IMG/VR virus record: IMGVR_UViG_3300025133_000037
Coordinates: 1 to 64,000 of that record
Strand: one strand, 5' to 3'
DNA from: a virus
Length of the DNA: 64,000 nt
The number at the start of each line of letters is the position of its first letter. The first letter of the stretch is position 1. The translations under genes were made by a program, and so were the position numbers. A model generated the notes under the pieces. It worked only from the letters and a program-made list of their open reading frames with translations. It was not told where the DNA came from and searched no databases. This document shows positions 1-64,000 of this stretch, one piece after another.

Positions 1-133
1 TCAAGTCCGATAGCCCGAGCATATTCTGACCTTTTGATTGGCCGTCCTCCTGATCAATATGCTCGACCTCTTCTTCAGTCGCCTCAATGCTTTCCATATC
101 AGGATGGGTTATTTTTCCGGTTCTTCTAGGCAT
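1..133 (-). CDS. Partial hypothetical protein (N-terminal 44 aa)
   Basis: This reading frame starts at an ATG preceded by a strong ribosome-binding site (AAAGGAG, about 5 bases upstream) and is still open at the left edge. The visible residues begin MPRRTGKITHPDMESIEATE and continue as a strongly acidic, probably disordered segment. It is the next gene after the tail tube and sulfotransferase. In myoviruses the tail assembly chaperone often follows the tube gene, so that role is possible, but nothing in these 44 residues proves it. Confidence 0.6.
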   Translation of the reverse strand, partial: MPRRTGKITHPDMESIEATEEEVEHIDQEDGQSKGQNMLGLSDL

Positions 134-201
134 AGTTACTCCTTTAGATGTTATACTATATTACTCATTTTTTCGCTTTTGTATTATAAAAGAAATTTAG
201 A

Positions 202-987
202 TCAAAACTCATATCCATATTTATCTATAATAAGCCTTTCTTTCTCTCTAACTATATCTTTTAGATCATTTGTATAAAATTCTCTGTAATGCTGACGCTT
301 TGACTCATTTCTTTTTATTTTTTTATTATTTATAAACTTACTAAATTTATCATATGATTTTAAAGCATTATGCTTACATCCTGATGATATTAAGACTCCA
401 TACATTTCTTGCTCTATATCTTCGCACTTTATTATGCGACCAACGCTTGTTAATTCCTCGTGATTATTCTTAATATAATCAATAGAATTTCCAAAAACAT
501 TCTTTTTATAGAACATATTTAGATACCTAATTGTCAGCACACCAGCGTTTAATTTATCCATCCTTATGAAAAAATCACCATAATGTCTTCTTACCGACCT
601 CTCATCAATAGATCTGTTTGGATCAACCAACCTTTCGACAAACTCCGCAAAACTGCTTGGCTGGCCTAGTTTATTGTATAAATTTCCCTTTGCCCAAGAT
701 GCATGAGACACTTGTTTTGAAAAAGAATATAAGGATACATAATAATCCCAAGGGTTTCTGATAGTGCCGAACGATACAAGATTCCTTAGCCCTCTAAGCT
801 TACGTATTCTACTTAAGCTCTCAAGCTCATAATGAGGAATGTGCATCTGAGCGGCGCTGTCCTTATGCTCAAATGGCCTATATGATTGTGGATACATTCT
901 TTGCAGAAGATTATTCACAAAGGTTCCGGCACACTTTGGCAAATGCACAAAAACCAATTTATCTTTACCATCTTTAACAACTAACAT
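202..987 (-). CDS. Sulfotransferase-family protein
   Basis: This 261-residue protein has the two PAPS-binding signatures of sulfotransferases. The 5'-phosphosulfate loop is HLPKCAGT at residues 15-22. The 3'-phosphate motif is RNPWDYYVSLY at 77-87. The family moves sulfate from PAPS to a hydroxyl or amine, often on a sugar. No signal peptide or membrane segment is visible, so it should act in the host cytoplasm. It has its own AAGGAG ribosome-binding site and sits after the terminator that follows the tail tube gene, which suggests an inserted accessory gene. The substrate is unknown; host surface glycans or nodulation-factor-like sugars are possibilities only. The family call is fairly firm, the role is not. 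Confidence 0.8.
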   Translation of the reverse strand: MLVVKDGKDKLVFVHLPKCAGTFVNNLLQRMYPQSYRPFEHKDSAAQMHIPHYELESLSRIRKLRGLRNLVSFGTIRNPWDYYVSLYSFSKQVSHASWAKGNLYNKLGQPSSFAEFVERLVDPNRSIDERSVRRHYGDFFIRMDKLNAGVLTIRYLNMFYKKNVFGNSIDYIKNNHEELTSVGRIIKCEDIEQEMYGVLISSGCKHNALKSYDKFSKFINNKKIKRNESKRQHYREFYTNDLKDIVREKERLIIDKYGYEF

Positions 988-1005
988 AAAAGCTCCTTAT
1001 ATAAT

Positions 1006-1032
1006 ACAAAAATACCACCCGACTAGGATGGC
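1006..1032 (-). terminator. Rho-independent terminator after the tail tube gene
   Basis: A 7-bp stem (GCCATCC with GGGTGGT, including two G:U pairs) with a 5-base loop is followed on the minus strand by ATTTTTGT. It lies between the stop of the tube gene and the sulfotransferase start, so it would close the tail transcript before the accessory gene. Confidence 0.6.
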
Positions 1033-1058
1033 ATTTTGCTTTAGACTAAAAACTTTAT

Positions 1059-1694
1059 TTAGTATGCTGCAGAAATTAATCCTGGGAAGTCAAGCGATCC
1101 GCGTCTACCGGACTTGCCAGCATCTGCAGCTTGCTCAATTAGATCCATTTCTCTTCCAGGAATTTCTCTAGCTCCCTGGACGCCTTGGCTTTCCGACACT
1201 GCCTCACCTGCTCTAGTTGAAGATACATATTCGCAATCAACCGAAGCATTTTCTGTGATAGTATAGTCAGTAACCTGATATGTCTTTGACATGCTCTTGA
1301 ACCAACAGTTGTGATATGTTGTAACAACCGCATCATTATCTGTTCCTGTAAACTTGTCTATAACAACAATATCAAAAGGCATTCTCTGAGCCTGAATATT
1401 TCTAAACCCTCTTGAAAAAGCCTCTGGCAAAGACAGGCCATCAAAAACTATTCTTTGGACTGTTAATGAAAATGTTGTTGAGGACTGAGGCACTATTTCG
1501 ATTAAACCATCTGTACCAACTTCTGAAATAGCCTTAAGGCCCCTGGTCTGCTGCTCCTGAAAGGACTGAATGGCTCCGACTGGCTCCCCGTTTACATAGA
1601 CAATAATCTGTGTAGATAAACCGGTTCTAGTCTTCGCCCCTGTAACTGCTGCGCTATCAAATAAAGTCGCTGTATTTGGATAATCTGCCGCCAT
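1059..1694 (-). CDS. Probable tail tube protein
   Basis: This 211-residue protein lies 12 bases downstream of the sheath gene, the usual place for the tube gene in contractile-tail phages. Its size and beta-rich pattern fit the tube fold, for example the strands around IIVYVNGEPVGAIQSF near residues 29-44 and the segment with FSLTVQRIVFDG. No signal peptide or membrane segment is present. The C-terminal 40 residues are polar and probably flexible. The start ATG has a GGAG ribosome-binding site. The call rests mainly on gene order plus fold pattern. It would form the inner tube, stacked in rings inside the sheath. Confidence 0.65.
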   Translation of the reverse strand: MAADYPNTATLFDSAAVTGAKTRTGLSTQIIVYVNGEPVGAIQSFQEQQTRGLKAISEVGTDGLIEIVPQSSTTFSLTVQRIVFDGLSLPEAFSRGFRNIQAQRMPFDIVVIDKFTGTDNDAVVTTYHNCWFKSMSKTYQVTDYTITENASVDCEYVSSTRAGEAVSESQGVQGAREIPGREMDLIEQAADAGKSGRRGSLDFPGLISAAY

Positions 1695-1706
1695 TGTTTT
1701 CTCCTA

Positions 1707-4700
1707 TTATATAACCCCGACTTCAATGTCTATAAAGATATAGTTTATTGGATAGGCCGGAGAAAATTGTAAATATACGTTGATTTGTCTTGGGTCAACC
1801 TTATCTTGCTCAACCCTAATATTCTTATAAGTAGTAATCAAACCTTGCGTAACAAGGGCTGACATGATAGAGCCTACTCTGGCCGAAACTAAATTGTTAG
1901 TATCAGCACTTTGCACTCCACCGATGTATCCCTTTAGAGAATTTCTCAAAACCCTCTTTACCATATCTCTGATGAATATTATTGAAATCTCTTCATCTTC
2001 AACATAGCCAGAATTGCTCGTCGTTCTTCCTGACATAACCTTGCCGCCGCCGGTTACTGGCTCTAACAATGTAGCTCCAACGCCGCCGAGGCTATTCTGT
2101 ATAACGGGTCTAAAAATCTTATCCCGAGTTAAAGCAAAGCCTGACAAAGTTTTGTTTGTAAGTGGGATCGCAACATTTTGCTTTGCAGACAAATACCCTG
2201 CAGCTGCAGCGCACATATAGAATCCGTGCAACTCAACATTCGTTCCATTTACATTTCTTACAATTGCATCAGGATAAAGATATACACATCTATTGCTCGT
2301 GTAATTATCGCTAAGCTTAAAGTTTACAAGATCTTCAACATCTCCGCTCAAAACCTCTTCTGGATCATCGCCCTGAATGCCCTCTAAAATACCAATGTCT
2401 TCTACAGCAATTTCCTCTGTTCCAATTAATGCAGCCGGAGTAACCCCCATTTGGGCTCCAATAAATGCTACACGCTCTTTTCTATTTGCAATAGAGCTCA
2501 TATTTTCACAGTGATTAACCGTCGCTCTAAAGACAGATGAAATAGCCTGCGATGGAAGTGGGACAATAATTTGTGCATCTGCGGCTTCTAGCGCCTCAAA
2601 GGCATTAAACCAATTTGTATCAAAATAATCAGAATCATTTTCATCTATATAAGAAATCCTGATTCCATCACCCTGCTGAATCACTCCGCTTGTAACAAGA
2701 TCTTTGTGCAAAAGCAATGATGCATCATCTGCCTCGCTATCTTCTGGATTCTTTATAAAATATTGAACATTTATATAACTGGCTTGCAGGTCAACTGATT
2801 CACCTTCGCCGCCATCTGCCGGCGCGATCAATACAAGAGAATCGTCCTCTACCGATGATATAGAAAGCTCAACATAAGGTACCGTCAAAGACTCGTTGAA
2901 TAATGCAAGCGAAATATCACTTACAGTAGTAAGTGTATTCCCGGAAACCGCGTGCTCCATACTAGTAATGACTATAACATGCTCTTCGTGTGATCCATCA
3001 AAATCAAATTCTGACGTTGAAAAATATGCTGTTCCCGACTCTGTATTTAAATATCCCTCGTCACCATTTCCAACTATATCTACAAGTGAGTTTACAATAG
3101 TGTATGCAAAAGAGTTATCTGAACTATTTAGCCAATTTCTCTGTTGAATATCTGTTTCTAACTGAGAATTATAGAAATCTACTTTATTTGGGAATACTTG
3201 AGTCTCCTCTCCGTCCCTTACTACAAATAGATTCACTCTAGTGTCAGGGTCGGGGCGGCCGTTTCTAAGGCCGGTTATAGGTCTTGATATCAAGAATCTT
3301 AAGTCGTCTACGTCACAATCCTCTAAACACCCAGAAAATCCTCCTACTCCCAGAGAATTTACCTCCTCTAGCAAAGTAGAGGCTGTTCTTCTTGGGACCG
3401 GAGGCTTACACTGAACCGATAAAATACCGGGAGCGCCATTCTCCATCGCCATCTGCGCTCCTAACGATAAGGTGTTCTCTTCGCTTGGATTGCCATGCTT
3501 ATTAAACAGGTCTATAGCTTCTGTGAAAAACTGAGGATCATTAAGATCGCCTTCATAAATATACTTTGCTTCTAAATTATCCCCTTGGCCCAAAGCTCTT
3601 GAAGATACATCTACATAAAATTTATCTCCAACTTCAAATGGAACAGAGCCCTCTTGGAGCCCAAGTAACAAGATGCCATTATTTTCTAACAGATGGAACG
3701 TAAGCCCCTCTGCTGCCAGACCAACGTCGCTTGCTCCAGAAGCCTCTTCTAAATCTTCAAATCCAGTATTTTCATCATCAAGATCGTGAAGTCTAACTCT
3801 TCTGGTAGAAGTAACTGCTGAAATCGTATACCTTCCTCCGCCAAACGCCCCGCCAGGGCATATAACAATAGTCTTGCCTATATCGCCACTTGTAAAGCTA
3901 CCCTCTTCATTAGGAGTTCCGTCTTCCATGCTATGTTCATCGGATGGGTCGTCAATCAAAAGGTTTGTAGCTCGAATCTGCCAATCATAAAGAGCATCTT
4001 CATCCCACTCTGGATCAGATGGTCCGAGCGAGTCTGTGGTCAAGGTAATTACTGTATCATCGTCATCAAACTCTATATCTTCTATCTCGTATCCAACATA
4101 GCCATCTACGCACAAGAAATCTCCTGGCATAGCCTGGCCTTGCGCCACCAAATCTACACCCTCAATAATGAAGGTATCTGTAGTGGTCGGAGACTCATCT
4201 CCATCTCTAGCAAATACATGACCTTGCCCAAAGGTTCCCCCATCGTAACCCTCGGCTACAACAAAGCCATCTTCGCACTCTGAAATATTTCCAGATATTG
4301 CTCCTGACGTACTTGAAAAATATGCACTATGAAATGTTATTGGAGCGCCTGAGGCATCATAAATCTGACCAGAAACAGCTCCGGTGGCAGTAAATGTTGC
4401 CATCCCAGATATAGGATCTCCATTGGAATCTCTGACAACGCTAACACACCTTACGGTCCAACGCTCACTGGATGCAGACTCATCTAATATTCCTAAAGTT
4501 ACAAAGGGATCACAAGAAGAATCTTCTACAACAATTCCTGTTCCAATATTAGAGCTTCCTGCTCCCCAGCCTTTTCCGTCTTGGTCCCCAATAGATGCTC
4601 CTCGTAATTCTAGGCAGCCTGTCGTGGGGTCCAGTCTGTAGTCAAAAGCGCTATCAACACCTGATGCGTCAATCTCTTCTTCTTTTCCAAATAAAAGCGT

Positions 4701-4973
4701 TCCATTTAACCTAAGCTCTGTTCTGCCACTTATAACGGGGGCATTTTGAACTTTAAAAAAGCGCCCTTCTCCTTCTCCCGTAGGACTGCAATCAGCCTCT
4801 CCGTCTTGACCGCTACCTTGGGCCGACTGAATAATAGTCTCCCCCCTAAGGCCTTCGCCCATGACACAAACTATTCTTAATCCGCCAGGGATAGATACTC
4901 CACGGGAGAGGACTCTATCTCTTGCAAATGCTCCAGGTTGTATAAATCCTGAAATTCCTGGTATGTTAGCCAT
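1707..4973 (-). CDS. Tail sheath protein, enlarged
   Basis: This 1088-residue protein has the classic sheath C-terminal region in roughly its last 190 residues: conserved Asn/Gly-rich strands, an arginine-containing helix (IRDMVKRVLRNSLKGYIGG), and a final beta segment with the ISP-type polymerisation pattern ending FIDIEVGVI. The N-terminus (MANIPGISGFIQPGAFARDR) is also typical. It is much longer than the T4 sheath (about 660 residues). The extra sequence forms acidic, beta-rich central domains, probably exposed on the outside of the tail. The start has GGAGG eight bases upstream. It would form the contractile outer tube around the neighbouring tube protein. Confidence 0.9.
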   Translation of the reverse strand: MANIPGISGFIQPGAFARDRVLSRGVSIPGGLRIVCVMGEGLRGETIIQSAQGSGQDGEADCSPTGEGEGRFFKVQNAPVISGRTELRLNGTLLFGKEEEIDASGVDSAFDYRLDPTTGCLELRGASIGDQDGKGWGAGSSNIGTGIVVEDSSCDPFVTLGILDESASSERWTVRCVSVVRDSNGDPISGMATFTATGAVSGQIYDASGAPITFHSAYFSSTSGAISGNISECEDGFVVAEGYDGGTFGQGHVFARDGDESPTTTDTFIIEGVDLVAQGQAMPGDFLCVDGYVGYEIEDIEFDDDDTVITLTTDSLGPSDPEWDEDALYDWQIRATNLLIDDPSDEHSMEDGTPNEEGSFTSGDIGKTIVICPGGAFGGGRYTISAVTSTRRVRLHDLDDENTGFEDLEEASGASDVGLAAEGLTFHLLENNGILLLGLQEGSVPFEVGDKFYVDVSSRALGQGDNLEAKYIYEGDLNDPQFFTEAIDLFNKHGNPSEENTLSLGAQMAMENGAPGILSVQCKPPVPRRTASTLLEEVNSLGVGGFSGCLEDCDVDDLRFLISRPITGLRNGRPDPDTRVNLFVVRDGEETQVFPNKVDFYNSQLETDIQQRNWLNSSDNSFAYTIVNSLVDIVGNGDEGYLNTESGTAYFSTSEFDFDGSHEEHVIVITSMEHAVSGNTLTTVSDISLALFNESLTVPYVELSISSVEDDSLVLIAPADGGEGESVDLQASYINVQYFIKNPEDSEADDASLLLHKDLVTSGVIQQGDGIRISYIDENDSDYFDTNWFNAFEALEAADAQIIVPLPSQAISSVFRATVNHCENMSSIANRKERVAFIGAQMGVTPAALIGTEEIAVEDIGILEGIQGDDPEEVLSGDVEDLVNFKLSDNYTSNRCVYLYPDAIVRNVNGTNVELHGFYMCAAAAGYLSAKQNVAIPLTNKTLSGFALTRDKIFRPVIQNSLGGVGATLLEPVTGGGKVMSGRTTSNSGYVEDEEISIIFIRDMVKRVLRNSLKGYIGGVQSADTNNLVSARVGSIMSALVTQGLITTYKNIRVEQDKVDPRQINVYLQFSPAYPINYIFIDIEVGVI

Positions 4974-5046
4974 TTAAAATCCTCCGCGCTTGCAATAACT
5001 CATCAAATTATTTATTATTAGTAGTTTCATTTCTTTGCTTCTTTTA

Positions 5047-5853
5047 TTAAATCTCTGTTAATTCAATTATATCATTAAACCTATCAGAAAGCATATCTGC
5101 GTCCGTTCTGACGCCCGGTATGGGGTGCCAAGTGGGCTGTATGCTAAAGGCGATTTTCTCCACAATATTTTCTATTGGAATCTCGACTCTCCATTCTGAT
5201 AAAGTACTTAAACTTATGCTTGTATTGTATACGAAATCATTCGCATATGGCTCAGCTTGCTCTCCTCCAATTCTAACTTGACTAACAAATAGCCCGTTAG
5301 CTCGAAGATCATTCCATAATACGTACTGTATTGCCATAGACACTATGTCAACAAGCTCCTCTAGCTCAGCTTGACTTTCCGAATATATTCCCAAATCAAA
5401 TCCAAGCTCCCATCGTCCTGCATAAACCCTATGTGTCGGTGTACTAACAACCTTTCTTGTGCCATAATCAGTTTCTACCATATCAGTTCTATATTTATAA
5501 GTCATATTTTGATTAAAAGATAACGGCTTATAAGAGCCGCCACTAGACTTCACAACAATTGCTGGGAAAAACTTAACTTCATATCTATATGTATCACTGA
5601 TTAGTATTTTTGTAGTTTCTTCAGAATCTGTGTCAACGCCAGTTTGATCTGGAGTTAACGGATAACCGTACTCATCATCCCTATATGTAAATATAGAATC
5701 GTTTCTAAATACCTTTCTGAGCCCATCAATCAAAAGCGTTTTGGGGTGTACAATGGCAGTTTGCTGCACAATATGATTGTCTGTAAAAAAACTAGAATAG
5801 ACTACATGATCACCATTCAATCCTGTTCCTGGTAAATTTTGTTCGTCTATCAT
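5047..5853 (-). CDS. Unidentified tail or connector protein
   Basis: I do not recognise this 268-residue protein with confidence. It is beta-rich with an alpha segment near residues 155-185 (SQAELEELVDIVSMAIQYVL). That layout resembles small tail-completion or tail-terminator proteins, which carry a helix against a sheet. It sits immediately upstream of the sheath gene in transcription order, where tail terminators and neck proteins are common. No signal peptide, membrane segment or catalytic motif is visible. It is 12 bases from the upstream gene, in the same likely operon. A tail terminator or neck role is inference only. Confidence 0.5.
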   Translation of the reverse strand: MIDEQNLPGTGLNGDHVVYSSFFTDNHIVQQTAIVHPKTLLIDGLRKVFRNDSIFTYRDDEYGYPLTPDQTGVDTDSEETTKILISDTYRYEVKFFPAIVVKSSGGSYKPLSFNQNMTYKYRTDMVETDYGTRKVVSTPTHRVYAGRWELGFDLGIYSESQAELEELVDIVSMAIQYVLWNDLRANGLFVSQVRIGGEQAEPYANDFVYNTSISLSTLSEWRVEIPIENIVEKIAFSIQPTWHPIPGVRTDADMLSDRFNDIIELTEI

Positions 5854-5865
5854 GCTTTATCTATC

Positions 5866-6204
5866 CTAATCTCTATAATTTATCGGCAGATACTTCAAGT
5901 CTTCTATACTAGAGGCTTGTTCGCAAAAATGCTTCACCTCCCTAATAAACTTATCTAACTTCTGCTTATCCATTAGATCGCTTTCATCTAAAACAATAGT
6001 CTTCTTTATCATTAGCTCTGCAACAATACCACCATTATTAGTATCTAAATTACCAGAAACCATCTCTATGGAATTACTATCGGAAACCATATTGACTTCT
6101 CGACTCATTTCTTTCTTAAGAAAATCAGAAAGTTTCTTAACTGTGCGCTCTAGAATAGAATTACTTTTTATTTTTTCACTAAAAATCTTAACAGCAAACA
6201 TCAT
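5866..6204 (-). CDS. Hypothetical protein
   Basis: This 112-residue protein has no family I recognise. It has a basic N-terminal part (KIFSEKIKSNSILERTVKKL), a central beta-like stretch, and a C-terminal helix. It starts inside an ATGA overlap with the gene before it, which suggests translational coupling, and a GAGG lies upstream of the start. Its position between the long fibres and the sheath suggests a small virion or assembly protein. Confidence 0.5.
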   Translation of the reverse strand: MMFAVKIFSEKIKSNSILERTVKKLSDFLKKEMSREVNMVSDSNSIEMVSGNLDTNNGGIVAELMIKKTIVLDESDLMDKQKLDKFIREVKHFCEQASSIEDLKYLPINYRD

Positions 6205-6674
6205 CTAACCTCATATTCATTTTGACCCTCTTCTAACTCAACCGTCCGATTGATCGGTTTAAACTTTTTATGAATATATTCTACTCCGAATCTTCCTGCC
6301 GGCAACCTTACTTCCCAGTGTCCGTTTGCGTCCGAATTTAAATTTTTAACCTTCTCATTCGAATCGTTGTACACGTTGACAATAACGTCTGATATTGGGA
6401 CTTTGGACTTATTAACTATATATCCGTGAAGCCTGATGTTCCCAAGAACAAGTTTTTGAACTTTCTGTTGCCGGATGGGCTGAGGCTGTATATTGTCCTT
6501 AACAATAGGAGGAATAACAGCTGCCACTGCAGCATTCTTATTAAGCTTAGATACTTTGTTGCTGAGGATTTTTATGTTATCATCAATAACTTGAACCCGT
6601 TTGTCAAGAAGGTCTAATCTATCAAGTATTGTGTAGATTGCATCTATCGCTGATTGTTCTTTTGACTTTGTCAT
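6201..6674 (-). CDS. Coiled-coil protein with carboxypeptidase-regulatory-like domain
   Basis: The 157 residues fall into two parts. Residues 10-50 form a heptad-patterned coiled coil (LDRLDLLDKRVQVIDDNIKI). Residues about 74-157 form a small Ig-like beta domain of the carboxypeptidase-regulatory type, with the hallmark succession of a strand, N-x-x-G-x-W near NSDANGHWEVRLPAG, and a final strand before VELEEGQNEY. Such domains decorate fibres and baseplates and may bind sugars. It immediately follows the 1198-residue fibre and overlaps the next gene by 4 bases, so it may be a fibre-associated or attachment protein. Family assignment is by pattern only. Confidence 0.55.
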   Translation of the reverse strand: MTKSKEQSAIDAIYTILDRLDLLDKRVQVIDDNIKILSNKVSKLNKNAAVAAVIPPIVKDNIQPQPIRQQKVQKLVLGNIRLHGYIVNKSKVPISDVIVNVYNDSNEKVKNLNSDANGHWEVRLPAGRFGVEYIHKKFKPINRTVELEEGQNEYEVR

Positions 6675-6677
6675 TAT

Positions 6678-9600
6678 TTATGTCACCAGAGGGTACATGG
6701 CGTTCCCAGCTTCTATGTAGCCTGCAAGGCTAGGGCTGAACGAAACAAAGACCATATCGTAATCTGGGTTTATTCCATCTGAACTATATATAGAGTCCAC
6801 TACTATATTGTCTCTTATTATAGTATTTTGAAGCAATGAGTCTTCAAAAATTAATATTGGACCTTGACCAAATCCTGCTCGTACAAATAAACAATTTGAT
6901 ATTATTATATTCCCACTTGCTGCTCCGGTTGATCCAGAATTTAATGCAAATGGCATTTCATACCCCGTAGATGAGGTTGATCCAGATGTTATACTTGCAC
7001 TTTCTGACCCTATATAGTTAATATCATTAAACCTTAGAATAGGGTTAGTGCTGTCTACACTAACTCTGATGCTTATGACTGTATCAGTTAAATCGCTATC
7101 AAAAGATGAAAAATCACTTTCATAAGTAAATCTTTCTAATGTAACTCCACGCCCTATATCGTCTGTGCCAGCGTACTCATGATCACCTATAACAAATATA
7201 GGGCTGCCAATCCCGTACACTCCCCCTGATAAACCAGGGGGATATGATTCGTCTCTTTGAAGTACTGTATTCGGGCCCTCTCCTGAAATTTTTACGCCGA
7301 AGTTTACATTAATTTGCTCTTTTATATAATATCTTCCTTCCTTAATCAAAACACTCGGAGTACCCATATCAGGAAACATTTTTGAAAACATTCTAGCATA
7401 ATCAACAGCTGTCTTTATATCTGTGAAATGCCCAAATCTTTGATCATTAGCAACAGTTATATCTGCTATAATTTTATAGTCTAAATGATCGACAAAAAGT
7501 CGTAAATCCGTAACGGTTAATGTATCGATTTCCACATAAGCTATATGAGCTACATTTTGAGACGCAAATGGGGATATATAATCTGTTCCCATATCTGGAT
7601 CGACTTCATTTCCAATAACCAGGCATCCGTATGCATCTAATCCGATATAAAAATTTTCAGTTGATCCATTTGTATAATTATAAATCAAAGAATCTACGCC
7701 CAAGTATTCAAATCTAGTTCCATTAACAACTGAAACACCAGGATTTATTGTTATAGAGCATGTATCGTCACCATTATCTATAATTTCTTCGACATCAATA
7801 TCTCTAATTATACCCGACCCTCTAAGCTCGTTTCTCGGGCCCTGAATATATCTTTCTAATAAAGCATCTCCAACAATTGTATCATCAACGGTTCCTGTTG
7901 AACGTTTATCCGTAATACTTAAAGCTCCAGACCCACCCAGTCCGGCATGCGGAGCCTCGATTATAACTCCAAATTCTGGAGAATAAACTGCGCGGCATAG
8001 ATGCAGAACACTGCTTGGAAGTTCTCCATATCCAAACAGTGAGGACTCAAGGATGCCGACTCCAAATGGTGTTATAGATGCGTTTGGGACATATACACTC
8101 AAAACTATGTATTCCATTTTGTCTAAAGAATATACCTTATATATTCCAGTTGCGCCCACAAAGGTTTCTGGGCCGGATATTCCGGCGGGCTCTTGCTTTA
8201 TAGATGCCATCCCCGATGTATCTACGGTCAAAGTATACTCTATATCCTGCCCTATAAAGCCTTGTGATACGTCTGTAACTACAGCATAAAAATTTGCTAT
8301 ATTCATATGTCCGGCTATATCTATTCTTCTTCGATAAAATAAATTTGCCGTTTCATCTATAAACACGTCAAGCATAATTAGGCCATCAGAGATTACAGAC
8401 TCCCAGCTTTCTAAAAATTCTAATTCAGACACTGAGGCAGTTGATCTTAAGAAGAATATTGCAGACTCATCAGATAACTCGCCCTGCAGTGTAGACCCCG
8501 TATAATCTAGGGTAATTTTATCCTCCTCAACTATCATTACAGAGCGCGTTCCATCATCGTCAGAGTCAGAAGATCCCTCTATAACGCATAAGTCGCCAAC
8601 TCTAAGGCCATCTGTTATGAAGTCTACCGCCGTAGAATTTATTTCAACAGTTCCTGCTCCAATCGAAACAGAGTCTGCTCCATATTTTGTAATCTTTCCA
8701 TAATCCTCAATAATTCTTCCGTTAATGTGAAAAGAATTTCCGGCAGATCCTTCTATAAGCCTATCTTTAAGGTAATCTAAGCCTAAGGCTTCCGCTGCAT
8801 CATTCGAAGACGCATCAACTATTTTTAATGTTCTATTTTTAACATCAGAGGAGTTATTAGGCATAACATGCGTTATAGCAAGTTCAAAGCACTTTAATGA
8901 TCTAAGTTTATAAGCAAATATATTTAAATTATTATCTACACAATATTGATTAATTGTTGCCACAATTATATCTAAAGATTGAGTGTCATAAGATGAGTTG
9001 AAAACATTTATTTCTACTGCATCACCTTCGTCTATCTCTATTGCTAAAGTATCTGTCGAACCATCAAGCACATTAGACGCCCTCATTCCAGAGGAAATTA
9101 CTGTCGCAGAATTAGGCGGAGCAACTTGAATCGAAGGAGTGTTGCTGAATCCAGATCTCGGTCTAGCAGAGCAGTTAAGGCCATTCTCGTTATAATTTGT
9201 ATATATACTCTTTTTTATTTGAGCCGTAGTACCTGTTGTGAATGCATTTAATGGTCCTCCGAAGATTTCTACATAGTCTAAATCTTCTCCCGGAGTCAGC
9301 ACTACAGACATAATTATATATTCCGCATTATCATCTTCATCTGGAGATGTCAGAATTTCCAATATATCAAACGGCTTTACGTCAGCAACAGGAGTCGGCT
9401 CATCTGGAAAGGCTATATACATCGAACTGGAGCCGCTTGGCCCGGTATATGCTATTTCTGACTCGCTAACAATAACTCCACCCGTTTCATTGCCTTCTAA
9501 CGCATCATATACAGATCCTGTTCTTATTATTCCATTAGAGTTTAAATTCAATATAGAGTTCCTAAGGCCAGTTCCCTCCAGATCAGCGAGATCATCAATA

Positions 9601-10274
9601 GCCCCTTGAACATCGCCCGAGGGAATTAAGTCCGATGTTTTGTCATTATCATAATAAATTTGATTTGAATTATGAGAATTATTATTCTGATCTACAGCTT
9701 CGCCTGTATAATGAATATGCTCATTGTATAATATCTCAAGAGCCTCTTGCAAGGTTCCGTCTTCAAGAGATCTGGTTGAAAGAGCAGATTCGTCCACCTC
9801 TGCTGCGACTACAGTTATTGCTTGCGCCCTATGTCTATTTATGGCATCCAAATGAACATGTGCAGATAAAATTCTGTTTAACTCTTCTAATGTTTCTATA
9901 AATAATGCAAGCCGGCTATCTAATATAGATATCTCATCCTGAAGCAATGTTGTAGGGTAGTTTAGTCTTAACTTGCTTTCGTTAATTGCGGCGGTCTTTG
10001 ATACATCAGAGTCTGTAATTGGGCCAGATAAGAGGTTTGCCCTATCCAATGCTTCTTTAGTGATATTTCCATTATCATCCATGGCATTAGACAATCTCGC
10101 AGCGACTGTATTGCCTATTGCGCCTTGCGGATTTATCCCCAAGGTCTTTTCTATATTAAATATTGCCGACCTCAAACTATTAAGCACATCGGAGCCTATC
10201 TCTGTAATATTATCTCTAATTACAGGGATCTCTACTGATGTATCTAATTTATCTGGGTAATTTGACTTTGCCAT
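6678..10274 (-). CDS. Tail fibre or tail spike protein (1198 aa)
   Basis: This very long protein has an N-terminal anchor of about 120 residues nearly shared with the next fibre gene (MAKSNYPDKLDTSVEIP, then RANLLSGPITDSDVSKTAAI). A long beta-rich shaft follows. Near residues 960-1110 comes a pectate-lyase-like right-handed helix region (GVKISGEGPNTVLQRDES), a fold used by phage spikes that bind or cut polysaccharide. No catalytic residues can be assigned by eye. It lacks the C-terminal chaperone-like domain found in its paralogue. The shared N-terminus should attach both fibres to the same baseplate site. It would act outside the cell in host recognition. Confidence 0.75.
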   Translation of the reverse strand: MAKSNYPDKLDTSVEIPVIRDNITEIGSDVLNSLRSAIFNIEKTLGINPQGAIGNTVAARLSNAMDDNGNITKEALDRANLLSGPITDSDVSKTAAINESKLRLNYPTTLLQDEISILDSRLALFIETLEELNRILSAHVHLDAINRHRAQAITVVAAEVDESALSTRSLEDGTLQEALEILYNEHIHYTGEAVDQNNNSHNSNQIYYDNDKTSDLIPSGDVQGAIDDLADLEGTGLRNSILNLNSNGIIRTGSVYDALEGNETGGVIVSESEIAYTGPSGSSSMYIAFPDEPTPVADVKPFDILEILTSPDEDDNAEYIIMSVVLTPGEDLDYVEIFGGPLNAFTTGTTAQIKKSIYTNYNENGLNCSARPRSGFSNTPSIQVAPPNSATVISSGMRASNVLDGSTDTLAIEIDEGDAVEINVFNSSYDTQSLDIIVATINQYCVDNNLNIFAYKLRSLKCFELAITHVMPNNSSDVKNRTLKIVDASSNDAAEALGLDYLKDRLIEGSAGNSFHINGRIIEDYGKITKYGADSVSIGAGTVEINSTAVDFITDGLRVGDLCVIEGSSDSDDDGTRSVMIVEEDKITLDYTGSTLQGELSDESAIFFLRSTASVSELEFLESWESVISDGLIMLDVFIDETANLFYRRRIDIAGHMNIANFYAVVTDVSQGFIGQDIEYTLTVDTSGMASIKQEPAGISGPETFVGATGIYKVYSLDKMEYIVLSVYVPNASITPFGVGILESSLFGYGELPSSVLHLCRAVYSPEFGVIIEAPHAGLGGSGALSITDKRSTGTVDDTIVGDALLERYIQGPRNELRGSGIIRDIDVEEIIDNGDDTCSITINPGVSVVNGTRFEYLGVDSLIYNYTNGSTENFYIGLDAYGCLVIGNEVDPDMGTDYISPFASQNVAHIAYVEIDTLTVTDLRLFVDHLDYKIIADITVANDQRFGHFTDIKTAVDYARMFSKMFPDMGTPSVLIKEGRYYIKEQINVNFGVKISGEGPNTVLQRDESYPPGLSGGVYGIGSPIFVIGDHEYAGTDDIGRGVTLERFTYESDFSSFDSDLTDTVISIRVSVDSTNPILRFNDINYIGSESASITSGSTSSTGYEMPFALNSGSTGAASGNIIISNCLFVRAGFGQGPILIFEDSLLQNTIIRDNIVVDSIYSSDGINPDYDMVFVSFSPSLAGYIEAGNAMYPLVT

Positions 10275-10287
10275 TTAATATATCCTA

Positions 10288-13200
10288 TTATCCACAGTGG
10301 TAAGTGCATCCGACGAATGCTTTTTTATAAGTTTGTCCATCGAAGTCGAATTCGACACAATCGTAATTATTACTATCTAAATCAAAATCGCAATCTTGAG
10401 TAATCTTTGCAACTGTATAGTTATGAAGCAAATCATCATCCTGTCTCATTCCATAGCCTGGAATTTCGCAAGTAGTTATGTAATCTCCATTTTCTAGGTC
10501 TCCATTTATATTACAAATCCAAACGGCGCCCTCTCCAAGAGAGTTTAATATAACCTTATTATCGTATTCGAGATCTTTTTTATATGCACTTACAAAGTTA
10601 CCTGCAGCAAATGTTCTATATTCATTATTTGGATCTTCAGCATCAGAAACTACTCCAAATACCGACTTTTGCATTCGCTCAGAAGAAAGCTCAACAAGTG
10701 GTAATGATTCATTTATTTTTATTGATTTATCAACATACGATCCCAAGGAAACAGCTATCAACCCAACATACTCTTCGATATCATCAAAGTTAAACTGATA
10801 ATCAAATAAAGTTCTGTGCTGTCCTGTAAAATTCATTTTTTCAGTACCACCAGTAGTTGGGTTGATAAAGCCGCATAGAGTAGAGGCGCCATAGATGCTG
10901 CCCGTTGTAAAACATAGTTTGTCCGCATCGTTAGTATTATGAGTATCAAATGTCGTGTCCATGCCCATGTGCCATGCCTGGTTGTTCACAGAGTGAATAA
11001 CGGTAAACCCACGCCATGTGCTATCAGCCTGCTGCTTCACTCGAATTCCATGCTGAGTGCCTGTTGGGGCCCCGAAAAAGCTAACCCCCTGTTTATCATC
11101 CAGAATCGTCATTGTTTGGTTGTCGGATTTGTCTCTAATATAAAGATAATCATACGCCGCACTGGCCTCAAAAGTCCACCTAGTGAGTCCACCCTCCTTC
11201 AGAATCAGCGACGGATTATAGTTGGTCTCGGCATCAATTATGAGGTTAGCGTCATAAGCGCTGCTTTTAAATATGGCGTTAAATACAGAAGGGGATTCGA
11301 CCTCAAAGCCAAAGCAATCATTAACATTTACAGCCCCATTAACCTCAAGGCCGTCATCGGCCGTTAGGAGGCCGCCTACGGTCAAATAATCGCCTACGGT
11401 CAAATAATCGCCTACAGTTGTATATTCTCCAACGGTTAAATGTCCCGGTACATCAAAGTCTCCGGATACACCCGTTGCATCAAGAGTTCCGCCAATAGAA
11501 CCTGCAGTGACAGTGCCTGTTACATCCAAATCTCCTTCGAAATAAGTGCTTCCAATAACGTGGAGATTATAGTTGGGGTCATTTTCATTGATCCCAACCT
11601 TCCCATCTCTAATAGTAAGGATCATATCTCCCTCTGTTCCTATTTGAACAGCAGAGTTTGCGGCAGTAGGTAAGTTGCTGTTTAAACATAAAGCATTTTG
11701 AAGAGAATCTGTATAAGTTGCCGCAGCTTCACCTTCAAGCCTTATCTGTGCATTACTATCTCCGCCATCTTGAGACATTTTTATGCCGGCGTTTCCAGAT
11801 TCAGAAGAATCATCAGGGTCTGCTTCTAACTTTATAAAAGAACTTCCTCCGTCTTTAGCTCTCAAATGAAGCATTTCATCCGGAGTAGAGGTCCCTATTC
11901 CAACATCTCCCCCGATGACCAAGTTTCTGCTAACCCTATCCCCCCAAGGCTTTGAGTTTCCCGGGTTAATATAGGGAGTCGTTGATGAGCCATCGCTATC
12001 TGCAATAATATTTCCACGAAACTCTACGTTATTCTCAGAAGGACACTCTACTACGCCAAATATATGACCAGACCCCCGATTCTTTACTAAGTAGTGAGTT
12101 TCTCCGTCGATATTTCCATCGCCGGTCCCCCTTAGTACGTTATTTGTAATAATTATATTTCTACACTTAGATGCAGACCAATCGTCCGAGATTAACAGCG
12201 CGGGCGTATTTAGATGCTCACAATTAGATATAGACAAATTCCCAACTTCTTCAGAACCATCGCTATCTTCACTATAAATCCAAACCCCAGATGAGTACTC
12301 ATTAAAGTCGGCCTTTTCGGATCTGTCAAAAATTACATCGTTAACTCTAACTCCCCAGTTTAGCTTATTTCCATCTGAATCTTTAACCCAAGGGTCAATG
12401 GTAGCTATGGAGCAATTCTTCATCCTGAGATTACTTATAGTTACAAATCCATTGCTCAAAACATCATCATCTCCATCGGGAGTGCTTTGAAGCCCCGGCC
12501 CCGGGACAAACAGGTAGCCGGCATGGGCGGGTGAAGATGAAGATGCATCCGTTCTGTCATCTTCATCTTCACCCGCATTGGTATACACCTTCATTATATC
12601 AAGTACAGTAGAATAGCCTTCCCCAGTTATGTTTATAGGAAAGTTTATCCAACTGCCGTAGCGAGATGCGGCCTGATAATGATCAGCAGCAGTATAGACT
12701 CCAGTCTCAACCCCTGTATCGATCACAACCTTGTGGACTCCAGACTTTAAATGAACCGTTGGGACGCCAGCTTTTGGAAAAAGTTGAGAAAATCTCTTTG
12801 CGTATTTTAACGCTGGTCCAAGTTCAGAAAAGTGGCCCATTCCATACTGCGGGCTTACTGTTATTGAGTTTAAAACAGTAAGATCTAAATCATTTATAAA
12901 TAATCTTAGGTCAATAGCATCAATAGTTATTCCATCATTTTCCACGGTTCCTAGTATGCAGTAATTATATGGATCAAATGGGCATGCGCATGTTATGCTG
13001 TCTGCAGCTTTAAATACAACCTCACCCCATTCGTTTACTGCTACAAAAAATTTATCTACATCGGCAACAAGAATGTCCGTTATATAAGAATCTACTTTAT
13101 CTAGCTCAAACCTCTTGCCCTTGACATAGCAGACTCCTGCAGAAACAGAGACTGTATATGTAACTCCATTATCTAATGGATCAATTACCTCAAGTCCTCT

Positions 13201-15696
13201 TATTACTCCATTAGATCTAGTTTCCGCCATTGGACGCTGAATTGCATTTTGTACAACGTCCGTTCCCAAATCTTTATATCCAGTGCTCCCTCTTCTAATC
13301 TTAGAAAAGATACGAGGATAGTCTCTTCCTGATCCCGTAACTCTTGATACATCAGCCTCATACAAGACCCTTCCTAACATCAAGTTTTCTTCTTGATTAA
13401 TTTCACTATAGCCATAAAGACTCATTACAAAACTTCCATCGCCCTCGATGAGCGTGGCTATTGCGTCCGAATCTTTTATAAATACTTTTACAAATATATT
13501 ATATTCTCCAGAATATAATGTTACATACTCTGCTTTTATGCCATTTATTTCAACCTCTGGGCCTGAATCGAGGGATAATAGAATCCTCATATCTGCAGGG
13601 TCTAGATCAGCCTTATCTACAGCCAACAGCCCTGGTGTCGCCTCCTCATATACAGATATATCGCCTTCAAAATCGCAAATAGCCACAAGACTTTCCGATA
13701 CACCATCGGAGACTATAGCATATGTTAATCGTTCTTCATAAAAAATATTTCTATTATAATCCATAAAAATGTCTATAATAGAACATTTTCCGCTTGAAGA
13801 AAACTCTCTAAACGCCAAATCATTCAAGGAAAGTGAGTTTTTATATATATAAAACTCAGTATCGTCAGTAGTTTCTCCGACCCACTCTTGATCAGGAAGC
13901 TGCGTATTATCCACAGATATTCCGGAAGAAGTGACATCTAAAATAATATATGTGCCGTCATCACTTAGGGAATTTGTAATTACAAGTATATCTCCATCTC
14001 TAACGCCCTCTGCCTCAAAATCTATGCTAGTAGAGGTTACTCCGGATGTTCCCTGCAACAACGTAAGCCCAGTCTCTACTAGTTTCGCTTCAAGATCTGT
14101 AAATGCATGACCTTGAATATAATATCTAGTTCCAAGACCAAAGTCTATATCCATATCTTCAAAGCTAACTAATCCTAATGAATCCAATGCATCATCTGAT
14201 CCTCTAGAGACTGTGATGTATCTGCTAGTGTCAGACGAACTTGGCATAGAATGAACAAGGGCTATCTCTGATTGCTTGCCCTCTTCATAGTCGACCCTAT
14301 AAGCTGATACGCTAAGCCTATTCTCTGCAAACTGGCTATTCATCGCCTTTATTATAGAATCTATAGTTTGGCCATATCCCGTCGTTGTGCCTAGATCTCC
14401 ATCATATGTATCGATCTCGACGGCCGTACCCCCATCTATGGATATATCAAAATATCTATTTCCAAGAGCTATTTCTAATGGTCTGATTTTTTTAGTAATT
14501 ATTGTTGCAGCATTTGGATTTGCAATCTGCAAAACATCAGCATTACTAAAAGACGAAGAGGATCCAAGGCCCTGATATTCTCTTGTGGTAATTAAAAGAC
14601 CAGCTATATTCGCTTCTCTGTTTGGATTTTTATATATTTTAGCCTGAGCACCAGACTCAGATGCAGAAAGAAATTTTCCGTAAACCTTAACGCCCTCAAT
14701 GCTAAGCCCATCAGTAGAGTAATCTACGTAGCTTATTTGATATAAAGCATCTCCGGTTCCATCTGTTATCTTTAAAATATCACAACGTTCAATAATAATC
14801 GCCGGCACATCTGGTGGGGTGGAAAAAATTACAGAAGATACTGAAGCTCCAGAAGATGAGGTAGATTCAGAATAATATATATCTTCTGAATCTAAAACTA
14901 GCATTCCCTCTTCGTTATCAGATGCAGAAACAAGCTTTGTGGTTTTTAATCCTGCATTACTATGCTGATAATCTTGATGATCATCTAACTGCGCTGTAGC
15001 AATTTCCAGCAAATCATCAATAGCTCCCTGAACATCCACTGAATCTATATATGCGGCTGTATCTTCATTGTCATAAAATACTTGTAGGGCCTCATGGGCT
15101 CTGTTTGTCTCTGATATATCGGTACCATCATAGTTTATATGTGATGCAAATATTGACTCAAATGCCCCCTGGGAAGTCGTAGTGCTTAAGGAGGTTATTC
15201 CATCGGAAGAGGACGTGCTTTCAATTGAGTCGATAGTAATTGCCTGCCCCATGTGTCGATTTGTGGCAGCAGGATGCACGTGAGCGCCAAGAAGAATGGC
15301 AAACTCCTCAATCGTTTGCAACAATGAATCTACCTGTTTTACTAATTGAGATATTTCATCTTGAAGCAATGTTGTAGGGTAATTTAGCCTTAGTTTACTC
15401 TCATTAATTGCGGCAGTCTTTGATACGTCAGAGTCTGTAATTGGCCCAGATAAAAGATTCGCACGATCTAAAGCTTCCTTTAGAATATTTCCATTACCAT
15501 CTAATACTTTATTTAATCGATCAGATACTGTATTTCCAACAGCACCTTGAGGGTTTACCCCCAAGGTTCTTTCTATTTGAAAAATGGCTGTACGAATACT
15601 GTTTATAACATCAGAGCCAATTTCTACGATATTATCTCTTACCGCAGGAATTTCAATAGAAGAATCTAATTGATCTGGGTACTTTGATTTTGCCAT
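10288..15696 (-). CDS. Giant tail fibre with C-terminal G2-type chaperone domain (1802 aa)
   Basis: The N-terminal 120 residues match those of the downstream 1198-residue fibre. The middle is beta-rich with a parallel-helix stretch (about residues 1000-1250). Two fibre motifs of the VGIGTSTPDEMLHL type follow (the second is VGINENDPNYNLHV), then short six-residue repeats of TVGDYL. The last 120 residues (GVVSDAEDP, then NSLGEGAVWI, then a Cys-containing tail) resemble the peptidase G2 intramolecular chaperone domain, which trimerises fibres and can cleave itself. It would be a long receptor-binding fibre. The start has AGGA upstream. The G2 call is by pattern; the fibre call is strong. Confidence 0.8.
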   Translation of the reverse strand: MAKSKYPDQLDSSIEIPAVRDNIVEIGSDVINSIRTAIFQIERTLGVNPQGAVGNTVSDRLNKVLDGNGNILKEALDRANLLSGPITDSDVSKTAAINESKLRLNYPTTLLQDEISQLVKQVDSLLQTIEEFAILLGAHVHPAATNRHMGQAITIDSIESTSSSDGITSLSTTTSQGAFESIFASHINYDGTDISETNRAHEALQVFYDNEDTAAYIDSVDVQGAIDDLLEIATAQLDDHQDYQHSNAGLKTTKLVSASDNEEGMLVLDSEDIYYSESTSSSGASVSSVIFSTPPDVPAIIIERCDILKITDGTGDALYQISYVDYSTDGLSIEGVKVYGKFLSASESGAQAKIYKNPNREANIAGLLITTREYQGLGSSSSFSNADVLQIANPNAATIITKKIRPLEIALGNRYFDISIDGGTAVEIDTYDGDLGTTTGYGQTIDSIIKAMNSQFAENRLSVSAYRVDYEEGKQSEIALVHSMPSSSDTSRYITVSRGSDDALDSLGLVSFEDMDIDFGLGTRYYIQGHAFTDLEAKLVETGLTLLQGTSGVTSTSIDFEAEGVRDGDILVITNSLSDDGTYIILDVTSSGISVDNTQLPDQEWVGETTDDTEFYIYKNSLSLNDLAFREFSSSGKCSIIDIFMDYNRNIFYEERLTYAIVSDGVSESLVAICDFEGDISVYEEATPGLLAVDKADLDPADMRILLSLDSGPEVEINGIKAEYVTLYSGEYNIFVKVFIKDSDAIATLIEGDGSFVMSLYGYSEINQEENLMLGRVLYEADVSRVTGSGRDYPRIFSKIRRGSTGYKDLGTDVVQNAIQRPMAETRSNGVIRGLEVIDPLDNGVTYTVSVSAGVCYVKGKRFELDKVDSYITDILVADVDKFFVAVNEWGEVVFKAADSITCACPFDPYNYCILGTVENDGITIDAIDLRLFINDLDLTVLNSITVSPQYGMGHFSELGPALKYAKRFSQLFPKAGVPTVHLKSGVHKVVIDTGVETGVYTAADHYQAASRYGSWINFPINITGEGYSTVLDIMKVYTNAGEDEDDRTDASSSSPAHAGYLFVPGPGLQSTPDGDDDVLSNGFVTISNLRMKNCSIATIDPWVKDSDGNKLNWGVRVNDVIFDRSEKADFNEYSSGVWIYSEDSDGSEEVGNLSISNCEHLNTPALLISDDWSASKCRNIIITNNVLRGTGDGNIDGETHYLVKNRGSGHIFGVVECPSENNVEFRGNIIADSDGSSTTPYINPGNSKPWGDRVSRNLVIGGDVGIGTSTPDEMLHLRAKDGGSSFIKLEADPDDSSESGNAGIKMSQDGGDSNAQIRLEGEAAATYTDSLQNALCLNSNLPTAANSAVQIGTEGDMILTIRDGKVGINENDPNYNLHVIGSTYFEGDLDVTGTVTAGSIGGTLDATGVSGDFDVPGHLTVGEYTTVGDYLTVGDYLTVGGLLTADDGLEVNGAVNVNDCFGFEVESPSVFNAIFKSSAYDANLIIDAETNYNPSLILKEGGLTRWTFEASAAYDYLYIRDKSDNQTMTILDDKQGVSFFGAPTGTQHGIRVKQQADSTWRGFTVIHSVNNQAWHMGMDTTFDTHNTNDADKLCFTTGSIYGASTLCGFINPTTGGTEKMNFTGQHRTLFDYQFNFDDIEEYVGLIAVSLGSYVDKSIKINESLPLVELSSERMQKSVFGVVSDAEDPNNEYRTFAAGNFVSAYKKDLEYDNKVILNSLGEGAVWICNINGDLENGDYITTCEIPGYGMRQDDDLLHNYTVAKITQDCDFDLDSNNYDCVEFDFDGQTYKKAFVGCTYHCG
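11373..11426 (-). repeat. 18-bp tandem repeat encoding TVGDYL
   Basis: Two exact 18-bp units (CGCCTACGGTCAAATAAT on the plus strand) are followed by a diverged third. They encode six-residue repeats in the giant fibre, of the kind that stack into a narrow beta-solenoid. Repeat number could vary by slippage and alter fibre length. Confidence 0.8.
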
Positions 15697-15746
15697 TAAT
15701 ATATCCTATACGCTTAAACTTTGTATTAACTAAAATAAAATTAGTA

Positions 15747-16217
15747 TTAAAAACTAGTAGAGATCCCACCGGTTACTTCCATATGATCTGTTATTGCATC
15801 TGCTGCCAAAAATGCACCAATAGTCAGACCTATCCCTAGGGTTAAAAACCCTATATTCTCCCAAGTTTGAAGCCTATCTCTTTTGTTATATCTGTCAATT
15901 AGATCTTGATTTATACCATTTAAATGCGTATATCGTTCAATTTGATTTTCATAAAAATTTATATTAACCTTATATAGATCGACCTGCCGAAGCCTCAATG
16001 ACTCTAGCTCCTTATACCTCTCTAATTCAGCTTCTTTAGCCTCCAATTCCTCAACTCGTCTCAATAGCTCTGTAGCCTCATCTATGGTAAAGACATAAGA
16101 GTCTTCTGATAATTCTGTGCCCGCTGTCATCACATCTCCAGCGTAAGCAACTGTCGGAGATATAATAATTGACGATACAATTATCACTGAAATAATGCCA
16201 TTTAATATCTTTCTCAT
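15747..16217 (-). CDS. Exported coiled-coil membrane protein, spanin-like layout
   Basis: This 156-residue protein begins with a clear Sec signal peptide (residues 1-26, probable cleavage after AYA). A long charged coiled coil of about 75 residues follows (ELLRRVEELEAKEAELERYK), then one C-terminal hydrophobic segment (IGFLTLGIGLTIGAFLAADA). It would therefore sit in the periplasm, anchored by its C-terminus. This resembles spanin-like or envelope-bridging phage proteins, but no lipobox cysteine is visible. It starts within an ATGA overlap of the preceding gene and ends a run of four small, mostly membrane genes. A lysis role is an inference from layout. Confidence 0.6.
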   Translation of the reverse strand: MRKILNGIISVIIVSSIIISPTVAYAGDVMTAGTELSEDSYVFTIDEATELLRRVEELEAKEAELERYKELESLRLRQVDLYKVNINFYENQIERYTHLNGINQDLIDRYNKRDRLQTWENIGFLTLGIGLTIGAFLAADAITDHMEVTGGISTSF

Positions 16218-16426
16218 AACTCTAACTCCACCTTTCCTAAGCCTATTTCTTCGCTAACCTTATCTGGAGAGACCCAAGACTCTATTTCCCCTATATTTAT
16301 TAAGACAAAATCTTTTCCAACAAGAGTCTTCTTCTCTATCTTCGCGGCAATTGCGACAATCTTATCATAAACCTCTGAGCTCTCTTCTTTGGCACAAAGT
16401 ATAAGTTTATTTATTTCTTTTAACAT
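16214..16426 (-). CDS. Small hypothetical protein (70 aa)
   Basis: A 70-residue soluble protein with no recognised family: an N-terminal amphipathic helix, a short beta pattern around DFVLINIGEIESWV, and an acidic end. It is joined to both neighbours by start-stop overlaps (TAATG upstream, ATGA downstream), so it is almost certainly translated with the membrane genes around it. An AGAGGA ribosome-binding site precedes the ATG. Confidence 0.5.
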   Translation of the reverse strand: MLKEINKLILCAKEESSEVYDKIVAIAAKIEKKTLVGKDFVLINIGEIESWVSPDKVSEEIGLGKVELEL

Positions 16427-16779
16427 TAAAATCCTCTATCATCAAAAAATTCATCTAGTTCTTCTTTTGAAACATCCTCTCTGGCCTCGAAAGAGTCTAG
16501 AGTATTTATTTCTTCTTTTACACTTTTTATTCGTTCTTCTAAGTCTAGAATTAAATCATTATTTTTACCAATTTCCTCTTGAGCCTTTTCGATTTCAATT
16601 TCTTCTCTTAACTTTTTCAATTCTAATTCTAAAATTTGACGAGATGTCATCTTTTTTTGGAAAAGAAAAATAGCTATCAATCCAAACAACCCTATGATTG
16701 CTCCGAAAAAAAGCTTTATCTTTAGCCCTAATCCTTTGAACCAGGACCCTATAGTTGTGCTTTCGTCTTCATCACTCAC
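16426..16779 (-). CDS. Small membrane protein with long coiled coil
   Basis: This 117-residue protein starts at GTG, overlapping the end of the upstream gene by 8 bases, with a GGAGG-rich stretch ahead. It has one membrane segment at about residues 18-41 (KIKLFFGAIIGLFGLIAIFLF), then a strongly charged coiled coil of about 50 residues (ILELELKKLREEIEIEKAQE) and an acidic tail. The N-in, C-out layout with a periplasmic coiled coil is that of an inner-membrane spanin, but many other bitopic proteins look the same. It follows a holin-sized gene. The function is unproved. Confidence 0.55.
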   Translation of the reverse strand: MSDEDESTTIGSWFKGLGLKIKLFFGAIIGLFGLIAIFLFQKKMTSRQILELELKKLREEIEIEKAQEEIGKNNDLILDLEERIKSVKEEINTLDSFEAREDVSKEELDEFFDDRGF

Positions 16780-17029
16780 TTTCTGCGTCCCCCTCCTCTA
16801 TTTCATACTTTTTATCTGTCCATCGTCTAGTTACATATGCTGTAAAAGTAGCCGCCAAATAAGCCGTCATTGATGCAGCCTCCATAGATTGGAAACCTAT
16901 TTCAAAATCTTTATATGAAATTCTACCAAATGTAGCTAATAAAATATTCAAAGTAACTACTGAAAATGCCAAAAAAGCAAATGTTAACATAGCGTCCGGC
17001 TTTCCTGATGTATTTTTAATCCAATGCAT
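16772..17029 (-). CDS. Small two-helix membrane protein, possible holin
   Basis: This 85-residue protein has two hydrophobic segments, about residues 15-36 (LTFAFLAFSVVTLNILLATF) and 48-66 (MEAASMTAYLAATFTAYV), and a charged C-terminal tail (DKKYEIEEGDAESE). Size, two helices and polar tail fit class II holins. The start has a near-perfect GGAGG. It leads a cluster of small membrane and coiled-coil genes. No endolysin is found beside it, and that is the main weakness of the call. It could also be a structural or superinfection membrane protein. Confidence 0.5.
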   Translation of the reverse strand: MHWIKNTSGKPDAMLTFAFLAFSVVTLNILLATFGRISYKDFEIGFQSMEAASMTAYLAATFTAYVTRRWTDKKYEIEEGDAESE

Positions 17030-17038
17030 ACTTACCTC

Positions 17039-19030
17039 CTAAGTGCTAAAAGAATATGGAAATGTATACATAATATCAGTTTTATCCATTCTCTTTAAAT
17101 TTAATCTCTGTCTAGTATAATGTCTGTAAAATAGCTTATCTTTAGTTATATTTAAAACCTCATATATATATTCTACATCATTATTAAAATCAAACCTAAC
17201 GATTAAGTCTCTGTCTTTAATTGCCGGATTAGGCAGAGTCCAACATACTGGCTCATATTTTTGCTCCAAATGCTGATGAGCGCCAAGAACTAAGTCTTCC
17301 TGGGTATCTCCAAACATAACCATAACTCGTCCATCACTTCTTCTTTTATAATCATATTGAACATATCCGTTTGTATACCCCGTTCCATAACAAAGCTTGC
17401 ACCCCTTAATCTTTGGGTGCATTCTTCTTGAATCAGCGCAACTGCATTTTGGTCCATCCCAAATTCTTTTGAGAAGAATTATCGGCTCGCCTACCTGATC
17501 CAACAGAGCCTCTTCTCTGTTGAGCATTCTGTCAAACAAGTTCATGCCTCTAAATTTATTAAACTCTCCGCCCAAGTAACTTCCGCAATCATTCTTGCCC
17601 TGAAAAATCTGCTGAGGGATTGCTCTATGATAGCCGCAAAAATCAAAGCCTTGAAAAAACTTCCTATCATTATCCTCATAATCTGTTACAACCAGCCCTG
17701 TTCCACCTATCTCTCTTCCACTCTCATATCCATCTATATAGGTTGGAGTTCCGGTTATTATAACTGAATTTTTATCCTGACAGGCGAAGAACATTTTTAC
17801 CGTATCTCCGGAAATATAAATCCCTGGGCTGGTACCGTTCAGGCCTCGTCCACCAGAAGGAAGAAGAAATGATGTATCTGTTTTTGCGGTATACCTTATA
17901 ACTTCAGAATCATTTATCAATAATATTCCCGCAGACGGGTATCCATCTGTGGAAGCTACGTTTATTGTTGTTGCGTCACTCAAAACCTGCTCTGTAACAC
18001 TAGTGTCATCAGGAATTCTAAAAACGCCCTCCGCTACAGACTCCATATTGTCTAATTCAAGAGTTCCACTAAAAGCCTCAAGAGCTCTAACTGCAAAGGC
18101 TAAAGTAAATCCTGGTGTAAACCCAGATATCTCTGCAGCCCTAGTATCTCCTGTGGCGATATATTTGGGATTAGAATCAAAAATGTCTAATCTTGATTCA
18201 TTTTCATATATCAAAGAAAATGAATCCCCCTTGTATGATCTGGAAATTGGCTTATACCATTCTATTTTCAGCATATCTCCCCTGCCAACATTAGAAACTT
18301 TTCTAATACCTTGTGAAAATCCTAAAAATTTTATTTGCGGGAAAGTTGATGGTAAAATAATTTCTGGCAGATCAACGCTGTATGCAAAATCCCCCCTTAG
18401 AAGGTTTCCGTTAAGATCCTCTACAGTATACTTAACTATATAAGCTCCATCTCTAAACGACTCCGTAGGCTCAATTCTGACTGAAGCTCCATCCTCAATC
18501 TTGGTAACCAAGGATGTATCTCCATCAAAATATTCTTGAAAAACACCATCAGCAACGACGGGAAGATCATTTATCCATATATTTATACTATCTGTATCAA
18601 TATCGTCAATTTCATCTTTAAATTGTAAAAATAAAACTTGATCTGATTGAACTAAATCTCCATCCTCTGGAGACGAAAGCTCCAAAATAGGCTCTGCAGG
18701 AATTGTCTTAAATACATATTCGAAATTAAAATATTTTTCATCTAAATTTTGAATCTGAACTTTTACAAGAATCACTTCTCCCTGAGAAAATAAATCTTCA
18801 GGGTCGATAACGATATAGGCTCCAGCATCAATAGTTGAGATATCCGAAAAGGCTCCATCAAACCCAGATAAAAACTCTAGCTCCTTGATGGCCATGGCGC
18901 CGCTTACCTCTACAATAAGCGATGACAAATCAAGCCCTGTGCCGTCATCTATTATGCTGAATTCTATTAGCGAATCTAAGCCGTTAAGCTTACTTCCTTC
19001 GTTTGGTGACTGGCCTGATAAAGTTAGCAT
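17039..19030 (-). CDS. Virion structural protein with Ig-like repeats and a zinc finger
   Basis: The start chosen is an ATG with GGAGG five bases upstream; an in-frame TTG 12 bases earlier overlaps that ribosome-binding site and is unlikely. The 663 residues begin with at least two Ig-like domains of the 'SPxDG' type (LSSPEDGDLVQSDQVLFLQF near residue 120). The C-terminal 180 residues contain a zinc-binding cluster, CSCADSRRMHP then CKLCYGTGY. Rubredoxin-like clusters of this C-x-x-C-Y-G-T-G form occur in myovirus baseplate proteins. Position between fibres and head-proximal genes agrees with a baseplate or neck component. The exact role is not known. Confidence 0.6.
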   Translation of the reverse strand: MLTLSGQSPNEGSKLNGLDSLIEFSIIDDGTGLDLSSLIVEVSGAMAIKELEFLSGFDGAFSDISTIDAGAYIVIDPEDLFSQGEVILVKVQIQNLDEKYFNFEYVFKTIPAEPILELSSPEDGDLVQSDQVLFLQFKDEIDDIDTDSINIWINDLPVVADGVFQEYFDGDTSLVTKIEDGASVRIEPTESFRDGAYIVKYTVEDLNGNLLRGDFAYSVDLPEIILPSTFPQIKFLGFSQGIRKVSNVGRGDMLKIEWYKPISRSYKGDSFSLIYENESRLDIFDSNPKYIATGDTRAAEISGFTPGFTLAFAVRALEAFSGTLELDNMESVAEGVFRIPDDTSVTEQVLSDATTINVASTDGYPSAGILLINDSEVIRYTAKTDTSFLLPSGGRGLNGTSPGIYISGDTVKMFFACQDKNSVIITGTPTYIDGYESGREIGGTGLVVTDYEDNDRKFFQGFDFCGYHRAIPQQIFQGKNDCGSYLGGEFNKFRGMNLFDRMLNREEALLDQVGEPIILLKRIWDGPKCSCADSRRMHPKIKGCKLCYGTGYTNGYVQYDYKRRSDGRVMVMFGDTQEDLVLGAHQHLEQKYEPVCWTLPNPAIKDRDLIVRFDFNNDVEYIYEVLNITKDKLFYRHYTRQRLNLKRMDKTDIMYTFPYSFST

Positions 19031-19074
19031 AAAAACCTCCAATTGAGGCTTTTCTATTAGTAGAGCGGCCTACC

Positions 19075-19581
19075 CTATACTCTTTCCATAAACTCTGACT
19101 TTTTCTCTTCCACTTCTGACTTTGGAATATCATGATATTCAAGCAAATTATCAACATATTTCTCTGCCTCATTCGCCCCTCTGGTCTTGCTATCATATTC
19201 GATTTGACGCTGAAATGCCTCTATTTCATCATCCCTATCTAAATAATCATCATCTTTATCATCTTGTTTTTTGCCAAAATCTTCAATATGCTGTATAGCA
19301 TGTACTAATTCGTGGATTATATATCTCATAATTATCTTAAAAGGCTTTTTCATTAATTTTGGATTTAAAATTATTTTTCCATTAATAGTTTTCGCAGCTA
19401 CTTTTATTTTATCAAAGCTTATGGGAACACTTTTTAAAAACCATGCTCCTATATTATTTTCTTCACAAATACTTTTGGCTATATCATCATTCATCAATGA
19501 CGTTCTTATCTCGGATAAGGCCATCATTTGCTCCATAAGAGTATTTTTCTTATTCTTTTTTAATGCTACTATTGTTATCAT
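19075..19581 (-). CDS. Zincin-type metallopeptidase
   Basis: The protein has the zinc-peptidase motif HELVHAIQH (about residues 90-98 with the chosen start) and, about 20 residues on, DEIEAFQRQIEY, whose glutamates are placed as a third zinc ligand. This is the layout of gluzincins related to SprT and ImmA. There is no signal peptide, so it should act in the cytoplasm or as a virion-processing enzyme. The start is uncertain: the open frame extends 16 codons upstream, and an internal ATG 45 bases downstream is also possible. It overlaps the preceding gene's end. The likely product is 168 residues. The substrate is unknown. Confidence 0.65.
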   Translation of the reverse strand: MITIVALKKNKKNTLMEQMMALSEIRTSLMNDDIAKSICEENNIGAWFLKSVPISFDKIKVAAKTINGKIILNPKLMKKPFKIIMRYIIHELVHAIQHIEDFGKKQDDKDDDYLDRDDEIEAFQRQIEYDSKTRGANEAEKYVDNLLEYHDIPKSEVEEKKSEFMERV

Positions 19582-19798
19582 TTGGATAGTTCTCTTCTGA
19601 AAAAAAGTCTTGCAAGTCCTTGGACTCATTATTAATAGCTAAATTAGCAAGAAATGTGCTTTGTCTTAACATTGTTATTCTTTCTTCTGCTCTTTTGACC
19701 AAATTTTGTAAACCTAAAATTTCAAACTCCATTTCCTCAGAATCTCTTGGGGCTTCAAACCCACAATAATACATAGAACAATTTTCTGGCTCTCTCAT
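19550..19798 (-). CDS. Small hypothetical protein with coiled coil
   Basis: An 82-residue protein with an excellent GGAG ribosome-binding site. The N-terminus contains a Cys pair (CSMYYCGFEAP), then a helix with heptad spacing (EMEFEILGLQNLVKRAEERI), and an acidic end. I recognise no family. Its 3' end overlaps the start of the zinc peptidase gene, which suggests coupled expression. It could be a partner of that enzyme. Confidence 0.5.
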   Translation of the reverse strand: MREPENCSMYYCGFEAPRDSEEMEFEILGLQNLVKRAEERITMLRQSTFLANLAINNESKDLQDFFSEENYPNDNNSSIKKE

Positions 19799-19822
19799 AA
19801 TATCTCCATTGTTATATAATAC

Positions 19823-20392
19823 TTATTCCAAACTGTCTTGGCATAACTCTATATACCTTGTGTATTTTAATCCTGACGAATTGTGTCCACCACTTTCCCA
19901 AGCCTCATTCATTAGATGATATCGCATACTTGTATGACTCCACCCTAGAGCGTGTCCAATCTCATGCTCCAAAACACGCTCTTTGGTTATATATCTTTCT
20001 TGTAAAAATATTTGAGAATACAGAATAGTATTATCGACCTGAAGCTTAGTAGTTCTAGTTAAGGCTAATTTCTCAAAATCAAAAGATTGATTCGGCAAGG
20101 ATAAAATTATCTCTCCCCATAAGGGATTGGTCCTACACGCTGGTGAGCTATTATCATATATAATTGGCCCAAAAGAATACCCTAATCTCTCCCAATATCT
20201 TAGTGCTAACGATATTCTTGAGCTAGATATATTAAGCCCATCACACACTCTTATTGCCGGCTCAGATATCCAGCAGGCTTGAGTTTCTGGCTCTCGCCTT
20301 GGAACAAAAGCTGCCTCCTCTGCCTGAACAACCTGTGCGACGGGTGAGCTAAATGTAAGGATGAAAGATAATAATATGTACTTAGTCCACAT
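19823..20392 (-). CDS. Secreted metzincin metalloprotease
   Basis: With the ATG chosen (a TTG 42 bases upstream extends the frame but has no ribosome-binding site) the product has 189 residues. A signal peptide (MWTKYILLSFILTFSSPVAQ, cleavage probably after VQA) leads to a mature domain with the full metzincin signature HEIGHALGWSH at residues 143-153, plus a Met-turn YHLMN at 158-162. This combination defines matrixin- and astacin-like proteases, with three zinc-binding histidines and a catalytic glutamate. Four cysteines may form disulfides. Export means it acts in the periplasm or outside the cell. Roles could be envelope digestion or attack on surface proteins; which is unknown. Confidence 0.8.
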   Translation of the reverse strand: MWTKYILLSFILTFSSPVAQVVQAEEAAFVPRREPETQACWISEPAIRVCDGLNISSSRISLALRYWERLGYSFGPIIYDNSSPACRTNPLWGEIILSLPNQSFDFEKLALTRTTKLQVDNTILYSQIFLQERYITKERVLEHEIGHALGWSHTSMRYHLMNEAWESGGHNSSGLKYTRYIELCQDSLE

Positions 20393-20437
20393 ATACCTAT
20401 AGATACATAATAGTATTAACCTATTTTTTAACAACTC

Positions 20438-20569
20438 TTAAGACAGCAAGGTTGCCCCATACTTATCGGCATATCTGCTAAATGTAGTGGCGCCAACGCC
20501 CAGGCTTTTCGCCGCCTTTCTAACGGACCCATATTCACCATATGCTTTTATTGAGTCAAAAAATGTTTC
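20438..20569 (-). pseudogene. Start-less helix-turn-helix remnant
   Basis: Directly after the double stop TAG-TAA that ends the preceding gene, the same reading frame stays open for 43 codons and encodes a convincing helix-turn-helix: GEYGSVRKAAKSLGVGATTF followed by SRYADKYG. This resembles Fis/NtrC-type domains and the DNA-binding ends of some homing endonucleases. There is no ATG, GTG or TTG in frame. It is most likely the tail of a decayed DNA-binding or mobile gene, though it could be a readthrough extension of the upstream protein. Short length limits certainty. Confidence 0.55.
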
Positions 20570-20572
20570 TTA

Positions 20573-21481
20573 CTATATGATCTTGCGCGAACGAAGGTGC
20601 CTTAATCTTACAAAAGCGGGCGCCCCGGAGCTTAAATTAGTGAATGTTCCATAAGAAGCAGGCGCAGGTCTTATAGAATTCTTTATAAACTTTAACCTCT
20701 CTCGATATGATGTAAGAAAATTTTGATAATGAGCTTGCAAGAAGTCTCCTAAGGCAGGAGGCTGATATGAGATGCCTCCATCACTAATCGTAAAATCTCT
20801 ACCCTTCTCTACAAGGGCCTGCGAAGATAGCGCTAAAATATAAGCGCCCTCTGTAATTGCGTGTGAAAATGTTTTATGAATTATTTCATCAGCAAATGTG
20901 AATGATGTAAAAAATGGGATCATATTAAACTCAGACAAAGAAGAGCACAAAAAGCATGCTAAAATTTCATCACTAAATACATTGCAATCCTCCATAACCA
21001 TTTCGCCATAACCATCTACAATAAAAGCTCCATACTCATCACGAGAAGGCTTCTGTCCGTCTGATCTAAGCCTTGCCTTCATATATTTCAATAAAATATT
21101 AAGACCAACAAGCTCCGATTCTGAAAAATCAAAATCAACATCATCCCCTAAAACGGCCGATCCAGCGACTGCCGATGCCTCATCTGTAACCAAAAATTTA
21201 AACTCATTGGTTAGTCCGGCACCGTCAACAGTCGCCGTCCATGTATCTGTCCATAAACCCTTATCTGCTGATGAGCCAACATCATATGAATAAACATACA
21301 ATCCAGTATCTTCTCTTGTAACCCCAGTTGATGTTGGACTAACATCAGTATCATCATCTGGATTTGTAATGCTTATTTCCGGAGTAGATTCGGCATCCTG
21401 TGGCAGCCCATCAGGCCCATAGTATTGAATACTTAGCTCGACTGCTTCGCCTCTGATTGCCTTATTTCTATTATTAGCCAT
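20573..21481 (-). CDS. Virion protein with N-terminal Ig/macroglobulin-like domain
   Basis: This 302-residue protein opens with a beta-sandwich of about 100 residues (VELSIQYYGPDGLPQDAEST, then GLYVYSYDV and EFKFLVTD), a layout seen in the preceding 109-residue protein too. The second part is mainly helical (FSESELVGLNILLKYMKARL) and ends in a basic segment RLRHLRSRKII. I know no family for the C-terminal part. It sits in a run of Ig-like accessory genes between fibres and baseplate-type genes and starts within a TAATG overlap. A neck or tail accessory role is likely but inferred. The frame ends in a double stop (TAG-TAA). Confidence 0.55.
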   Translation of the reverse strand: MANNRNKAIRGEAVELSIQYYGPDGLPQDAESTPEISITNPDDDTDVSPTSTGVTREDTGLYVYSYDVGSSADKGLWTDTWTATVDGAGLTNEFKFLVTDEASAVAGSAVLGDDVDFDFSESELVGLNILLKYMKARLRSDGQKPSRDEYGAFIVDGYGEMVMEDCNVFSDEILACFLCSSLSEFNMIPFFTSFTFADEIIHKTFSHAITEGAYILALSSQALVEKGRDFTISDGGISYQPPALGDFLQAHYQNFLTSYRERLKFIKNSIRPAPASYGTFTNLSSGAPAFVRLRHLRSRKII

Positions 21482-21810
21482 TATCTTGCCTCTGCCCTAG
21501 GAACATTGATTGTGTCAGATTTTGAATTAACTGTAAAATTCTCCAAAACAGACAGCTCAACATCCTCTATTGTATACGCGATTATTACTACATAATCTCC
21601 GGCAATATCAGGGATATAATCATAATAATATGTTCCATAATCCTGATCTAATGCTGACATGGATTTAGATGAGCTATATGCAGATGTTCCGTCTGGTTTT
21701 ATAATTTGCTTAATAACAGGATCTATATCTTCGGTAAAAGGAACTCCGGCGTCTGTCACCTGAAGAGGAACCCTTACTGTTGCTCCTATAATATAACTTC
21801 CCATGGCCAT
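21481..21810 (-). CDS. Ig-like accessory protein (109 aa)
   Basis: The 109 residues form one beta-sandwich domain like the N-terminus of the gene that follows: MGSYIIGATVRVPLQVTDAG, then YGTYYYDYIPDIAGDYVVII and a last strand VLENFTV. This is the layout of macroglobulin/Ig-like domains that phages carry on virion surfaces. It overlaps both neighbours by one or two bases, so it belongs to the same operon. The similarity of the two neighbours suggests an old duplication. The function is probably structural. Confidence 0.55.
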   Translation of the reverse strand: MAMGSYIIGATVRVPLQVTDAGVPFTEDIDPVIKQIIKPDGTSAYSSSKSMSALDQDYGTYYYDYIPDIAGDYVVIIAYTIEDVELSVLENFTVNSKSDTINVPRAEAR

Positions 21811-21811
21811 A

Positions 21812-22264
21812 TCAAGTCTCCTCTATATAGTCTATGACAAGAAAGTCTGAAACATTAAAATCAGATGGATCGTAATCTCCAGAAAACTCAAATGATTTAC
21901 CATCTTCTGACAATGCAACATCTATAGTTACATTCAATCCATTAAAAAAGACTCTAAAGATATCGGAAGAAACTTTGGCCGCACCATTTTTATCAACAAC
22001 TTGGTAAGTATATTTTCCAAACTCAACTTGGTCAGAAATATTAACAAGATATTGATTTGAAGCAACAGGGGCAGATACTTCGCCTGAATTTATTAAATCT
22101 ACAATTTCTTGAGCAAACTCAGTAGAGACGGCCGGAGAATCTGCATCAAATATTATTTGATTTATTTTTATAAGATTTCCATCTTCATCTTTTACAGTTC
22201 TCTCTAAACTAATTGTTCCGTCGCTAGATGTAGTTGGAAATTTTGTAGCGGGGCCCGATGCCAT
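21812..22264 (-). CDS. Hypothetical virion protein (150 aa)
   Basis: I recognise no family in these 150 residues. They are beta-rich and acidic, with a helix at FAQEIVDLINSG. The start has a TGGAG ribosome-binding site, and the next gene begins one base after its stop. It stands first in a three-gene run of small beta-sandwich proteins, so a virion accessory role is likely. Confidence 0.5.
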   Translation of the reverse strand: MASGPATKFPTTSSDGTISLERTVKDEDGNLIKINQIIFDADSPAVSTEFAQEIVDLINSGEVSAPVASNQYLVNISDQVEFGKYTYQVVDKNGAAKVSSDIFRVFFNGLNVTIDVALSEDGKSFEFSGDYDPSDFNVSDFLVIDYIEET

Positions 22265-22312
22265 GTTAGATCTCCATTCTTTTATGCTAAAAAAATTAGC
22301 ATATTAATAATA

Positions 22313-22813
22313 TCAAATTTCCTTATAAGCTTTTATCTCAACAAAGGCACCTTTGTTTATTGGATCGAAAAATTCAATTATGAGACAACCATCTTTATCT
22401 CTGCCTAAAGTATAATCCAACTCTTCATATGGGCAATATACTTGCCTTATTCCGTCTACATAAACTTCTACAAAAAGAGAAAACCTTCCTCGATCTTTTT
22501 GATATTCTTTTTTTAATACCAAAAGATTTTTTTCCTCTATAACAAACATATCTGAATCTTCTTTTAAAAAAAGTGCTTCATAATGAATATACTTTGGATC
22601 AGACAGCCTCTTTGCTCTAGCCACCTCTTCCCTTACATTATTAGACTCTTCTTTAATCAATCTACTGTAATCTTCTCTCTTTTTACTTAAAACAGCAGAT
22701 TCTGCCTTTAGAGTCAAAAGATATCCCCTAACTTCCTCTTTAACAACGGTTTCAATATATTCTTTAAATTTATCAAAAAGATTATTTAAAAACTTATTTT
22801 TTGGAATCTTCAT
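22313..22813 (-). CDS. Hypothetical protein with coiled coil and beta domain
   Basis: This 166-residue protein has a helical N-terminal half with coiled-coil pattern and many Lys/Glu residues (AVLSKKREDYSRLIKEESNN), then a beta-rich half (FSLFVEVYVDGIRQVY, then GAFVEIKAY). It starts inside the end of the upstream gene (20-base overlap). The coiled coil followed by a beta domain is common in small fibre and connector proteins. No known family is assigned. Confidence 0.5.
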   Translation of the reverse strand: MKIPKNKFLNNLFDKFKEYIETVVKEEVRGYLLTLKAESAVLSKKREDYSRLIKEESNNVREEVARAKRLSDPKYIHYEALFLKEDSDMFVIEEKNLLVLKKEYQKDRGRFSLFVEVYVDGIRQVYCPYEELDYTLGRDKDGCLIIEFFDPINKGAFVEIKAYKEI

Positions 22814-23117
22814 ATTTAAGTCTCGTTATCCATATGTAGGTAAAATTATTAAGCTCTTCTATTTTCTTTTTTGCCTCTTTATAGTCTTTGCTTCTAAGAT
22901 GCTTATTTATCTCAAGATTTAACAACTCTGAATACTCAAGCCATGTTACGCCCTTGCTCTTAAGTTTGCTGCTTAGTTGCGTTAACCTTTGCTTTCTAGA
23001 GAAGGTAAAGGCAGGGCTGGAAGAGGACATCTCAGACTTAAGACCTGTTTTGTTATAAGGCCTGGAAAATAAAAATTTTATTTTATAAAAAATAATTTTA
23101 AAAAATACTTTAATCAT
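22794..23117 (-). CDS. Small basic hypothetical protein
   Basis: The open frame extends back to an ATG within the terminator hairpin of the preceding gene, which is an unlikely start. The next ATG (MIKVFFKIIFYKIKFLFSRP) gives 107 residues and has only a weak AGGA ahead. The N-terminus is hydrophobic and basic, either a short membrane anchor or an artefact; a third ATG (MSSSSPAF) would remove it. The C-terminal 60 residues are helical and Lys-rich. The function is unknown and the start unsettled. Confidence 0.4.
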   Translation of the reverse strand: MIKVFFKIIFYKIKFLFSRPYNKTGLKSEMSSSSPAFTFSRKQRLTQLSSKLKSKGVTWLEYSELLNLEINKHLRSKDYKEAKKKIEELNNFTYIWITRLKYEDSKK

Positions 23118-23135
23118 AAAACTTGAAATCCTATA

Positions 23136-23166
23136 ATAAAAAGGGAGGGGAGTTTCCTCCCCTCCC
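23136..23166 (-). terminator. Strong terminator after fibre paralogue 2
   Basis: A perfect 10-bp G/C-rich stem (GGGAGGGGAG side and CTCCCCTCCC side with a 4-base loop) is followed on the minus strand by TTTTTATT. It is nearly a copy of the terminator after the upstream paralogue. Confidence 0.85.
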
Positions 23167-23216
23167 AAGGTTACATATTATATATCAATATTAGTCAAAA
23201 AGTGTTATATAATTAA

Positions 23217-23981
23217 TTATACTTCTTCTGCAACACCTGTGCCAAAGTCGCTATAAGGTAGATCGCCACCAAGATCAAAGTCTGGATCAGGAGTTCCTTC
23301 TCCAATTCTTTTCAGAGCAATCTCGACGATAAGGGTGTCGTCAGCATGCATGTGTCGGACGATGATGACATCCGTCTCACCCGGCGGTTGAACGAGGAAG
23401 AAGTCTCCATCTTCCAAATCCCCCTGCGAGGCCTCAACTAAGTCTTCACCATTAAGAATAACCCTAATTGCAACTTGGCTAGGATCAATCGTCCAGTCCT
23501 GGGCATTGACGCTCTCGGAGTCATAGGTTATGCCAAACGCCGCGAAGTGACTGTCCAGTCGCAACGCGAGCGCTGGCCCTGGATTAACAGTTTGATCAAA
23601 GGGCTCTCCGGCCCCATCGGGTATGCCGGACCCACCCTGATTCCCTTGGGTCGGCGCATGGGCTTCATAGGATATTCTAGTCAATCTTTTGTTTTCAAGT
23701 CTAGTGAGACGAGCTATAAGCTCTGAGAAGGTAAGGTTCGCCTCAACCCCAAGATCTTCATATGCTGCTTTGAAGTTGTTGTCATTGTCTTTGATGGCGT
23801 TCCGTACCTCAACTAATGATTCTAAGATCCCGTCTTGGTCCACATGTGAAGTGGCGTTATCGATACGAGTATCAAGCTCGGCCTCTTCGGCCATAGCACG
23901 GTTAGTTTCGATCAGAATCGCATCGTCAACCGCTGCAAACACCTCTGGATGGAGTTGTTTGTTTTTAAGTAATGCTTTCAT
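23217..23981 (-). CDS. Fibre-like virion protein, paralogue 2
   Basis: This 254-residue protein is a paralogue of the preceding gene. Both share an N-terminus (ALLKNKQLHPEVFAAVDDAI here), a coiled-coil region to about residue 100, a hinge IPDGAGEPF, the segment VILNGEDL, and an end DFDLGGDLPY. A trimeric coiled coil leading to a beta-rich head is typical of short fibres or head fibres. Its bases are richer in G and C than most neighbours and it has its own leader and terminator, which suggests high, separate expression. The exact location on the virion is unknown. Confidence 0.6.
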   Translation of the reverse strand: MKALLKNKQLHPEVFAAVDDAILIETNRAMAEEAELDTRIDNATSHVDQDGILESLVEVRNAIKDNDNNFKAAYEDLGVEANLTFSELIARLTRLENKRLTRISYEAHAPTQGNQGGSGIPDGAGEPFDQTVNPGPALALRLDSHFAAFGITYDSESVNAQDWTIDPSQVAIRVILNGEDLVEASQGDLEDGDFFLVQPPGETDVIIVRHMHADDTLIVEIALKRIGEGTPDPDFDLGGDLPYSDFGTGVAEEV

Positions 23982-23985
23982 TTTC

Positions 23986-24024
23986 TTTTCCTTTATTATT
24001 TATTTGGTTATAAAACTAAACATA
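23986..24024 (-). repeat. 39-bp leader repeat, copy 2
   Basis: These 39 bases just upstream of the second fibre paralogue are identical to the leader of the first paralogue. They include the ribosome-binding site AAAGGAAAA and the AT-rich stretch CAAATAAATAATAAAGG. The identity points to recent duplication or a conserved expression signal. Confidence 0.8.
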
Positions 24025-24087
24025 AATTATGTTACTTTAAGCTAATAGATTCAGAGTGTAGATGTCATCTAACTTAAAATCCTATAG

Positions 24088-24117
24088 CGAAAAGGGAGGG
24101 GAGGAAGCTCCCCTCCC
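24088..24117 (-). terminator. Strong terminator after fibre paralogue 1
   Basis: A perfect 10-bp stem GGGAGGGGAG / CTCCCCTCCC closes a CTTC loop and is followed on the minus strand by TTTTCGC. It separates the two fibre paralogues. Confidence 0.85.
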
Positions 24118-24154
24118 AAGGTTTCGTATTATATCAATATTAGTCAGTAGTTAA

Positions 24155-24916
24155 TTACACTACGGGGCCTTCCTCAGCAGGCTCTGGGTCTCCATAAGGT
24201 AGATCGCCACCAAGATCAAAGTCCATATCAGGAGTTCCTTGGTCAACTCTTTTCAGAGCGGTCTCGAATACAATTGTGTCGTCATCCTCTAAATGATCAG
24301 GCAAGACAACGAAGCACTCAGGAACATCTACAAAAAAATCTCCGCCAACTAGTTCGTTTGTTTGGCCATCCCAGGTGCCTTCAGCTAAGTCTTCCCCGTT
24401 AAGAATAACTCTCATCACAATTTGGCTGAAGTCTAATTCATGATCTCCGACTTGATTTTGGGTGTTTAAGGTGATCCCTACGGCGGACAAATGAGATGCA
24501 AGGTCCAAAATCAAGAAATTGGCATTGCTCTCCTCAAAGGGCTCATCGACACCGTCAGGTAGGTTGCCCGGAATTGACGTATCGCCAAGCGCCTCATACG
24601 ATATTCTGTTCAATATTCTGTCCTCAAGTCTATCAATACGTGTTGTAAGCTCCCCGAAGGATGCCACTGCCTCGACTCCCATTGCTCTATATGCGTCAAC
24701 AATGCGATTGTCCCCATCTGCAGCCGATGCGGCCAGTTCAGTCAATGATGTTATAACACCATCGTTGGCGTCTACGCTGCCTACCAGATTGGTGATACGA
24801 ACATCAAGCCCGCCCTCGCTGGTTAAGGCGCGATTAGTTTCGTCAAGAACAAGCTGATTAACCAGTTCAAACACTTCTGGGTGGAACTGTCTAATTTTTA
24901 GTAATGCTTTTGCCAT
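24155..24916 (-). CDS. Fibre-like virion protein, paralogue 1
   Basis: This 253-residue protein is a tandem paralogue of the next gene, sharing ALLKIRQFHPEVFELVNQL at the start, a coiled-coil stalk (LTTRIDRLEDRILNRISYEA), VILNGEDLAEG in the middle, and DFDLGGDLPYGDP at the end. The stalk-plus-beta-head plan suggests a trimeric fibre. It shares its 39-base leader and its terminator type with its paralogue. The 444-residue gene just upstream has a similar N-terminal plan and may be a more distant relative. The receptor or attachment partner is unknown. Confidence 0.6.
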   Translation of the reverse strand: MAKALLKIRQFHPEVFELVNQLVLDETNRALTSEGGLDVRITNLVGSVDANDGVITSLTELAASAADGDNRIVDAYRAMGVEAVASFGELTTRIDRLEDRILNRISYEALGDTSIPGNLPDGVDEPFEESNANFLILDLASHLSAVGITLNTQNQVGDHELDFSQIVMRVILNGEDLAEGTWDGQTNELVGGDFFVDVPECFVVLPDHLEDDDTIVFETALKRVDQGTPDMDFDLGGDLPYGDPEPAEEGPVV

Positions 24917-24921
24917 TTTAA

Positions 24922-24960
24922 TTTTCCTTTATTATTTATTTGGTTATAAAACTAAACATA
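24922..24960 (-). repeat. 39-bp leader repeat, copy 1
   Basis: This matches the leader of paralogue 2 exactly over 39 bases. It ends at the AAAGGAAAA ribosome-binding site of paralogue 1. Confidence 0.8.
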
Positions 24961-24977
24961 GATTAATTTACTTTAGA

Positions 24978-26312
24978 TTACGCGTTAGGTGGCACGTAGA
25001 CCAGGAACCATATATCAGCCACGTTCGATGGAGCGTTATTCCACCCGTCGAATTTGCCATTATTGTAGCCTGCGTCCTTTAAGCCCTCAAGGACTATAGA
25101 GAAGGTACCGTCGTTGTTGTCTACAACAGATGCGCCATGGTCGCCGCTGCCCTGAGGGGCCGTTTTGGATAGGCCCAGCATAGGTGCGTCTTCTTGTTGA
25201 GCTACATATGAGTGCAGGTTATTTTCAGTTATCATTATCATCGCGTGCTGGTTTGCGCCGAGGCCCCAATCCCAGATACCGTCTTGAGTCAGGAAGTCAT
25301 TTATACCACCCGCTAGCGTCTCAGCCATCTGTTGGGGAGCAGGATGACCAACCTCCGAAGTCCAAATTGCATAATATTCATTATTATTAACCACATTGGT
25401 GGTTAAGGCCATATCGGAAATCGTTGGATCCCAGACCATAAAACCTGGGTTTTCTAAGTTGCCGTTCCCATCGAGTCGCCAGACATAATCATAGCTTTCA
25501 ATCATTCCACCACCATTTAAATTCATGCCAACATCATTGTGGGCAAGGTAGATTTCTACAAAAATGTAGTCTCCTTCTCCACTCGGGCCGTCAAGGTTTG
25601 GTGTGCGAAAATACACGTTCCCGTCTGGAACCATTCCAGCGCCAACATCTTCTTCGCCAACCGTCCAATCACCCTGGCCGGCGAGGACCTCTACCATCGA
25701 TCCAGTGTTGTGCAACTTCTGGCCATTTCTAATGAATCGAATACCATTATAATTTGCCGCATTTCCTTCGAAGACACGATAGTCAAGAGAATAATCAGCA
25801 GCCCAACCTACTCCCAGCTCCGCCTCTACAATATCGGCCCAAGAAGATGCGTACATCGTAATTGGATTACCATTCCCATCTACGATGGGACTCCCAGACA
25901 TATCTAAAGCAGGTACCTGATAGCCTTTACCATCCACCAACGGTCCGCCCGGGTTCAGATCAACTCTGTACTTTATTACTCTAGAGCTTTCGGAAGCGAC
26001 TATTCTCGTTTCACTATTGACCAACTTTGCCGCCAAAGTCGCGGCCATTGAATTAATTTCATCAACCAATTCATCATCCGCCTCAATCATAGCTTGGTTC
26101 ACTTCGGCCAAATCATCTGGCAGAGAAGGGTTACTCGGCTCATAGAGACGAAAGAACTTATCAATTTTGATGGCAATAGCATCTTCGGCAGCGATAGCGC
26201 GGTCATGCTCTACCTCAATACGGGATTGAACCCCTTCTGTTGGGGTGTTTGGTCCAAGCTTACCATTGATAAATTCATCATGGAGCTGGTCCAATCTTAC
26301 TTGCGTTTTCAT
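24978..26312 (-). CDS. Large fibre-like virion protein (444 aa)
   Basis: The first 100 residues are helical with coiled-coil pattern (AEVNQAMIEADDELVDEINS). The remaining 340 are Gly-, Asn- and Trp-rich beta sequence with repeated DGNGN turns, ending FLVYVPPNA. The N-terminal plan (basic start, then EHDRAIAAEDAI) resembles the two following paralogues, which have DETNRAL at the same point. This suggests three fibre proteins with a common attachment stalk. It has a 308-base upstream region with its own signals. A receptor-binding or head-fibre role is inferred. Confidence 0.6.
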   Translation of the reverse strand: MKTQVRLDQLHDEFINGKLGPNTPTEGVQSRIEVEHDRAIAAEDAIAIKIDKFFRLYEPSNPSLPDDLAEVNQAMIEADDELVDEINSMAATLAAKLVNSETRIVASESSRVIKYRVDLNPGGPLVDGKGYQVPALDMSGSPIVDGNGNPITMYASSWADIVEAELGVGWAADYSLDYRVFEGNAANYNGIRFIRNGQKLHNTGSMVEVLAGQGDWTVGEEDVGAGMVPDGNVYFRTPNLDGPSGEGDYIFVEIYLAHNDVGMNLNGGGMIESYDYVWRLDGNGNLENPGFMVWDPTISDMALTTNVVNNNEYYAIWTSEVGHPAPQQMAETLAGGINDFLTQDGIWDWGLGANQHAMIMITENNLHSYVAQQEDAPMLGLSKTAPQGSGDHGASVVDNNDGTFSIVLEGLKDAGYNNGKFDGWNNAPSNVADIWFLVYVPPNA

Positions 26313-26620
26313 ATTAATTTCCTTTATTTTTAAGTTTCTGTTAAAAACAAACTAAAAACAAACTAAACGATAGGTGCGCCTATAAACAATTCGTCACTTT
26401 ATACAAATCTATATAAAACGGAATATTGTATTGTAGGCATATATTATAGGGTTAAAAACCATTTTTGGTATAAACTTAGAACTTCATAAAATAAACTTAA
26501 ACTAAAATAATTTATTTGTAGCATATATATGTAATATTAGTCAAAAAAGTAAAATAAATTAAATAAACATTTTGCTCGTTGAAAATCAAAATGTTTAAAA
26601 TTTAAAATTTTTACACAAAA
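26313..26620 (-). other. Long AT-rich intergenic region
   Basis: No gene is visible in these 308 bases. They hold the hairpin near 26565-26596, the repeated 11-base element AATATTAGTCA (26533-26543), and the leader of the 444-residue fibre gene, which contains two close copies of GTTTGTTTTTA on the minus strand before the AAAGGAAA ribosome-binding site. A promoter for the fibre genes probably lies here, but I cannot fix its boxes. Confidence 0.6.
26560..26596 (-). terminator. Possible terminator hairpin
   Basis: A perfect 10-bp inverted repeat (AAACATTTTG / CAAAATGTTT) with a 12-base loop is followed on the minus strand by ATTTAATTT. The stem is AT-rich and the U-run is broken, so it may be a weak terminator or a processing site. 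Confidence 0.45.
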
Positions 26621-26842
26621 TTAACTTGAATACAGAATCTTCTTTAACGACCTTACTTTATTATCATATTCGCAAAATTCGCTACTAAAGAATTCTATAG
26701 ATAATCCATCGGCCACAGAGTCTGGGTCTTCCAATATAAATTGAAATCTTCCTGTAGGCAACTTTTGAGCATTAATAAGCTTTAATCCTTTAAGCGTTAA
26801 ATATGCTGCTAATGCCAAATCAGATGTTTCATATTGATTCAT
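26621..26842 (-). CDS. DUF5659-like small protein
   Basis: This 73-residue protein has the pattern of the small DUF5659 phage family: TSDLALAAYLTLKGLKL near the start, a central strand pair FQFILEDPD, then FFSSEFCEYDNKVRSLKKIL at the end. The family is common in phage genomes and has no proven function. The gene precedes the long intergenic region and follows a Cys/His protein. No membrane segment is present. The family match is by memory of its pattern. Confidence 0.6.
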   Translation of the reverse strand: MNQYETSDLALAAYLTLKGLKLINAQKLPTGRFQFILEDPDSVADGLSIEFFSSEFCEYDNKVRSLKKILYSS

Positions 26843-26891
26843 AGATTTTCCCTCTTATACGTTTCTCTTTTAAAATTAATAGACACGCAAG

Positions 26892-27398
26892 CTATTCTCT
26901 ACAATGTTTCTCTATATATTTTCTATGTGTAGAGCAGGTTGTTTTATTTTTTGGAGCCTGTCTCTTGCATCTCATACCATCTTTTTTCACATAATCACAT
27001 TGTATAAACTTAAATCCAACTACATCAGTATATGTGCTTGATGTACTTTTTTCATTTGATATTCCAGAATCATTTGTTATTGCAATTTTTGGGGATAATT
27101 CTTCTGGCTCCATTACTACATGAGAATGCTTATCATTCAATATGCTATCACCTTCTTCTTCCATAACAATAAATGGATCAGAATTTATCATATCAACATA
27201 TTGTTCTCCGGAAGGTTTTAATCCTGCAAGTTCTTCTTCATAGTCGAAAAATGTGTCATATTTTTCAGACTCACCCTCTTCCTCATTCATAACAACATAA
27301 TTCTCATCTCTTCTGGAGAAAATCTTTATTTGAGCACGATCTTGCAAAGGGGTTCCTTTGATATACCGAAGCCTAGAACTTAACTTTTTTGATAACAT
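26892..27398 (-). CDS. Hypothetical protein with C-terminal Cys/His cluster
   Basis: The ATG chosen has GAGGG upstream; an in-frame TTG five codons earlier is less likely. The 168 residues are mostly acidic and of low complexity. The C-terminal 40 hold a zinc-binding cluster of the form C-x7-C-x9-C-x2-H (CDYVKKDGMRCKRQ then CSTHRKYIEKHC). Similar short clusters occur in proteins that read modified or foreign DNA and in small viral regulators, but no function can be assigned. It comes directly after the capsid operon terminator. Confidence 0.5.
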   Translation of the reverse strand: MLSKKLSSRLRYIKGTPLQDRAQIKIFSRRDENYVVMNEEEGESEKYDTFFDYEEELAGLKPSGEQYVDMINSDPFIVMEEEGDSILNDKHSHVVMEPEELSPKIAITNDSGISNEKSTSSTYTDVVGFKFIQCDYVKKDGMRCKRQAPKNKTTCSTHRKYIEKHCRE

Positions 27399-27429
27399 AT
27401 TTCCCTCATTCAATGCAATGAAATTAGCA

Positions 27430-27465
27430 TAAAAAAAGAGGCATAGTGCCTTAACACTATGCCTC
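27430..27465 (-). terminator. Strong terminator after the major capsid gene
   Basis: A perfect 11-bp stem (GAGGCATAGTG / CACTATGCCTC) with a 6-base loop is followed on the minus strand by seven Ts. It ends the capsid transcript. Confidence 0.9.
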
Positions 27466-27488
27466 TCAATATTATTCTACAGGTTAAA

Positions 27489-28499
27489 TTACACAGTACC
27501 AGTAGCGACACCACGTGGGTTAACGATACCAATTCCGATAATCTCATTCACAACCCAACCAAGCTTAAGCTGCTTGGGCTCATCAGCGGGAAGTACCTCG
27601 ATGTCCTGACGGACAGGCATCACACCAACGAACTCTGGATCAGCACAAGCAAAACAGCGGCCCTGAGGCACAACCTTGGAGACGATAATATCGGCACCAA
27701 AGACGTGACCATAAAGACCAGTCTGAAGAAGCTCACGCTGAGTGACAGGATCGACCTGAGAGTTTGCGTTACCAGCAGATTCCCAAGTAAGAATATCAGT
27801 GAACTCATTGATGTTCATGAAGTACTTGGAAGTCACAAGGTCCCAACGATCAACTTGACGCTTAAGGTTAACAAGGCCATCCTTGCCTAGAGCGCCAACG
27901 GTGAGAGCATCAAGTGCCTGAGCAGTATTCTCTCCACCTTCGGTGTTATCACCAGCAAACTGTAGGGCAGCAAAGACGTTAGCGTCTTCCTGGGCCTGAA
28001 TTTCCTGACGAGCCTTCTGCTGAGCACGATCAATTACATTGAATCGACGACGCTTAACTTCGGCAATACGAACCGTTGGATTTGAGACAACCTCAAACTC
28101 AGGAACGGTCACGCGGTCACCAAAGACACGAGACTCAGGTGCAGCACCATTACTGGATACAACTACAGCCGCGACATCAATATCACGGTCATAAACAGGC
28201 AGAGCACCCTGGGGTAGAGGATCAACAACGAGAGCCTTGCGAGCTACTCCCTGATAATCAAGGTTTCTACGAATTGGGTTGGCCATTGCCTGACCTAAGG
28301 CAATCTTGCCTTCTTGTGTCATAAGAGCCTGCTTAATCATCTCATCTCTCTGACCATCATTTAAGCTTGGCGCAGTTGCCTGAGCGTTGCTTGACGGCTG
28401 AAGATCTTCAATAATAGAAGCATACTTTACAATCTGTGTTAGGGCCTCAGTTACATTGGAGGCGTTAATTTCACCATGTGTATTAAATAAATTAGACAT
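27489..28499 (-). CDS. Major capsid protein, HK97-like fold
   Basis: The start is the ATG behind AAGGAGGAACTA; the upstream frame extension is a shadow. The 336 residues show the HK97-type plan: a helical N-arm, an E-loop-like stretch with ALPVYDRDIDVAAVVVSSNG, a long spine helix rich in charged residues (RRRFNVIDRAQQKARQEIQA), and an A-domain around LYGHVFGADIIVSKVVPQG. The last phrase is typical of capsid proteins of large myoviruses. It follows a decoration-like gene and a protease-scaffold gene and is closed by a strong terminator, as expected for the most abundant virion protein. Confidence 0.85.
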   Translation of the reverse strand: MSNLFNTHGEINASNVTEALTQIVKYASIIEDLQPSSNAQATAPSLNDGQRDEMIKQALMTQEGKIALGQAMANPIRRNLDYQGVARKALVVDPLPQGALPVYDRDIDVAAVVVSSNGAAPESRVFGDRVTVPEFEVVSNPTVRIAEVKRRRFNVIDRAQQKARQEIQAQEDANVFAALQFAGDNTEGGENTAQALDALTVGALGKDGLVNLKRQVDRWDLVTSKYFMNINEFTDILTWESAGNANSQVDPVTQRELLQTGLYGHVFGADIIVSKVVPQGRCFACADPEFVGVMPVRQDIEVLPADEPKQLKLGWVVNEIIGIGIVNPRGVATGTV

Positions 28500-28509
28500 T
28501 AGTTCCTCC

Positions 28510-29166
28510 TTATATCTGTGTACCGGTGAAGAAAATAGCCGAATGCGCTTGCACACGGGCTTCTCCAGCAGCAGTGTTAGTGGTAGAGACAAGTGACTGA
28601 TCTGTCATATGTCCAACAAACATTCCGAGCGCATTGCCGCCGCCGCCATCGTCACCGAGAAGGCCAGTGGCATCCGCAAGGACGTTAGTGTTAGCAACCT
28701 GGTATGCGTTAAGAGCGTTTGTATGCACAGTAGAATCGGTAGCAGCCGCACCGCTAACGCCATAAAGACCTGCGGTAGCCCAAACAGTAACCTTGCCAGA
28801 GGCACGATCAGTCGCAGGACCGATAACAACTGCGCCTCCGCCAGTAACTTGAGTAGCTCGACCAGCATTTGAGCCAATCAGCGATCCAAAAAGTGTTCCA
28901 TATTCGTCTTCGCCCTCATCGGCTAGGCCGCCGAGAACTCCGTCTGTACAAGGTCCGACGCTGAATCTTACAGCGATTCTATTCGGATCTGTTAGATCAG
29001 CCCCAATAAATGGGCCGTGCCCACCTACATCAGCAGCATAACCATCGTCGTCTGTGTCAGCAACAAGGCCAACATACTCGCCACCCTCAAGGGTGCCGGC
29101 ATCATCATCTTCGAGGTCAAACATGCCAAGGGGACGTAATCCTGGATTTAATAAATGTAAAGCCAT
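28510..29166 (-). CDS. Probable capsid decoration or stabilisation protein
   Basis: This 218-residue protein is Gly/Ala/Asp-rich and beta-structured, beginning MALHLLNPGLRPLGMFDLED. Its size and composition and its place 10 bases upstream of the capsid gene fit a capsid decoration protein. It has a strong AAGGAG ribosome-binding site, as do other abundant virion genes. No catalytic motif or membrane segment is seen. The family is inferred from context. Confidence 0.6.
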   Translation of the reverse strand: MALHLLNPGLRPLGMFDLEDDDAGTLEGGEYVGLVADTDDDGYAADVGGHGPFIGADLTDPNRIAVRFSVGPCTDGVLGGLADEGEDEYGTLFGSLIGSNAGRATQVTGGGAVVIGPATDRASGKVTVWATAGLYGVSGAAATDSTVHTNALNAYQVANTNVLADATGLLGDDGGGGNALGMFVGHMTDQSLVSTTNTAAGEARVQAHSAIFFTGTQI

Positions 29167-29198
29167 TTTTAATTTCTCCTTAATATTTTATATCTTAT

Positions 29199-29223
29199 AA
29201 TACATTTAACCATTAAATGTATT
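29199..29223 (-). other. Perfect 11-bp inverted repeat upstream of the decoration gene
   Basis: AATACATTTAA and TTAAATGTATT are separated by three bases. It lies in the 88-base gap ahead of the decoration gene and the capsid gene. There is no U-run after it, so it is more likely an operator, an RNA processing site or a stabilising hairpin than a terminator. Confidence 0.4.
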
Positions 29224-29254
29224 GTCTAGGTTTATTACTTAACTTAAAGTTCGA

Positions 29255-31942
29255 TTATTTACTTGTTTTCTTAAGAGATTCACGCACCCAAGCGTAATTA
29301 GCTCTATAGTTTCCTGTTGGAGTGCTTAACGCCACACCTTGTGTCTGCCTCTGCTGTTCTAATCCGTTTTCAACCAGCCCGCCGTTGCCAATAGAATCTA
29401 AAGATACTATTGCTTTTGGGTGAGCCGCATGAACTAGATCAGTGCCAGTTTCGTCATGCACATTATACAGGGTTTTATAATCGCCCTTTGGGGTTTCCGA
29501 CTTTTCGTCATACAGTCTACCTAGACCTGTAAAATATGTTCGGAGTGTTTTGTCAGTACTATTTAGATCCGTTACGGCATCTTTATAATACGACTTCGAA
29601 ACTTCATCTGCTTCTTTAAACAGATTCAAATCGTTATTTGTATGATTATTAGTAGAAAATAGATTTGGACTTGCAATATTTCCTAATGATGCAAGCTTTT
29701 CTCTTCTACTCATGTTGCTTTTATTGTCAAAATTGGGCTCATCATCTAAGAGAGCCGCGAATGTTTCTAAAGCGGTAAATCTATCTGGATTTGCAAATGA
29801 CGCAAATTTCTCTAACCTATCGAATCTTTCATCGCTTCCTCTGCGCCTCATATTTCTTTGCCTCCTTGTCATTGGCCGCCTTGACCTACCCGCAGCACCG
29901 GGGCTGCGCCTAATTCTCTTTCCCGACATAAACCTTCTTGTCCTACGCTTTCCGCGCCGATTTCCTCCAAGAATTCCTGTTCCATCTAAATCAAACCCTA
30001 TCACCCTCTGTACGGTTTCGTTTAAAGCCCTTTGCTTATCTCCATCTTGAACTCCCATCTGTCTGCTATAAAGCGCCCCGCCGGTGCTTGGGTTATCAAG
30101 ACTTTGCCTTGCTATGTGTGCTTGATCAAATCTGGTCTCTTCGTCTCCAAGGCCAGGGCCATCAGGAACTTGGTCTACGAAAGCAAACCTCATTCCGTCA
30201 TAAGCTCCAGGTTTCAACTCTATTACATAATCCTTTCTGTAACGCCGCATTACGTGCATAAGCAAAGCGCTTCCAAGAGATTGGCCTGATAAAATTTCCT
30301 GCAATCTTTCATTATTCCTAGAGTCAACTGCATCTAAAGCCTCAGTTATCGCAGGATCCACCTGCCGTCGTGGGCCACCGCCTCGATGAGGGCCCTCTGG
30401 AGGCAAAGGATCTCTGGTTGCATATTGGTAACCACGATATGCTCCATAAACTAAAGCTCCGCCAAGCGCAAGCTTTACAACTCCGCCAAGCCATGCTCGG
30501 CCTATTTCTGCTCCGCGACCTAACCAGGAAGTAGCTTTTGCGCTTGTGGAAACAACTTTTCCGCCGGCACTTTCTAAGGCGGCTACACGTTGAGTAATAA
30601 TTCTTTCGACCTCTGCTTGGGTCATAGTTCCTCTTGCGACGGAAGCCTCAAGGGTTTCTCGAAGAGCGGCGATTTCTCTCGCTTGGGCTTCGACGGTCTC
30701 TTGCAGCGCCCGGACAGTTTCGGGAATATCATCAGATGCCTTAATGCCTTCAACGATTGGATCTGTAGCTCCCGCACCTTCTTCTAAAAGCTTGACCTCT
30801 GTTACTGCAGCGTCAACTGCTTTGGTTCCATCTTCAACCACAGTCCCCACCGTCTCAGCAGTTTTGGCTGTTTCGTCAACAATTGGTCCAACATCATCTA
30901 CGCCGCCCGTGCGAAGCTCCCGAGGCAGAAGTGCCTCCAGCTTGCGGGCGCTGGCAGCCTCTTCGGCTTGTGCTGCGGTCTTCAGGACCTCTAGTTTTCT
31001 AAAGTCTTCAACAGCTGCAGTTGCAACTCTAACGTAATCATCAGCACCCTCTAAGGTGCCCAGTATTCTTAATGCTTCGTCATAATTTCCGGCATCTACT
31101 GCGGCTTTTACTGCGGCCTTTATTTCAGGGGTTACCCCCGCTGCTCCTTCTCCAATTTTAGCTGCTATTTCAGCAGTCTCTTCGGCAGTCCGCAGGGCAA
31201 CACTTCCTTCTTCAGCGACTATTCCTGCGCTTCGCAATGTATTTGTGGATACCTCAGTAACACTTGTTCCGCCCTTTAATAGCTCAAGAATCTTGGGGGC
31301 ATCATCAGCATTTTTTAGGCTACTCCCTAAAAGCTCAAGAACTTCTGCCTCAGATTTTCCTCTGGCCAGTGCCCTAAAGGCCTCAAACCCCTCTGCTTCC
31401 CCTCTGAACAAAGCGGTCAATGCATCGCTAGCAACAGGAAGTGCGCGAGCGGCTGATGTCCCGGCCTCTGCAGCACGAACAGCCGCCATGGCTCCTCGTT
31501 CTGCATCTGCAGCAGCTGCAGCAGTGCGCTCTGCTTCAACTAAGGCTTGAGTCAACCTTCTTTCCTCGTCAGCCTGAGCGAGCGTTCGTACTGCACCTCC
31601 ACCGGCCGCCTCTATTTCCTGAAAAGTACTTAAAGCTACCTTTGCTTCTTCTGCGACTATATGTGCTTCGCGAGCGACCTCTGCCGCCAACTGTGCTTCA
31701 CGACCCAGGTGAGCAGCATCGGCTACAGCTCCACCAACATGAGCAGCATCGGCTACAGCTCCACCAACATGAGCAGCATCAGAAACACCTCCGGCAACAT
31801 GAGCAGCATCGGCCCCCGCTCCAAAAAGAGACGTAAACCAATTAGCTTCTTTGGCTAAAGATGGAGATCCATTGTTGAATCTCTGCATAGTTTGAAAATA
31901 GGCCTCTATTGCACTATTGTCTGAAACTTTCTTTATTCGCAT
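29255..31942 (-). CDS. Ala-rich virion protein with Arg-rich and membrane-like segments (895 aa)
   Basis: This protein opens with 10-residue repeats of the DAAHVGGAVA type (residues about 44-85), then about 400 residues of Ala/Glu-rich helix. A hydrophobic stretch around residue 495 (LGGALVYGAYRGY) comes next. A very basic segment follows near 670-710, dense in Arg (KRRTRRFM, then RIRRSP and RRQRNMRRRG). The basic part suggests binding to packaged DNA; the hydrophobic part could insert in a membrane on ejection. An internal head protein or ejected protein is plausible. It is next to capsid genes. No family is recognised. Confidence 0.55.
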   Translation of the reverse strand: MRIKKVSDNSAIEAYFQTMQRFNNGSPSLAKEANWFTSLFGAGADAAHVAGGVSDAAHVGGAVADAAHVGGAVADAAHLGREAQLAAEVAREAHIVAEEAKVALSTFQEIEAAGGGAVRTLAQADEERRLTQALVEAERTAAAAADAERGAMAAVRAAEAGTSAARALPVASDALTALFRGEAEGFEAFRALARGKSEAEVLELLGSSLKNADDAPKILELLKGGTSVTEVSTNTLRSAGIVAEEGSVALRTAEETAEIAAKIGEGAAGVTPEIKAAVKAAVDAGNYDEALRILGTLEGADDYVRVATAAVEDFRKLEVLKTAAQAEEAASARKLEALLPRELRTGGVDDVGPIVDETAKTAETVGTVVEDGTKAVDAAVTEVKLLEEGAGATDPIVEGIKASDDIPETVRALQETVEAQAREIAALRETLEASVARGTMTQAEVERIITQRVAALESAGGKVVSTSAKATSWLGRGAEIGRAWLGGVVKLALGGALVYGAYRGYQYATRDPLPPEGPHRGGGPRRQVDPAITEALDAVDSRNNERLQEILSGQSLGSALLMHVMRRYRKDYVIELKPGAYDGMRFAFVDQVPDGPGLGDEETRFDQAHIARQSLDNPSTGGALYSRQMGVQDGDKQRALNETVQRVIGFDLDGTGILGGNRRGKRRTRRFMSGKRIRRSPGAAGRSRRPMTRRQRNMRRRGSDERFDRLEKFASFANPDRFTALETFAALLDDEPNFDNKSNMSRREKLASLGNIASPNLFSTNNHTNNDLNLFKEADEVSKSYYKDAVTDLNSTDKTLRTYFTGLGRLYDEKSETPKGDYKTLYNVHDETGTDLVHAAHPKAIVSLDSIGNGGLVENGLEQQRQTQGVALSTPTGNYRANYAWVRESLKKTSK
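31711..31820 (-). repeat. 30-bp tandem repeats in the 895-aa protein gene
   Basis: Two identical 30-bp units are followed by a diverged third and a partial fourth. Each encodes ten residues of the form ADAAHVGGAV. It is a slippage-prone coding repeat. Confidence 0.85.
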
Positions 31943-32316
31943 ACCACATCCTGATTAAGGATCTCATCAATTGTTCTTTCGATTTTATATGCTAACTTTA
32001 TATTATTGTCAGCCAATGCAGCTTCCGCAAGTACTCTTAGGTCGTCAATGACTTCGTTTTGAAGGTCATCATCTGAAGTTAAATCCTCATCATCTTCGGC
32101 GCTATCAGAAGTTATTTTGCTGACTGCTTCGGCTGTAGCATTAGCCTGCTCCTCTAAGCCCTTTAATTCTTGAGTCTGCTTGGCAGCATCTTCTGCTATT
32201 TTTTGCTGCAAAATATCTGCTCTACGAACTGTATCTAGAACTATCTTTTCAAGCTCTTGAAACACTTCGCTTTTATTGTAGTGAAATTTGTCTTCCTTGC
32301 TCCATGAATTAGGCAT
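31933..32316 (-). CDS. Acidic coiled-coil protein, scaffold-like
   Basis: This 127-residue protein is a continuous charged helix with heptads (EVFQELEKIVLDTVRRADIL), a middle acidic spacer (SAEDDEDLTSDDD) and a C-terminal helix. Small acidic coiled-coil proteins near the capsid gene often serve as scaffold or portal-core components. It overlaps the start of the 895-residue gene and has a TGGAG ribosome-binding site. No family is recognised. Confidence 0.5.
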   Translation of the reverse strand: MPNSWSKEDKFHYNKSEVFQELEKIVLDTVRRADILQQKIAEDAAKQTQELKGLEEQANATAEAVSKITSDSAEDDEDLTSDDDLQNEVIDDLRVLAEAALADNNIKLAYKIERTIDEILNQDVVCE

Positions 32317-32378
32317 TAGTGTCTCCAGATAAATGTTATTTCATCACATTTTAAATAATTAGTAGTTTGTAAACGTCT

Positions 32379-33071
32379 CTATAACAGCATAAATTCTAGT
32401 GTTCCGATTGCCGCCGAGGGAGGGCCGGTACACACTGCTACGCCAGGATGATTATCAGTCGGTTGGGACGAGGTTAACTTTCCGTCTAACCCAACATATA
32501 ATGTGCAATTTACAGGAAACATTTGAGTTGTATCAAACTGATCTGTTGCATATATACCTCTTTGATAATGGATGGTGATTCTTCCGCTGCCGACAGTTGT
32601 ATCATCCCCCGGCTTTCCAGCTATTCTATATATATAATTGGTAACTATCTTAAAGCTATCATATGTCCCATCACCTGATGAATCATAATTAAGCTCTGTT
32701 CCAGACGGCACAGTTATAACTCCATTAACAGTATTCAATACAATTGAAATTGTCGAGGTAAAGCTACTCTCTATAATATGAGGAAACTCCAAAACACCAG
32801 TGACTTCAACTGTACTAACCCGATTCCCATTATCATCTATTTCTGATGATTGGGCATCAATAATTACAACCTCATCTACTTGAGCCCTTGTGAAAGCCGA
32901 AGTTCTTACGTCATCAATAATGCCCAAAGGGGCTGTACCATCACTTACACTTGCCACAATATCATTCCCAATTAAGCCTAATTGAGCAAACATTCCTGGC
33001 TCAAACTCGGCTGTTGGGTCAACAGACAAGCTCATTGGTAATGCATTTCCGCTATGAATAACCTTTAGCAA
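32379..33071 (-). CDS. Capsid cement or head decoration-like protein
   Basis: The start is probably TTG, eight bases after GGAG, in a frame with no better candidate before residue 13. The 230 residues begin with a motif (MSLSVDPTAEFEPGMFAQL then GTAPLGIIDD) like the small beta domain of capsid cement proteins, which plug gaps on capsid surfaces. The C-terminal half is beta-rich with KIVTNYIYRIAG. It sits between terminators in the head region. The call is by pattern and context. Confidence 0.5.
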   Translation of the reverse strand: MLKVIHSGNALPMSLSVDPTAEFEPGMFAQLGLIGNDIVASVSDGTAPLGIIDDVRTSAFTRAQVDEVVIIDAQSSEIDDNGNRVSTVEVTGVLEFPHIIESSFTSTISIVLNTVNGVITVPSGTELNYDSSGDGTYDSFKIVTNYIYRIAGKPGDDTTVGSGRITIHYQRGIYATDQFDTTQMFPVNCTLYVGLDGKLTSSQPTDNHPGVAVCTGPPSAAIGTLEFMLL

Positions 33072-33091
33072 CTTGTTTTCTCCACATTAAA

Positions 33092-33129
33092 GTATAAAAA
33101 GGGAGGGAAATATTCTTTCCCTCCCTTTT
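33092..33129 (-). terminator. Strong terminator, usable in both directions
   Basis: A perfect 14-bp stem with AAAAGGGAGGGAAA and its complement closes a 5-base loop, and a U-run follows on the minus strand (TTTTTATA). It separates the 184-residue gene from the cement-like gene. Confidence 0.9.
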
Positions 33130-33160
33130 ATTTTACTATTAATAGTAATTAATCTCTGTC

Positions 33161-33715
33161 TTAGTTGCCGATTTTATTCATCGTTGCTAAAACCATATCT
33201 GCTGCAAACTGATCACCAGCAGAGGAGAAGCTAGTAGCCATTTTATTAAGGGTGTTTAATAAATCACCCTTTCTATTAGACTCTTTAACCAAATCTCCTC
33301 TTATACTTTCCGCAGTAGCCTCAACAACATCTGCTGCAAAACCTTCGCCCTTGCTTCTTAGGCCAGCAGAAATTCTGCCTAAGCCTGACATAATATATTC
33401 TCCACGAGGATTTAAAGGATTGTTTCCAACCTTTTTCTCAGAACCCTTACTTGAGCTATATGTCTCCATATCATTTATTTCATTTTCAATTAAGCTAGAA
33501 GTATCAGCTGCAAGCGATTCAGAGTCCGGCTCATCTACTAATAGATCAGCAATTTCGTTTTCAAAAGTATCAGCAATTTCGTCCACATCAGCTGTGTCAG
33601 CAGCAACGCCCCCGACATCCTCGCTTTGCGCAACTTTCTTTATACTTTGAGACTTGCCCACAAGTCTTGAAAACTCCTGGGCAATCCCGTCTCCATTTCC
33701 TCTAATGCTATACAT
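33161..33715 (-). CDS. Hypothetical virion protein with repeated helical motif
   Basis: This 184-residue protein has an acidic middle and a C-terminal half with two copies of one helical motif: GEGFAADVVEATAESIR and, about 40 residues on, GDQFAADMVLATMNKIG. The same style of motif recurs in other head-region proteins of this window. It directly follows the protease-scaffold gene and has a strong GGGGG ribosome-binding site. A scaffold, internal or capsid-targeted role is inferred. Confidence 0.5.
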   Translation of the reverse strand: MYSIRGNGDGIAQEFSRLVGKSQSIKKVAQSEDVGGVAADTADVDEIADTFENEIADLLVDEPDSESLAADTSSLIENEINDMETYSSSKGSEKKVGNNPLNPRGEYIMSGLGRISAGLRSKGEGFAADVVEATAESIRGDLVKESNRKGDLLNTLNKMATSFSSAGDQFAADMVLATMNKIGN

Positions 33716-33724
33716 ATAATCCCC

Positions 33725-36700
33725 CTACTCCCACAAAGATGATAAGGTATCAGCGGACATCAGTCTTGGGCTAACGCCTACACCATTGTCTGCTTCAACG
33801 CCAATGTTTACTCCGCCAAGGTCTGACGCTACTTTAACGGTACCTACTGGTCTTGCGTTTGCAATACTTCGCTTGAAGGCTTCAAATGCATTATCATCAA
33901 AGGTCATGATATCATCAACCTGTCTATCTAAAGACGCCTTTGATGCGGGCAAAAGACCCTTTCTCTGCATATCCATTCCGACATCATATGCCCTGCGCAA
34001 CTTCACTCGATAAGCCTCTCTTGCCTCATCTTGCTTCTTAGTCTCAACCTTATTGGCCAAAGCTTCTTTTACAGGATTTGCTACAGCGGTCTTCTGCGAG
34101 GCCTGATGAGCCTTGGACGCCTCTGCTTGGAGTTCATCGCCATCGTCATCAACTTCGGATACAGCCGCTGGAAAATCATCTAAAGCATCTTCTGCAACCT
34201 CATCACCTTCGTCGTCCATATCCATAGCGGACTTCAACATAGCTTCGCGATTTGCTGCGCGACTTGCCAAAACTCGATCATCAGCCTGCTTTAAAATAGC
34301 TTCTCTTCGAGATTTGCGCAAACTCATAGCAGAAGCGATAAGCTCATCAACAGCCGCATCCTCTGCGGAGTCTTCAACGTCATTTACGTAATCTTCTTCG
34401 CCAGCGTCCAAAGCATCTTCTGCATAATTAACCGAATCTTCTACATTATTGGAGCTAGTTACATTCGCCTCTAATGACGTAGCAACACGTACCAATGCCT
34501 TAGTTTCTCCAGTGATTTGGTCAGCATCTCTAACGGCATGACTTGCCAGCTTGACAAACTCCCCTCTCTGAGAGGATGATAGCTTTGAAATATTATCATA
34601 GGTTTCTGCAACCATTGATAACTCATCTGCAGCATCATCAAGCTTTCTATAAGCAGTCTTAAGGTTCTTTATAACATTGCTAGAAAGAGCTCCTAAGCCA
34701 GCCTCTATTTGCTCACCCTCTTCGCCCTCGCCCTTGCCGGTGAAAACGTTGACATCTACATCGGCCATAGTTGAATCTTCAAGTTGGCTAACATAATCTC
34801 TAACTTCATCCAAAAGCTGCTCCATCTCTGCAAGTCTATCGTCAATCTCCTTTGAGGGATCTTCCTCTTCGTCTTCGCCCTCTCCTTCGGCACCTTCGTC
34901 CAATGGAGGCAGGGGCTCGGCATCTAATGGAGGCAATTCTCCGCCGCCTTCTCCGCCTTCCTCAGGAAGAGGGGGAAGTTCTCCGCCGCCCTCTTCAGGA
35001 AGAGGAGGAAGTTCTTGAGCGGCCTTTAAAAGACCAGCAACTCGGTCTAATCCCGCAACTCGTATCTGGCCGCAAACTTCTTTGCCGTACTCACGGCTCT
35101 TTAGCCATTCCCAATTTTCATTTAATTCTGGGCCAAAAATTTCTTGCCCAGTAGCGGCAATTACTCTTTTGTTTCCCGCAAAAACTTCTAAGACACTCGC
35201 GGCCTTATTTACAGACCCATTTCCATTGCGCCTAACTGTAAAGCGCGTACTGAGACCAGGACCATTATAAGCCCTAGCTCTACTCACCTTCTCTTTAGAC
35301 TCCTTGTCTCCGGGCCACATGCCATCAGTTCCGCCCATATTTCCATCTTGATGCATCTGCTTATCTTTATTCCAGTCATATGTTTCACCCTTATAGGTGT
35401 TAGGCTCAGCACCTTCGGATCCGCCCTGCATGTAGGCTAACCTGCGGAGTCTTCGCTCCTCAAGCTTTGCCCGACTGAGCTTCTCCTTAGATTCCTTATC
35501 GCCTGGCCACATACCATCTGCACCGCCTGTGTTTCCATCTTGATGCATCTGCTTATCTTTATTCCAGTCATATGTTTCACCCTTATAGGTGTTAGGCTCT
35601 GCGCCCTCAGAGCCACCTTGCATATAAGCGATTCGACGGCGAAGCTCTGCCCTTTTTCTTAGTCTTGACTCATTCATAATATCCTCCACGATTGAATTGA
35701 TTGAAAAGTCGTCCACAAAATCCATGCTATCACCGCCATCATTAGCCGTCTTAACGTTTCGATTTTGCTTACCGGTAGCTACCGTCACAGCTTTGCCGCC
35801 TGACGGATTATTAAATGATAAAATATCATCTCTTGGTGAAAAATCAGGGTTATCCCCGGTATCTCCACCTCCTGCGAGACCCATCCTGGATGTTGCAGAA
35901 CTTAACTCTGCGCCACCGCCAGGAGTTGAGGCCTCATTGGAATTCTCATAAGAAGTAAACCTCTCAGTTGGTGTTTCTGAAAGGTCTTCTCTTGTTGTTG
36001 TTTTTAACTGACTTACTAACTGACGTATAACGTCTTTTATATCATCCTCTACGGACGGATCGCTCAGAAGTCCTGCCGCTCCAGTTGTAGCCTTTAACGC
36101 CTCGGCATTATTTCGCATTTTTTCTGAGCTATCAGTAAAGTTATTTTCAGAAACTTTTAAAAGACCATTATTTGATAAAAAACTTTTTACAATATTTGTC
36201 CGATCCTCTATGGAGCAACCGCCTAATCCACAGGCAGTTTTCATTATTCCCTCTAAATGTTTGGCCTGATTAAGGTTTAATCTTCCAAGCATAGCGCTAA
36301 CGTTGTCTACTCCATAGGTCGAAAATTCTTCTTTATACTCATTTAATGAGGCAATGCACTTTAAAAGAATAGCGCCAGGCTCTGCCGGCTGAACAACAAG
36401 GCTATACTCTATCGGCTTTAAGCCGACATTTATTTCACCATGAGCATTTTTATTTGTTATATGATTGCAATACTCATCTTGATTTGTAGCTCGATTTCCA
36501 CAATCAGAACAAATAGAGGTTTCAACCGCAGTTCCCATAGAGCCATATCTAACAAGGCCTGTCTCGACTTTGCGTGCCAAATCTGGATAATTAATCTTGT
36601 CTAACGCGCAAAGCCCAATTACCTGCTTATACTTTTCATCATAATGTGTGTCTAAAATTATTCCACGAATTCCATCTACCGAGCTTGACTCATGGTCTCT

Positions 36701-37066
36701 GCATAGTGGAAGACCCACCCAGCTTGCCGTAGCTTTTTTTAATTCTGATTCTGGAAATATGTCTTTATTGTTATTTCTATGTGGCTGAACATTCCCGTGC
36801 CATTTCCAATTTTCATCAAAAAAGCCCCAAGCATCTTCTCCTGCTACTTTTTTGATGGAACCATTATCATCAAGCAGGGAGGACTCTGCGGCTTTTAGAA
36901 AGATTATAGAAAAATAAAGAAAGTCGTCTGACTTTGGAGCTATATTTTTAATGCTTTTTGCTAACTTAGAAAATGTTTGAACTATCTTTGGATTTGCAAT
37001 AATTTCATCGTGGTCACAGGTCCCAACAACATTGTTCTCTGGAGAAGAACATATTTTTTTAAACAT
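33725..37066 (-). CDS. Prohead protease fused to a long scaffold-like region
   Basis: Residues 1-240 look like a head-maturation protease. The likely catalytic pattern is GLPLCRDHE (His at about 125) and, about 95 residues later, IEYSLVVQPAEPGA, which is shared with phage prohead proteases. A Cys pair, CSDCG (186-190), with C200 may bind zinc. The remaining 870 residues are acidic, helical and partly coiled-coil, with a 64-residue tandem repeat at about 470-595 and Pro/Gly/Glu-rich linkers. Phages often encode protease and scaffold in one gene. It would fill the prohead, cleave the shell and core proteins, then leave. The catalytic residues are tentative. Confidence 0.7.
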   Translation of the reverse strand: MFKKICSSPENNVVGTCDHDEIIANPKIVQTFSKLAKSIKNIAPKSDDFLYFSIIFLKAAESSLLDDNGSIKKVAGEDAWGFFDENWKWHGNVQPHRNNNKDIFPESELKKATASWVGLPLCRDHESSSVDGIRGIILDTHYDEKYKQVIGLCALDKINYPDLARKVETGLVRYGSMGTAVETSICSDCGNRATNQDEYCNHITNKNAHGEINVGLKPIEYSLVVQPAEPGAILLKCIASLNEYKEEFSTYGVDNVSAMLGRLNLNQAKHLEGIMKTACGLGGCSIEDRTNIVKSFLSNNGLLKVSENNFTDSSEKMRNNAEALKATTGAAGLLSDPSVEDDIKDVIRQLVSQLKTTTREDLSETPTERFTSYENSNEASTPGGGAELSSATSRMGLAGGGDTGDNPDFSPRDDILSFNNPSGGKAVTVATGKQNRNVKTANDGGDSMDFVDDFSINSIVEDIMNESRLRKRAELRRRIAYMQGGSEGAEPNTYKGETYDWNKDKQMHQDGNTGGADGMWPGDKESKEKLSRAKLEERRLRRLAYMQGGSEGAEPNTYKGETYDWNKDKQMHQDGNMGGTDGMWPGDKESKEKVSRARAYNGPGLSTRFTVRRNGNGSVNKAASVLEVFAGNKRVIAATGQEIFGPELNENWEWLKSREYGKEVCGQIRVAGLDRVAGLLKAAQELPPLPEEGGGELPPLPEEGGEGGGELPPLDAEPLPPLDEGAEGEGEDEEEDPSKEIDDRLAEMEQLLDEVRDYVSQLEDSTMADVDVNVFTGKGEGEEGEQIEAGLGALSSNVIKNLKTAYRKLDDAADELSMVAETYDNISKLSSSQRGEFVKLASHAVRDADQITGETKALVRVATSLEANVTSSNNVEDSVNYAEDALDAGEEDYVNDVEDSAEDAAVDELIASAMSLRKSRREAILKQADDRVLASRAANREAMLKSAMDMDDEGDEVAEDALDDFPAAVSEVDDDGDELQAEASKAHQASQKTAVANPVKEALANKVETKKQDEAREAYRVKLRRAYDVGMDMQRKGLLPASKASLDRQVDDIMTFDDNAFEAFKRSIANARPVGTVKVASDLGGVNIGVEADNGVGVSPRLMSADTLSSLWE
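35282..35660 (-). repeat. Tandem 192-bp coding repeat in the scaffold region
   Basis: Two adjacent copies about 192 bp long are near-identical at both base and protein level. Each encodes about 64 residues including AYMQGGSEGAEPNTYKGETY and DGMWPGDKESKEK. The high base identity marks a recent duplication or gene conversion. Confidence 0.9.
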
Positions 37067-37099
37067 AGCTAGCCCTTTACGTAAAAAGAAGTGATCAGA

Positions 37100-37107
37100 T
37101 ATTTATA
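37100..37107 (-). promoter_or_regulatory. Possible late-type promoter element TATAAATA
   Basis: On the minus strand TATAAATA lies inside a 16-bp palindrome (37099-37114) about 34 bases before the protease-scaffold start. It is the consensus of T4-like late promoters. A single AT-rich match in an AT-rich genome is weak evidence. Confidence 0.25.
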
Positions 37108-37161
37108 TAAATATTAGTGTAACTATTTTTTGTGTAATTTTTTTTTGAATTACATAGTTTT

Positions 37162-37335
37162 TTATTCTTTTTCTTCTTTTTTTATATGATTTCTTATTGC
37201 CTTAATTCTTCTATCATTTTCATCATCTGAATCTAAATAGATGATATCCTCTTCTTCTTCATCAGGCATATCATACCCATCTTTAGAGTTTTTTACTATG
37301 ATTTTCTTTGTTTTATCGCCAAACTTTATAAACAT
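37162..37335 (-). CDS. Small acidic hypothetical protein (57 aa)
   Basis: This gene is easily missed because of its length. It starts at ATG with GGAG ahead, immediately after the stop of the 763-residue gene, and encodes 57 residues: a basic, beta-like start (MFIKFGDKTKKIIVKN), an acidic centre (PDEEEEDIIYLDSDDEND), and a basic helical end (RRIKAIRNHIKKEEKE). The alternating charges suggest a protein that binds a partner. A putative promoter element and the protease-scaffold gene follow. The function is unknown. Confidence 0.6.
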   Translation of the reverse strand: MFIKFGDKTKKIIVKNSKDGYDMPDEEEEDIIYLDSDDENDRRIKAIRNHIKKEEKE

Positions 37336-37337
37336 AA

Positions 37338-39629
37338 TTACTCCGCTAAAATTACTATACCCAATATATTAGAAGTAATATATTCTTTCGTACGGTCTAA
37401 GGTGGTCTTAAGATCTTCTAATGTTGATTCTGTATTTTTTGTTTTTTCAGTTAAACTCTCAGCAAAATTATCAGTATCAATTATTGATATTAAATCAAAA
37501 ACTTCCTTTATAGATTCCGATAGACTCTTTGCAGAGAGGGCCGCAGAATCAATTATCTCTGCAGTGGTAGAGACATCTTTTATTGAGTTTAATATTTTTA
37601 TTCCATTTTTAATATTAATTAAAAGCCTTTTCGTTATTCTGGAGTTTCTTTTGCATGATTGATGATACTCCCCCTTGCTGCCGGCTACAGCCTCAGCCTC
37701 TCCCTTGATTTTTTCATACTCTTCTATATTCTTGTTTAAGTTTTCTATCAAGGTGCTGCACATATCATATGATCTTCCAAAATAACGCAAAGCATTTTTC
37801 GCTTCACTTTTGACACCATCTGGAACCGGAATTCCCGCAGACTTAATAATATTACCCGCACGCACAACTACGTTATGCTTTGGATATCTGCCTTTAATTG
37901 CTGAGAAAATATCTTTTGTCCCATAATGTGATGGAACCTGAATGATTTCTGGCTTAATAGCAAAGTTAGAGCTTCCCATCCGAACCTTAACCTCTTCCTC
38001 TAAAAGCCTGATTAAGACGCCGGGGTCCTTGTCCCCTCTTGATGCAAAAACAATTTTAGTCGTAACATCCTTTGACGCCTTATATAATTCGTCTACAAAT
38101 AATATTTTGTTATTATTTTTTAAAATATTATTTTGCAAATATTCATTTAAATTAATTGAGTATTTTGAATTTATTTTTTTATAAAAATCTTTTTTAATCA
38201 AATCTGATAATGAAACTTTTATAAAACCTCCACAAGCAGAGAATGTCTCTCCATATAATCCCCGGGCTATCCGAGCATTATGCGCAGGGGGCGATTGCCT
38301 ATACAGCCTTACCTCTTCATCCGAAAGCAAAGAGTCAAGGTCAAAAACTAATACTTGGCTCTTATGGGAAATGCTTGATGATGCATTTTTAACTATTGAA
38401 TGTATTTGGCTTTGATTTTCTTTGTTATTTATTATATATAAATTATTTCCAGAGATCTTATATAAGCCTGTATCTAAAGTTTTGGAGGTTTTGAATATAC
38501 ATCTGTTTAGACCAAGCTCATCTAGCGCAAAGGCCTCTTTTGCAAAGCGCTCTCCAGATCGCTCTCCATACCTTATATGAATTGAGTCCAATTCTTTAAT
38601 ACCAAGGGTGTCTGACAATCCTCCGGATATTTCCAAAACAGCCTTGGTGCCAGCGCAAGAAAAAACCTCTAATGATCCAGGCATAATATTTTTATATAAC
38701 TTTTTTATCCTATTATCTTCATCAATGAACGCTATATCAATGGGGAAGCTAACGGTGCCCATGTGAAAAAAAGCATCAGTAGGCTTCTTATATGGAAATA
38801 ATAATCCCGATCTATCTCCAAGGTTTGAATAAACCTGTAGACCATCAATTTTTTCTTTAGAAGTTATAGCAACATCGCATTCAAAAGAAATTTCAGACCC
38901 ATCTTTTGAATTATAATGTTTTACTGTAGCTATCTTGTCTAATTCGTTTTTTTCAACTAAATATTTTTTTATTGATCCAAAATGTTTTGCCACAATAGAA
39001 AATCCAATATTTTTAATTGAGTCAGAAATATCAATAGATCCAGAGGAAATTACAAGCCCATATCCAGTAGGTCTTAAGTGTGAGTAAATATTTTTTAAAG
39101 TAATTTTGGCAACTTCTTTATCATCAATTGCTTTGGACATATAAAATCCATCAAACTTTCTTCCAAAAGAATGGAACATAGGGTCACCATATTCCTGGTG
39201 ATAGTCCTGTATATTTATATTGTCTGACGAATGCTTTAGCAAGGTCACTAGACTATGACCATCTTTTAATAAAATATCTGTATCCATATAAGTGTGAGGG
39301 CCCAGACCTAATACGGCAGAGTCTTTCTGTAAAAAATTTCTAAACTTATTAGAAAAATGGGAAAGAACCTCTAGATCATCCTCCGCCTCATCTTCTGCCA
39401 CCTCTTCTGCCGCCGGGAAGAATACGCCTCCCGAGAAGCTTATTGGCACCTCCAGGTCGTGAGACAAATGTTTTTCAGAAGTCATTGTGCTGTATCCTGG
39501 GGTGGAAGTGTCCCTATCCATATCCCCGGGCAAAGCTTCCTGTATATCAAAATCAGTATCCCCCGATGGAGACATTGATCCCATTTCTCTCTCTGTATCT
39601 CCTATATATGGCCACGACACTTTTCTCAT
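37338..39629 (-). CDS. Multidomain protein with DUF192 and methyltransferase-like regions
   Basis: This 763-residue protein has several parts. Residues 103-197 resemble a class I methyltransferase fold (AVLGLGPHTYMDTD, then FDGFYMSKAI and a HLRPTGYGLVIS strand), but the usual SAM glycine loop is poor. Residues about 262-352 match DUF192 (GTVSFPIDIAFIDEDNRI, then VLEISGGL). Residues from about 425 contain FDLDSLL, an HAD-like phrase of weak value, and a mixed alpha/beta region. The last 130 residues form coiled coil. It lies between the portal-side genes and the protease-scaffold gene, an unexpected place for enzyme-like domains. The role is unknown. Confidence 0.6.
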   Translation of the reverse strand: MRKVSWPYIGDTEREMGSMSPSGDTDFDIQEALPGDMDRDTSTPGYSTMTSEKHLSHDLEVPISFSGGVFFPAAEEVAEDEAEDDLEVLSHFSNKFRNFLQKDSAVLGLGPHTYMDTDILLKDGHSLVTLLKHSSDNINIQDYHQEYGDPMFHSFGRKFDGFYMSKAIDDKEVAKITLKNIYSHLRPTGYGLVISSGSIDISDSIKNIGFSIVAKHFGSIKKYLVEKNELDKIATVKHYNSKDGSEISFECDVAITSKEKIDGLQVYSNLGDRSGLLFPYKKPTDAFFHMGTVSFPIDIAFIDEDNRIKKLYKNIMPGSLEVFSCAGTKAVLEISGGLSDTLGIKELDSIHIRYGERSGERFAKEAFALDELGLNRCIFKTSKTLDTGLYKISGNNLYIINNKENQSQIHSIVKNASSSISHKSQVLVFDLDSLLSDEEVRLYRQSPPAHNARIARGLYGETFSACGGFIKVSLSDLIKKDFYKKINSKYSINLNEYLQNNILKNNNKILFVDELYKASKDVTTKIVFASRGDKDPGVLIRLLEEEVKVRMGSSNFAIKPEIIQVPSHYGTKDIFSAIKGRYPKHNVVVRAGNIIKSAGIPVPDGVKSEAKNALRYFGRSYDMCSTLIENLNKNIEEYEKIKGEAEAVAGSKGEYHQSCKRNSRITKRLLINIKNGIKILNSIKDVSTTAEIIDSAALSAKSLSESIKEVFDLISIIDTDNFAESLTEKTKNTESTLEDLKTTLDRTKEYITSNILGIVILAE

Positions 39630-39669
39630 TATATCTCCTGATGTATTTTATACTAAAAATAGCAGAATA

Positions 39670-39969
39670 TCATAATCTTCTTAACAATTCGTTTAATACG
39701 ACATTTATAAAATATGGGTCTTTTCCGTTCAAAACATTCTTGACCAATCCGATGCTAACCCCTATGGCTGCTCCTCCCGGAGATTTTTTGCCAGCTATCT
39801 CCATAACATTAAATAACGAAACCTTGCCATGCACGTTTTGAAAAGACTTCATCCTTGACTCTGGAGACATATTATTTATCATAATCTTTATCATATTATG
39901 CAATTGCTCAGCAACATATACTGCATTTTGCTCAAGCATTTGTGCTTCTTTTTTTAATTCATCGGACAT
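39670..39969 (-). CDS. Hypothetical protein (99 aa)
   Basis: The start chosen is the ATG that overlaps the stop of the preceding gene by 11 bases. The resulting 99 residues are helical (MSDELKKEAQMLEQNAVYVA, then LHNMIKIMINNM) with a Gly-rich turn (KKSPGGAAIGVSIG). No family is recognised and there is no membrane segment. Tight overlap suggests it works with the preceding 183-residue protein. Confidence 0.5.
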   Translation of the reverse strand: MSDELKKEAQMLEQNAVYVAEQLHNMIKIMINNMSPESRMKSFQNVHGKVSLFNVMEIAGKKSPGGAAIGVSIGLVKNVLNGKDPYFINVVLNELLRRL

Positions 39970-40510
39970 ATTCTTTCGCCTTAGCACTACTCGCCTGGTA
40001 AGCAGCTCTGGTAGCTGTAGATATATCATTTCCCATAATCATATTCGATTTTAAAGTTTTATTATATTCTTTTGTTATTTCTACAAAAACTTTATTTTTA
40101 TTTAGAATATCTGATTCTGCTATTTTTACAATTAAATCTCCAAATAATGATGAATAATCTAAAAACTTTTGCTCTGCTACTTTTTTTATTAAAAAATCAG
40201 CAATCCCAGCAAGCGCCACTTCGTCTTGCTTATCCATATCGTCCCCCAACTCCACCAACATGTTTAGCAGATCATCATAATCAAGCCTGCTTTGCCTTCT
40301 GGGCTTCTTTCTTGGCAGCACAGGGGTCTCCTCTAGCTCCGTAATATTCGCGGGCCACACGCCCTCTCCAGGCTTAGACCAGCCCCTAGCGCCTCCGCCG
40401 GGAGAGTCAGCGGAAAAGCCCTCTTCTGCCGGATGAGGAGTGGGCAAATCACACGATCTTATAGGCCGCCTCGGAGAGGGCCTTTTGTTTCTATATGATT
40501 TCTTTTTCAT
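39959..40510 (-). CDS. Hypothetical protein with disordered N-terminus
   Basis: The first 75 residues of this 183-residue protein are basic and Pro/Gly-rich (RNKRPSPRRPIRS, then SPGGGARGWSKPGEG). The rest is helical (YDDLLNMLVELGDDMDKQDE). It starts four bases before the stop of the preceding gene, with GAGG upstream, and overlaps the next gene. An assembly or virion role is probable from context only. Confidence 0.5.
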   Translation of the reverse strand: MKKKSYRNKRPSPRRPIRSCDLPTPHPAEEGFSADSPGGGARGWSKPGEGVWPANITELEETPVLPRKKPRRQSRLDYDDLLNMLVELGDDMDKQDEVALAGIADFLIKKVAEQKFLDYSSLFGDLIVKIAESDILNKNKVFVEITKEYNKTLKSNMIMGNDISTATRAAYQASSAKAKEYVR

Positions 40511-41988
40511 TTATCGCCTCGATCTCTAATTTTGCCAAAGCCTTTTGAATTAACTCTATCCGCAAGAGATTTGCCCTTAAGTTTCTTTGGCTTAAAATAC
40601 CTGCCCTTAGAGCCTCGAACTTTCCCGCCCCCAACCACTAAGTCTGTAGGAGTAAAAAATACCCGCTCTCCATCTGGAGATACGGTTTCATACAAAGAGG
40701 TTGTAGTTTCGCTAGAAAGTTTTGTTAATTGATCTTGAAGTAAATTATCATTAGCAAGAATATCCATACTGCTTGACCCAGTGTCTATGTGAAAAATATG
40801 ATCCCCAGAAGACAGCCCCGTTATAAAGGAGTATTCAAAATGAATTATAAGCTCTACAGCAGCGCCCGATGCATAAGAGGAGGCGTTGGTTGAAACACTC
40901 TTTATTGCATCAGTTATATCATGAGGCCATGCCGTAGATCGCGACACATCTATTACCCCCGCTGCTATGTAATGCTTAACATAGTCTATATTATCATGGC
41001 AATCATTAACCTTTGTAACATCCCCGCCTGCAGACGGATCTGTTACAAGCACAAGCTTAAGTGAAGCCCGCACTGTTCCGCCGGATCTGTCCACCACAAT
41101 TTCTCCCGGACCAGCAAAACGCATTCCGTCCCCTGGTTCGATTGCCCTTATTAATGTTCCATTTATAATTTCCGCTACGGACTCAGGGCAGTCTCTGTCG
41201 GAATCATCGCCGCCGCCCTCAGACTTCTGAGAAGATGCACTTATTCCTCCAAATGCGTCTATATATATAAACCATTCATAAATGGCAATAAATAAACTTT
41301 TTAAAAAATCCAGATCCGCCGGGGTTTCTGAGCCTGCCCTTATTCTTCCTGCAATTGCCATCCCATTAGACATTGAAAAAGTTGTTATCGCTGAAAATTT
41401 CTCCCTCAACCTTGGTATAGCTTCATCTAAAACTATTTTATATGGGCCAGAAGAAGACCATATTTCAACAGTATCTTTAGCGCTATGAAGGTTTAAAGAC
41501 ATAATTTCAGAGGCAATATTATTTGCTCTAACTGCCGAATCAGATTTTATCTGCCTCTTAGTTATGTCATGCAGAATTGCCTCATTGCCCTCCACGCTAT
41601 CAATATAATATTTAAAATTATTATTGTATAGAGCTTTAGCCGGCGCTACTATTCGTTTTTTAAAGCCGTTTATTGCCTTTTGATGGACTGCTTGCTGGTC
41701 ATAATCGAATCCAACTTCGACCTTTATCTTCGTCTCAGAAAGCCTGGTAGACGGAAGACTTCCTGTTAAAAGGCTTGTAATTGAGTTTATAAGTGAGCCA
41801 AAAATCAAACCAGCCCGCTCAGTTGCGAAGTCCTTTGTCTTGCCTATTTCTACCCCAAGGCCAATCGCCTTAAAAGCAGCCTCTAATTGCGTGGCCAACT
41901 CCTTTTGATCCTCTGGAGTCGGACCCGGTGGTACGGGAGGTACGGGAGGCGGCGGGGTCTGTCCTGTTTTCTTAATAAAATCGTCCAC
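40507..41988 (-). CDS. Hypothetical virion protein downstream of portal (493 aa)
   Basis: The start chosen is a GTG two bases after the portal stop, with GGAGG six bases ahead; a longer frame reading back through the portal gene is a shadow. The protein begins with a Pro-rich linker (TPPPPVPPVPPGPTPEDQ), then helices, and a C-terminal mixed region with a long acidic segment and a basic end (KGRYFKPKKLKGKSLADRV). I recognise no family. Its close coupling to the portal suggests an adaptor, core or injected head protein. Confidence 0.55.
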   Translation of the reverse strand: MDDFIKKTGQTPPPPVPPVPPGPTPEDQKELATQLEAAFKAIGLGVEIGKTKDFATERAGLIFGSLINSITSLLTGSLPSTRLSETKIKVEVGFDYDQQAVHQKAINGFKKRIVAPAKALYNNNFKYYIDSVEGNEAILHDITKRQIKSDSAVRANNIASEIMSLNLHSAKDTVEIWSSSGPYKIVLDEAIPRLREKFSAITTFSMSNGMAIAGRIRAGSETPADLDFLKSLFIAIYEWFIYIDAFGGISASSQKSEGGGDDSDRDCPESVAEIINGTLIRAIEPGDGMRFAGPGEIVVDRSGGTVRASLKLVLVTDPSAGGDVTKVNDCHDNIDYVKHYIAAGVIDVSRSTAWPHDITDAIKSVSTNASSYASGAAVELIIHFEYSFITGLSSGDHIFHIDTGSSSMDILANDNLLQDQLTKLSSETTTSLYETVSPDGERVFFTPTDLVVGGGKVRGSKGRYFKPKKLKGKSLADRVNSKGFGKIRDRGDK

Positions 41989-41989
41989 A

Positions 41990-43690
41990 TTATCCTCCCT
42001 CAGGTCCTGGCGGCCCAGGGGGCGGTGGTGGCGCGCCGCCCATGCCCCCCATGTCGCCGCCTGGGGGCGGAACTCCGGGTAATCCTCCAGGAGGAGCGGC
42101 TCCCAAGCCTCCAGGAGGCTCAGATATAGATTTAGAAGGATCAAGGCCTAATAGCTCTGCAAGTTTCATATTTCCTAAGACCTGCTGTTCTTTGGCGAAT
42201 ACCTGCTCGTCAATCATCTCTTCTCTTATCCTACGTCTTTCCTCCTCGTAACTAAGCCCGAGGCTTCTGTGCAACGTTTGGAGGGAGACTTGTTTATTAC
42301 CAACAAATTGTCCTATCGATGTTATAAAGTCAGCCATGTCATACAGATTCATGTGGTTAAAGTCAATAGATGGAACCAGAAGTCTTTTTTCTCCATCTTT
42401 ATATTCAAAGAAATCTTGAATCTCACAGATGGGGGCGAAGACCTTTCTCTCCAGCCATTTCTTCATCATATTTCTAAATATATCATATCTCTGCCGAAGA
42501 ACTTCAAGCCCGACCGAGGAGCTTGCATATGTCGCAGCCTCCTGATCCATCAGTGCCTTAGGCGTCATAAGGCCTGCATATAAATTTGTCACAATATGCT
42601 CAATGTCAGTTGCTACATCTAAAACTCCGCCTGAAAAACCTGCCCGCTCAATAGTAACGCCTCCATGGGTCACAATCTTAAAGTCCTTATCATATTGTGC
42701 TTCTTCAAGAATATTTTTAAACGCCTCAATATCTGCTTGGGTTGGTCTATAATCATTATCTCCAGTTAGCTTAACCAACGTTAATGGATTAACCATACCG
42801 TCCGCTTGCGCAAACTTTGATTCTCTCAGCTTGTCATAAAGCATCAAATCTTTATAGACTGATACAACAATAGATGTACCTCTGATATCATAGGGCGAGC
42901 TCAAAAGCTTCAAATGAGACACATTAAATGCATCAAGAGGAATATTTTGCCCCTTCCTAACATAGTCTAAGATATGTTTTGGAATATACTTTTTCATGGA
43001 TAAGTCTGCATGAGAAGTAGAGTTTATTATTCTTTGCAGATTCGCATCAGGTCGTAAAGAAATCATTGTATGACTTCCTATAACAGACTTTTTAACGTGT
43101 ACATAGTCTGGGTTTAAAATTGTAATTCGATTCCAAACGCCCATACTTTCATCAAGCTCAGCATATGGGAACGCCTCGCCCATCTTCCAAAACTCCAAAG
43201 CTGCACCATAAACAACAGAATATAAATCAATCCGTTCAGCCATCTCCATAAAAAATTGTTGAACCTTTTTATTTTTACACGTTATATTTATTTTGCTGAT
43301 AGGATATGAGGCATGTAAATTAACTGCATTTCTAACAATAGGATGTGTATCGTAAAAAACGCGATTCCACGCGTTCATAGTTACTCGATCTCTAGGTAGG
43401 TTTAAATTTGCGAGCTGAAATAGTGGAGAGTAAATCTCAGGAGACATTCGATCTGTAGAGTGAGATAATGTTGGTGATGCCATGGGAGATGCGATTGAAG
43501 CACTCTTTAATATATTCGCACCCTTGTGCCTAAATCCTGGACTATGAGCAATCGAGCCATAGATTGCAGACTCGCTCTCTGCGTCAAGCTGCTTATTCGC
43601 AGCATCTGTAATCTCGGCTCGGCGTATTCCCGATAGAGATTCTGCGGCCTTTTTTGATATGGGTGCTTGCGGCCCTGTGGTTCTTTTCAT
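41990..43690 (-). CDS. Portal protein
   Basis: This 566-residue protein has the plan of a large-phage portal. It has a wing region with conserved NRVFYDTHPIVRNAVNLHAS, a stem with alternating helices (DFKIVTHGGVTIERAGFSGG), and GLMTPKALMDQEAATYASSS near the crown side. The Pro/Gly-rich C-terminus (PPPPPGPPGPEGG) is unusual. It lies immediately after the large terminase, as portals normally do, with an AGGAG ribosome-binding site. Twelve copies would form the DNA channel at one vertex. Confidence 0.85.
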   Translation of the reverse strand: MKRTTGPQAPISKKAAESLSGIRRAEITDAANKQLDAESESAIYGSIAHSPGFRHKGANILKSASIASPMASPTLSHSTDRMSPEIYSPLFQLANLNLPRDRVTMNAWNRVFYDTHPIVRNAVNLHASYPISKINITCKNKKVQQFFMEMAERIDLYSVVYGAALEFWKMGEAFPYAELDESMGVWNRITILNPDYVHVKKSVIGSHTMISLRPDANLQRIINSTSHADLSMKKYIPKHILDYVRKGQNIPLDAFNVSHLKLLSSPYDIRGTSIVVSVYKDLMLYDKLRESKFAQADGMVNPLTLVKLTGDNDYRPTQADIEAFKNILEEAQYDKDFKIVTHGGVTIERAGFSGGVLDVATDIEHIVTNLYAGLMTPKALMDQEAATYASSSVGLEVLRQRYDIFRNMMKKWLERKVFAPICEIQDFFEYKDGEKRLLVPSIDFNHMNLYDMADFITSIGQFVGNKQVSLQTLHRSLGLSYEEERRRIREEMIDEQVFAKEQQVLGNMKLAELLGLDPSKSISEPPGGLGAAPPGGLPGVPPPGGDMGGMGGAPPPPPGPPGPEGG

Positions 43691-43692
43691 GT

Positions 43693-45462
43693 TTACAATC
43701 TCCTCTTAATATTTGCCAAAGTAGACCTTGGATATTCGCTTCTTCTCTCTAACCCTGGTTTAATAGTAAAACCCTTTGTTAAATCAAACTTATAAGCCAT
43801 ATACGCATACATAAGCGCCATAAATCCGTCATTCGGAGTGGGGCCTTTTGTGAATGTCTTTACAGGCTGCCCTCCAGAAATTTTTATTTTTGACTCCATA
43901 GATGTGCAGTGGTCTATCAACCACTCTAAATATTCATAGCTTTTCCAAGGGAATCTAACCTTGCCTTTTCTAAATAAATCAATTAACTCATCTATAAGTA
44001 AATCTTTATTATAAGATATAATCAATTCGTCTTCTCTATATTTTACCGGTTTTAAAAGACTTCCACTCCCTTGTGCTCCTAGAAATCTTTCCCGATACAT
44101 TGTTTGAAGATCATGAACTACATCTTGTCCAAAAAACCAATCTGAAACCCCCCTTGTCACACCGAACCGCCTATACATCTCTCTTATAGTTTCTTTTTTA
44201 AAATCAAAATTATTTTTACGCAACTTATGAGCATGCTCAATAGATATAGTTCCATCGGGAGAGGCGGAAATGACTACTACACAAGAGAATGATTGCCCGC
44301 CCCTTGAATTGGGGTCATCATCTTTGCCGCCCCAGTCTACTCCTAAATAAACTGATTTTTCATTCGGGCTTATACTTTTGGCAAAAGATCTATCCGGATC
44401 TCTACACAGCTTATATACCTCCGCCTTAGTTAATGGTGCGCCGGCTCCAGAGTAAAATTCACCAATAACTTCATTCTTCCAAATCCTTTCAGTCTGGGCC
44501 GGATTATTTTCGGGCATCAATTTTTCTATATTTTCTCTAGTAAAGTATGGAATATACAATTGATTTATATGAAACCCAACATATTCACTATCGCCAGAAC
44601 CGGCCCCGACCCATCTTCCTAACTCTATAGCTTCAACTTTTTTTTGCTTAGTTCCACACAATGGGCACTGCACAATATTATCATATAGCCATATAGATCT
44701 CCATCTATCATCATCGGGAAGGTAAAATGGATAGGTTTTTCTGCAATTAACACACCCCAGGTGATAATACCGTTGGTCTGACATATCCCAGATCGTAGAA
44801 AAGTGACTGTTCTTTTCCTTCGGGGTTCCAAAGAAAACCTGAACCCCCTGACCTGTTGGACCATATTTCGCAGCGGTTAAAATCTTTGTAGCGTTACCAA
44901 TGGCGTGCCCAAACATGTCTTGAACCTCGTCAAAAAACACTACATCTGCCGTCATACCACGAATTCTATCGCCATCTGACCCCAAACTGTCAACCCATAG
45001 CGTTCCAGTGTTAAACTGCTTCATAGTCAGGTTGTCAACAGAGTTTGAGCTAATAAGCTTATTCTTTGTTACAAAATCATTTTTTGCTGTTCTTATTAGA
45101 GTTTCTAGTTTATCTTGAGAAAACTTTTTTACCTGCCCAAGGGCCGGAAATAAATGTACAACTCGAATATTTGGATTGCAAAATAAACCACTATTTGTGA
45201 AGAACAAGTCTAATGCTCCAGCCATAACAGTTGCACCGACCTGTCGGCCCTTCTTGATAACAACAGGCTTGCCATCCTTACGGGTAGCCTGTAGGGCAAT
45301 ATATCTATAGATATCGGCCATAAACTTCCAGCCGTTATCTAAGATAGTAAACTCTGCACCATCCAAGGTTAAATTGTTTTGAACAAAATGTGCGGGGTCA
45401 AAATCTAGAAAGCTGGTTTTTAATTGGTCAAATAATTGTTCTTCACTCTTTTTTTTTGCCAT
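43693..45462 (-). CDS. Terminase large subunit
   Basis: This 589-residue packaging motor has a Walker A-like KGRQVGATV at residues 71-79, Walker B DVVFFDE at 173-179, and a coupling motif QVFFGTP at about 208-214. Two Cys pairs (237/240, CVNC; 266/269, CPLC) look like a zinc site between ATPase and nuclease domains, a feature of GpA-type terminases. The nuclease part has YLGVDWGG (Asp at about 376) and SDWFFGQD (Asp 441). It uses ATP to pump DNA into the prohead through the portal encoded by the next gene, and cuts concatemers. Confidence 0.92.
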   Translation of the reverse strand: MAKKKSEEQLFDQLKTSFLDFDPAHFVQNNLTLDGAEFTILDNGWKFMADIYRYIALQATRKDGKPVVIKKGRQVGATVMAGALDLFFTNSGLFCNPNIRVVHLFPALGQVKKFSQDKLETLIRTAKNDFVTKNKLISSNSVDNLTMKQFNTGTLWVDSLGSDGDRIRGMTADVVFFDEVQDMFGHAIGNATKILTAAKYGPTGQGVQVFFGTPKEKNSHFSTIWDMSDQRYYHLGCVNCRKTYPFYLPDDDRWRSIWLYDNIVQCPLCGTKQKKVEAIELGRWVGAGSGDSEYVGFHINQLYIPYFTRENIEKLMPENNPAQTERIWKNEVIGEFYSGAGAPLTKAEVYKLCRDPDRSFAKSISPNEKSVYLGVDWGGKDDDPNSRGGQSFSCVVVISASPDGTISIEHAHKLRKNNFDFKKETIREMYRRFGVTRGVSDWFFGQDVVHDLQTMYRERFLGAQGSGSLLKPVKYREDELIISYNKDLLIDELIDLFRKGKVRFPWKSYEYLEWLIDHCTSMESKIKISGGQPVKTFTKGPTPNDGFMALMYAYMAYKFDLTKGFTIKPGLERRSEYPRSTLANIKRRL

Positions 45463-45464
45463 TA

Positions 45465-46073
45465 TTATCCGGGTGATGCATGCGCCATATAATCTGCTAT
45501 ATCTTCATTTTCTTCAAATGACATTTCTGCCTCAGACATATATTTTACCTCATCCGGATTATTTTCTCGACCACCAAGAATCTTTTCTATTAGGCTCTTG
45601 AATTTATTATGATCAATTTTACCCTCTACCCTATCAAAGCCAAGCTTTGGATGTTCTCTACAATGTGAGATGATTGTTCCATATCCCGCCTCGGGACGGT
45701 CTGAGGAAAACTCTTTAATATAGTTTAAAATATTTCTCAATGTATTATGTGTATCTTTATTGCAGGTTGAGCACTTGGATTTTCCGCAAGAGCATGACGA
45801 ACAGCCGCCCGTACCCTTCGAGCAACCTTCGCAGCAACTGGCAGATTTCTTATTTTTATCATCAATTTTAATATTTTTAACAAGCTCAAATCCCGCACGA
45901 GCTTTGAGGTCTGCCATTTTTTCTTCGATAGTGGAAAAATCATTTCTTTTTTTCATAATAGAACGCAGATTGCTGAGGTAATCAGCATTCTTTTCTAAAT
46001 TAAAAGCAAAGTCATTTACCCAATCAACTGTGGTATTATATTCTTCACTTATTCTTTGTCTATTTACCTTCAT
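45465..46073 (-). CDS. Cysteine-rich hypothetical protein
   Basis: The centre of this 202-residue protein carries a dense cysteine cluster, CCEGCSKGTGGCSSCSCGKS and then CSTC, about nine cysteines in 27 residues. Such a cluster would bind several zinc ions or a metal cluster. The flanks are helical and charged; the C-terminal part includes ISHCREHPKLG. It is one gene before the terminase, so a packaging or DNA-binding function is possible. I recognise no family. The start has GAGG upstream. Confidence 0.55.
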   Translation of the reverse strand: MKVNRQRISEEYNTTVDWVNDFAFNLEKNADYLSNLRSIMKKRNDFSTIEEKMADLKARAGFELVKNIKIDDKNKKSASCCEGCSKGTGGCSSCSCGKSKCSTCNKDTHNTLRNILNYIKEFSSDRPEAGYGTIISHCREHPKLGFDRVEGKIDHNKFKSLIEKILGGRENNPDEVKYMSEAEMSFEENEDIADYMAHASPG

Positions 46074-46081
46074 TATAACCT

Positions 46082-47137
46082 CTAGGCGAAATAATTTCTC
46101 ATAAAATCAACGCCCGCCTTACCATCTTTTGTTCTGCCATTCTCATCTTTGCAGCTATTGGGAGAAAATGTCCCTCTATCCTTAAAGATATGAAATCCAC
46201 TATCCATGCAAAGCTGCATAATCGCAAGCTCTTCTCGGTCATCAATAGAGTACTTATTGGACAAAAAGTCATACACCTCTTCTATCGGATGGCCGCCTGA
46301 TACATGAGCGTTAATCATTATTCCAGATATTGCCCGCTCAAATGGAGAAACTGCAATGACTATGTTTCTGGGGGTAGAGGCCTCTTTTTTTAAATCCTCA
46401 AACTCAACCGCGTCTCCAGTGACGCTTACCCAAGATGGTATTGCAGATGCTTCGGATTGCTTCCCATGCTCATCCTTTAGGCGCTTCTTAAGCTTACCCA
46501 GGTGACTCTTTAGCAACAAAATATCTCGCATTATATTTACACGAACATCCTCTAAGGCCTGTACATCAAGGACATTGTCATGGTCTTCTCTAATAACTTT
46601 GGATATTTCAGAATTTAATCTGTCCAAAAAACTAGAGGCTCGTTCACAACCAACCGTTGTCCTTCCATCATGCTGAGGGATATTTCCAGGATACTGCTCC
46701 TGAACATATTCCATAAATTTAGACAAATCTCCATCATTAGCATAATCTGTCTCAACTTCATCCTCATCATCATCTAAATCCTCAGAGCTTATATCGGCTC
46801 CTGGCAATAAGTCCGATAACTTCAGATCACCATGTTCTTCTACGAACTCGGCCACATCGTCACCAAGGCCCCCTAAGACTTCTTCCATTTCTTCCAAGCT
46901 TTCATTCCCTTCTACAAATGGCTCCAGCACGTCCCCTACGGTAACGCTATCTAAATCGTCTGTACCCACAGCTTCTGCCATTCCTGCTCCAAAAATTTCT
47001 TCAGGCAAAAGGCCCTCGAGGCCATCTTCAGAATAGTTTACACTATCTCCCTCAGAATACACCGCTGTATCACCCGCTAGATCTTCCTCCGGGAAGGCGG
47101 CTTCTTTAAATATCACTGTTTCAATTTTGCTGGACAT
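46082..47137 (-). CDS. Acidic hypothetical protein (351 aa)
   Basis: Residues 1-150 are very acidic and probably disordered (SSEDLDDDEDEVETDY). A central coiled coil follows (RDILLLKSHLGKLKKRLKDE). The last 110 residues form a mixed domain (NIVIAVSPFERAISGIMINA, then FHIFKDRGTFSPNSC). I recognise no family. It sits between the packaging genes. It could be a scaffold-type or terminase-associated protein, but this is inference. Confidence 0.5.
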   Translation of the reverse strand: MSSKIETVIFKEAAFPEEDLAGDTAVYSEGDSVNYSEDGLEGLLPEEIFGAGMAEAVGTDDLDSVTVGDVLEPFVEGNESLEEMEEVLGGLGDDVAEFVEEHGDLKLSDLLPGADISSEDLDDDEDEVETDYANDGDLSKFMEYVQEQYPGNIPQHDGRTTVGCERASSFLDRLNSEISKVIREDHDNVLDVQALEDVRVNIMRDILLLKSHLGKLKKRLKDEHGKQSEASAIPSWVSVTGDAVEFEDLKKEASTPRNIVIAVSPFERAISGIMINAHVSGGHPIEEVYDFLSNKYSIDDREELAIMQLCMDSGFHIFKDRGTFSPNSCKDENGRTKDGKAGVDFMRNYFA

Positions 47138-47145
47138 ATCTACTC

Positions 47146-47580
47146 CTATCCTATTAAACTATAAATACCATAATATATATTTCTACTCTCATTATTATCA
47201 GAATAATGATCTAACGGATAACCATATTGAGCCTCAGGCATATTTCCGATCATAGTATGTGGATATAATGGGCTTCCGTTAAGTCCAACATTCCCCGCCG
47301 GAATATCGGAAGATTCACTGTCATACTTGCAATCTACTGATTTTTTATTATCAAAAATTCTATCTGCAAATGGACACTTTTTTGGCTCTTTTATCATAAA
47401 CATTAACTCTAGATTATCTTTAATTATCTGCTCTTTATCTTCTTCACTTTTTGCGATCTCAAGAGGGATCATGCTAAAGACCGCAGATCTGCCGTCTTGC
47501 TCCATAACTCCTCCTGTTAAATTACAGGCGTCTGTCACAGGAAGCCCGAATGGACATGTCTCAATATTACCTCGAATCAT
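47146..47580 (-). CDS. Cysteine-containing hypothetical protein (144 aa)
   Basis: This protein has two CPF motifs, CPFGLPVTDAC at residues 9-19 and CPFADRI in the middle with a Cys about 15 residues later. They may form a zinc site or an Fe-S-like site. The rest is polar. No family is recognised. It lies eight bases upstream of the acidic 351-residue gene in the same operon. Confidence 0.5.
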   Translation of the reverse strand: MIRGNIETCPFGLPVTDACNLTGGVMEQDGRSAVFSMIPLEIAKSEEDKEQIIKDNLELMFMIKEPKKCPFADRIFDNKKSVDCKYDSESSDIPAGNVGLNGSPLYPHTMIGNMPEAQYGYPLDHYSDNNESRNIYYGIYSLIG

Positions 47581-47619
47581 AATGCTAATACCCTATAAAG
47601 AAAAAAAATATTAGTAAGT

Positions 47620-48435
47620 CTAAGACTCAATGTTCTTCAGCTCATAATCAGTCATATTAATAGCGTCATCCAAATATTTGTTTACAAGCTTTCGCTTAAT
47701 AAGCTCTTCTTTAAATCGACCTATCATCGGAACCATCGGCAGCAAACCCATCTCGACCAAATAATGCATCGTTATGTCTGCATTAGCCTCAATGGACTCC
47801 CCAATTAATGAGGTCAAAAATGCATCCTTTAATTTCCATCTGTTTTCACCCGTAAAAGAGCGTCGATTGTTTTGGGCATATTGCACAATATCCCCATCTA
47901 TTTTAAAGTTAAGTCTTGCAGCAAAATTTACTGCTCTAAAAATCCTTCTTACATCATCCTGCAAAGTAATCTTTGCGGGGACGCAAGTTTTTATCAGCTT
48001 GTTATCTAAATCTCTAAAACCATTGTTGGTCGGATCTATAAGGCCGTCTTTCAAAAGCTTCTGATGTAAAGTGTTTATAGTAAAATCTCTACTATAAACC
48101 TCAAAAAGCTTCCGATCTGTTATTCCAAGATCTTGCTCCAAAAAGCTTATAACATCACTGGAAATAAAATTACTTGAAAAATCTAAAGTTTTATTTTCTA
48201 AAAAAACAGAAATATGACTATCTGAGAATACCTTAAATGCTTTTTTTAATTCATAAGCAGACGTAATTCCCAGGCGGGTGGTGCCACTATCATTGGTTGT
48301 TATATCAATATCTCTAAAATCATTTTCTCTATTTAAATAAATATCTCGCGGAATACCACCAACTATGTAAGGCTCTGATATATAGTTTTCCTCACATATT
48401 CTGAATATTTTTAATAAAATATCATTAAGGCCCAT
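47620..48435 (-). CDS. CCA-adding enzyme or poly(A)-polymerase-family nucleotidyltransferase
   Basis: This 271-residue protein has the full head of a class II CCA-adding/poly(A) polymerase. It has GGIPRD at residues 26-31, the metal-binding pair DID at 42-44, SRDFTIN at 116-122, the DPTNNGFRDL segment at 135-144, and DDVRRIFRAVNFAARL at 161-176. The catalytic acidic residues are present. The C-terminal body is shorter than in bacterial enzymes (about 400 residues). It would add CCA to tRNA ends or tails to RNA. No tRNA gene was seen in this window. Start has GGAG. Confidence 0.8.
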   Translation of the reverse strand: MGLNDILLKIFRICEENYISEPYIVGGIPRDIYLNRENDFRDIDITTNDSGTTRLGITSAYELKKAFKVFSDSHISVFLENKTLDFSSNFISSDVISFLEQDLGITDRKLFEVYSRDFTINTLHQKLLKDGLIDPTNNGFRDLDNKLIKTCVPAKITLQDDVRRIFRAVNFAARLNFKIDGDIVQYAQNNRRSFTGENRWKLKDAFLTSLIGESIEANADITMHYLVEMGLLPMVPMIGRFKEELIKRKLVNKYLDDAINMTDYELKNIES

Positions 48436-48458
48436 CTCTTCTCCACTAAATATTAAAA

Positions 48459-50042
48459 TTATTCAACGGGCGGCTCAATAACATCGCCAGAATCTTCAAG
48501 AACAGGCTCCGGCTCTTCCGCCTGCAAAGTCTCCTCTAATGCCCCAGGAATATTTGTCGATTGAGCATTGGCCAAAGCCTTTGCGTTTGAAAGCTGCCCC
48601 ATCATCTTCGTAACTCTTGTTAGAGCGTATGAAAAAGCATCAATTAATTTACTCTGAGATTCTGCTAGCTCCGGGAACATAGACGCAATACCTATCTTAT
48701 CTAACATGATATCAAATTCGGCAAGCTGTCTAATTATCCTTCTATCCGCCAACATGCCGGCAACTTCGTCCAACTTTTTTGCCGCATCCTCAAGGCTTAT
48801 ATCTCCGGCAAGCGCTTCATACTCGCCCGGCTGAGCACCTGGTATTGGCGTTATATCCTCAAGACTTGCCGGATCTACATCATCTGATTTTGGAATCATA
48901 TTTTTTGGATCATTTGGATCAGTTTCCGGCTCCTCTGGTAATGCAGAATTTTCCGGAACAACGCCCTCTTCTAATGCCCCAGGAATAGAAGCCTCTTCTT
49001 CGGCCTGGCCCTCTGGAGGCATCAGAGCCTGTTCGCTTGGAAGACCTTGTTCTTCCGGAATCTCTTGGGCTATTTTTGTCAAAATATCTGCAGCATTAAC
49101 ATGACCATGCTTATTAAGGGTTCCTGCAGCCTTGTGTGTTACGTCAGAAAGGGTTGCTCCCAACTTTAGCTGATGAACTTGAATACTTAAGTTCAAAAGA
49201 TGTTCTGCAAGCACCCTGTATTCATCCGCCTTAATATACTCGTCAGATCTTAATAACTTATCAATTCTACGGATTGCGCCATGTAACCTGGTCTTCCAGG
49301 CTCCGAATTGCCTGGAATCTTCAGCCGCCCCAACGGCACTAACAGCGGCTCTGTCAAAAGTTATATCCCCAAAGCTATCTCCCGGCATATTATTCCCGGT
49401 ATTTTTATCCAAATAGGCGCTTCCACTTCCGGCATAATAAGGGTTATTCCCCTGCCCAAGGTCTCCTAGGTAAATTGCTTTCTTTTTCATATTCTGTTCC
49501 TCTTCTGAACTGTATTTTAAATGCTCTCCAGAGCTGTAATACTCAAACCATTTTTTAAACTTAATATCTTCATCTTCGTCTATATTCAAAAAATTACTAT
49601 AATAATCTAAAGCATTTTGTTTTGTCATCTCATTGCTTTCTACCGCATTATAAATATGATGAACAACCTTTAGCCACTTACCTAGATCAAACTCTTCTCC
49701 TATAACCTCTCCCGTTCTTCCCGGATTAGGATATGCCAACTTTTTTATTCCTGATTTATTAATTTTTGATTCAACTATTTTATAATATGCATCATTTTTG
49801 CTTTTTATATCAAAATTAATTATTTTTTTTATTTCATAATCAGATATTTTAGCCCCAATATCCCTTGCTGCAGATTTTATTACAAAATATCTTTTTAACT
49901 TTGCCTCATTATCTATTCCAATAGACGACAAAATAACAGCTCTTTTTGCAAGCTCTTTAAAAGATTCTGAATATTCTCCTGCAGATATAGCGCTCAACTT
50001 ATCCATAAAAAACTTATTTACCCTGACCTCTTGCTTAGACAT
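48459..50042 (-). CDS. Hypothetical virion protein with helical motif (527 aa)
   Basis: The start chosen is an ATG overlapping the end of the preceding gene, preceded by GGAGAAGG. The protein is helical and Lys/Glu-rich in its first half, then has a region with the repeated-motif style of this window (NKHGHVNAADILTKIAQEI), a Pro/Glu-rich linker (EEASIPGALEEG), and an acidic C-terminus. The phrase SIPGALEE recurs near the end as NIPGALEE. No family is recognised. It may be a scaffold, head-core or internal protein. Confidence 0.5.
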   Translation of the reverse strand: MSKQEVRVNKFFMDKLSAISAGEYSESFKELAKRAVILSSIGIDNEAKLKRYFVIKSAARDIGAKISDYEIKKIINFDIKSKNDAYYKIVESKINKSGIKKLAYPNPGRTGEVIGEEFDLGKWLKVVHHIYNAVESNEMTKQNALDYYSNFLNIDEDEDIKFKKWFEYYSSGEHLKYSSEEEQNMKKKAIYLGDLGQGNNPYYAGSGSAYLDKNTGNNMPGDSFGDITFDRAAVSAVGAAEDSRQFGAWKTRLHGAIRRIDKLLRSDEYIKADEYRVLAEHLLNLSIQVHQLKLGATLSDVTHKAAGTLNKHGHVNAADILTKIAQEIPEEQGLPSEQALMPPEGQAEEEASIPGALEEGVVPENSALPEEPETDPNDPKNMIPKSDDVDPASLEDITPIPGAQPGEYEALAGDISLEDAAKKLDEVAGMLADRRIIRQLAEFDIMLDKIGIASMFPELAESQSKLIDAFSYALTRVTKMMGQLSNAKALANAQSTNIPGALEETLQAEEPEPVLEDSGDVIEPPVE

Positions 50043-50280
50043 CCTTCTCCAGCCTCTCCAGTAACTCATCGATCTTATCGAGCCACTTCCTTTTTTCCGC
50101 CACCCTTTGGTCCTTAGCCTGTTCCTTGAGATAAGTCAAGTGCTTTATTAAGTTATTATTTGGAATCTTTTTATCATCATCATATATAGTTAAATTATCC
50201 TTAAGCCACTCGCTAAATCCTGCGATGCTACTAAGATTTTTAAACTCAAAAACCCTATGTATCTTTCCATCAATCAACAT
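50035..50280 (-). CDS. Small hypothetical protein (81 aa)
   Basis: An 81-residue charged helical protein, with VFEFKNLSSIAGFSEWLKDN near the start and a coiled-coil end (AEKRKWLDKIDELLERLEKD). The start overlaps the end of the preceding gene by 11 bases, with GGAG upstream. No family is recognised. Its placement between a putative small terminase and a 527-residue gene suggests an assembly or packaging helper. Confidence 0.5.
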   Translation of the reverse strand: MLIDGKIHRVFEFKNLSSIAGFSEWLKDNLTIYDDDKKIPNNNLIKHLTYLKEQAKDQRVAEKRKWLDKIDELLERLEKDV

Positions 50281-50956
50281 CTATTATTTCTCCTTTGATA
50301 ATTTCTGGCGTACGACCATTTAAATGATTCATTTTTAATTCTAAGTTATTAACGAATACAGGTACAAGCTCTGGGCTTAATTCCTGCAAAACATCCAATA
50401 CAGTTTCCTTTAATATTCTTGCCTGCTCATTAACTACATTAATATTAATATTATGTTCAATCTTTTTATCAGCAACTCCCTCTATATATTTCTTCCAATC
50501 TTGCATAATATTCTTCATAGCGTTAATGTATTCAATAAAAATCTTATCTTCCCTTAGGGATCCGCCCTCTTGTAACAGATTATAATAGTATTCTATCCTT
50601 GAGCTTATCAGGCTATCCATTTCTAATAGACGCTTTGCAACATCTAGCTCAGACGTTGCAATTTCCTCAATCTTTTGCTGGTAAGAAGATGACGCCTTTA
50701 TAATCATTCTTGCCTCAGCTTCTGTCGCCTCCTTGTCCACCTGAACCCGTTTATTTTTTATATCATCAAGCATCTCCCCTCTTAGATTGAGGTGCTCTCC
50801 TCTAAACTTTTGCAACGTCATATATGAAATATGAAGACGCCTTGTTCTGGGATATTTATTCCTCAGCCATCCTTCGACCTGCTTCACAGAATCGCCTTCT
50901 AATAGCATTTTTATAATATCTTCTTTATCTGGGTGGTTTAAAATTTTCTTGCTCAT
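50270..50956 (-). CDS. Possible terminase small subunit (HTH plus coiled coil)
   Basis: This 228-residue protein begins with a possible DNA-binding domain (KEDIIKMLLEGDSVKQVEGW, then ISYMTLQKFRGEH) followed by long coiled-coil helices (SYQQKIEEIATSELDVAKRL) and a C-terminal helix. The layout, an N-terminal HTH and oligomerising helices, is that of small terminase subunits. It lies about 5 kb upstream of the large terminase on the same strand, with four other genes between. I see no definite HTH consensus, so another DNA-binding function is possible. Confidence 0.45.
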   Translation of the reverse strand: MSKKILNHPDKEDIIKMLLEGDSVKQVEGWLRNKYPRTRRLHISYMTLQKFRGEHLNLRGEMLDDIKNKRVQVDKEATEAEARMIIKASSSYQQKIEEIATSELDVAKRLLEMDSLISSRIEYYYNLLQEGGSLREDKIFIEYINAMKNIMQDWKKYIEGVADKKIEHNININVVNEQARILKETVLDVLQELSPELVPVFVNNLELKMNHLNGRTPEIIKGEIIDVD

Positions 50957-51018
50957 ATATGCCTCAAAGCTTAACTACATTCTACTAAGCTAAAATGTTA
51001 TATTAAATATTTTAATTA

Positions 51019-51573
51019 TTAGTTTCCCTTCCTCATCGCTCCCGCCGGAGGCAAGGAGTAAAATATAATATCATCAGATTCCTGTTGACTAGAGCCATTT
51101 TCTTCTGAAAACATAAATTCTTCAGGAATATCATTGTCCAAAGATGAGGCTACAACAACTTCTCCCGCAATTATCCTCTCGACTATAGCTATGACTAACT
51201 CATGCATATCGGTACTATACGGAAGCTTATACGCACGAACTCCATTCATTCTATTGTTTTCAAAGGTTAACAATCTCATTTTTGATTCAGGCCAAGATTC
51301 TCCATCTTGGCCTTCTGCCCAAAAGTATATAGCCCCTCCTACCCCCCTTGCCTCATCAGGCTCCTGGGCCAATGCCCAATACACCCTGTATTCTTCCGGC
51401 ATTAACTGGGTTGTCGGCCATCCATAAAAATTTTCAATAGAAGATATGGTTGACACCGAAAAGAGTAAGGCCACAAGAATGACTCCAGACTTTAAGATCC
51501 AATTGCCCTTTAGGCCTATTATTAGCCACAAAAGTAATGAAAATAATATAACAAATGATATAGTCAATCCCAT
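51019..51573 (-). CDS. Two-helix membrane protein, third member of the proton-channel cluster
   Basis: The ATG chosen has GGAG about 10 bases ahead; a GTG five codons upstream is the alternative. The 184 residues begin with two hydrophobic helices (about 4-21 and 26-45), followed by a 140-residue polar domain that should be on one side of the membrane. That domain contains FYGWPTTQLMPEEYRVYWAL and ELVIAIVERIIAGEVVVASS, and ends with an acidic, Gln/Ser-rich linker. No known family. It directly follows the ExbB-like and ExbD-like genes, overlapping the latter. It may be a partner that senses or uses the motor. Confidence 0.6.
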   Translation of the reverse strand: MGLTISFVILFSLLLWLIIGLKGNWILKSGVILVALLFSVSTISSIENFYGWPTTQLMPEEYRVYWALAQEPDEARGVGGAIYFWAEGQDGESWPESKMRLLTFENNRMNGVRAYKLPYSTDMHELVIAIVERIIAGEVVVASSLDNDIPEEFMFSEENGSSQQESDDIIFYSLPPAGAMRKGN

Positions 51574-52184
51574 CTTGACATACTCCACGGCCTTTCCCCG
51601 ACCTTTCTGACAAGATCTTTCTCTAAGTTACTAATGGATATCACATCTCCATTGGAATTCAAAGTTATTCTACACACCGTCTCTTCTTGGCCTCTTCTCT
51701 CCAAGGTTATTGTCTCCAGCAAAACCGTAGAAAAGGGGTTCATCTTATCAATCTGCACTGTAACCATGGCCGGCTCTGGCACTCTTTTTGAATACATATG
51801 TAAATTCAAAACATATTCTCCAGGCATTACCTTTCTTATCGTTACGATTTCTCTATTTTCCTTATATTCAATTATACCAAACTCTGTTTGCACTGCATCA
51901 TGATTTCCGCCTAAATCATCCCTATCTAAATGTATCAGACTAGTCTCTTTGTTGCCAAAATAAATCACATTTCCTTGTGGATCCTGAATGTAAGTGTCTA
52001 TATCATCAGTGACATCCTCTGGCCAAGATATTGTTATTAAAAAATCTGCATGAACATCAACTTTTCCCTCATCGCTAACAGGGTTGACCAAAACAAAAGC
52101 AACAACAAAAAGGGCAGCGAAGCATAGTAGTGTATTAAATAAAAGGTCTAAAAATGCAACATTTGTATTGTATGTTCGCTTCAT
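51564..52184 (-). CDS. ExbD/TolR/MotB-like membrane protein
   Basis: The N-terminal membrane segment is the hallmark: NVAFLDLLFNTLLCFAALFV with a buried Asp at residue 13, equivalent to the proton-carrying Asp of ExbD, TolR and MotB. The rest (residues 38-206) is periplasmic and beta-rich. The start of that part (ITISWPEDVTDDIDTYIQDP) resembles DUF2135-type or Ig-like domains, not the OmpA-like peptidoglycan-binding domain of MotB. It would pair with the channel protein encoded just upstream, using the proton gradient to drive movement of this periplasmic part. The target is unknown. Confidence 0.8.
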   Translation of the reverse strand: MKRTYNTNVAFLDLLFNTLLCFAALFVVAFVLVNPVSDEGKVDVHADFLITISWPEDVTDDIDTYIQDPQGNVIYFGNKETSLIHLDRDDLGGNHDAVQTEFGIIEYKENREIVTIRKVMPGEYVLNLHMYSKRVPEPAMVTVQIDKMNPFSTVLLETITLERRGQEETVCRITLNSNGDVISISNLEKDLVRKVGERPWSMSRWD

Positions 52185-52186
52185 CC

Positions 52187-52714
52187 CTAATCACCGCCTA
52201 CGCCTTGACTTAAAATAAAATATTGTATTTTTAACAAAATGCTGCACACAAGGCCTACCAGTGTCGTGTATAAAGCCGTGGACATTCCTAGGCCAAGGTC
52301 TCTGATTAGGGCCTGCACCGTTTGGGTGTCGTCAACGTTTAAGGTTGCAAACCCACCTAGCATAGATATAAACCCGATAACAGTTCCTACCATTCCTATC
52401 GACAGAAATAAATCACTCATAAACCAGCCGGACTCTATACTTTCCCTTATATCTTTGCCTCTCAGTATGTTTATATTTTCTCCATAATAGCCAACGCTCC
52501 ATGTCTGTATACCGCAGATTGCTGATTGTATATAAAATAATGATAATATCACAAAGCTTAACTTTGTTACGTCATTATCCCATACTGTATGAAAAACATT
52601 GCCAAAAAAACAAAAGCCTGTAAAAATAGCTATTAGCAATACCATTAGCCACCATTTTAAAAATAATTTATGCTTGACTATTTCGTCCTTACCCTTTTTT
52701 ATTCTCTCATTCAT
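52187..52714 (-). CDS. ExbB/TolQ/MotA-like proton channel protein
   Basis: This 175-residue protein has four membrane segments (about 19-41, 52-74, 101-121, 139-168). The last two carry the family signature: GMVGTVIGFISMLGGF at 107-122 and GLGMSTALYTTLVGLVCSIL at 141-160, with threonines at 111 and 150-151 lining the proton path. It is smaller than TolQ or ExbB (about 230-245 residues). In bacteria five of these surround two ExbD/MotB partners and harvest the proton motive force. The matching partner is the next gene. A phage version beside packaging genes is unexpected. Confidence 0.85.
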   Translation of the reverse strand: MNERIKKGKDEIVKHKLFLKWWLMVLLIAIFTGFCFFGNVFHTVWDNDVTKLSFVILSLFYIQSAICGIQTWSVGYYGENINILRGKDIRESIESGWFMSDLFLSIGMVGTVIGFISMLGGFATLNVDDTQTVQALIRDLGLGMSTALYTTLVGLVCSILLKIQYFILSQGVGGD

Positions 52715-52723
52715 GTTTTCCCC

Positions 52724-52766
52724 AAACTAAAAAGTCCCAGCTTTATATTACTATAAGCCGGGACTT
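52724..52766 (-). terminator. Strong terminator before the proton-channel cluster
   Basis: A 12-bp stem (AAGTCCCGGCTT / AAGCTGGGACTT, one G:U) with an 11-base loop is followed on the minus strand by TTTTAG. It insulates the membrane cluster from the upstream 323-residue gene, so the cluster probably has its own promoter or depends on read-through. Confidence 0.85.
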
Positions 52767-52792
52767 CAATCGTTTAAAAAGTAATTTAATAG

Positions 52793-53764
52793 CTATTCTT
52801 TTGTTTTCTTAATCAGTGAATCTAAATAATCAGCCTCTTTGGTCAAGCCATTTTCGTCCAAATGCGTAGAAAATGTAATTAAATTATTTACAAGCTTAGA
52901 GGCAGTGCCTACGAGCGGCCAGCCAACATCAAGAATAGCGACCTCTTCGTCTGTTAAGTTTGAGTTATTCACATCACGAAGCCTATCTGAAGTCAGTTTG
53001 TAGTCGGAAGACGGGTCCTCATGAGCCTCAAACAAAGATGCAAGTTCAGCCGTAGTTAAAGGCCTGTTTTCACGTGCAGATGCTCCAGAGGAATCTAAGC
53101 CCAAAGCCTCTCGAACACTAGGGGTGCTTCTGTCTACATCTGCAAAATCATCTCTTCGCCAGCCAAGGTCAAAGAGCTTTCCTATCTCCTCAGTAGAAAG
53201 CGCATCATCTGGGTTAGGCCCTCCTACGGAGACATAGCCACCTGCAGCCTTCTTTATCAATGAATCTAAATAATTCGCCTCTTTAACCAAACCCTTTTGA
53301 TCCAAATGATTTGCCATATGCATCATGCTAGATTGAAGCGCGGCACTTCCGGGAGGAAATGTGCGTCCGTCTTCGGCCTTAAAGCCCTCATTGTAATCAT
53401 AGATCTTATTGGTGTAAGGGTCTTGAAAAACTCCGTCAGAAACTCTTAGCGCCTGGACTCCTACTCGATCTGGAGAATATCTCGTTGAAAGATGTGTTGC
53501 AACACTTGGCTCTGGAACATAGGAATCTCCATGATCCGGAGATAAATTATAAAGCCCCTCTGTCGTTCTCTCAGGAGGCTCGCCGCCTCGCTGAGAAAGA
53601 TATCTTTCTCTTGTCGCATATTCTGTAACATTTGATTGAAAATGCTGAAATGCACCATGCTGATCAGCGTCAGCTATTTTTTCCAAAAACCTTAAAGAAT
53701 CTTTTCTTTCACTTTCGTCAGCAAATGATTCAAAGCCTTTTAATTTTTCGAGTCTAGAATTCAT
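52793..53764 (-). CDS. Virion protein with two copies of a helical tag motif
   Basis: This 323-residue protein is polar and largely unstructured in its N-terminal part. It carries two copies of a conspicuous helical motif: LDQKGLVKEANYLDSLIKK at residues 154-172 and LDENGLTKEADYLDSLIKK at the very C-terminus. Between them lie two similar segments (LSTEEIGKLFDLGW and LTTAELASLFEAHE). No enzyme motif is visible. The motif recurs in weaker form in other head-region genes, so it may be a capsid-binding or cargo-targeting element. A strong terminator follows the gene. Confidence 0.55.
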   Translation of the reverse strand: MNSRLEKLKGFESFADESERKDSLRFLEKIADADQHGAFQHFQSNVTEYATRERYLSQRGGEPPERTTEGLYNLSPDHGDSYVPEPSVATHLSTRYSPDRVGVQALRVSDGVFQDPYTNKIYDYNEGFKAEDGRTFPPGSAALQSSMMHMANHLDQKGLVKEANYLDSLIKKAAGGYVSVGGPNPDDALSTEEIGKLFDLGWRRDDFADVDRSTPSVREALGLDSSGASARENRPLTTAELASLFEAHEDPSSDYKLTSDRLRDVNNSNLTDEEVAILDVGWPLVGTASKLVNNLITFSTHLDENGLTKEADYLDSLIKKTKE

Positions 53765-53773
53765 TTGTTTCTC

Positions 53774-55333
53774 CTATGAAAGTGAAATCTTTGAAGAAGA
53801 TATCATAGCCCCTGTGTCACTTAGGTTGCCACCCTGCTTGCTCCGGCTCATCGGAACAGGGCGTCCCTTAGCGTCAAAGGCTACCTTGCTTACCGGCAAT
53901 CCAAGTTTGGGACAGTAAAGCTGAACAGAGGTCGGAACCTTTATTAAATCGCCATTATCAAAAGCCGCCTTAATAAGGGCGTCTCTCTCTGTGCTTCCCG
54001 AGGAGTGCTTTAGCAGCTTAGAAAATCTATCTAAAGCAGCAAGATGTTGCCCTCCTTCAAATTTTTGACCAATAACCAATACGGCATCTTCTGCCTGTTT
54101 GTAATTTCCATTAGCTACACCTGAATCAATTTGATCTATAAGCTGAGAATAAGACAAACGATCCATCTCCTCTATCTCTCTAGACACCTTATTTATACTA
54201 TCAACTAGGCTTGCTCTTCCCAGCACAGATTGCAAACCCGTTTTGTCCAAAGGATACGAGCTACCATCTACTGCGAATTTCGTAGGAATAATGGGTCTGC
54301 CATTTGGCATATCTATAACCACTGATGCTTCAACCTTGCCTTTGGCAGATGGAATATCTGCAAAAAAAGTCAAAGACTTATCAGAGGAGGAGGCGACACG
54401 TACTTGTGGGTTTAAAATCCCTAAGCTAGAAAACTCCAGGGCAACAACATTGGTTGCCATCCTCACTTGGTCTCTAGAAAAAGACGCTGCCGCCGAAACT
54501 AATTCATTTTCTAAATTTGTATACTTTCGCAAAGAAGCAGGGACAACGGCGGCATCCATTTGAAGCTCACCAAATTCTCTCTGGCCTTCAAACTTATTCT
54601 TTGCAGCCTTTTGTATAAAATTATTCTTATCTTTAATAAAGACATAAAGATTCTCTTTATTAAGCTTTACCAACTGATCGCCCTGCACAAATGCCTGCGG
54701 CAAAGCAGGGATTCCATTTGTTACTTGGACGGGAATGGGGACATTAACCTGAGTATGATCTGACGTATCAAGAGACGCATTACATAGAATGAAGTGCTCA
54801 TTTGTCCTTATCGCCTTAACGTCCGTTGGAGGACAGCCTAGAGCTATCATTTGTAACTTCGCAAACTTTTCAGCCTTTTTTACAAGATTATCAGATATAG
54901 TAGAAAAAGCTGCCTTTTGCTCTAATGAGAAAACTCCCGCCAATTCCTTCGATAACTCACTGTCTCCATACAGAGGTGTTAGCCTTTCTTCATACGGAAC
55001 TCTTGCTGCAGAAGCCCCCTTTGCATCAGCCATAACCGAGGCATGTCTCACCGGAAGCAAGTCTTCAAGCTCTTGTCTGAAATTAGAACGACCACCGGAG
55101 AGCCCATACAGGTGGTCATAAACTTCTGAAATTTCTCTTTGAGTAATAAAGTTTTGCTTTGAAGCCCTAGTCTCTATAACGTCACGCATGTGGCAGATAA
55201 GAGCATCTCCAGAATTATTATCAGCCGCCTTTTGCAAGCGACTTAAAACATAGCCTGAAGAAAAGGTCTTACCTTGGGTTATATTTTCTAGAGCCTTCTT
55301 CGCCTGCTCTGCAATCTTTTGTATCTCATTCAT
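53774..55333 (-). CDS. Probable virion protein (519 aa)
   Basis: I recognise no family. It starts with helices (IQKIAEQAKKALENITQGKT), followed by Lys-rich mixed sequence and beta regions, and its C-terminal part includes LYCPKLGLPVSKVAFDAKGR. No membrane segment or signal peptide is visible. It is first but one in the structural module, before the 323-residue tag-bearing gene. Its length and context suggest a virion-associated or injected protein. The ribosome-binding site is AAGGA. Confidence 0.5.
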   Translation of the reverse strand: MNEIQKIAEQAKKALENITQGKTFSSGYVLSRLQKAADNNSGDALICHMRDVIETRASKQNFITQREISEVYDHLYGLSGGRSNFRQELEDLLPVRHASVMADAKGASAARVPYEERLTPLYGDSELSKELAGVFSLEQKAAFSTISDNLVKKAEKFAKLQMIALGCPPTDVKAIRTNEHFILCNASLDTSDHTQVNVPIPVQVTNGIPALPQAFVQGDQLVKLNKENLYVFIKDKNNFIQKAAKNKFEGQREFGELQMDAAVVPASLRKYTNLENELVSAAASFSRDQVRMATNVVALEFSSLGILNPQVRVASSSDKSLTFFADIPSAKGKVEASVVIDMPNGRPIIPTKFAVDGSSYPLDKTGLQSVLGRASLVDSINKVSREIEEMDRLSYSQLIDQIDSGVANGNYKQAEDAVLVIGQKFEGGQHLAALDRFSKLLKHSSGSTERDALIKAAFDNGDLIKVPTSVQLYCPKLGLPVSKVAFDAKGRPVPMSRSKQGGNLSDTGAMISSSKISLS

Positions 55334-55344
55334 TGTTAAATTCC

Positions 55345-55824
55345 TTATTTATTTTCTTTGAATATATCTGGAAAAAGGCTTTCTATAGCGCTTACCTTGG
55401 CTTTAGCCTGAGACGCTATAACTTTCTTTAAAAAGCCTACATCGGTGGATGCCACATCCAACAGGGCTGACTTGAACGTAAATATGTCTTCTCCATCAAA
55501 TCCGTAATCTTCTGAAGAAAATGCACATATAGGGACATTCTTATATGACAGCGTTACATTGTTATAATCATAATTGCTATCTGCGCTCCAGTCGCCGCCC
55601 TCTTTTCTTTGATATTGAGGGTCTGAACTTCTAACTAAAAAAGAATCTCCATCAATACTTTCGACCTTCCATAGGTCGTCATATTGATCTCCAAAAACTT
55701 TGTACATATCAAAGGCGACCTTTTTTAACTTTAAATCATCACTCATTGGAATTTTGTCTTTACCTGATAAATCAGAAGACTGCTTTTTTGAAAGCTCTAT
55801 AAGAACCTTGTCCAGATCTGACAT
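55345..55824 (-). CDS. Hypothetical protein (159 aa)
   Basis: This protein starts with helical polar sequence, then a beta-rich middle (DDLWKVESIDGDSFLVRSSD, then VTLSYKNVPICAFSSEDYG), and ends with a helix (VGFLKKVIASQAKAKVSAIE). No family is recognised. It has an excellent GAGGAG ribosome-binding site and lies just after the HTH regulator, opening the structural module. Confidence 0.5.
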   Translation of the reverse strand: MSDLDKVLIELSKKQSSDLSGKDKIPMSDDLKLKKVAFDMYKVFGDQYDDLWKVESIDGDSFLVRSSDPQYQRKEGGDWSADSNYDYNNVTLSYKNVPICAFSSEDYGFDGEDIFTFKSALLDVASTDVGFLKKVIASQAKAKVSAIESLFPDIFKENK

Positions 55825-55940
55825 GAATGCTCTCCTCGCTGTAAAATTTATCTTTATTAATAGAAACCAAAAACTTTGACTATTGGTAAAATACCTGCAT
55901 TTATTACAATAACTTCACTGCTACATAATAAATTAGTAGG
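55825..55940 (-). other. Module-boundary intergenic region
   Basis: This 116-base AT-rich gap separates the sigma-like gene from the first structural-module gene. The minus strand contains TTGTAATAAATGCAGG and TTTTACCAATAGTC, but I can assign no convincing promoter boxes. A promoter for late genes would be expected here. Confidence 0.35.
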
Positions 55941-56378
55941 CTAATCCTCCTGCCCTTTATTTATAGTGGCGATCTCACTCAAGATCTCCTTAATTCTAAC
56001 ATGATTTTTGGTTATTTTTTTAAGTTTTTTAACAATTCCACCATAACGCTTCTTGTGATTTTTATAATCAATATTTCCATGCATCGCCTTATGTACGGCA
56101 GATTGCGTTATACCGAGATGGTCGGCTATTTCGTTTTGAGTCTTGCCCATTAAACGCATAAACAGAATTTTCTTCTGATGCTCCGTTAGATACTCTCCAT
56201 TTACTATATCGTAAATTTCGTCCAGAAGCTCTTCTTTTAGATCCAAGATTCTTTCGTCTGAGGCATTGTCCATAAGCACCCTGCTCATGCCTCTTTCGTT
56301 TGAGAAATTATTTAACTTTGCTGCTTCAAAAGAAATTTCAACAATTTTATATTGATATGATTTGCTTTTTCTTCCCAC
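55941..56378 (-). CDS. Sigma region 4-like HTH protein
   Basis: The GTG chosen has AGG ahead; an in-frame TTG four codons earlier overlaps the primase stop and is less likely. The 145-residue protein has a clear sigma-70 region 4-type helix-turn-helix at residues about 64-101: LTEHQKKILFMRLMGKTQNE, followed by IADHLGITQSAVHKAM. The short N-terminal part (about 60 residues) is too small for a full region 2, so it would not be a complete sigma factor. It could be a late-gene regulator, or a DNA-binding factor that redirects host polymerase. It stands at the boundary of early and structural genes, which supports a regulatory role. Confidence 0.65.
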   Translation of the reverse strand: MGRKSKSYQYKIVEISFEAAKLNNFSNERGMSRVLMDNASDERILDLKEELLDEIYDIVNGEYLTEHQKKILFMRLMGKTQNEIADHLGITQSAVHKAMHGNIDYKNHKKRYGGIVKKLKKITKNHVRIKEILSEIATINKGQED

Positions 56379-56383
56379 TTTAC

Positions 56384-57142
56384 CTACCAAATTTCTGGAA
56401 TTATTTGTTTGAAATCTTTACAAAAAGCCTCTCTGTCATTTGCAGGATCAGCAAAATATTCATCTACATCCTTATATGCATCTGGTACGCTTAAAAATCT
56501 TAATTTAATTCCCTTGTTTATATACTTGCTATATATTCTCTCAATAGACTTTTGGCCTGCATCATCTGAATCTAAAACAAATGTTATTTTATCAGTATAT
56601 CTAGCAAGCTTTAAAAAATGATTTTGAGAAAAAGCTGTTCCGCAAATTGCTACAGAGTTGTGGAACCCATTTTTCTCCATCGACAAATAATCAAAATATC
56701 CCTCTAGAACATAAACATTATTAGAACTTATAATACTCCGTTTGGAAGAGTTTAGTCCATATAAGATATTCGCCTTTTTATACGAAGAATTTTTATATTT
56801 TGGAATACCCAAAAGCCTTCTCGCCTCATCCTCCATTAGCGTCCGCCCGCTTATTCCTACTGCATCCCCATATTCTGAAAAGATTGGAAATATTAAATAA
56901 AAATAATTAGAAAAGTCACTTTGCTTTGAAAAATTTAAAATATTCAAACTATTAAGAAGATCTTCTGAAAGATATTTTGTAAGAATATTTGTATTTTGAG
57001 GGAAAAATCCAATTTTATTCTTTCTTATAGACGCCTTCGTTAGACCCCTGTCTTTAACCAGATACCTTAAGCATGACCTTGAGTTTCTTAGATTGCTATG
57101 ACAAATATCTACGAGCTGCTGCAAGCCATCATTCTGATTCAT
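56384..57142 (-). CDS. DnaG-type DNA primase core (Toprim)
   Basis: The start is the ATG after GGAGGAAGAAA; a longer frame runs into the upstream gene. The 252 residues hold the primase catalytic core. It begins with SRSCLRYLVKDRGLTKASIR (residues 21-40), then FPIFSEYGDAVGISGR, and the Toprim site VLEGYFDYLSM with Glu at about 147 and DSDDAG at 191-196 for metal binding. The N-terminal zinc domain and the C-terminal helicase-binding domain of bacterial DnaG are missing. The gene before it encodes a zinc-ribbon protein that might supply the first. It would make RNA primers for lagging-strand replication. Confidence 0.8.
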   Translation of the reverse strand: MNQNDGLQQLVDICHSNLRNSRSCLRYLVKDRGLTKASIRKNKIGFFPQNTNILTKYLSEDLLNSLNILNFSKQSDFSNYFYLIFPIFSEYGDAVGISGRTLMEDEARRLLGIPKYKNSSYKKANILYGLNSSKRSIISSNNVYVLEGYFDYLSMEKNGFHNSVAICGTAFSQNHFLKLARYTDKITFVLDSDDAGQKSIERIYSKYINKGIKLRFLSVPDAYKDVDEYFADPANDREAFCKDFKQIIPEIW

Positions 57143-57497
57143 TTTCTTCCTCCAGCGCCGGCACTTCATTAATCCTTTCTATTGCACTGACCATATGCTC
57201 TGTTATATTAATCTTGCAACCAACGCCATCATTGGGGCACTCCCTACCCACTAGCAGCCCTGATTTAACCATTGTTTCAACAGGCTTTTCGCAAGTATTG
57301 CATGGAAACATAAATGCCTTTTTGCCCTTATGTCTAACAATGTCTCCATTCGCCTTCATGGAGAGCTTCGCATAAGAAGAAACCTCGCTTAAGACATCTC
57401 CGCAATTATTGCAAATCACATCGTCACTGTTTGTGTCTAAAGAGCCGTCAGTAAACCCATCACTCTCTCTACATTTTGCATTACATCTTACAATCAT
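57129..57497 (-). CDS. Zinc-ribbon protein upstream of primase
   Basis: This 122-residue protein has four Cys pairs: CNAKC, CNNC, CNTC and CPNDGVGC, arranged as two zinc ribbons separated by about 40 residues. The C-terminus is an acidic helix. Its stop overlaps the primase start, so the two are translated together. It may provide the zinc-binding DNA-reading function missing from the primase. A separate regulatory function is equally compatible. The ribosome-binding site is a perfect GGAGG. Confidence 0.6.
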   Translation of the reverse strand: MIVRCNAKCRESDGFTDGSLDTNSDDVICNNCGDVLSEVSSYAKLSMKANGDIVRHKGKKAFMFPCNTCEKPVETMVKSGLLVGRECPNDGVGCKINITEHMVSAIERINEVPALEEENESE

Positions 57498-57509
57498 TAC
57501 GCCTCCGAC

Positions 57510-58655
57510 TTATTGAATTGAATTAATTAAAGGATTTGCCTCTTCCGCTAAAGGCTCGGAATCATCATACTCTTCTGTATTTAAATATATATTTCTAACT
57601 TTATCATTATACTTGACCATTAGTCCTTCGCTGTTTTTAACTGCCTCTATGGCGTTATCCCTCCCCCTAATCTTCTCTCCATTAACTAAATAGCTCTGAG
57701 TACTAGGTCGTTCAATTAAATTATATTTAACTGCAAGATCAAAGATTTCCTCATAAACTCTAACTACACCCTTTTCATACTCCACCTTATACTCTGCTTG
57801 CCTGAATGGTGCGCCAACCTTATTCTTCTGTATCTTAGCTCTAACTGTATGTCCAATCTTATCCCCTGCTGTATTTTTGATGACAGAATCAGAACTAAAA
57901 ACTGGAGCCATATTAATCATAAGGCTGCAAGCATGCTTGAGAGCCTTCCCTCCGGGGGATGTAGTTGGGTCTCCAAACATTTGCCCAAGATTAACCCTAA
58001 CTTGGTTAATCCCTATAAATGCAACATTTGCCTGGGCTACTACTGGAGTTAGCTTTTTAAGCTCTGTTGATAAAAACCTAGGAATTGGAGCCATATTTGC
58101 CTTTCCAATATCTGCGGCTATTTCAAGTGGAGTATTGAGAACTGCAATGGAGTCCAAAACTATTATTCCAAGATTTTTAAACCTTGGATCCGTGCCCTCT
58201 ATGACATGATCCAATATACCCCGCATATTCTTGCTTACCTTTTTAGTTGCAGAATTTACCTTCATAGTGCCAATGAGTCCCTGGAAAATTGCTTTAGCAT
58301 CATTTGTCTTGATAACCATAACTCGGGAAATATCAACCCCCTGTTTCATGGCCCACTCAGGATCATAAGTATATTCTGCATCAATAAATAATGCTGTATT
58401 TTCAGGATTTTGATCCAAGTATTCTTTAATGCAAGATAATGCAAGCATGGTCTTTCCAGAGCTTTCTCTTCCAGCAAGCTGCGTTATTCTTCCCATTGGA
58501 ATTCCGCCTATGCCTATTGCCTCATCCAGCTTTGGGCTCCCAGTGCTTATAGCGTCATATTTTGTTGATATATTCCCATCAAAAAAGATGGTATCTTCTC
58601 CAAAGAAGTTTACAATTTCTCGCTCTGCTTCACTGGCTGATAATTTTTTCGCCAT
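57510..58655 (-). CDS. recA: RecA-family recombinase
   Basis: The start is the ATG with AGGAG ahead; a TTG six bases upstream is less likely. This 381-residue RecA homologue has a Walker A GRESSGKT at residues 62-69, the Walker B strand IIVLDSIAVL and the L2-type loop INQVRVNLGQMFGDPTTSPG with GGKALKH. It forms filaments on ssDNA and drives strand exchange in repair and in replication restart. A phage that also encodes an ssDNA-binding protein and a RuvC-like nuclease can run recombination-dependent replication. The length is close to bacterial RecA (about 350). The acidic C-terminus is present (NTEEYDDSEPLAEEANP). Confidence 0.9.
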   Translation of the reverse strand: MAKKLSASEAEREIVNFFGEDTIFFDGNISTKYDAISTGSPKLDEAIGIGGIPMGRITQLAGRESSGKTMLALSCIKEYLDQNPENTALFIDAEYTYDPEWAMKQGVDISRVMVIKTNDAKAIFQGLIGTMKVNSATKKVSKNMRGILDHVIEGTDPRFKNLGIIVLDSIAVLNTPLEIAADIGKANMAPIPRFLSTELKKLTPVVAQANVAFIGINQVRVNLGQMFGDPTTSPGGKALKHACSLMINMAPVFSSDSVIKNTAGDKIGHTVRAKIQKNKVGAPFRQAEYKVEYEKGVVRVYEEIFDLAVKYNLIERPSTQSYLVNGEKIRGRDNAIEAVKNSEGLMVKYNDKVRNIYLNTEEYDDSEPLAEEANPLINSIQ

Positions 58656-58671
58656 TTTCAACTCCTATATT

Positions 58672-60318
58672 TTATCGTTTATGCTTTAATCTTCCATCTT
58701 CTGGCAATCTCCACCCTGCTGGGGGCTGCCAACTAGACGGATTCTCAGGCTGCTCAGAGACAACCGCATCTGTGTTTATCAATAACAAAGATATGCTTGC
58801 AGCATTTTGCAGAGCAGTTCTCGTTACTTTTTTTGGATCTATAACTCCGGCCTTAACCATATTCTCATACTTATCTGTAGCGGCATTATATCCAAAGTTT
58901 ACATCTTTATTGCCCAAAACTTTGCTTATAACTTCATCTTCATTCTTGTATGCATTTCTAACAATCTGTGATATCGGACGCGCACACGCATCTATGAGGA
59001 CGCGGGCTGCAGGAATAAAAGCCTTGTTTACTTTAGATAGATCTACCATCTCTGCCGCCTTCAGAAGTGCAGAGCCCCCGCCGGGAACATACCCTTCTTC
59101 TATCGCCGCTCGTGTGGCGCATATTGCGTCATCAACTCGGTCCCCCTTCTCTCTAAGCTCAAGCTCAGTCGAATATCCCACTGACACTACCGCCGCTTTA
59201 CTCTGCAGAAATGCTATTCTCTTTTTAACATCTAATCTGGTCGAATCTCCAATTAGTTTTTCCAAATCATTCTTATAAATATGCAACTTTTTCTCCAACC
59301 TTTCTTTATCTGCCTTGCCCTCTAATATCTTAGTCACATATTTGTTAACTACAACTTTTTTTGCAAACCCAAGGTCATCTATAGATGCAGAGGAAAATGG
59401 CATTCCCCTATCTGATGAAAATACTTTAGTGCCTGTTATGATAGATAGTGCGTCAAGCCATTCCTCTTGTAACGCTCCTAACATAGGGAGTTTAACAGCC
59501 ACAGCTTTAAGCCTGCCCAGCTTATTATTGGCCACAAGAGTTGACAGCACCTCTTGCTTTACATTCCTGGCTAATATCAAAACAGGAAGGTTTTTATCTG
59601 ATAATTCATTTAGCAGGCCTAAGCAAGATGATAAATTTGAAATATCTTCATTGCAAATTAATATATTACATCTTTCTATTGTTATATCTGACTGTCCATA
59701 TTCTGTTAAAAATGCAGGAGTTATATACCCAGCCTCTAGCTCCACTCCGTCGACAAATCTAACGGAGTTTTCTAGCCCAGGACAAGCCTCTGCCACTACG
59801 GTCCCCTCTATTCCTACTGCATCAAATGCCTCTGCTATTTTATCACCTATATCGGAATCATTATTTGCGGATATTGTGGCAATATTTTTTAAGTCATCTA
59901 ATCCGCTAATCTCTGTACTCATATTGTTTAAATTGTTAACGACCTCTTTTACCGCCCACTCCAAACCTCGTCTAAAATCTAGTGGACTATAATTATCATT
60001 TATTAATTCACACCCTCTCTTTAGAATTTCATGCGTTAAAACTGTCGCAGTAGTTGTCCCGTCTCCGGCTACCTCTGCGGTTCTTCCTGCGGCCTCCTTA
60101 ATTAATTGGCAAGCCAACTCTTCCACTGGATCTTCCAAAGTAACTTCTCTAGCGACAGTTATTCCGTCCTTTGTAAGAACTGGGGCTCCAACAAATTTGC
60201 CCAAGATTACATTCTTTCCCTGAGGACCCATAGTTACAGCTACAGTTCGCGCCAACTTTTCAGCACCAGAAAGCAACCTTTCTCTAGCTTCTTTTTCATA
60301 AATTAAATCTTTAGCCAT
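58672..60318 (-). CDS. groEL: GroEL-type chaperonin
   Basis: This 548-residue protein aligns with GroEL throughout. MGPQGKNV is at residues 30-37, DGITVA at 51-56 (ATPase Asp), GDGTTTATV at 85-93, and the second catalytic Asp lies in VDDAICATRAAIEEG before GYVPGGGSAL. The C-terminus lacks the Gly-Gly-Met tail of host GroEL and ends PEDGRLKHKR. It would form a folding ring for virion or replication proteins. There is no GroES-like gene in this window, so it may use host GroES or a partner elsewhere. The ribosome-binding site is GGAGAG. Confidence 0.93.
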   Translation of the reverse strand: MAKDLIYEKEARERLLSGAEKLARTVAVTMGPQGKNVILGKFVGAPVLTKDGITVAREVTLEDPVEELACQLIKEAAGRTAEVAGDGTTTATVLTHEILKRGCELINDNYSPLDFRRGLEWAVKEVVNNLNNMSTEISGLDDLKNIATISANNDSDIGDKIAEAFDAVGIEGTVVAEACPGLENSVRFVDGVELEAGYITPAFLTEYGQSDITIERCNILICNEDISNLSSCLGLLNELSDKNLPVLILARNVKQEVLSTLVANNKLGRLKAVAVKLPMLGALQEEWLDALSIITGTKVFSSDRGMPFSSASIDDLGFAKKVVVNKYVTKILEGKADKERLEKKLHIYKNDLEKLIGDSTRLDVKKRIAFLQSKAAVVSVGYSTELELREKGDRVDDAICATRAAIEEGYVPGGGSALLKAAEMVDLSKVNKAFIPAARVLIDACARPISQIVRNAYKNEDEVISKVLGNKDVNFGYNAATDKYENMVKAGVIDPKKVTRTALQNAASISLLLINTDAVVSEQPENPSSWQPPAGWRLPEDGRLKHKR

Positions 60319-60853
60319 TTAATCTCTCCTTGTAAATATGAGTTAAGGCAACCGCAATAGAATCAGCTTCATCATAACATTCTTTTGCTATATTACCACT
60401 TCTATTTTCTCTTAAGTTAAACTCAATAAAATATTTTTTTATAAATTCAAATGCATCTTCTTTTGTTGAAATTTTGTATCCAGCAACCTTTCCGAGAGAC
60501 GCCCTTATAGTCTGGACGGCATACCTAATGGGCTCTTCTCCCAGGGCCTTTAGCGAGGCAATTGCCATAAGCTCATTAAATACAGATAATACAATTATTG
60601 TTCTGGCCGTACTTTTGCCCGCAGGAAATTTATTCGCATAAGCCTCTACCGCAACTACACCTGGTTCTTTATCTTTTAAAAAAGAATACACCTCATCATA
60701 CGCCGCACTAGCCCGAAAGGCCAGCGATCCCTTTGAGCTTTTCGGAGGCTTTATATATCCATACTCCTTTAAGACAATCTTTTGATCATCATACTCAAGT
60801 ATAGACCACCCAATCGTGCTCGATGATATATCTAATCCTAATACTGTTTTCAT
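60311..60853 (-). CDS. RuvC-like Holliday junction resolvase
   Basis: This 180-residue protein has the RNase H-fold motifs of RuvC: GLDISSSTIGWSIL with Asp 8, VVAVEAYANKF with Glu 70, and YDEADSIAVAL with acidic residues at 161 and 164. The arrangement matches the metal-binding catalytic quartet. It cuts four-way junctions formed by RecA or by DNA packaging. Its ATG is only two bases beyond a strong terminator and has no ribosome-binding site, which is unusual. The end overlaps the GroEL start by 8 bases. The family call is good. Confidence 0.8.
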   Translation of the reverse strand: MKTVLGLDISSSTIGWSILEYDDQKIVLKEYGYIKPPKSSKGSLAFRASAAYDEVYSFLKDKEPGVVAVEAYANKFPAGKSTARTIIVLSVFNELMAIASLKALGEEPIRYAVQTIRASLGKVAGYKISTKEDAFEFIKKYFIEFNLRENRSGNIAKECYDEADSIAVALTHIYKERLNG

Positions 60854-60854
60854 A

Positions 60855-60892
60855 ATAAAAAAGGCACACAGAAATTATACTCTGTGTGCCTT
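60855..60892 (-). terminator. Strong terminator after the ssDNA-binding protein gene
   Basis: A perfect 12-bp stem (AAGGCACACAGA / TCTGTGTGCCTT) with an 8-base loop is followed by TTTTTTATTATG, in which the ATG is the start of the RuvC-like gene. Terminator and start codon practically touch. Confidence 0.9.
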
Positions 60893-60919
60893 AAATATCT
60901 TGACTACAAGATGATTTTT

Positions 60920-61534
60920 TTATTCAAAATCAAAATCAAAATCATCATCAGTCGCCGCCTCTACACCGTCAGAAACAGAGGCTGTAACATCCCAGCTCAT
61001 AACATCGCAAACCACCTCACTAGTAGAGGGAGATATTAACTTCTCTACGTTAACGCGATCATTGAAGTCCACAAACCGAGTCTTAAAGTCACCGGACAGC
61101 ACCTCTTTCGGATTCGGGGTTACGCTATAAAGAGGCTGAGTTCCCTTTGGCCCCTTATTTATAGTTACATCATACGCGGTAACCTTACCCCAGCGACTAT
61201 TGTTATACAATGCCTTAATAGCATTATATATTTGAGGACCGACCTCTAGCAGTCTAAATGTATCGTCTGTACGATCCAGCACCTTAATGAGCCATCGTGG
61301 CTGACGCTTAAACCCAGAGTCCTCTAAGCGGCGAACAAGGTCAGGGTGATCGACCGGGCTGTTAACCTTGCGTCGAGCACCGTCAGGTGTTACGACCCAG
61401 TGAATGTAAAATTGCACCGGATTACCCATTACCCGAACTGTGTTCTCACCCTCTTCAAGCCGCATAAAATCAGACTTCGTAGAGCCAGAATCTGCCGCGT
61501 TCCAATCAACTTCTCCAAATACCATATTTGTCAT
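60920..61534 (-). CDS. Single-stranded DNA-binding protein
   Basis: This 204-residue protein has the layout of phage ssDNA-binding proteins. A basic, aromatic core has FMRLEEGENTVRVMGNPVQF and a central OB-like beta pattern (YDVTINKGPKGTQPLYSVTP). A strongly acidic C-terminal tail follows (DDDFDFDFE), which in T4 gp32 and T7 gp2.5 binds partner proteins. It would coat ssDNA during replication and recombination. A strong terminator follows it and AGGAG precedes its start, as expected for a highly expressed gene. Exact family membership is unproved. Confidence 0.75.
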   Translation of the reverse strand: MTNMVFGEVDWNAADSGSTKSDFMRLEEGENTVRVMGNPVQFYIHWVVTPDGARRKVNSPVDHPDLVRRLEDSGFKRQPRWLIKVLDRTDDTFRLLEVGPQIYNAIKALYNNSRWGKVTAYDVTINKGPKGTQPLYSVTPNPKEVLSGDFKTRFVDFNDRVNVEKLISPSTSEVVCDVMSWDVTASVSDGVEAATDDDFDFDFE

Positions 61535-61616
61535 GTTATTACTCCTATTTTGTGTGACATAGTCACTTGTTTTGGGCTATACCGCAGAATTGCGGATTAT
61601 TGCCATTATTTAGAAT

Positions 61617-62177
61617 TTATCCCCACTCAATATCATCAATATTTCCGCCGAGATCACTCTCGGCTTCTTGCTCAACTCCCGTGGGAAATGGGGTTGATTC
61701 AATCCTTGTATTATACCCAACTGAACTAGCACTTTCAATGCTATAATCTCTATTTAAAAATGTTTTTAACGCATAATGCCAGCCTGAAAAATAAGAAGTT
61801 TTATTTTCAAGCCACTTCTTGCAAGCTTTTGCCAGCACAAGATTATTACACGCATTTATATAGTCCGGATCAGCTTGGGCATGCCACTCCTTATCCTTTA
61901 CGGTCTTAAAGCCTGCCTCCTTAGCTTTAAAGAGAGCGGCTTGCGACCATGCCTTGTTCTTCTCCGACTCTAAGTAGCCAATCCATCTGTCTATCTGAAC
62001 TATCTTTTCTTGACATAAGTTTTGCCCCTCAAGAGTGAACAGAAGACCTTTTTCGGCTATATTTGAATCAACAATTCCGCTAGATGGCAGAAGGTTTACT
62101 ATATTTTCTATAGAAGAAATATCAATGCTTTCCATCGAAAAATTATCTATACAAATCTTTTCATGTAATTTCGACAT
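61617..62177 (-). CDS. Helical protein, UvsY-like recombination mediator candidate
   Basis: The start is the ATG inside the end of the preceding gene, with GGGGGAA ahead. The 186 residues are mostly helical. The central part has RWIGYLESEKNKAWSQAALF, then KAKEAGFKTVKDKEW and a segment ending HYALKTFLNR. The layout resembles UvsY, which loads recombinase onto ssDNA: long helix, Lys-rich loop, then a helix with a C-terminal W/F pattern. It is between a zinc-finger gene and the ssDNA-binding protein, as UvsY relatives often are near gp32 and recombinase genes. Sequence similarity is weak, so the call is tentative. Confidence 0.4.
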   Translation of the reverse strand: MSKLHEKICIDNFSMESIDISSIENIVNLLPSSGIVDSNIAEKGLLFTLEGQNLCQEKIVQIDRWIGYLESEKNKAWSQAALFKAKEAGFKTVKDKEWHAQADPDYINACNNLVLAKACKKWLENKTSYFSGWHYALKTFLNRDYSIESASSVGYNTRIESTPFPTGVEQEAESDLGGNIDDIEWG

Positions 62178-62517
62178 CAGATTCCCCCAAGACCCTCTGC
62201 TCAAGGAGGGCGAGTCGCTCAAGTATATTATCCACAGAATATTCTGCGACAACTTTTTCTTCAAATTTCATTACTTTATTTATTTTTTCGTCCAAAAGAC
62301 GAACCCTCTGATTCATCATTATATTTAATATAAAATATACAACTCCAACATTAACCGTATTATCAAGGGGCGGAGTAACAGACTTTATTATTCCATTTTT
62401 ATCCGTAGAGAAAAGGCCTATAAATCCAGACTCACCAAACTTGTCTCTCAAAGAGCAGTAGTAAGAATACTCGCTATCACTTAAGTCTAATCGTTTATTT
62501 GCAACGGCCCTAATCAC
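62161..62517 (-). CDS. Hypothetical protein (118 aa)
   Basis: The start is GTG, seven bases after GAGGAGG and overlapping the stop of the preceding gene. The protein is alpha-rich with a beta-like middle (VNVGVVYFILNIMMNQ) and a C-terminal coiled coil (EYSVDNILERLALLEQRVLG). No family is recognised. Start and stop overlaps with both neighbours suggest that the replication genes here are translated as one coupled unit. Confidence 0.5.
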   Translation of the reverse strand: MIRAVANKRLDLSDSEYSYYCSLRDKFGESGFIGLFSTDKNGIIKSVTPPLDNTVNVGVVYFILNIMMNQRVRLLDEKINKVMKFEEKVVAEYSVDNILERLALLEQRVLGESDVEIT

Positions 62518-62971
62518 GAGAAAGCCTCCTCACTGCAGGTCCAGTATTTTTTACCGACTTTTCTTTGGCAAGACGCTTAAGTCTAGCAACTTTTAGATCT
62601 AAATCAAGCGCCTCGGGATCGTCGTCCAAGTCGGATAGCGCCTCCGACCTAACTTCGCTCCTAATATCTTCATAAGAAACCTCTTTGAAATCCTCACCAT
62701 TCTCCGCCGGGTCGGCCGGGTCACCCTCTTTCTCCTCATCATTAGACACGGGGAAAAATTCTGTTAGCATAAATAATGCTACATCAAAAATTTTATCATC
62801 ATCTAATCCATGAGAAAATTCTTGCTCTAAAACCCTCTGTTTAAATAGGTCAAGCCTTCTGGCGTAAACATCTCCCAATAAAGCCGAGCCACATGATGGG
62901 CAGCAATTCTTTACTAAGGAATGCCTCATACCTGCATCAACAACAAATGAACACTTTCTACAATTAATCAT
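62510..62971 (-). CDS. Zinc-finger hypothetical protein (153 aa)
   Basis: The N-terminus has two Cys pairs, CRKC (residues 4-7) and CCPSCG (residues about 23-28), which would form one zinc ribbon. A helical region and an acidic linker follow, then a basic helical end (DLKVARLKRLAKEKSVKNTG). It starts at the stop of the polymerase gene through an ATGA overlap and has GGGAGAG ahead. Its place beside the polymerase suggests a replication accessory or DNA-binding role. No family is recognised. Confidence 0.55.
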   Translation of the reverse strand: MINCRKCSFVVDAGMRHSLVKNCCPSCGSALLGDVYARRLDLFKQRVLEQEFSHGLDDDKIFDVALFMLTEFFPVSNDEEKEGDPADPAENGEDFKEVSYEDIRSEVRSEALSDLDDDPEALDLDLKVARLKRLAKEKSVKNTGPAVRRLSRD

Positions 62972-64000
62972 ACTTCTCTCCCATAAACTCTCTCTAGATT
63001 AGATAATGCTAAATCTTTTTGATCAAGATAATTATTTACTCTGCAAATAGCCTTAATTGGCAATCCATCCTTTAGGATGGCCCTGTACCTTTCGTAATCA
63101 TCTGCCCACAAAGTGAGGCCGCATGTATCTCCGTTTATATCTTCTATCAAATATTTCGCAAATTTCTTCCCTACATTTTTGCCATTTTTGATTTTAAACT
63201 CTTTAATTTTCGTTTTTATTATAGCCTCAACCTTGACTCTGGCACCATCATTTTGAGCCTGAACGTTAGAAAGAGGGGTTATTAATGGGCCGCCACTAAA
63301 AAAACTTCTAAATATTTCATGCAAACTGCCGCTTAATGACCTGCCCATAACCTCTCTTTCGTAAAGCAAAATTTCTTTTCGATCCCACTCTTCTTCGGAA
63401 TTAGAGAAGTCTATTTCGGAAACAATATCTTTAAACCGAACCGAACCTTGGGCAATAGAATATTGCAACAACAATGCTGTCCTTTCTTCTTTTGGAATCT
63501 TTTTCCAACCAGTATTTGCCGCCAGGATATCAGATTCAACCTCCTTTTTAACAGCATTTTTAGCTTTAGATCTATACTTCTGATAGTTATCATGCATATC
63601 CATTCTAGTTCTGCCCAGACAATCTAAGGCCCCCGCTTTAGATAAAGACTGAATAGCTGTTTTGCCAACAGTTCTACTGTCATTCCTTGCCAAGAAGTCT
63701 GGGAACCCGTTGTATGGCTGATTTCTTATTATACTCTCTACCGCCTTTTCTCCAACACCCTTGATGGCAGACAAGCCGGTTGCAACAGACCCGTCGTCCA
63801 AGACCCGATACTCCCCAACACTATTGTTGACATTTGGGTTCTCTATATCTATAAGCATCTTTTTGCATTCATCAAGATATTCTTGAACCTTATCACTATT
63901 GGGGTCTTCTGAGTTTATTAATGCGCACATAAATTCAGAGGGATAATGACACTTTAACCATGCTGTATAAAAAGATATTATCGAATAAGATATAGAATGG
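62968..64000 (-). CDS. DNA polymerase III alpha subunit-like, C-terminal part (partial)
   Basis: The gene runs off the right edge, so only the C-terminal 344 residues are visible. The first are HSISYSIISFYTAWLKCHYP followed by SEFMCALINS, the exact style of the DnaE fingers region. Then come the helix-hairpin-helix region (IKGVGEKAVESII and GAFDCL-like GALDCLG) and a C-terminal OB-fold (VEAIIKTKIKEFKIKN, then YLIEDINGDTCGLTLWADDY). A bacterial-type replicase would copy the phage genome. The catalytic Asp residues lie outside the window. It overlaps the start of the zinc-finger gene. Confidence 0.9.
   Translation of the reverse strand, partial: HSISYSIISFYTAWLKCHYPSEFMCALINSEDPNSDKVQEYLDECKKMLIDIENPNVNNSVGEYRVLDDGSVATGLSAIKGVGEKAVESIIRNQPYNGFPDFLARNDSRTVGKTAIQSLSKAGALDCLGRTRMDMHDNYQKYRSKAKNAVKKEVESDILAANTGWKKIPKEERTALLLQYSIAQGSVRFKDIVSEIDFSNSEEEWDRKEILLYEREVMGRSLSGSLHEIFRSFFSGGPLITPLSNVQAQNDGARVKVEAIIKTKIKEFKIKNGKNVGKKFAKYLIEDINGDTCGLTLWADDYERYRAILKDGLPIKAICRVNNYLDQKDLALSNLERVYGREV

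Follow-up and report, generated by a model that had tools for sequence, protein, structure and literature searches.

We identified a cassette of three adjacent genes, here called Q, D and T, which more probably than not represent a separate, undescribed class of three-part ion-driven envelope motor that is present in Alpha-, Beta- and Gammaproteobacteria and was acquired on at least two occasions by large phages, in which it would drive some envelope process in the infected cell. The cassette was examined in a 64,000-nucleotide stretch of viral DNA (the window, positions 1 to 64,000 of IMG/VR record IMGVR_UViG_3300025133_000037). The whole record comprises 131,661 bases and encodes a terminase large subunit, GroEL, a RecA-like protein and structural genes, with GroEL, RecA and most of the structural genes named by eye. 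The phage copy is very probably a working ion-driven motor, given its channel residues, gene arrangement and selection regime. As to what it does, the best explanation taken as a whole, which we hold with about even confidence, is that of one inner-membrane motor performing the envelope job of the host cassette during infection.

Three minus-strand open reading frames were found where the original prediction had located them, with the motifs that it gave (Table 1). Q and D are separated by 2 bases, whilst D and T overlap by 25 bases, the start of T lying inside the end of D. The strong terminator proposed ahead of the set was borne out by RNA folding, the hairpin and the UUUUU run that follows it giving -23.3 kcal/mol and z = -6.05 against 200 shuffles; a simple consensus scan gave no flag for it. 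Compared with a 92%-identical relative, dN/dS was 0.036 for Q, 0.041 for D and 0.061 for T, values which, together with the recurrence of the set in many genomes, indicate that the three frames are not chance occurrences. The description of the genes as lying next to packaging genes holds only loosely, as terL is located approximately 5.6 kb downstream of the trio and in unrelated phages the trio is placed elsewhere. Among the structural genes of the window, a poly(A)-polymerase-head/tRNA nucleotidyltransferase-type protein is also encoded (47620-48435; PF01743, E = 1.4e-12), and two adjacent large genes (6678-10274 and 10288-15696; 1198 and 1802 aa), the N-termini of which are nearly identical, apparently represent duplicated structural or fibre proteins.

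Table 1. Positions of the cassette and associated features within the window
Feature	Position	Strand	Description
Q	52187-52714	minus	175 aa; four predicted helices; channel Thr111 and Thr151; MotA/TolQ/ExbB superfamily (by sequence)
D	51564-52184	minus	206 aa; B-type partner; N-terminal membrane helix with Asp13, then predicted periplasmic all-beta sandwich
T	51019-51588	minus	189 aa; GTG start; two N-terminal helices; small predicted periplasmic alpha/beta domain
Intrinsic-terminator-like hairpin and U-run	52731-52767	minus	Upstream of Q; parts the cassette from the preceding gene
terL	43693-45462		

Sequence comparisons place Q within the MotA/TolQ/ExbB channel superfamily. The protein matched Pfam MotA_ExbB (PF01618) with E = 5.9e-8 (33.0 bits, cut-off 22.9), and the same model matched 16 of 17 diverse Q proteins at a looser threshold (E <= 0.1). 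A profile built from the 17 proteins retrieved MotA, TolQ, ZorA, PomA and ExbB chains from the PDB, the best PDB profile match of Q being the MotA chain 8gqy (E = 1.4e-7), and hhalign comparison with TolQ/ExbB/MotA proteins from host genomes gave 96.3% (E = 1.6e-9). On alignment to TolQ/ExbB, GTVIG of Q fell on GTVxG and TTLVGL on ATAxGL (ATAIGL), with GMVGTVIGF and TTLVGL corresponding to the last two channel helices of the family. The channel threonines were retained in phage and bacterial copies alike (T151 in 77 and T111 in 75 of 78 homologues). An ExbB/TolQ-type channel protein with its signature in the last two helices had been predicted, and both the above-cut-off Pfam match and the kept threonines agree with this, whilst the profile searches recovered the expected family relationship for Q. 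Hydropathy analysis indicated four helices, as in MotA, with a short loop between helices 2 and 3, and the protein ends shortly after the last helix. Bacterial Q frames were mostly 199-340 aa, compared to about 138-149 aa in siphophages, the phage versions thus being stripped down. A tblastn search of cultured phages with Q returned no match; it was the search with D that located the trio there.

D resembles ExbD/TolR, as was predicted, in possessing a membrane helix with an ion-carrying aspartate, but it does not belong to that family and its periplasmic part is predicted to be all beta. Asp13, in the sole membrane helix, was invariant in 78 of 78 phage and bacterial homologues, and all fourteen positions counted in D (including W54, D61, D63, R88, D89, D90, E112, R117 and N127) were likewise invariant (78/78). 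The conserved charged cluster may be a binding site for a metal ion or for a ligand of the wall or surface. ExbD/TolR membership was rejected on the basis that neither D nor its relatives matched PF02472 and that the hhalign comparison was not significant (3.8%); only the helix aligned, with Asp13 falling on the functional Asp. The periplasmic domain of ExbD/TolR has a mixed alpha/beta fold, and no domain of this kind appeared in the AlphaFold2 model of D (mean pLDDT 85.5), in which a helix at residues 6-33 is followed by 12 strands forming a predicted all-beta sandwich. The same model, along with the lack of a Pfam OmpA match, upholds the view that the periplasmic part is not OmpA-like. D had no Pfam, NCBIfam or PADLOC match, a PDB fold search with the model gave only non-specific beta-sandwich or chance matches, and a viral structure library search returned mainly phage proteins of unknown function.

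D gave a local match (E = 4e-8) to phrog_1735, a group including phiCbK gp145 that has the beta domain of D in common with it, as DUF2135 possibly does. A D-x-D plus LD-x-D motif belongs to this domain, whereas the phrog_1735 proteins are about 670 aa long and adjoin neither Q nor T. DUF2135 itself (PF09906) had no match in the genome of the window and was listed for none of the D proteins. The weak D matches in phiCbK, Vequintavirinae, DSS3_VP1 and ME3 were set aside as proteins of about 670 aa with only the beta domain in common. In loci L049-L054 and L057 (phiCbK, Vequintavirinae, DSS3_VP1, ME3 and Microcystis phages), the 670-aa phrog_1735 protein was always followed by a protein of 130-140 aa. 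TerD genes, sought in six hosts purely as comparison sequences for the beta domain, were not found.

The third protein of the run, T, had been described as a two-helix membrane protein belonging to the set, and almost every locus indeed encoded it next to Q and D. Two N-terminal helices were indicated by hydropathy and by the AlphaFold2 model (mean pLDDT 80.2), and a basic inter-helix loop suggests that both ends of the protein lie in the periplasm. The C-terminal tail carries a conserved F-Y-x-L-P-P motif. T matched no known family, and its model had no PDB fold match at E < 0.001. TonB/TolA transducers combine a single N-terminal helix with a characteristic C-terminal fold, a combination that T, with two helices and no fold match, does not display.

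Amongst phages, the trio was detected in at least 43 IMG/VR contigs including the window (our own count over separate scans started from Q, D and T, which gave the same picture), a lower bound as the scans matched short exact peptides; the metagenomic contigs may be chimeric or cut. Contigs long enough to show the trio contained all three genes, nearly always adjacent, in order and on one strand. Exceptions were L241, where Q-D and T are 2.6 kb apart with other genes between D and T, and L242, where T was seen without the other two close to the end of a contig. The trio is also carried by at least three kinds of cultured Rhizobium and Sinorhizobium phage, among them Sinorhizobium meliloti phage 16-3 (p038, p040 and p042). 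In three cultured rhizobial phages, a homing-type endonuclease gene lies inside the trio, and homing-type/HNH genes were seen between Q and D or D and T at L045:5252-5989, L046:5243-6001 and L056:5541-6083. The surrounding genes, named by eye, varied by phage group, comprising GDP-mannose dehydratase with terL-portal, actin-like genes or tail-like genes. As the neighbours change while the trio persists, the trio behaves as a module, and this linkage marks Q, D and T as one unit that travels together in other phages, as anticipated.

The cassette is not confined to viruses. A scan of GTDB with the D alignment yielded 216 relatives, of which 80 were kept and combined with one plasmid locus, and Q, D and T occurred together in 81 of these 81 bacterial loci (T of L121 was below threshold in the automatic call, and L127 has the order Q-T-D). 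Of 13 further bacterial regions found by D alone, 11 had all three genes called together; in L220, Q and D were accompanied by a T-like protein of 157 aa that stayed below threshold, and at L209 only T was called cleanly, owing to overlapping frames. The cassette was present in 36 of 289 Alphaproteobacteria genomes, or about one in eight species, and in 16 of 398 Pseudomonadota. Genomes that host it also hold ExbD/TolR and MotA/TolQ/ExbB genes, indicating that it is no replacement for them. Three of the genomes measure 0.8-1.0 Mb, and in these the cassette is flanked by housekeeping genes whose order is the same. The original reading of the set as a phage-encoded motor thus stands insofar as phages carry it, but the set is not phage-specific, being chromosomal in many Proteobacteria, including those with very small genomes.

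The surroundings of the bacterial cassette were conserved between near relatives only, and no conserved non-cassette neighbour that would fix its function was found among the bacterial loci. Directly after T, seven loci (L158, L159, L163, L164, L166, L169 and L171) encode a short protein of lipoprotein or exported type that has a YFPL...W-x-Y pattern, present as three tandem copies in L169, with a similar protein in L210. It is possible that this protein is a fourth component, missing from the phages. Azospirillum contigs carried two divergent cassette copies about 25 kb apart (L058/L128, L061/L125 and L059/L124), and two MAG contigs labelled Parcubacteria/Patescibacteria (L110 and L131), possibly misbinned, contained a proteobacterial cassette.

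A tree was built by a quick method from the concatenated Q, D and T sequences. The window and 27 further IMG/VR phage rows, 28 in all, formed one side of a branch (SH-aLRT 99), sister to the cassette found in small alphaproteobacterial genomes (0.8-1.0 Mb, approximately 28% G+C). The phage infects, probably, an alphaproteobacterium. The siphophage group of 16-3 joined Azospirillum-type bacterial cassettes, and T4-like rhizobiophages formed a third set on long branches with unsure placement. These separate placements imply that the cassette moved between bacteria and phages at least twice, and the wider bacterial spread points to a bacteria-to-phage direction.

TolQR, ExbBD, MotAB and ZorAB are, from their structures, A5B2-type motors. 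With TolQR and ExbBD the cassette shares a PF01618 ring-type channel protein with matching threonines, a small partner whose one membrane helix carries an Asp close to the cytoplasmic end, and a third envelope protein in the operon, in the position of TolA or TonB. It differs in the four predicted helices of Q, compared to three in ExbB/TolQ, in the predicted all-beta sandwich of D without a PF02472 match, and in T, which has two helices and no TonB/TolA-like fold. The MotAB/PomAB stators likewise have four helices in the A protein, and MotA is the best PDB match of Q, but the cytoplasmic loop of Q is short and the OmpA-like domain that binds peptidoglycan is missing from D; the phage neighbourhoods examined contained no flagellar genes. 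Zorya ZorAB is an A/B motor pair of the same superfamily, and Q gave local matches to ZorA models; Q, however, lacks the long ZorA tail, D lacks the OmpA-like domain of ZorB and T is absent from Zorya. Membership of Zorya was rejected, as the local ZorA matches were the sole link and no ZorC, ZorD, ZorE or other PADLOC match was found in the neighbouring genes tested. To our knowledge, the recognised membrane motor families that are driven by the proton motive force and whose task is known are few (Mot, Tol, Ton, Agl, Gld and Zor). Searches of the literature and protein family databases found no description of the trio. A lone ExbB gene has been described in chronic phages of Lentisphaerae, which is a different case (PMC11361711), and an evolutionary overview of the motor superfamily is available (PMC12505986).

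By homology with this superfamily, Q would make up the channel ring of a motor of the MotA/TolQ/ExbB type, with five Q around two D. D would serve as the B-type axle, its Asp13 loading and releasing the ion that powers the motor, most probably H+, between the threonines of Q, and its periplasmic beta-sandwich dimer would be turned or displaced as in related motors. The linkage and topology of T suggest a dedicated third subunit whose periplasmic domain and proline-rich tail may receive or transmit the movement; its invariable presence with Q and D suggests a role in receiving or anchoring motion. Channel residues kept in both subunits, the tandem A/B pair and purifying selection together argue, by superfamily analogy, for a working A5B2-type motor, and the strong purifying selection on Q, D and T indicates that the phage copy is probably an active motor rather than a decoy.

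The phage copy probably derives from a bacterial cassette, and the likeliest reading is that it performs the same envelope job while the infected cell makes virus. The job itself would be the delivery of force in the envelope from the proton motive force, a Tol- or Ton-like service. A shared job is favoured by the retention, in phages and bacteria alike, of all the components and of their invariant residues. As no conserved non-cassette neighbour accompanies the bacterial loci, "Tol- or Ton-like" is an analogy, and support of the host envelope as the specific job of the phage cassette is put forward tentatively.

None of the roles suggested in the original prediction, namely superinfection control, envelope disruption at lysis and interference with host motors, received direct support. 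The idea that a Zorya-like motor, perhaps with a secreted protease, blocks incoming competitors through superinfection exclusion or anti-phage defence draws on the local ZorA similarity of Q and on a trypsin/HtrA-like secreted protease gene that adjoins Q in four rhizobial siphophages (L043, L045, L046 and L056) and one bacterial genome with a probable prophage (L219). The protease was encoded in 16 of 36 trio records, and a homologue was detected in 23 of 27 trio-bearing cultured records, out of 38 protease records among 50,697. However, this co-occurrence is confounded by the shared ancestry of rhizobiophages, which explains part of it and makes the protease link a lead rather than proof; the window's own record has no such gene. 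Defence is unlikely, considering also that no ZorC/D/E-type gene or other PADLOC match lies beside the set, that Q at 175 aa is without the long ZorA tail, and that in the bacterial genomes examined the cassette is located between housekeeping genes. A periplasmic metabolic route boosted by the phage, such as PQQ-dependent oxidation or its metal uptake, appears still less probable: by eye, seven alphaproteobacterial cassettes (L152-L154, L160-L162 and L165) adjoin an apparent PQQ-dependent dehydrogenase or PQQ-associated ABC substrate-binding and beta-propeller genes, but other cassette genomes are without such neighbours and no such gene was seen beside the cassette in phages.

Mechanical weakening of the envelope by the motor at a late stage of infection is, in our view, very unlikely. 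Carrier phages with known hosts do infect double-membrane bacteria, and in the window the cassette is near packaging and structural genes, but its placement in phage genomes shows no tie to lysis genes, and bacteria, even those with genomes of 0.8-1.0 Mb, keep it as an ordinary chromosomal set, which argues that it is not toxic in itself. Poisoning of host TolQR, ExbBD or MotAB by phage proteins that mix with them as decoy subunits is highly improbable, even though those motors are present in bacteria that carry the cassette and their ring proteins are relatives of Q. No conserved channel residue is missing from Q or D, D has its own periplasmic domain, T always accompanies them, and the phage copies, on which purifying selection is strong, are closer to bacterial QDT than to TolQR or ExbBD. 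Both lysis disruption and host-motor interference fit poorly with ordinary bacterial genes that keep all channel residues.

If the reading of the cassette as a separate class of envelope motor is true, a virus would be supplying a working motor driven by the proton motive force. A further motor family, in which the B subunit is of a new type and a third protein is obligatory, would add to the known envelope machines of bacteria and would mean that viruses carry complete motors. The carriers include about one in eight alphaproteobacterial species and cultured, tractable phages, and phage 16-3 makes the motor directly testable.
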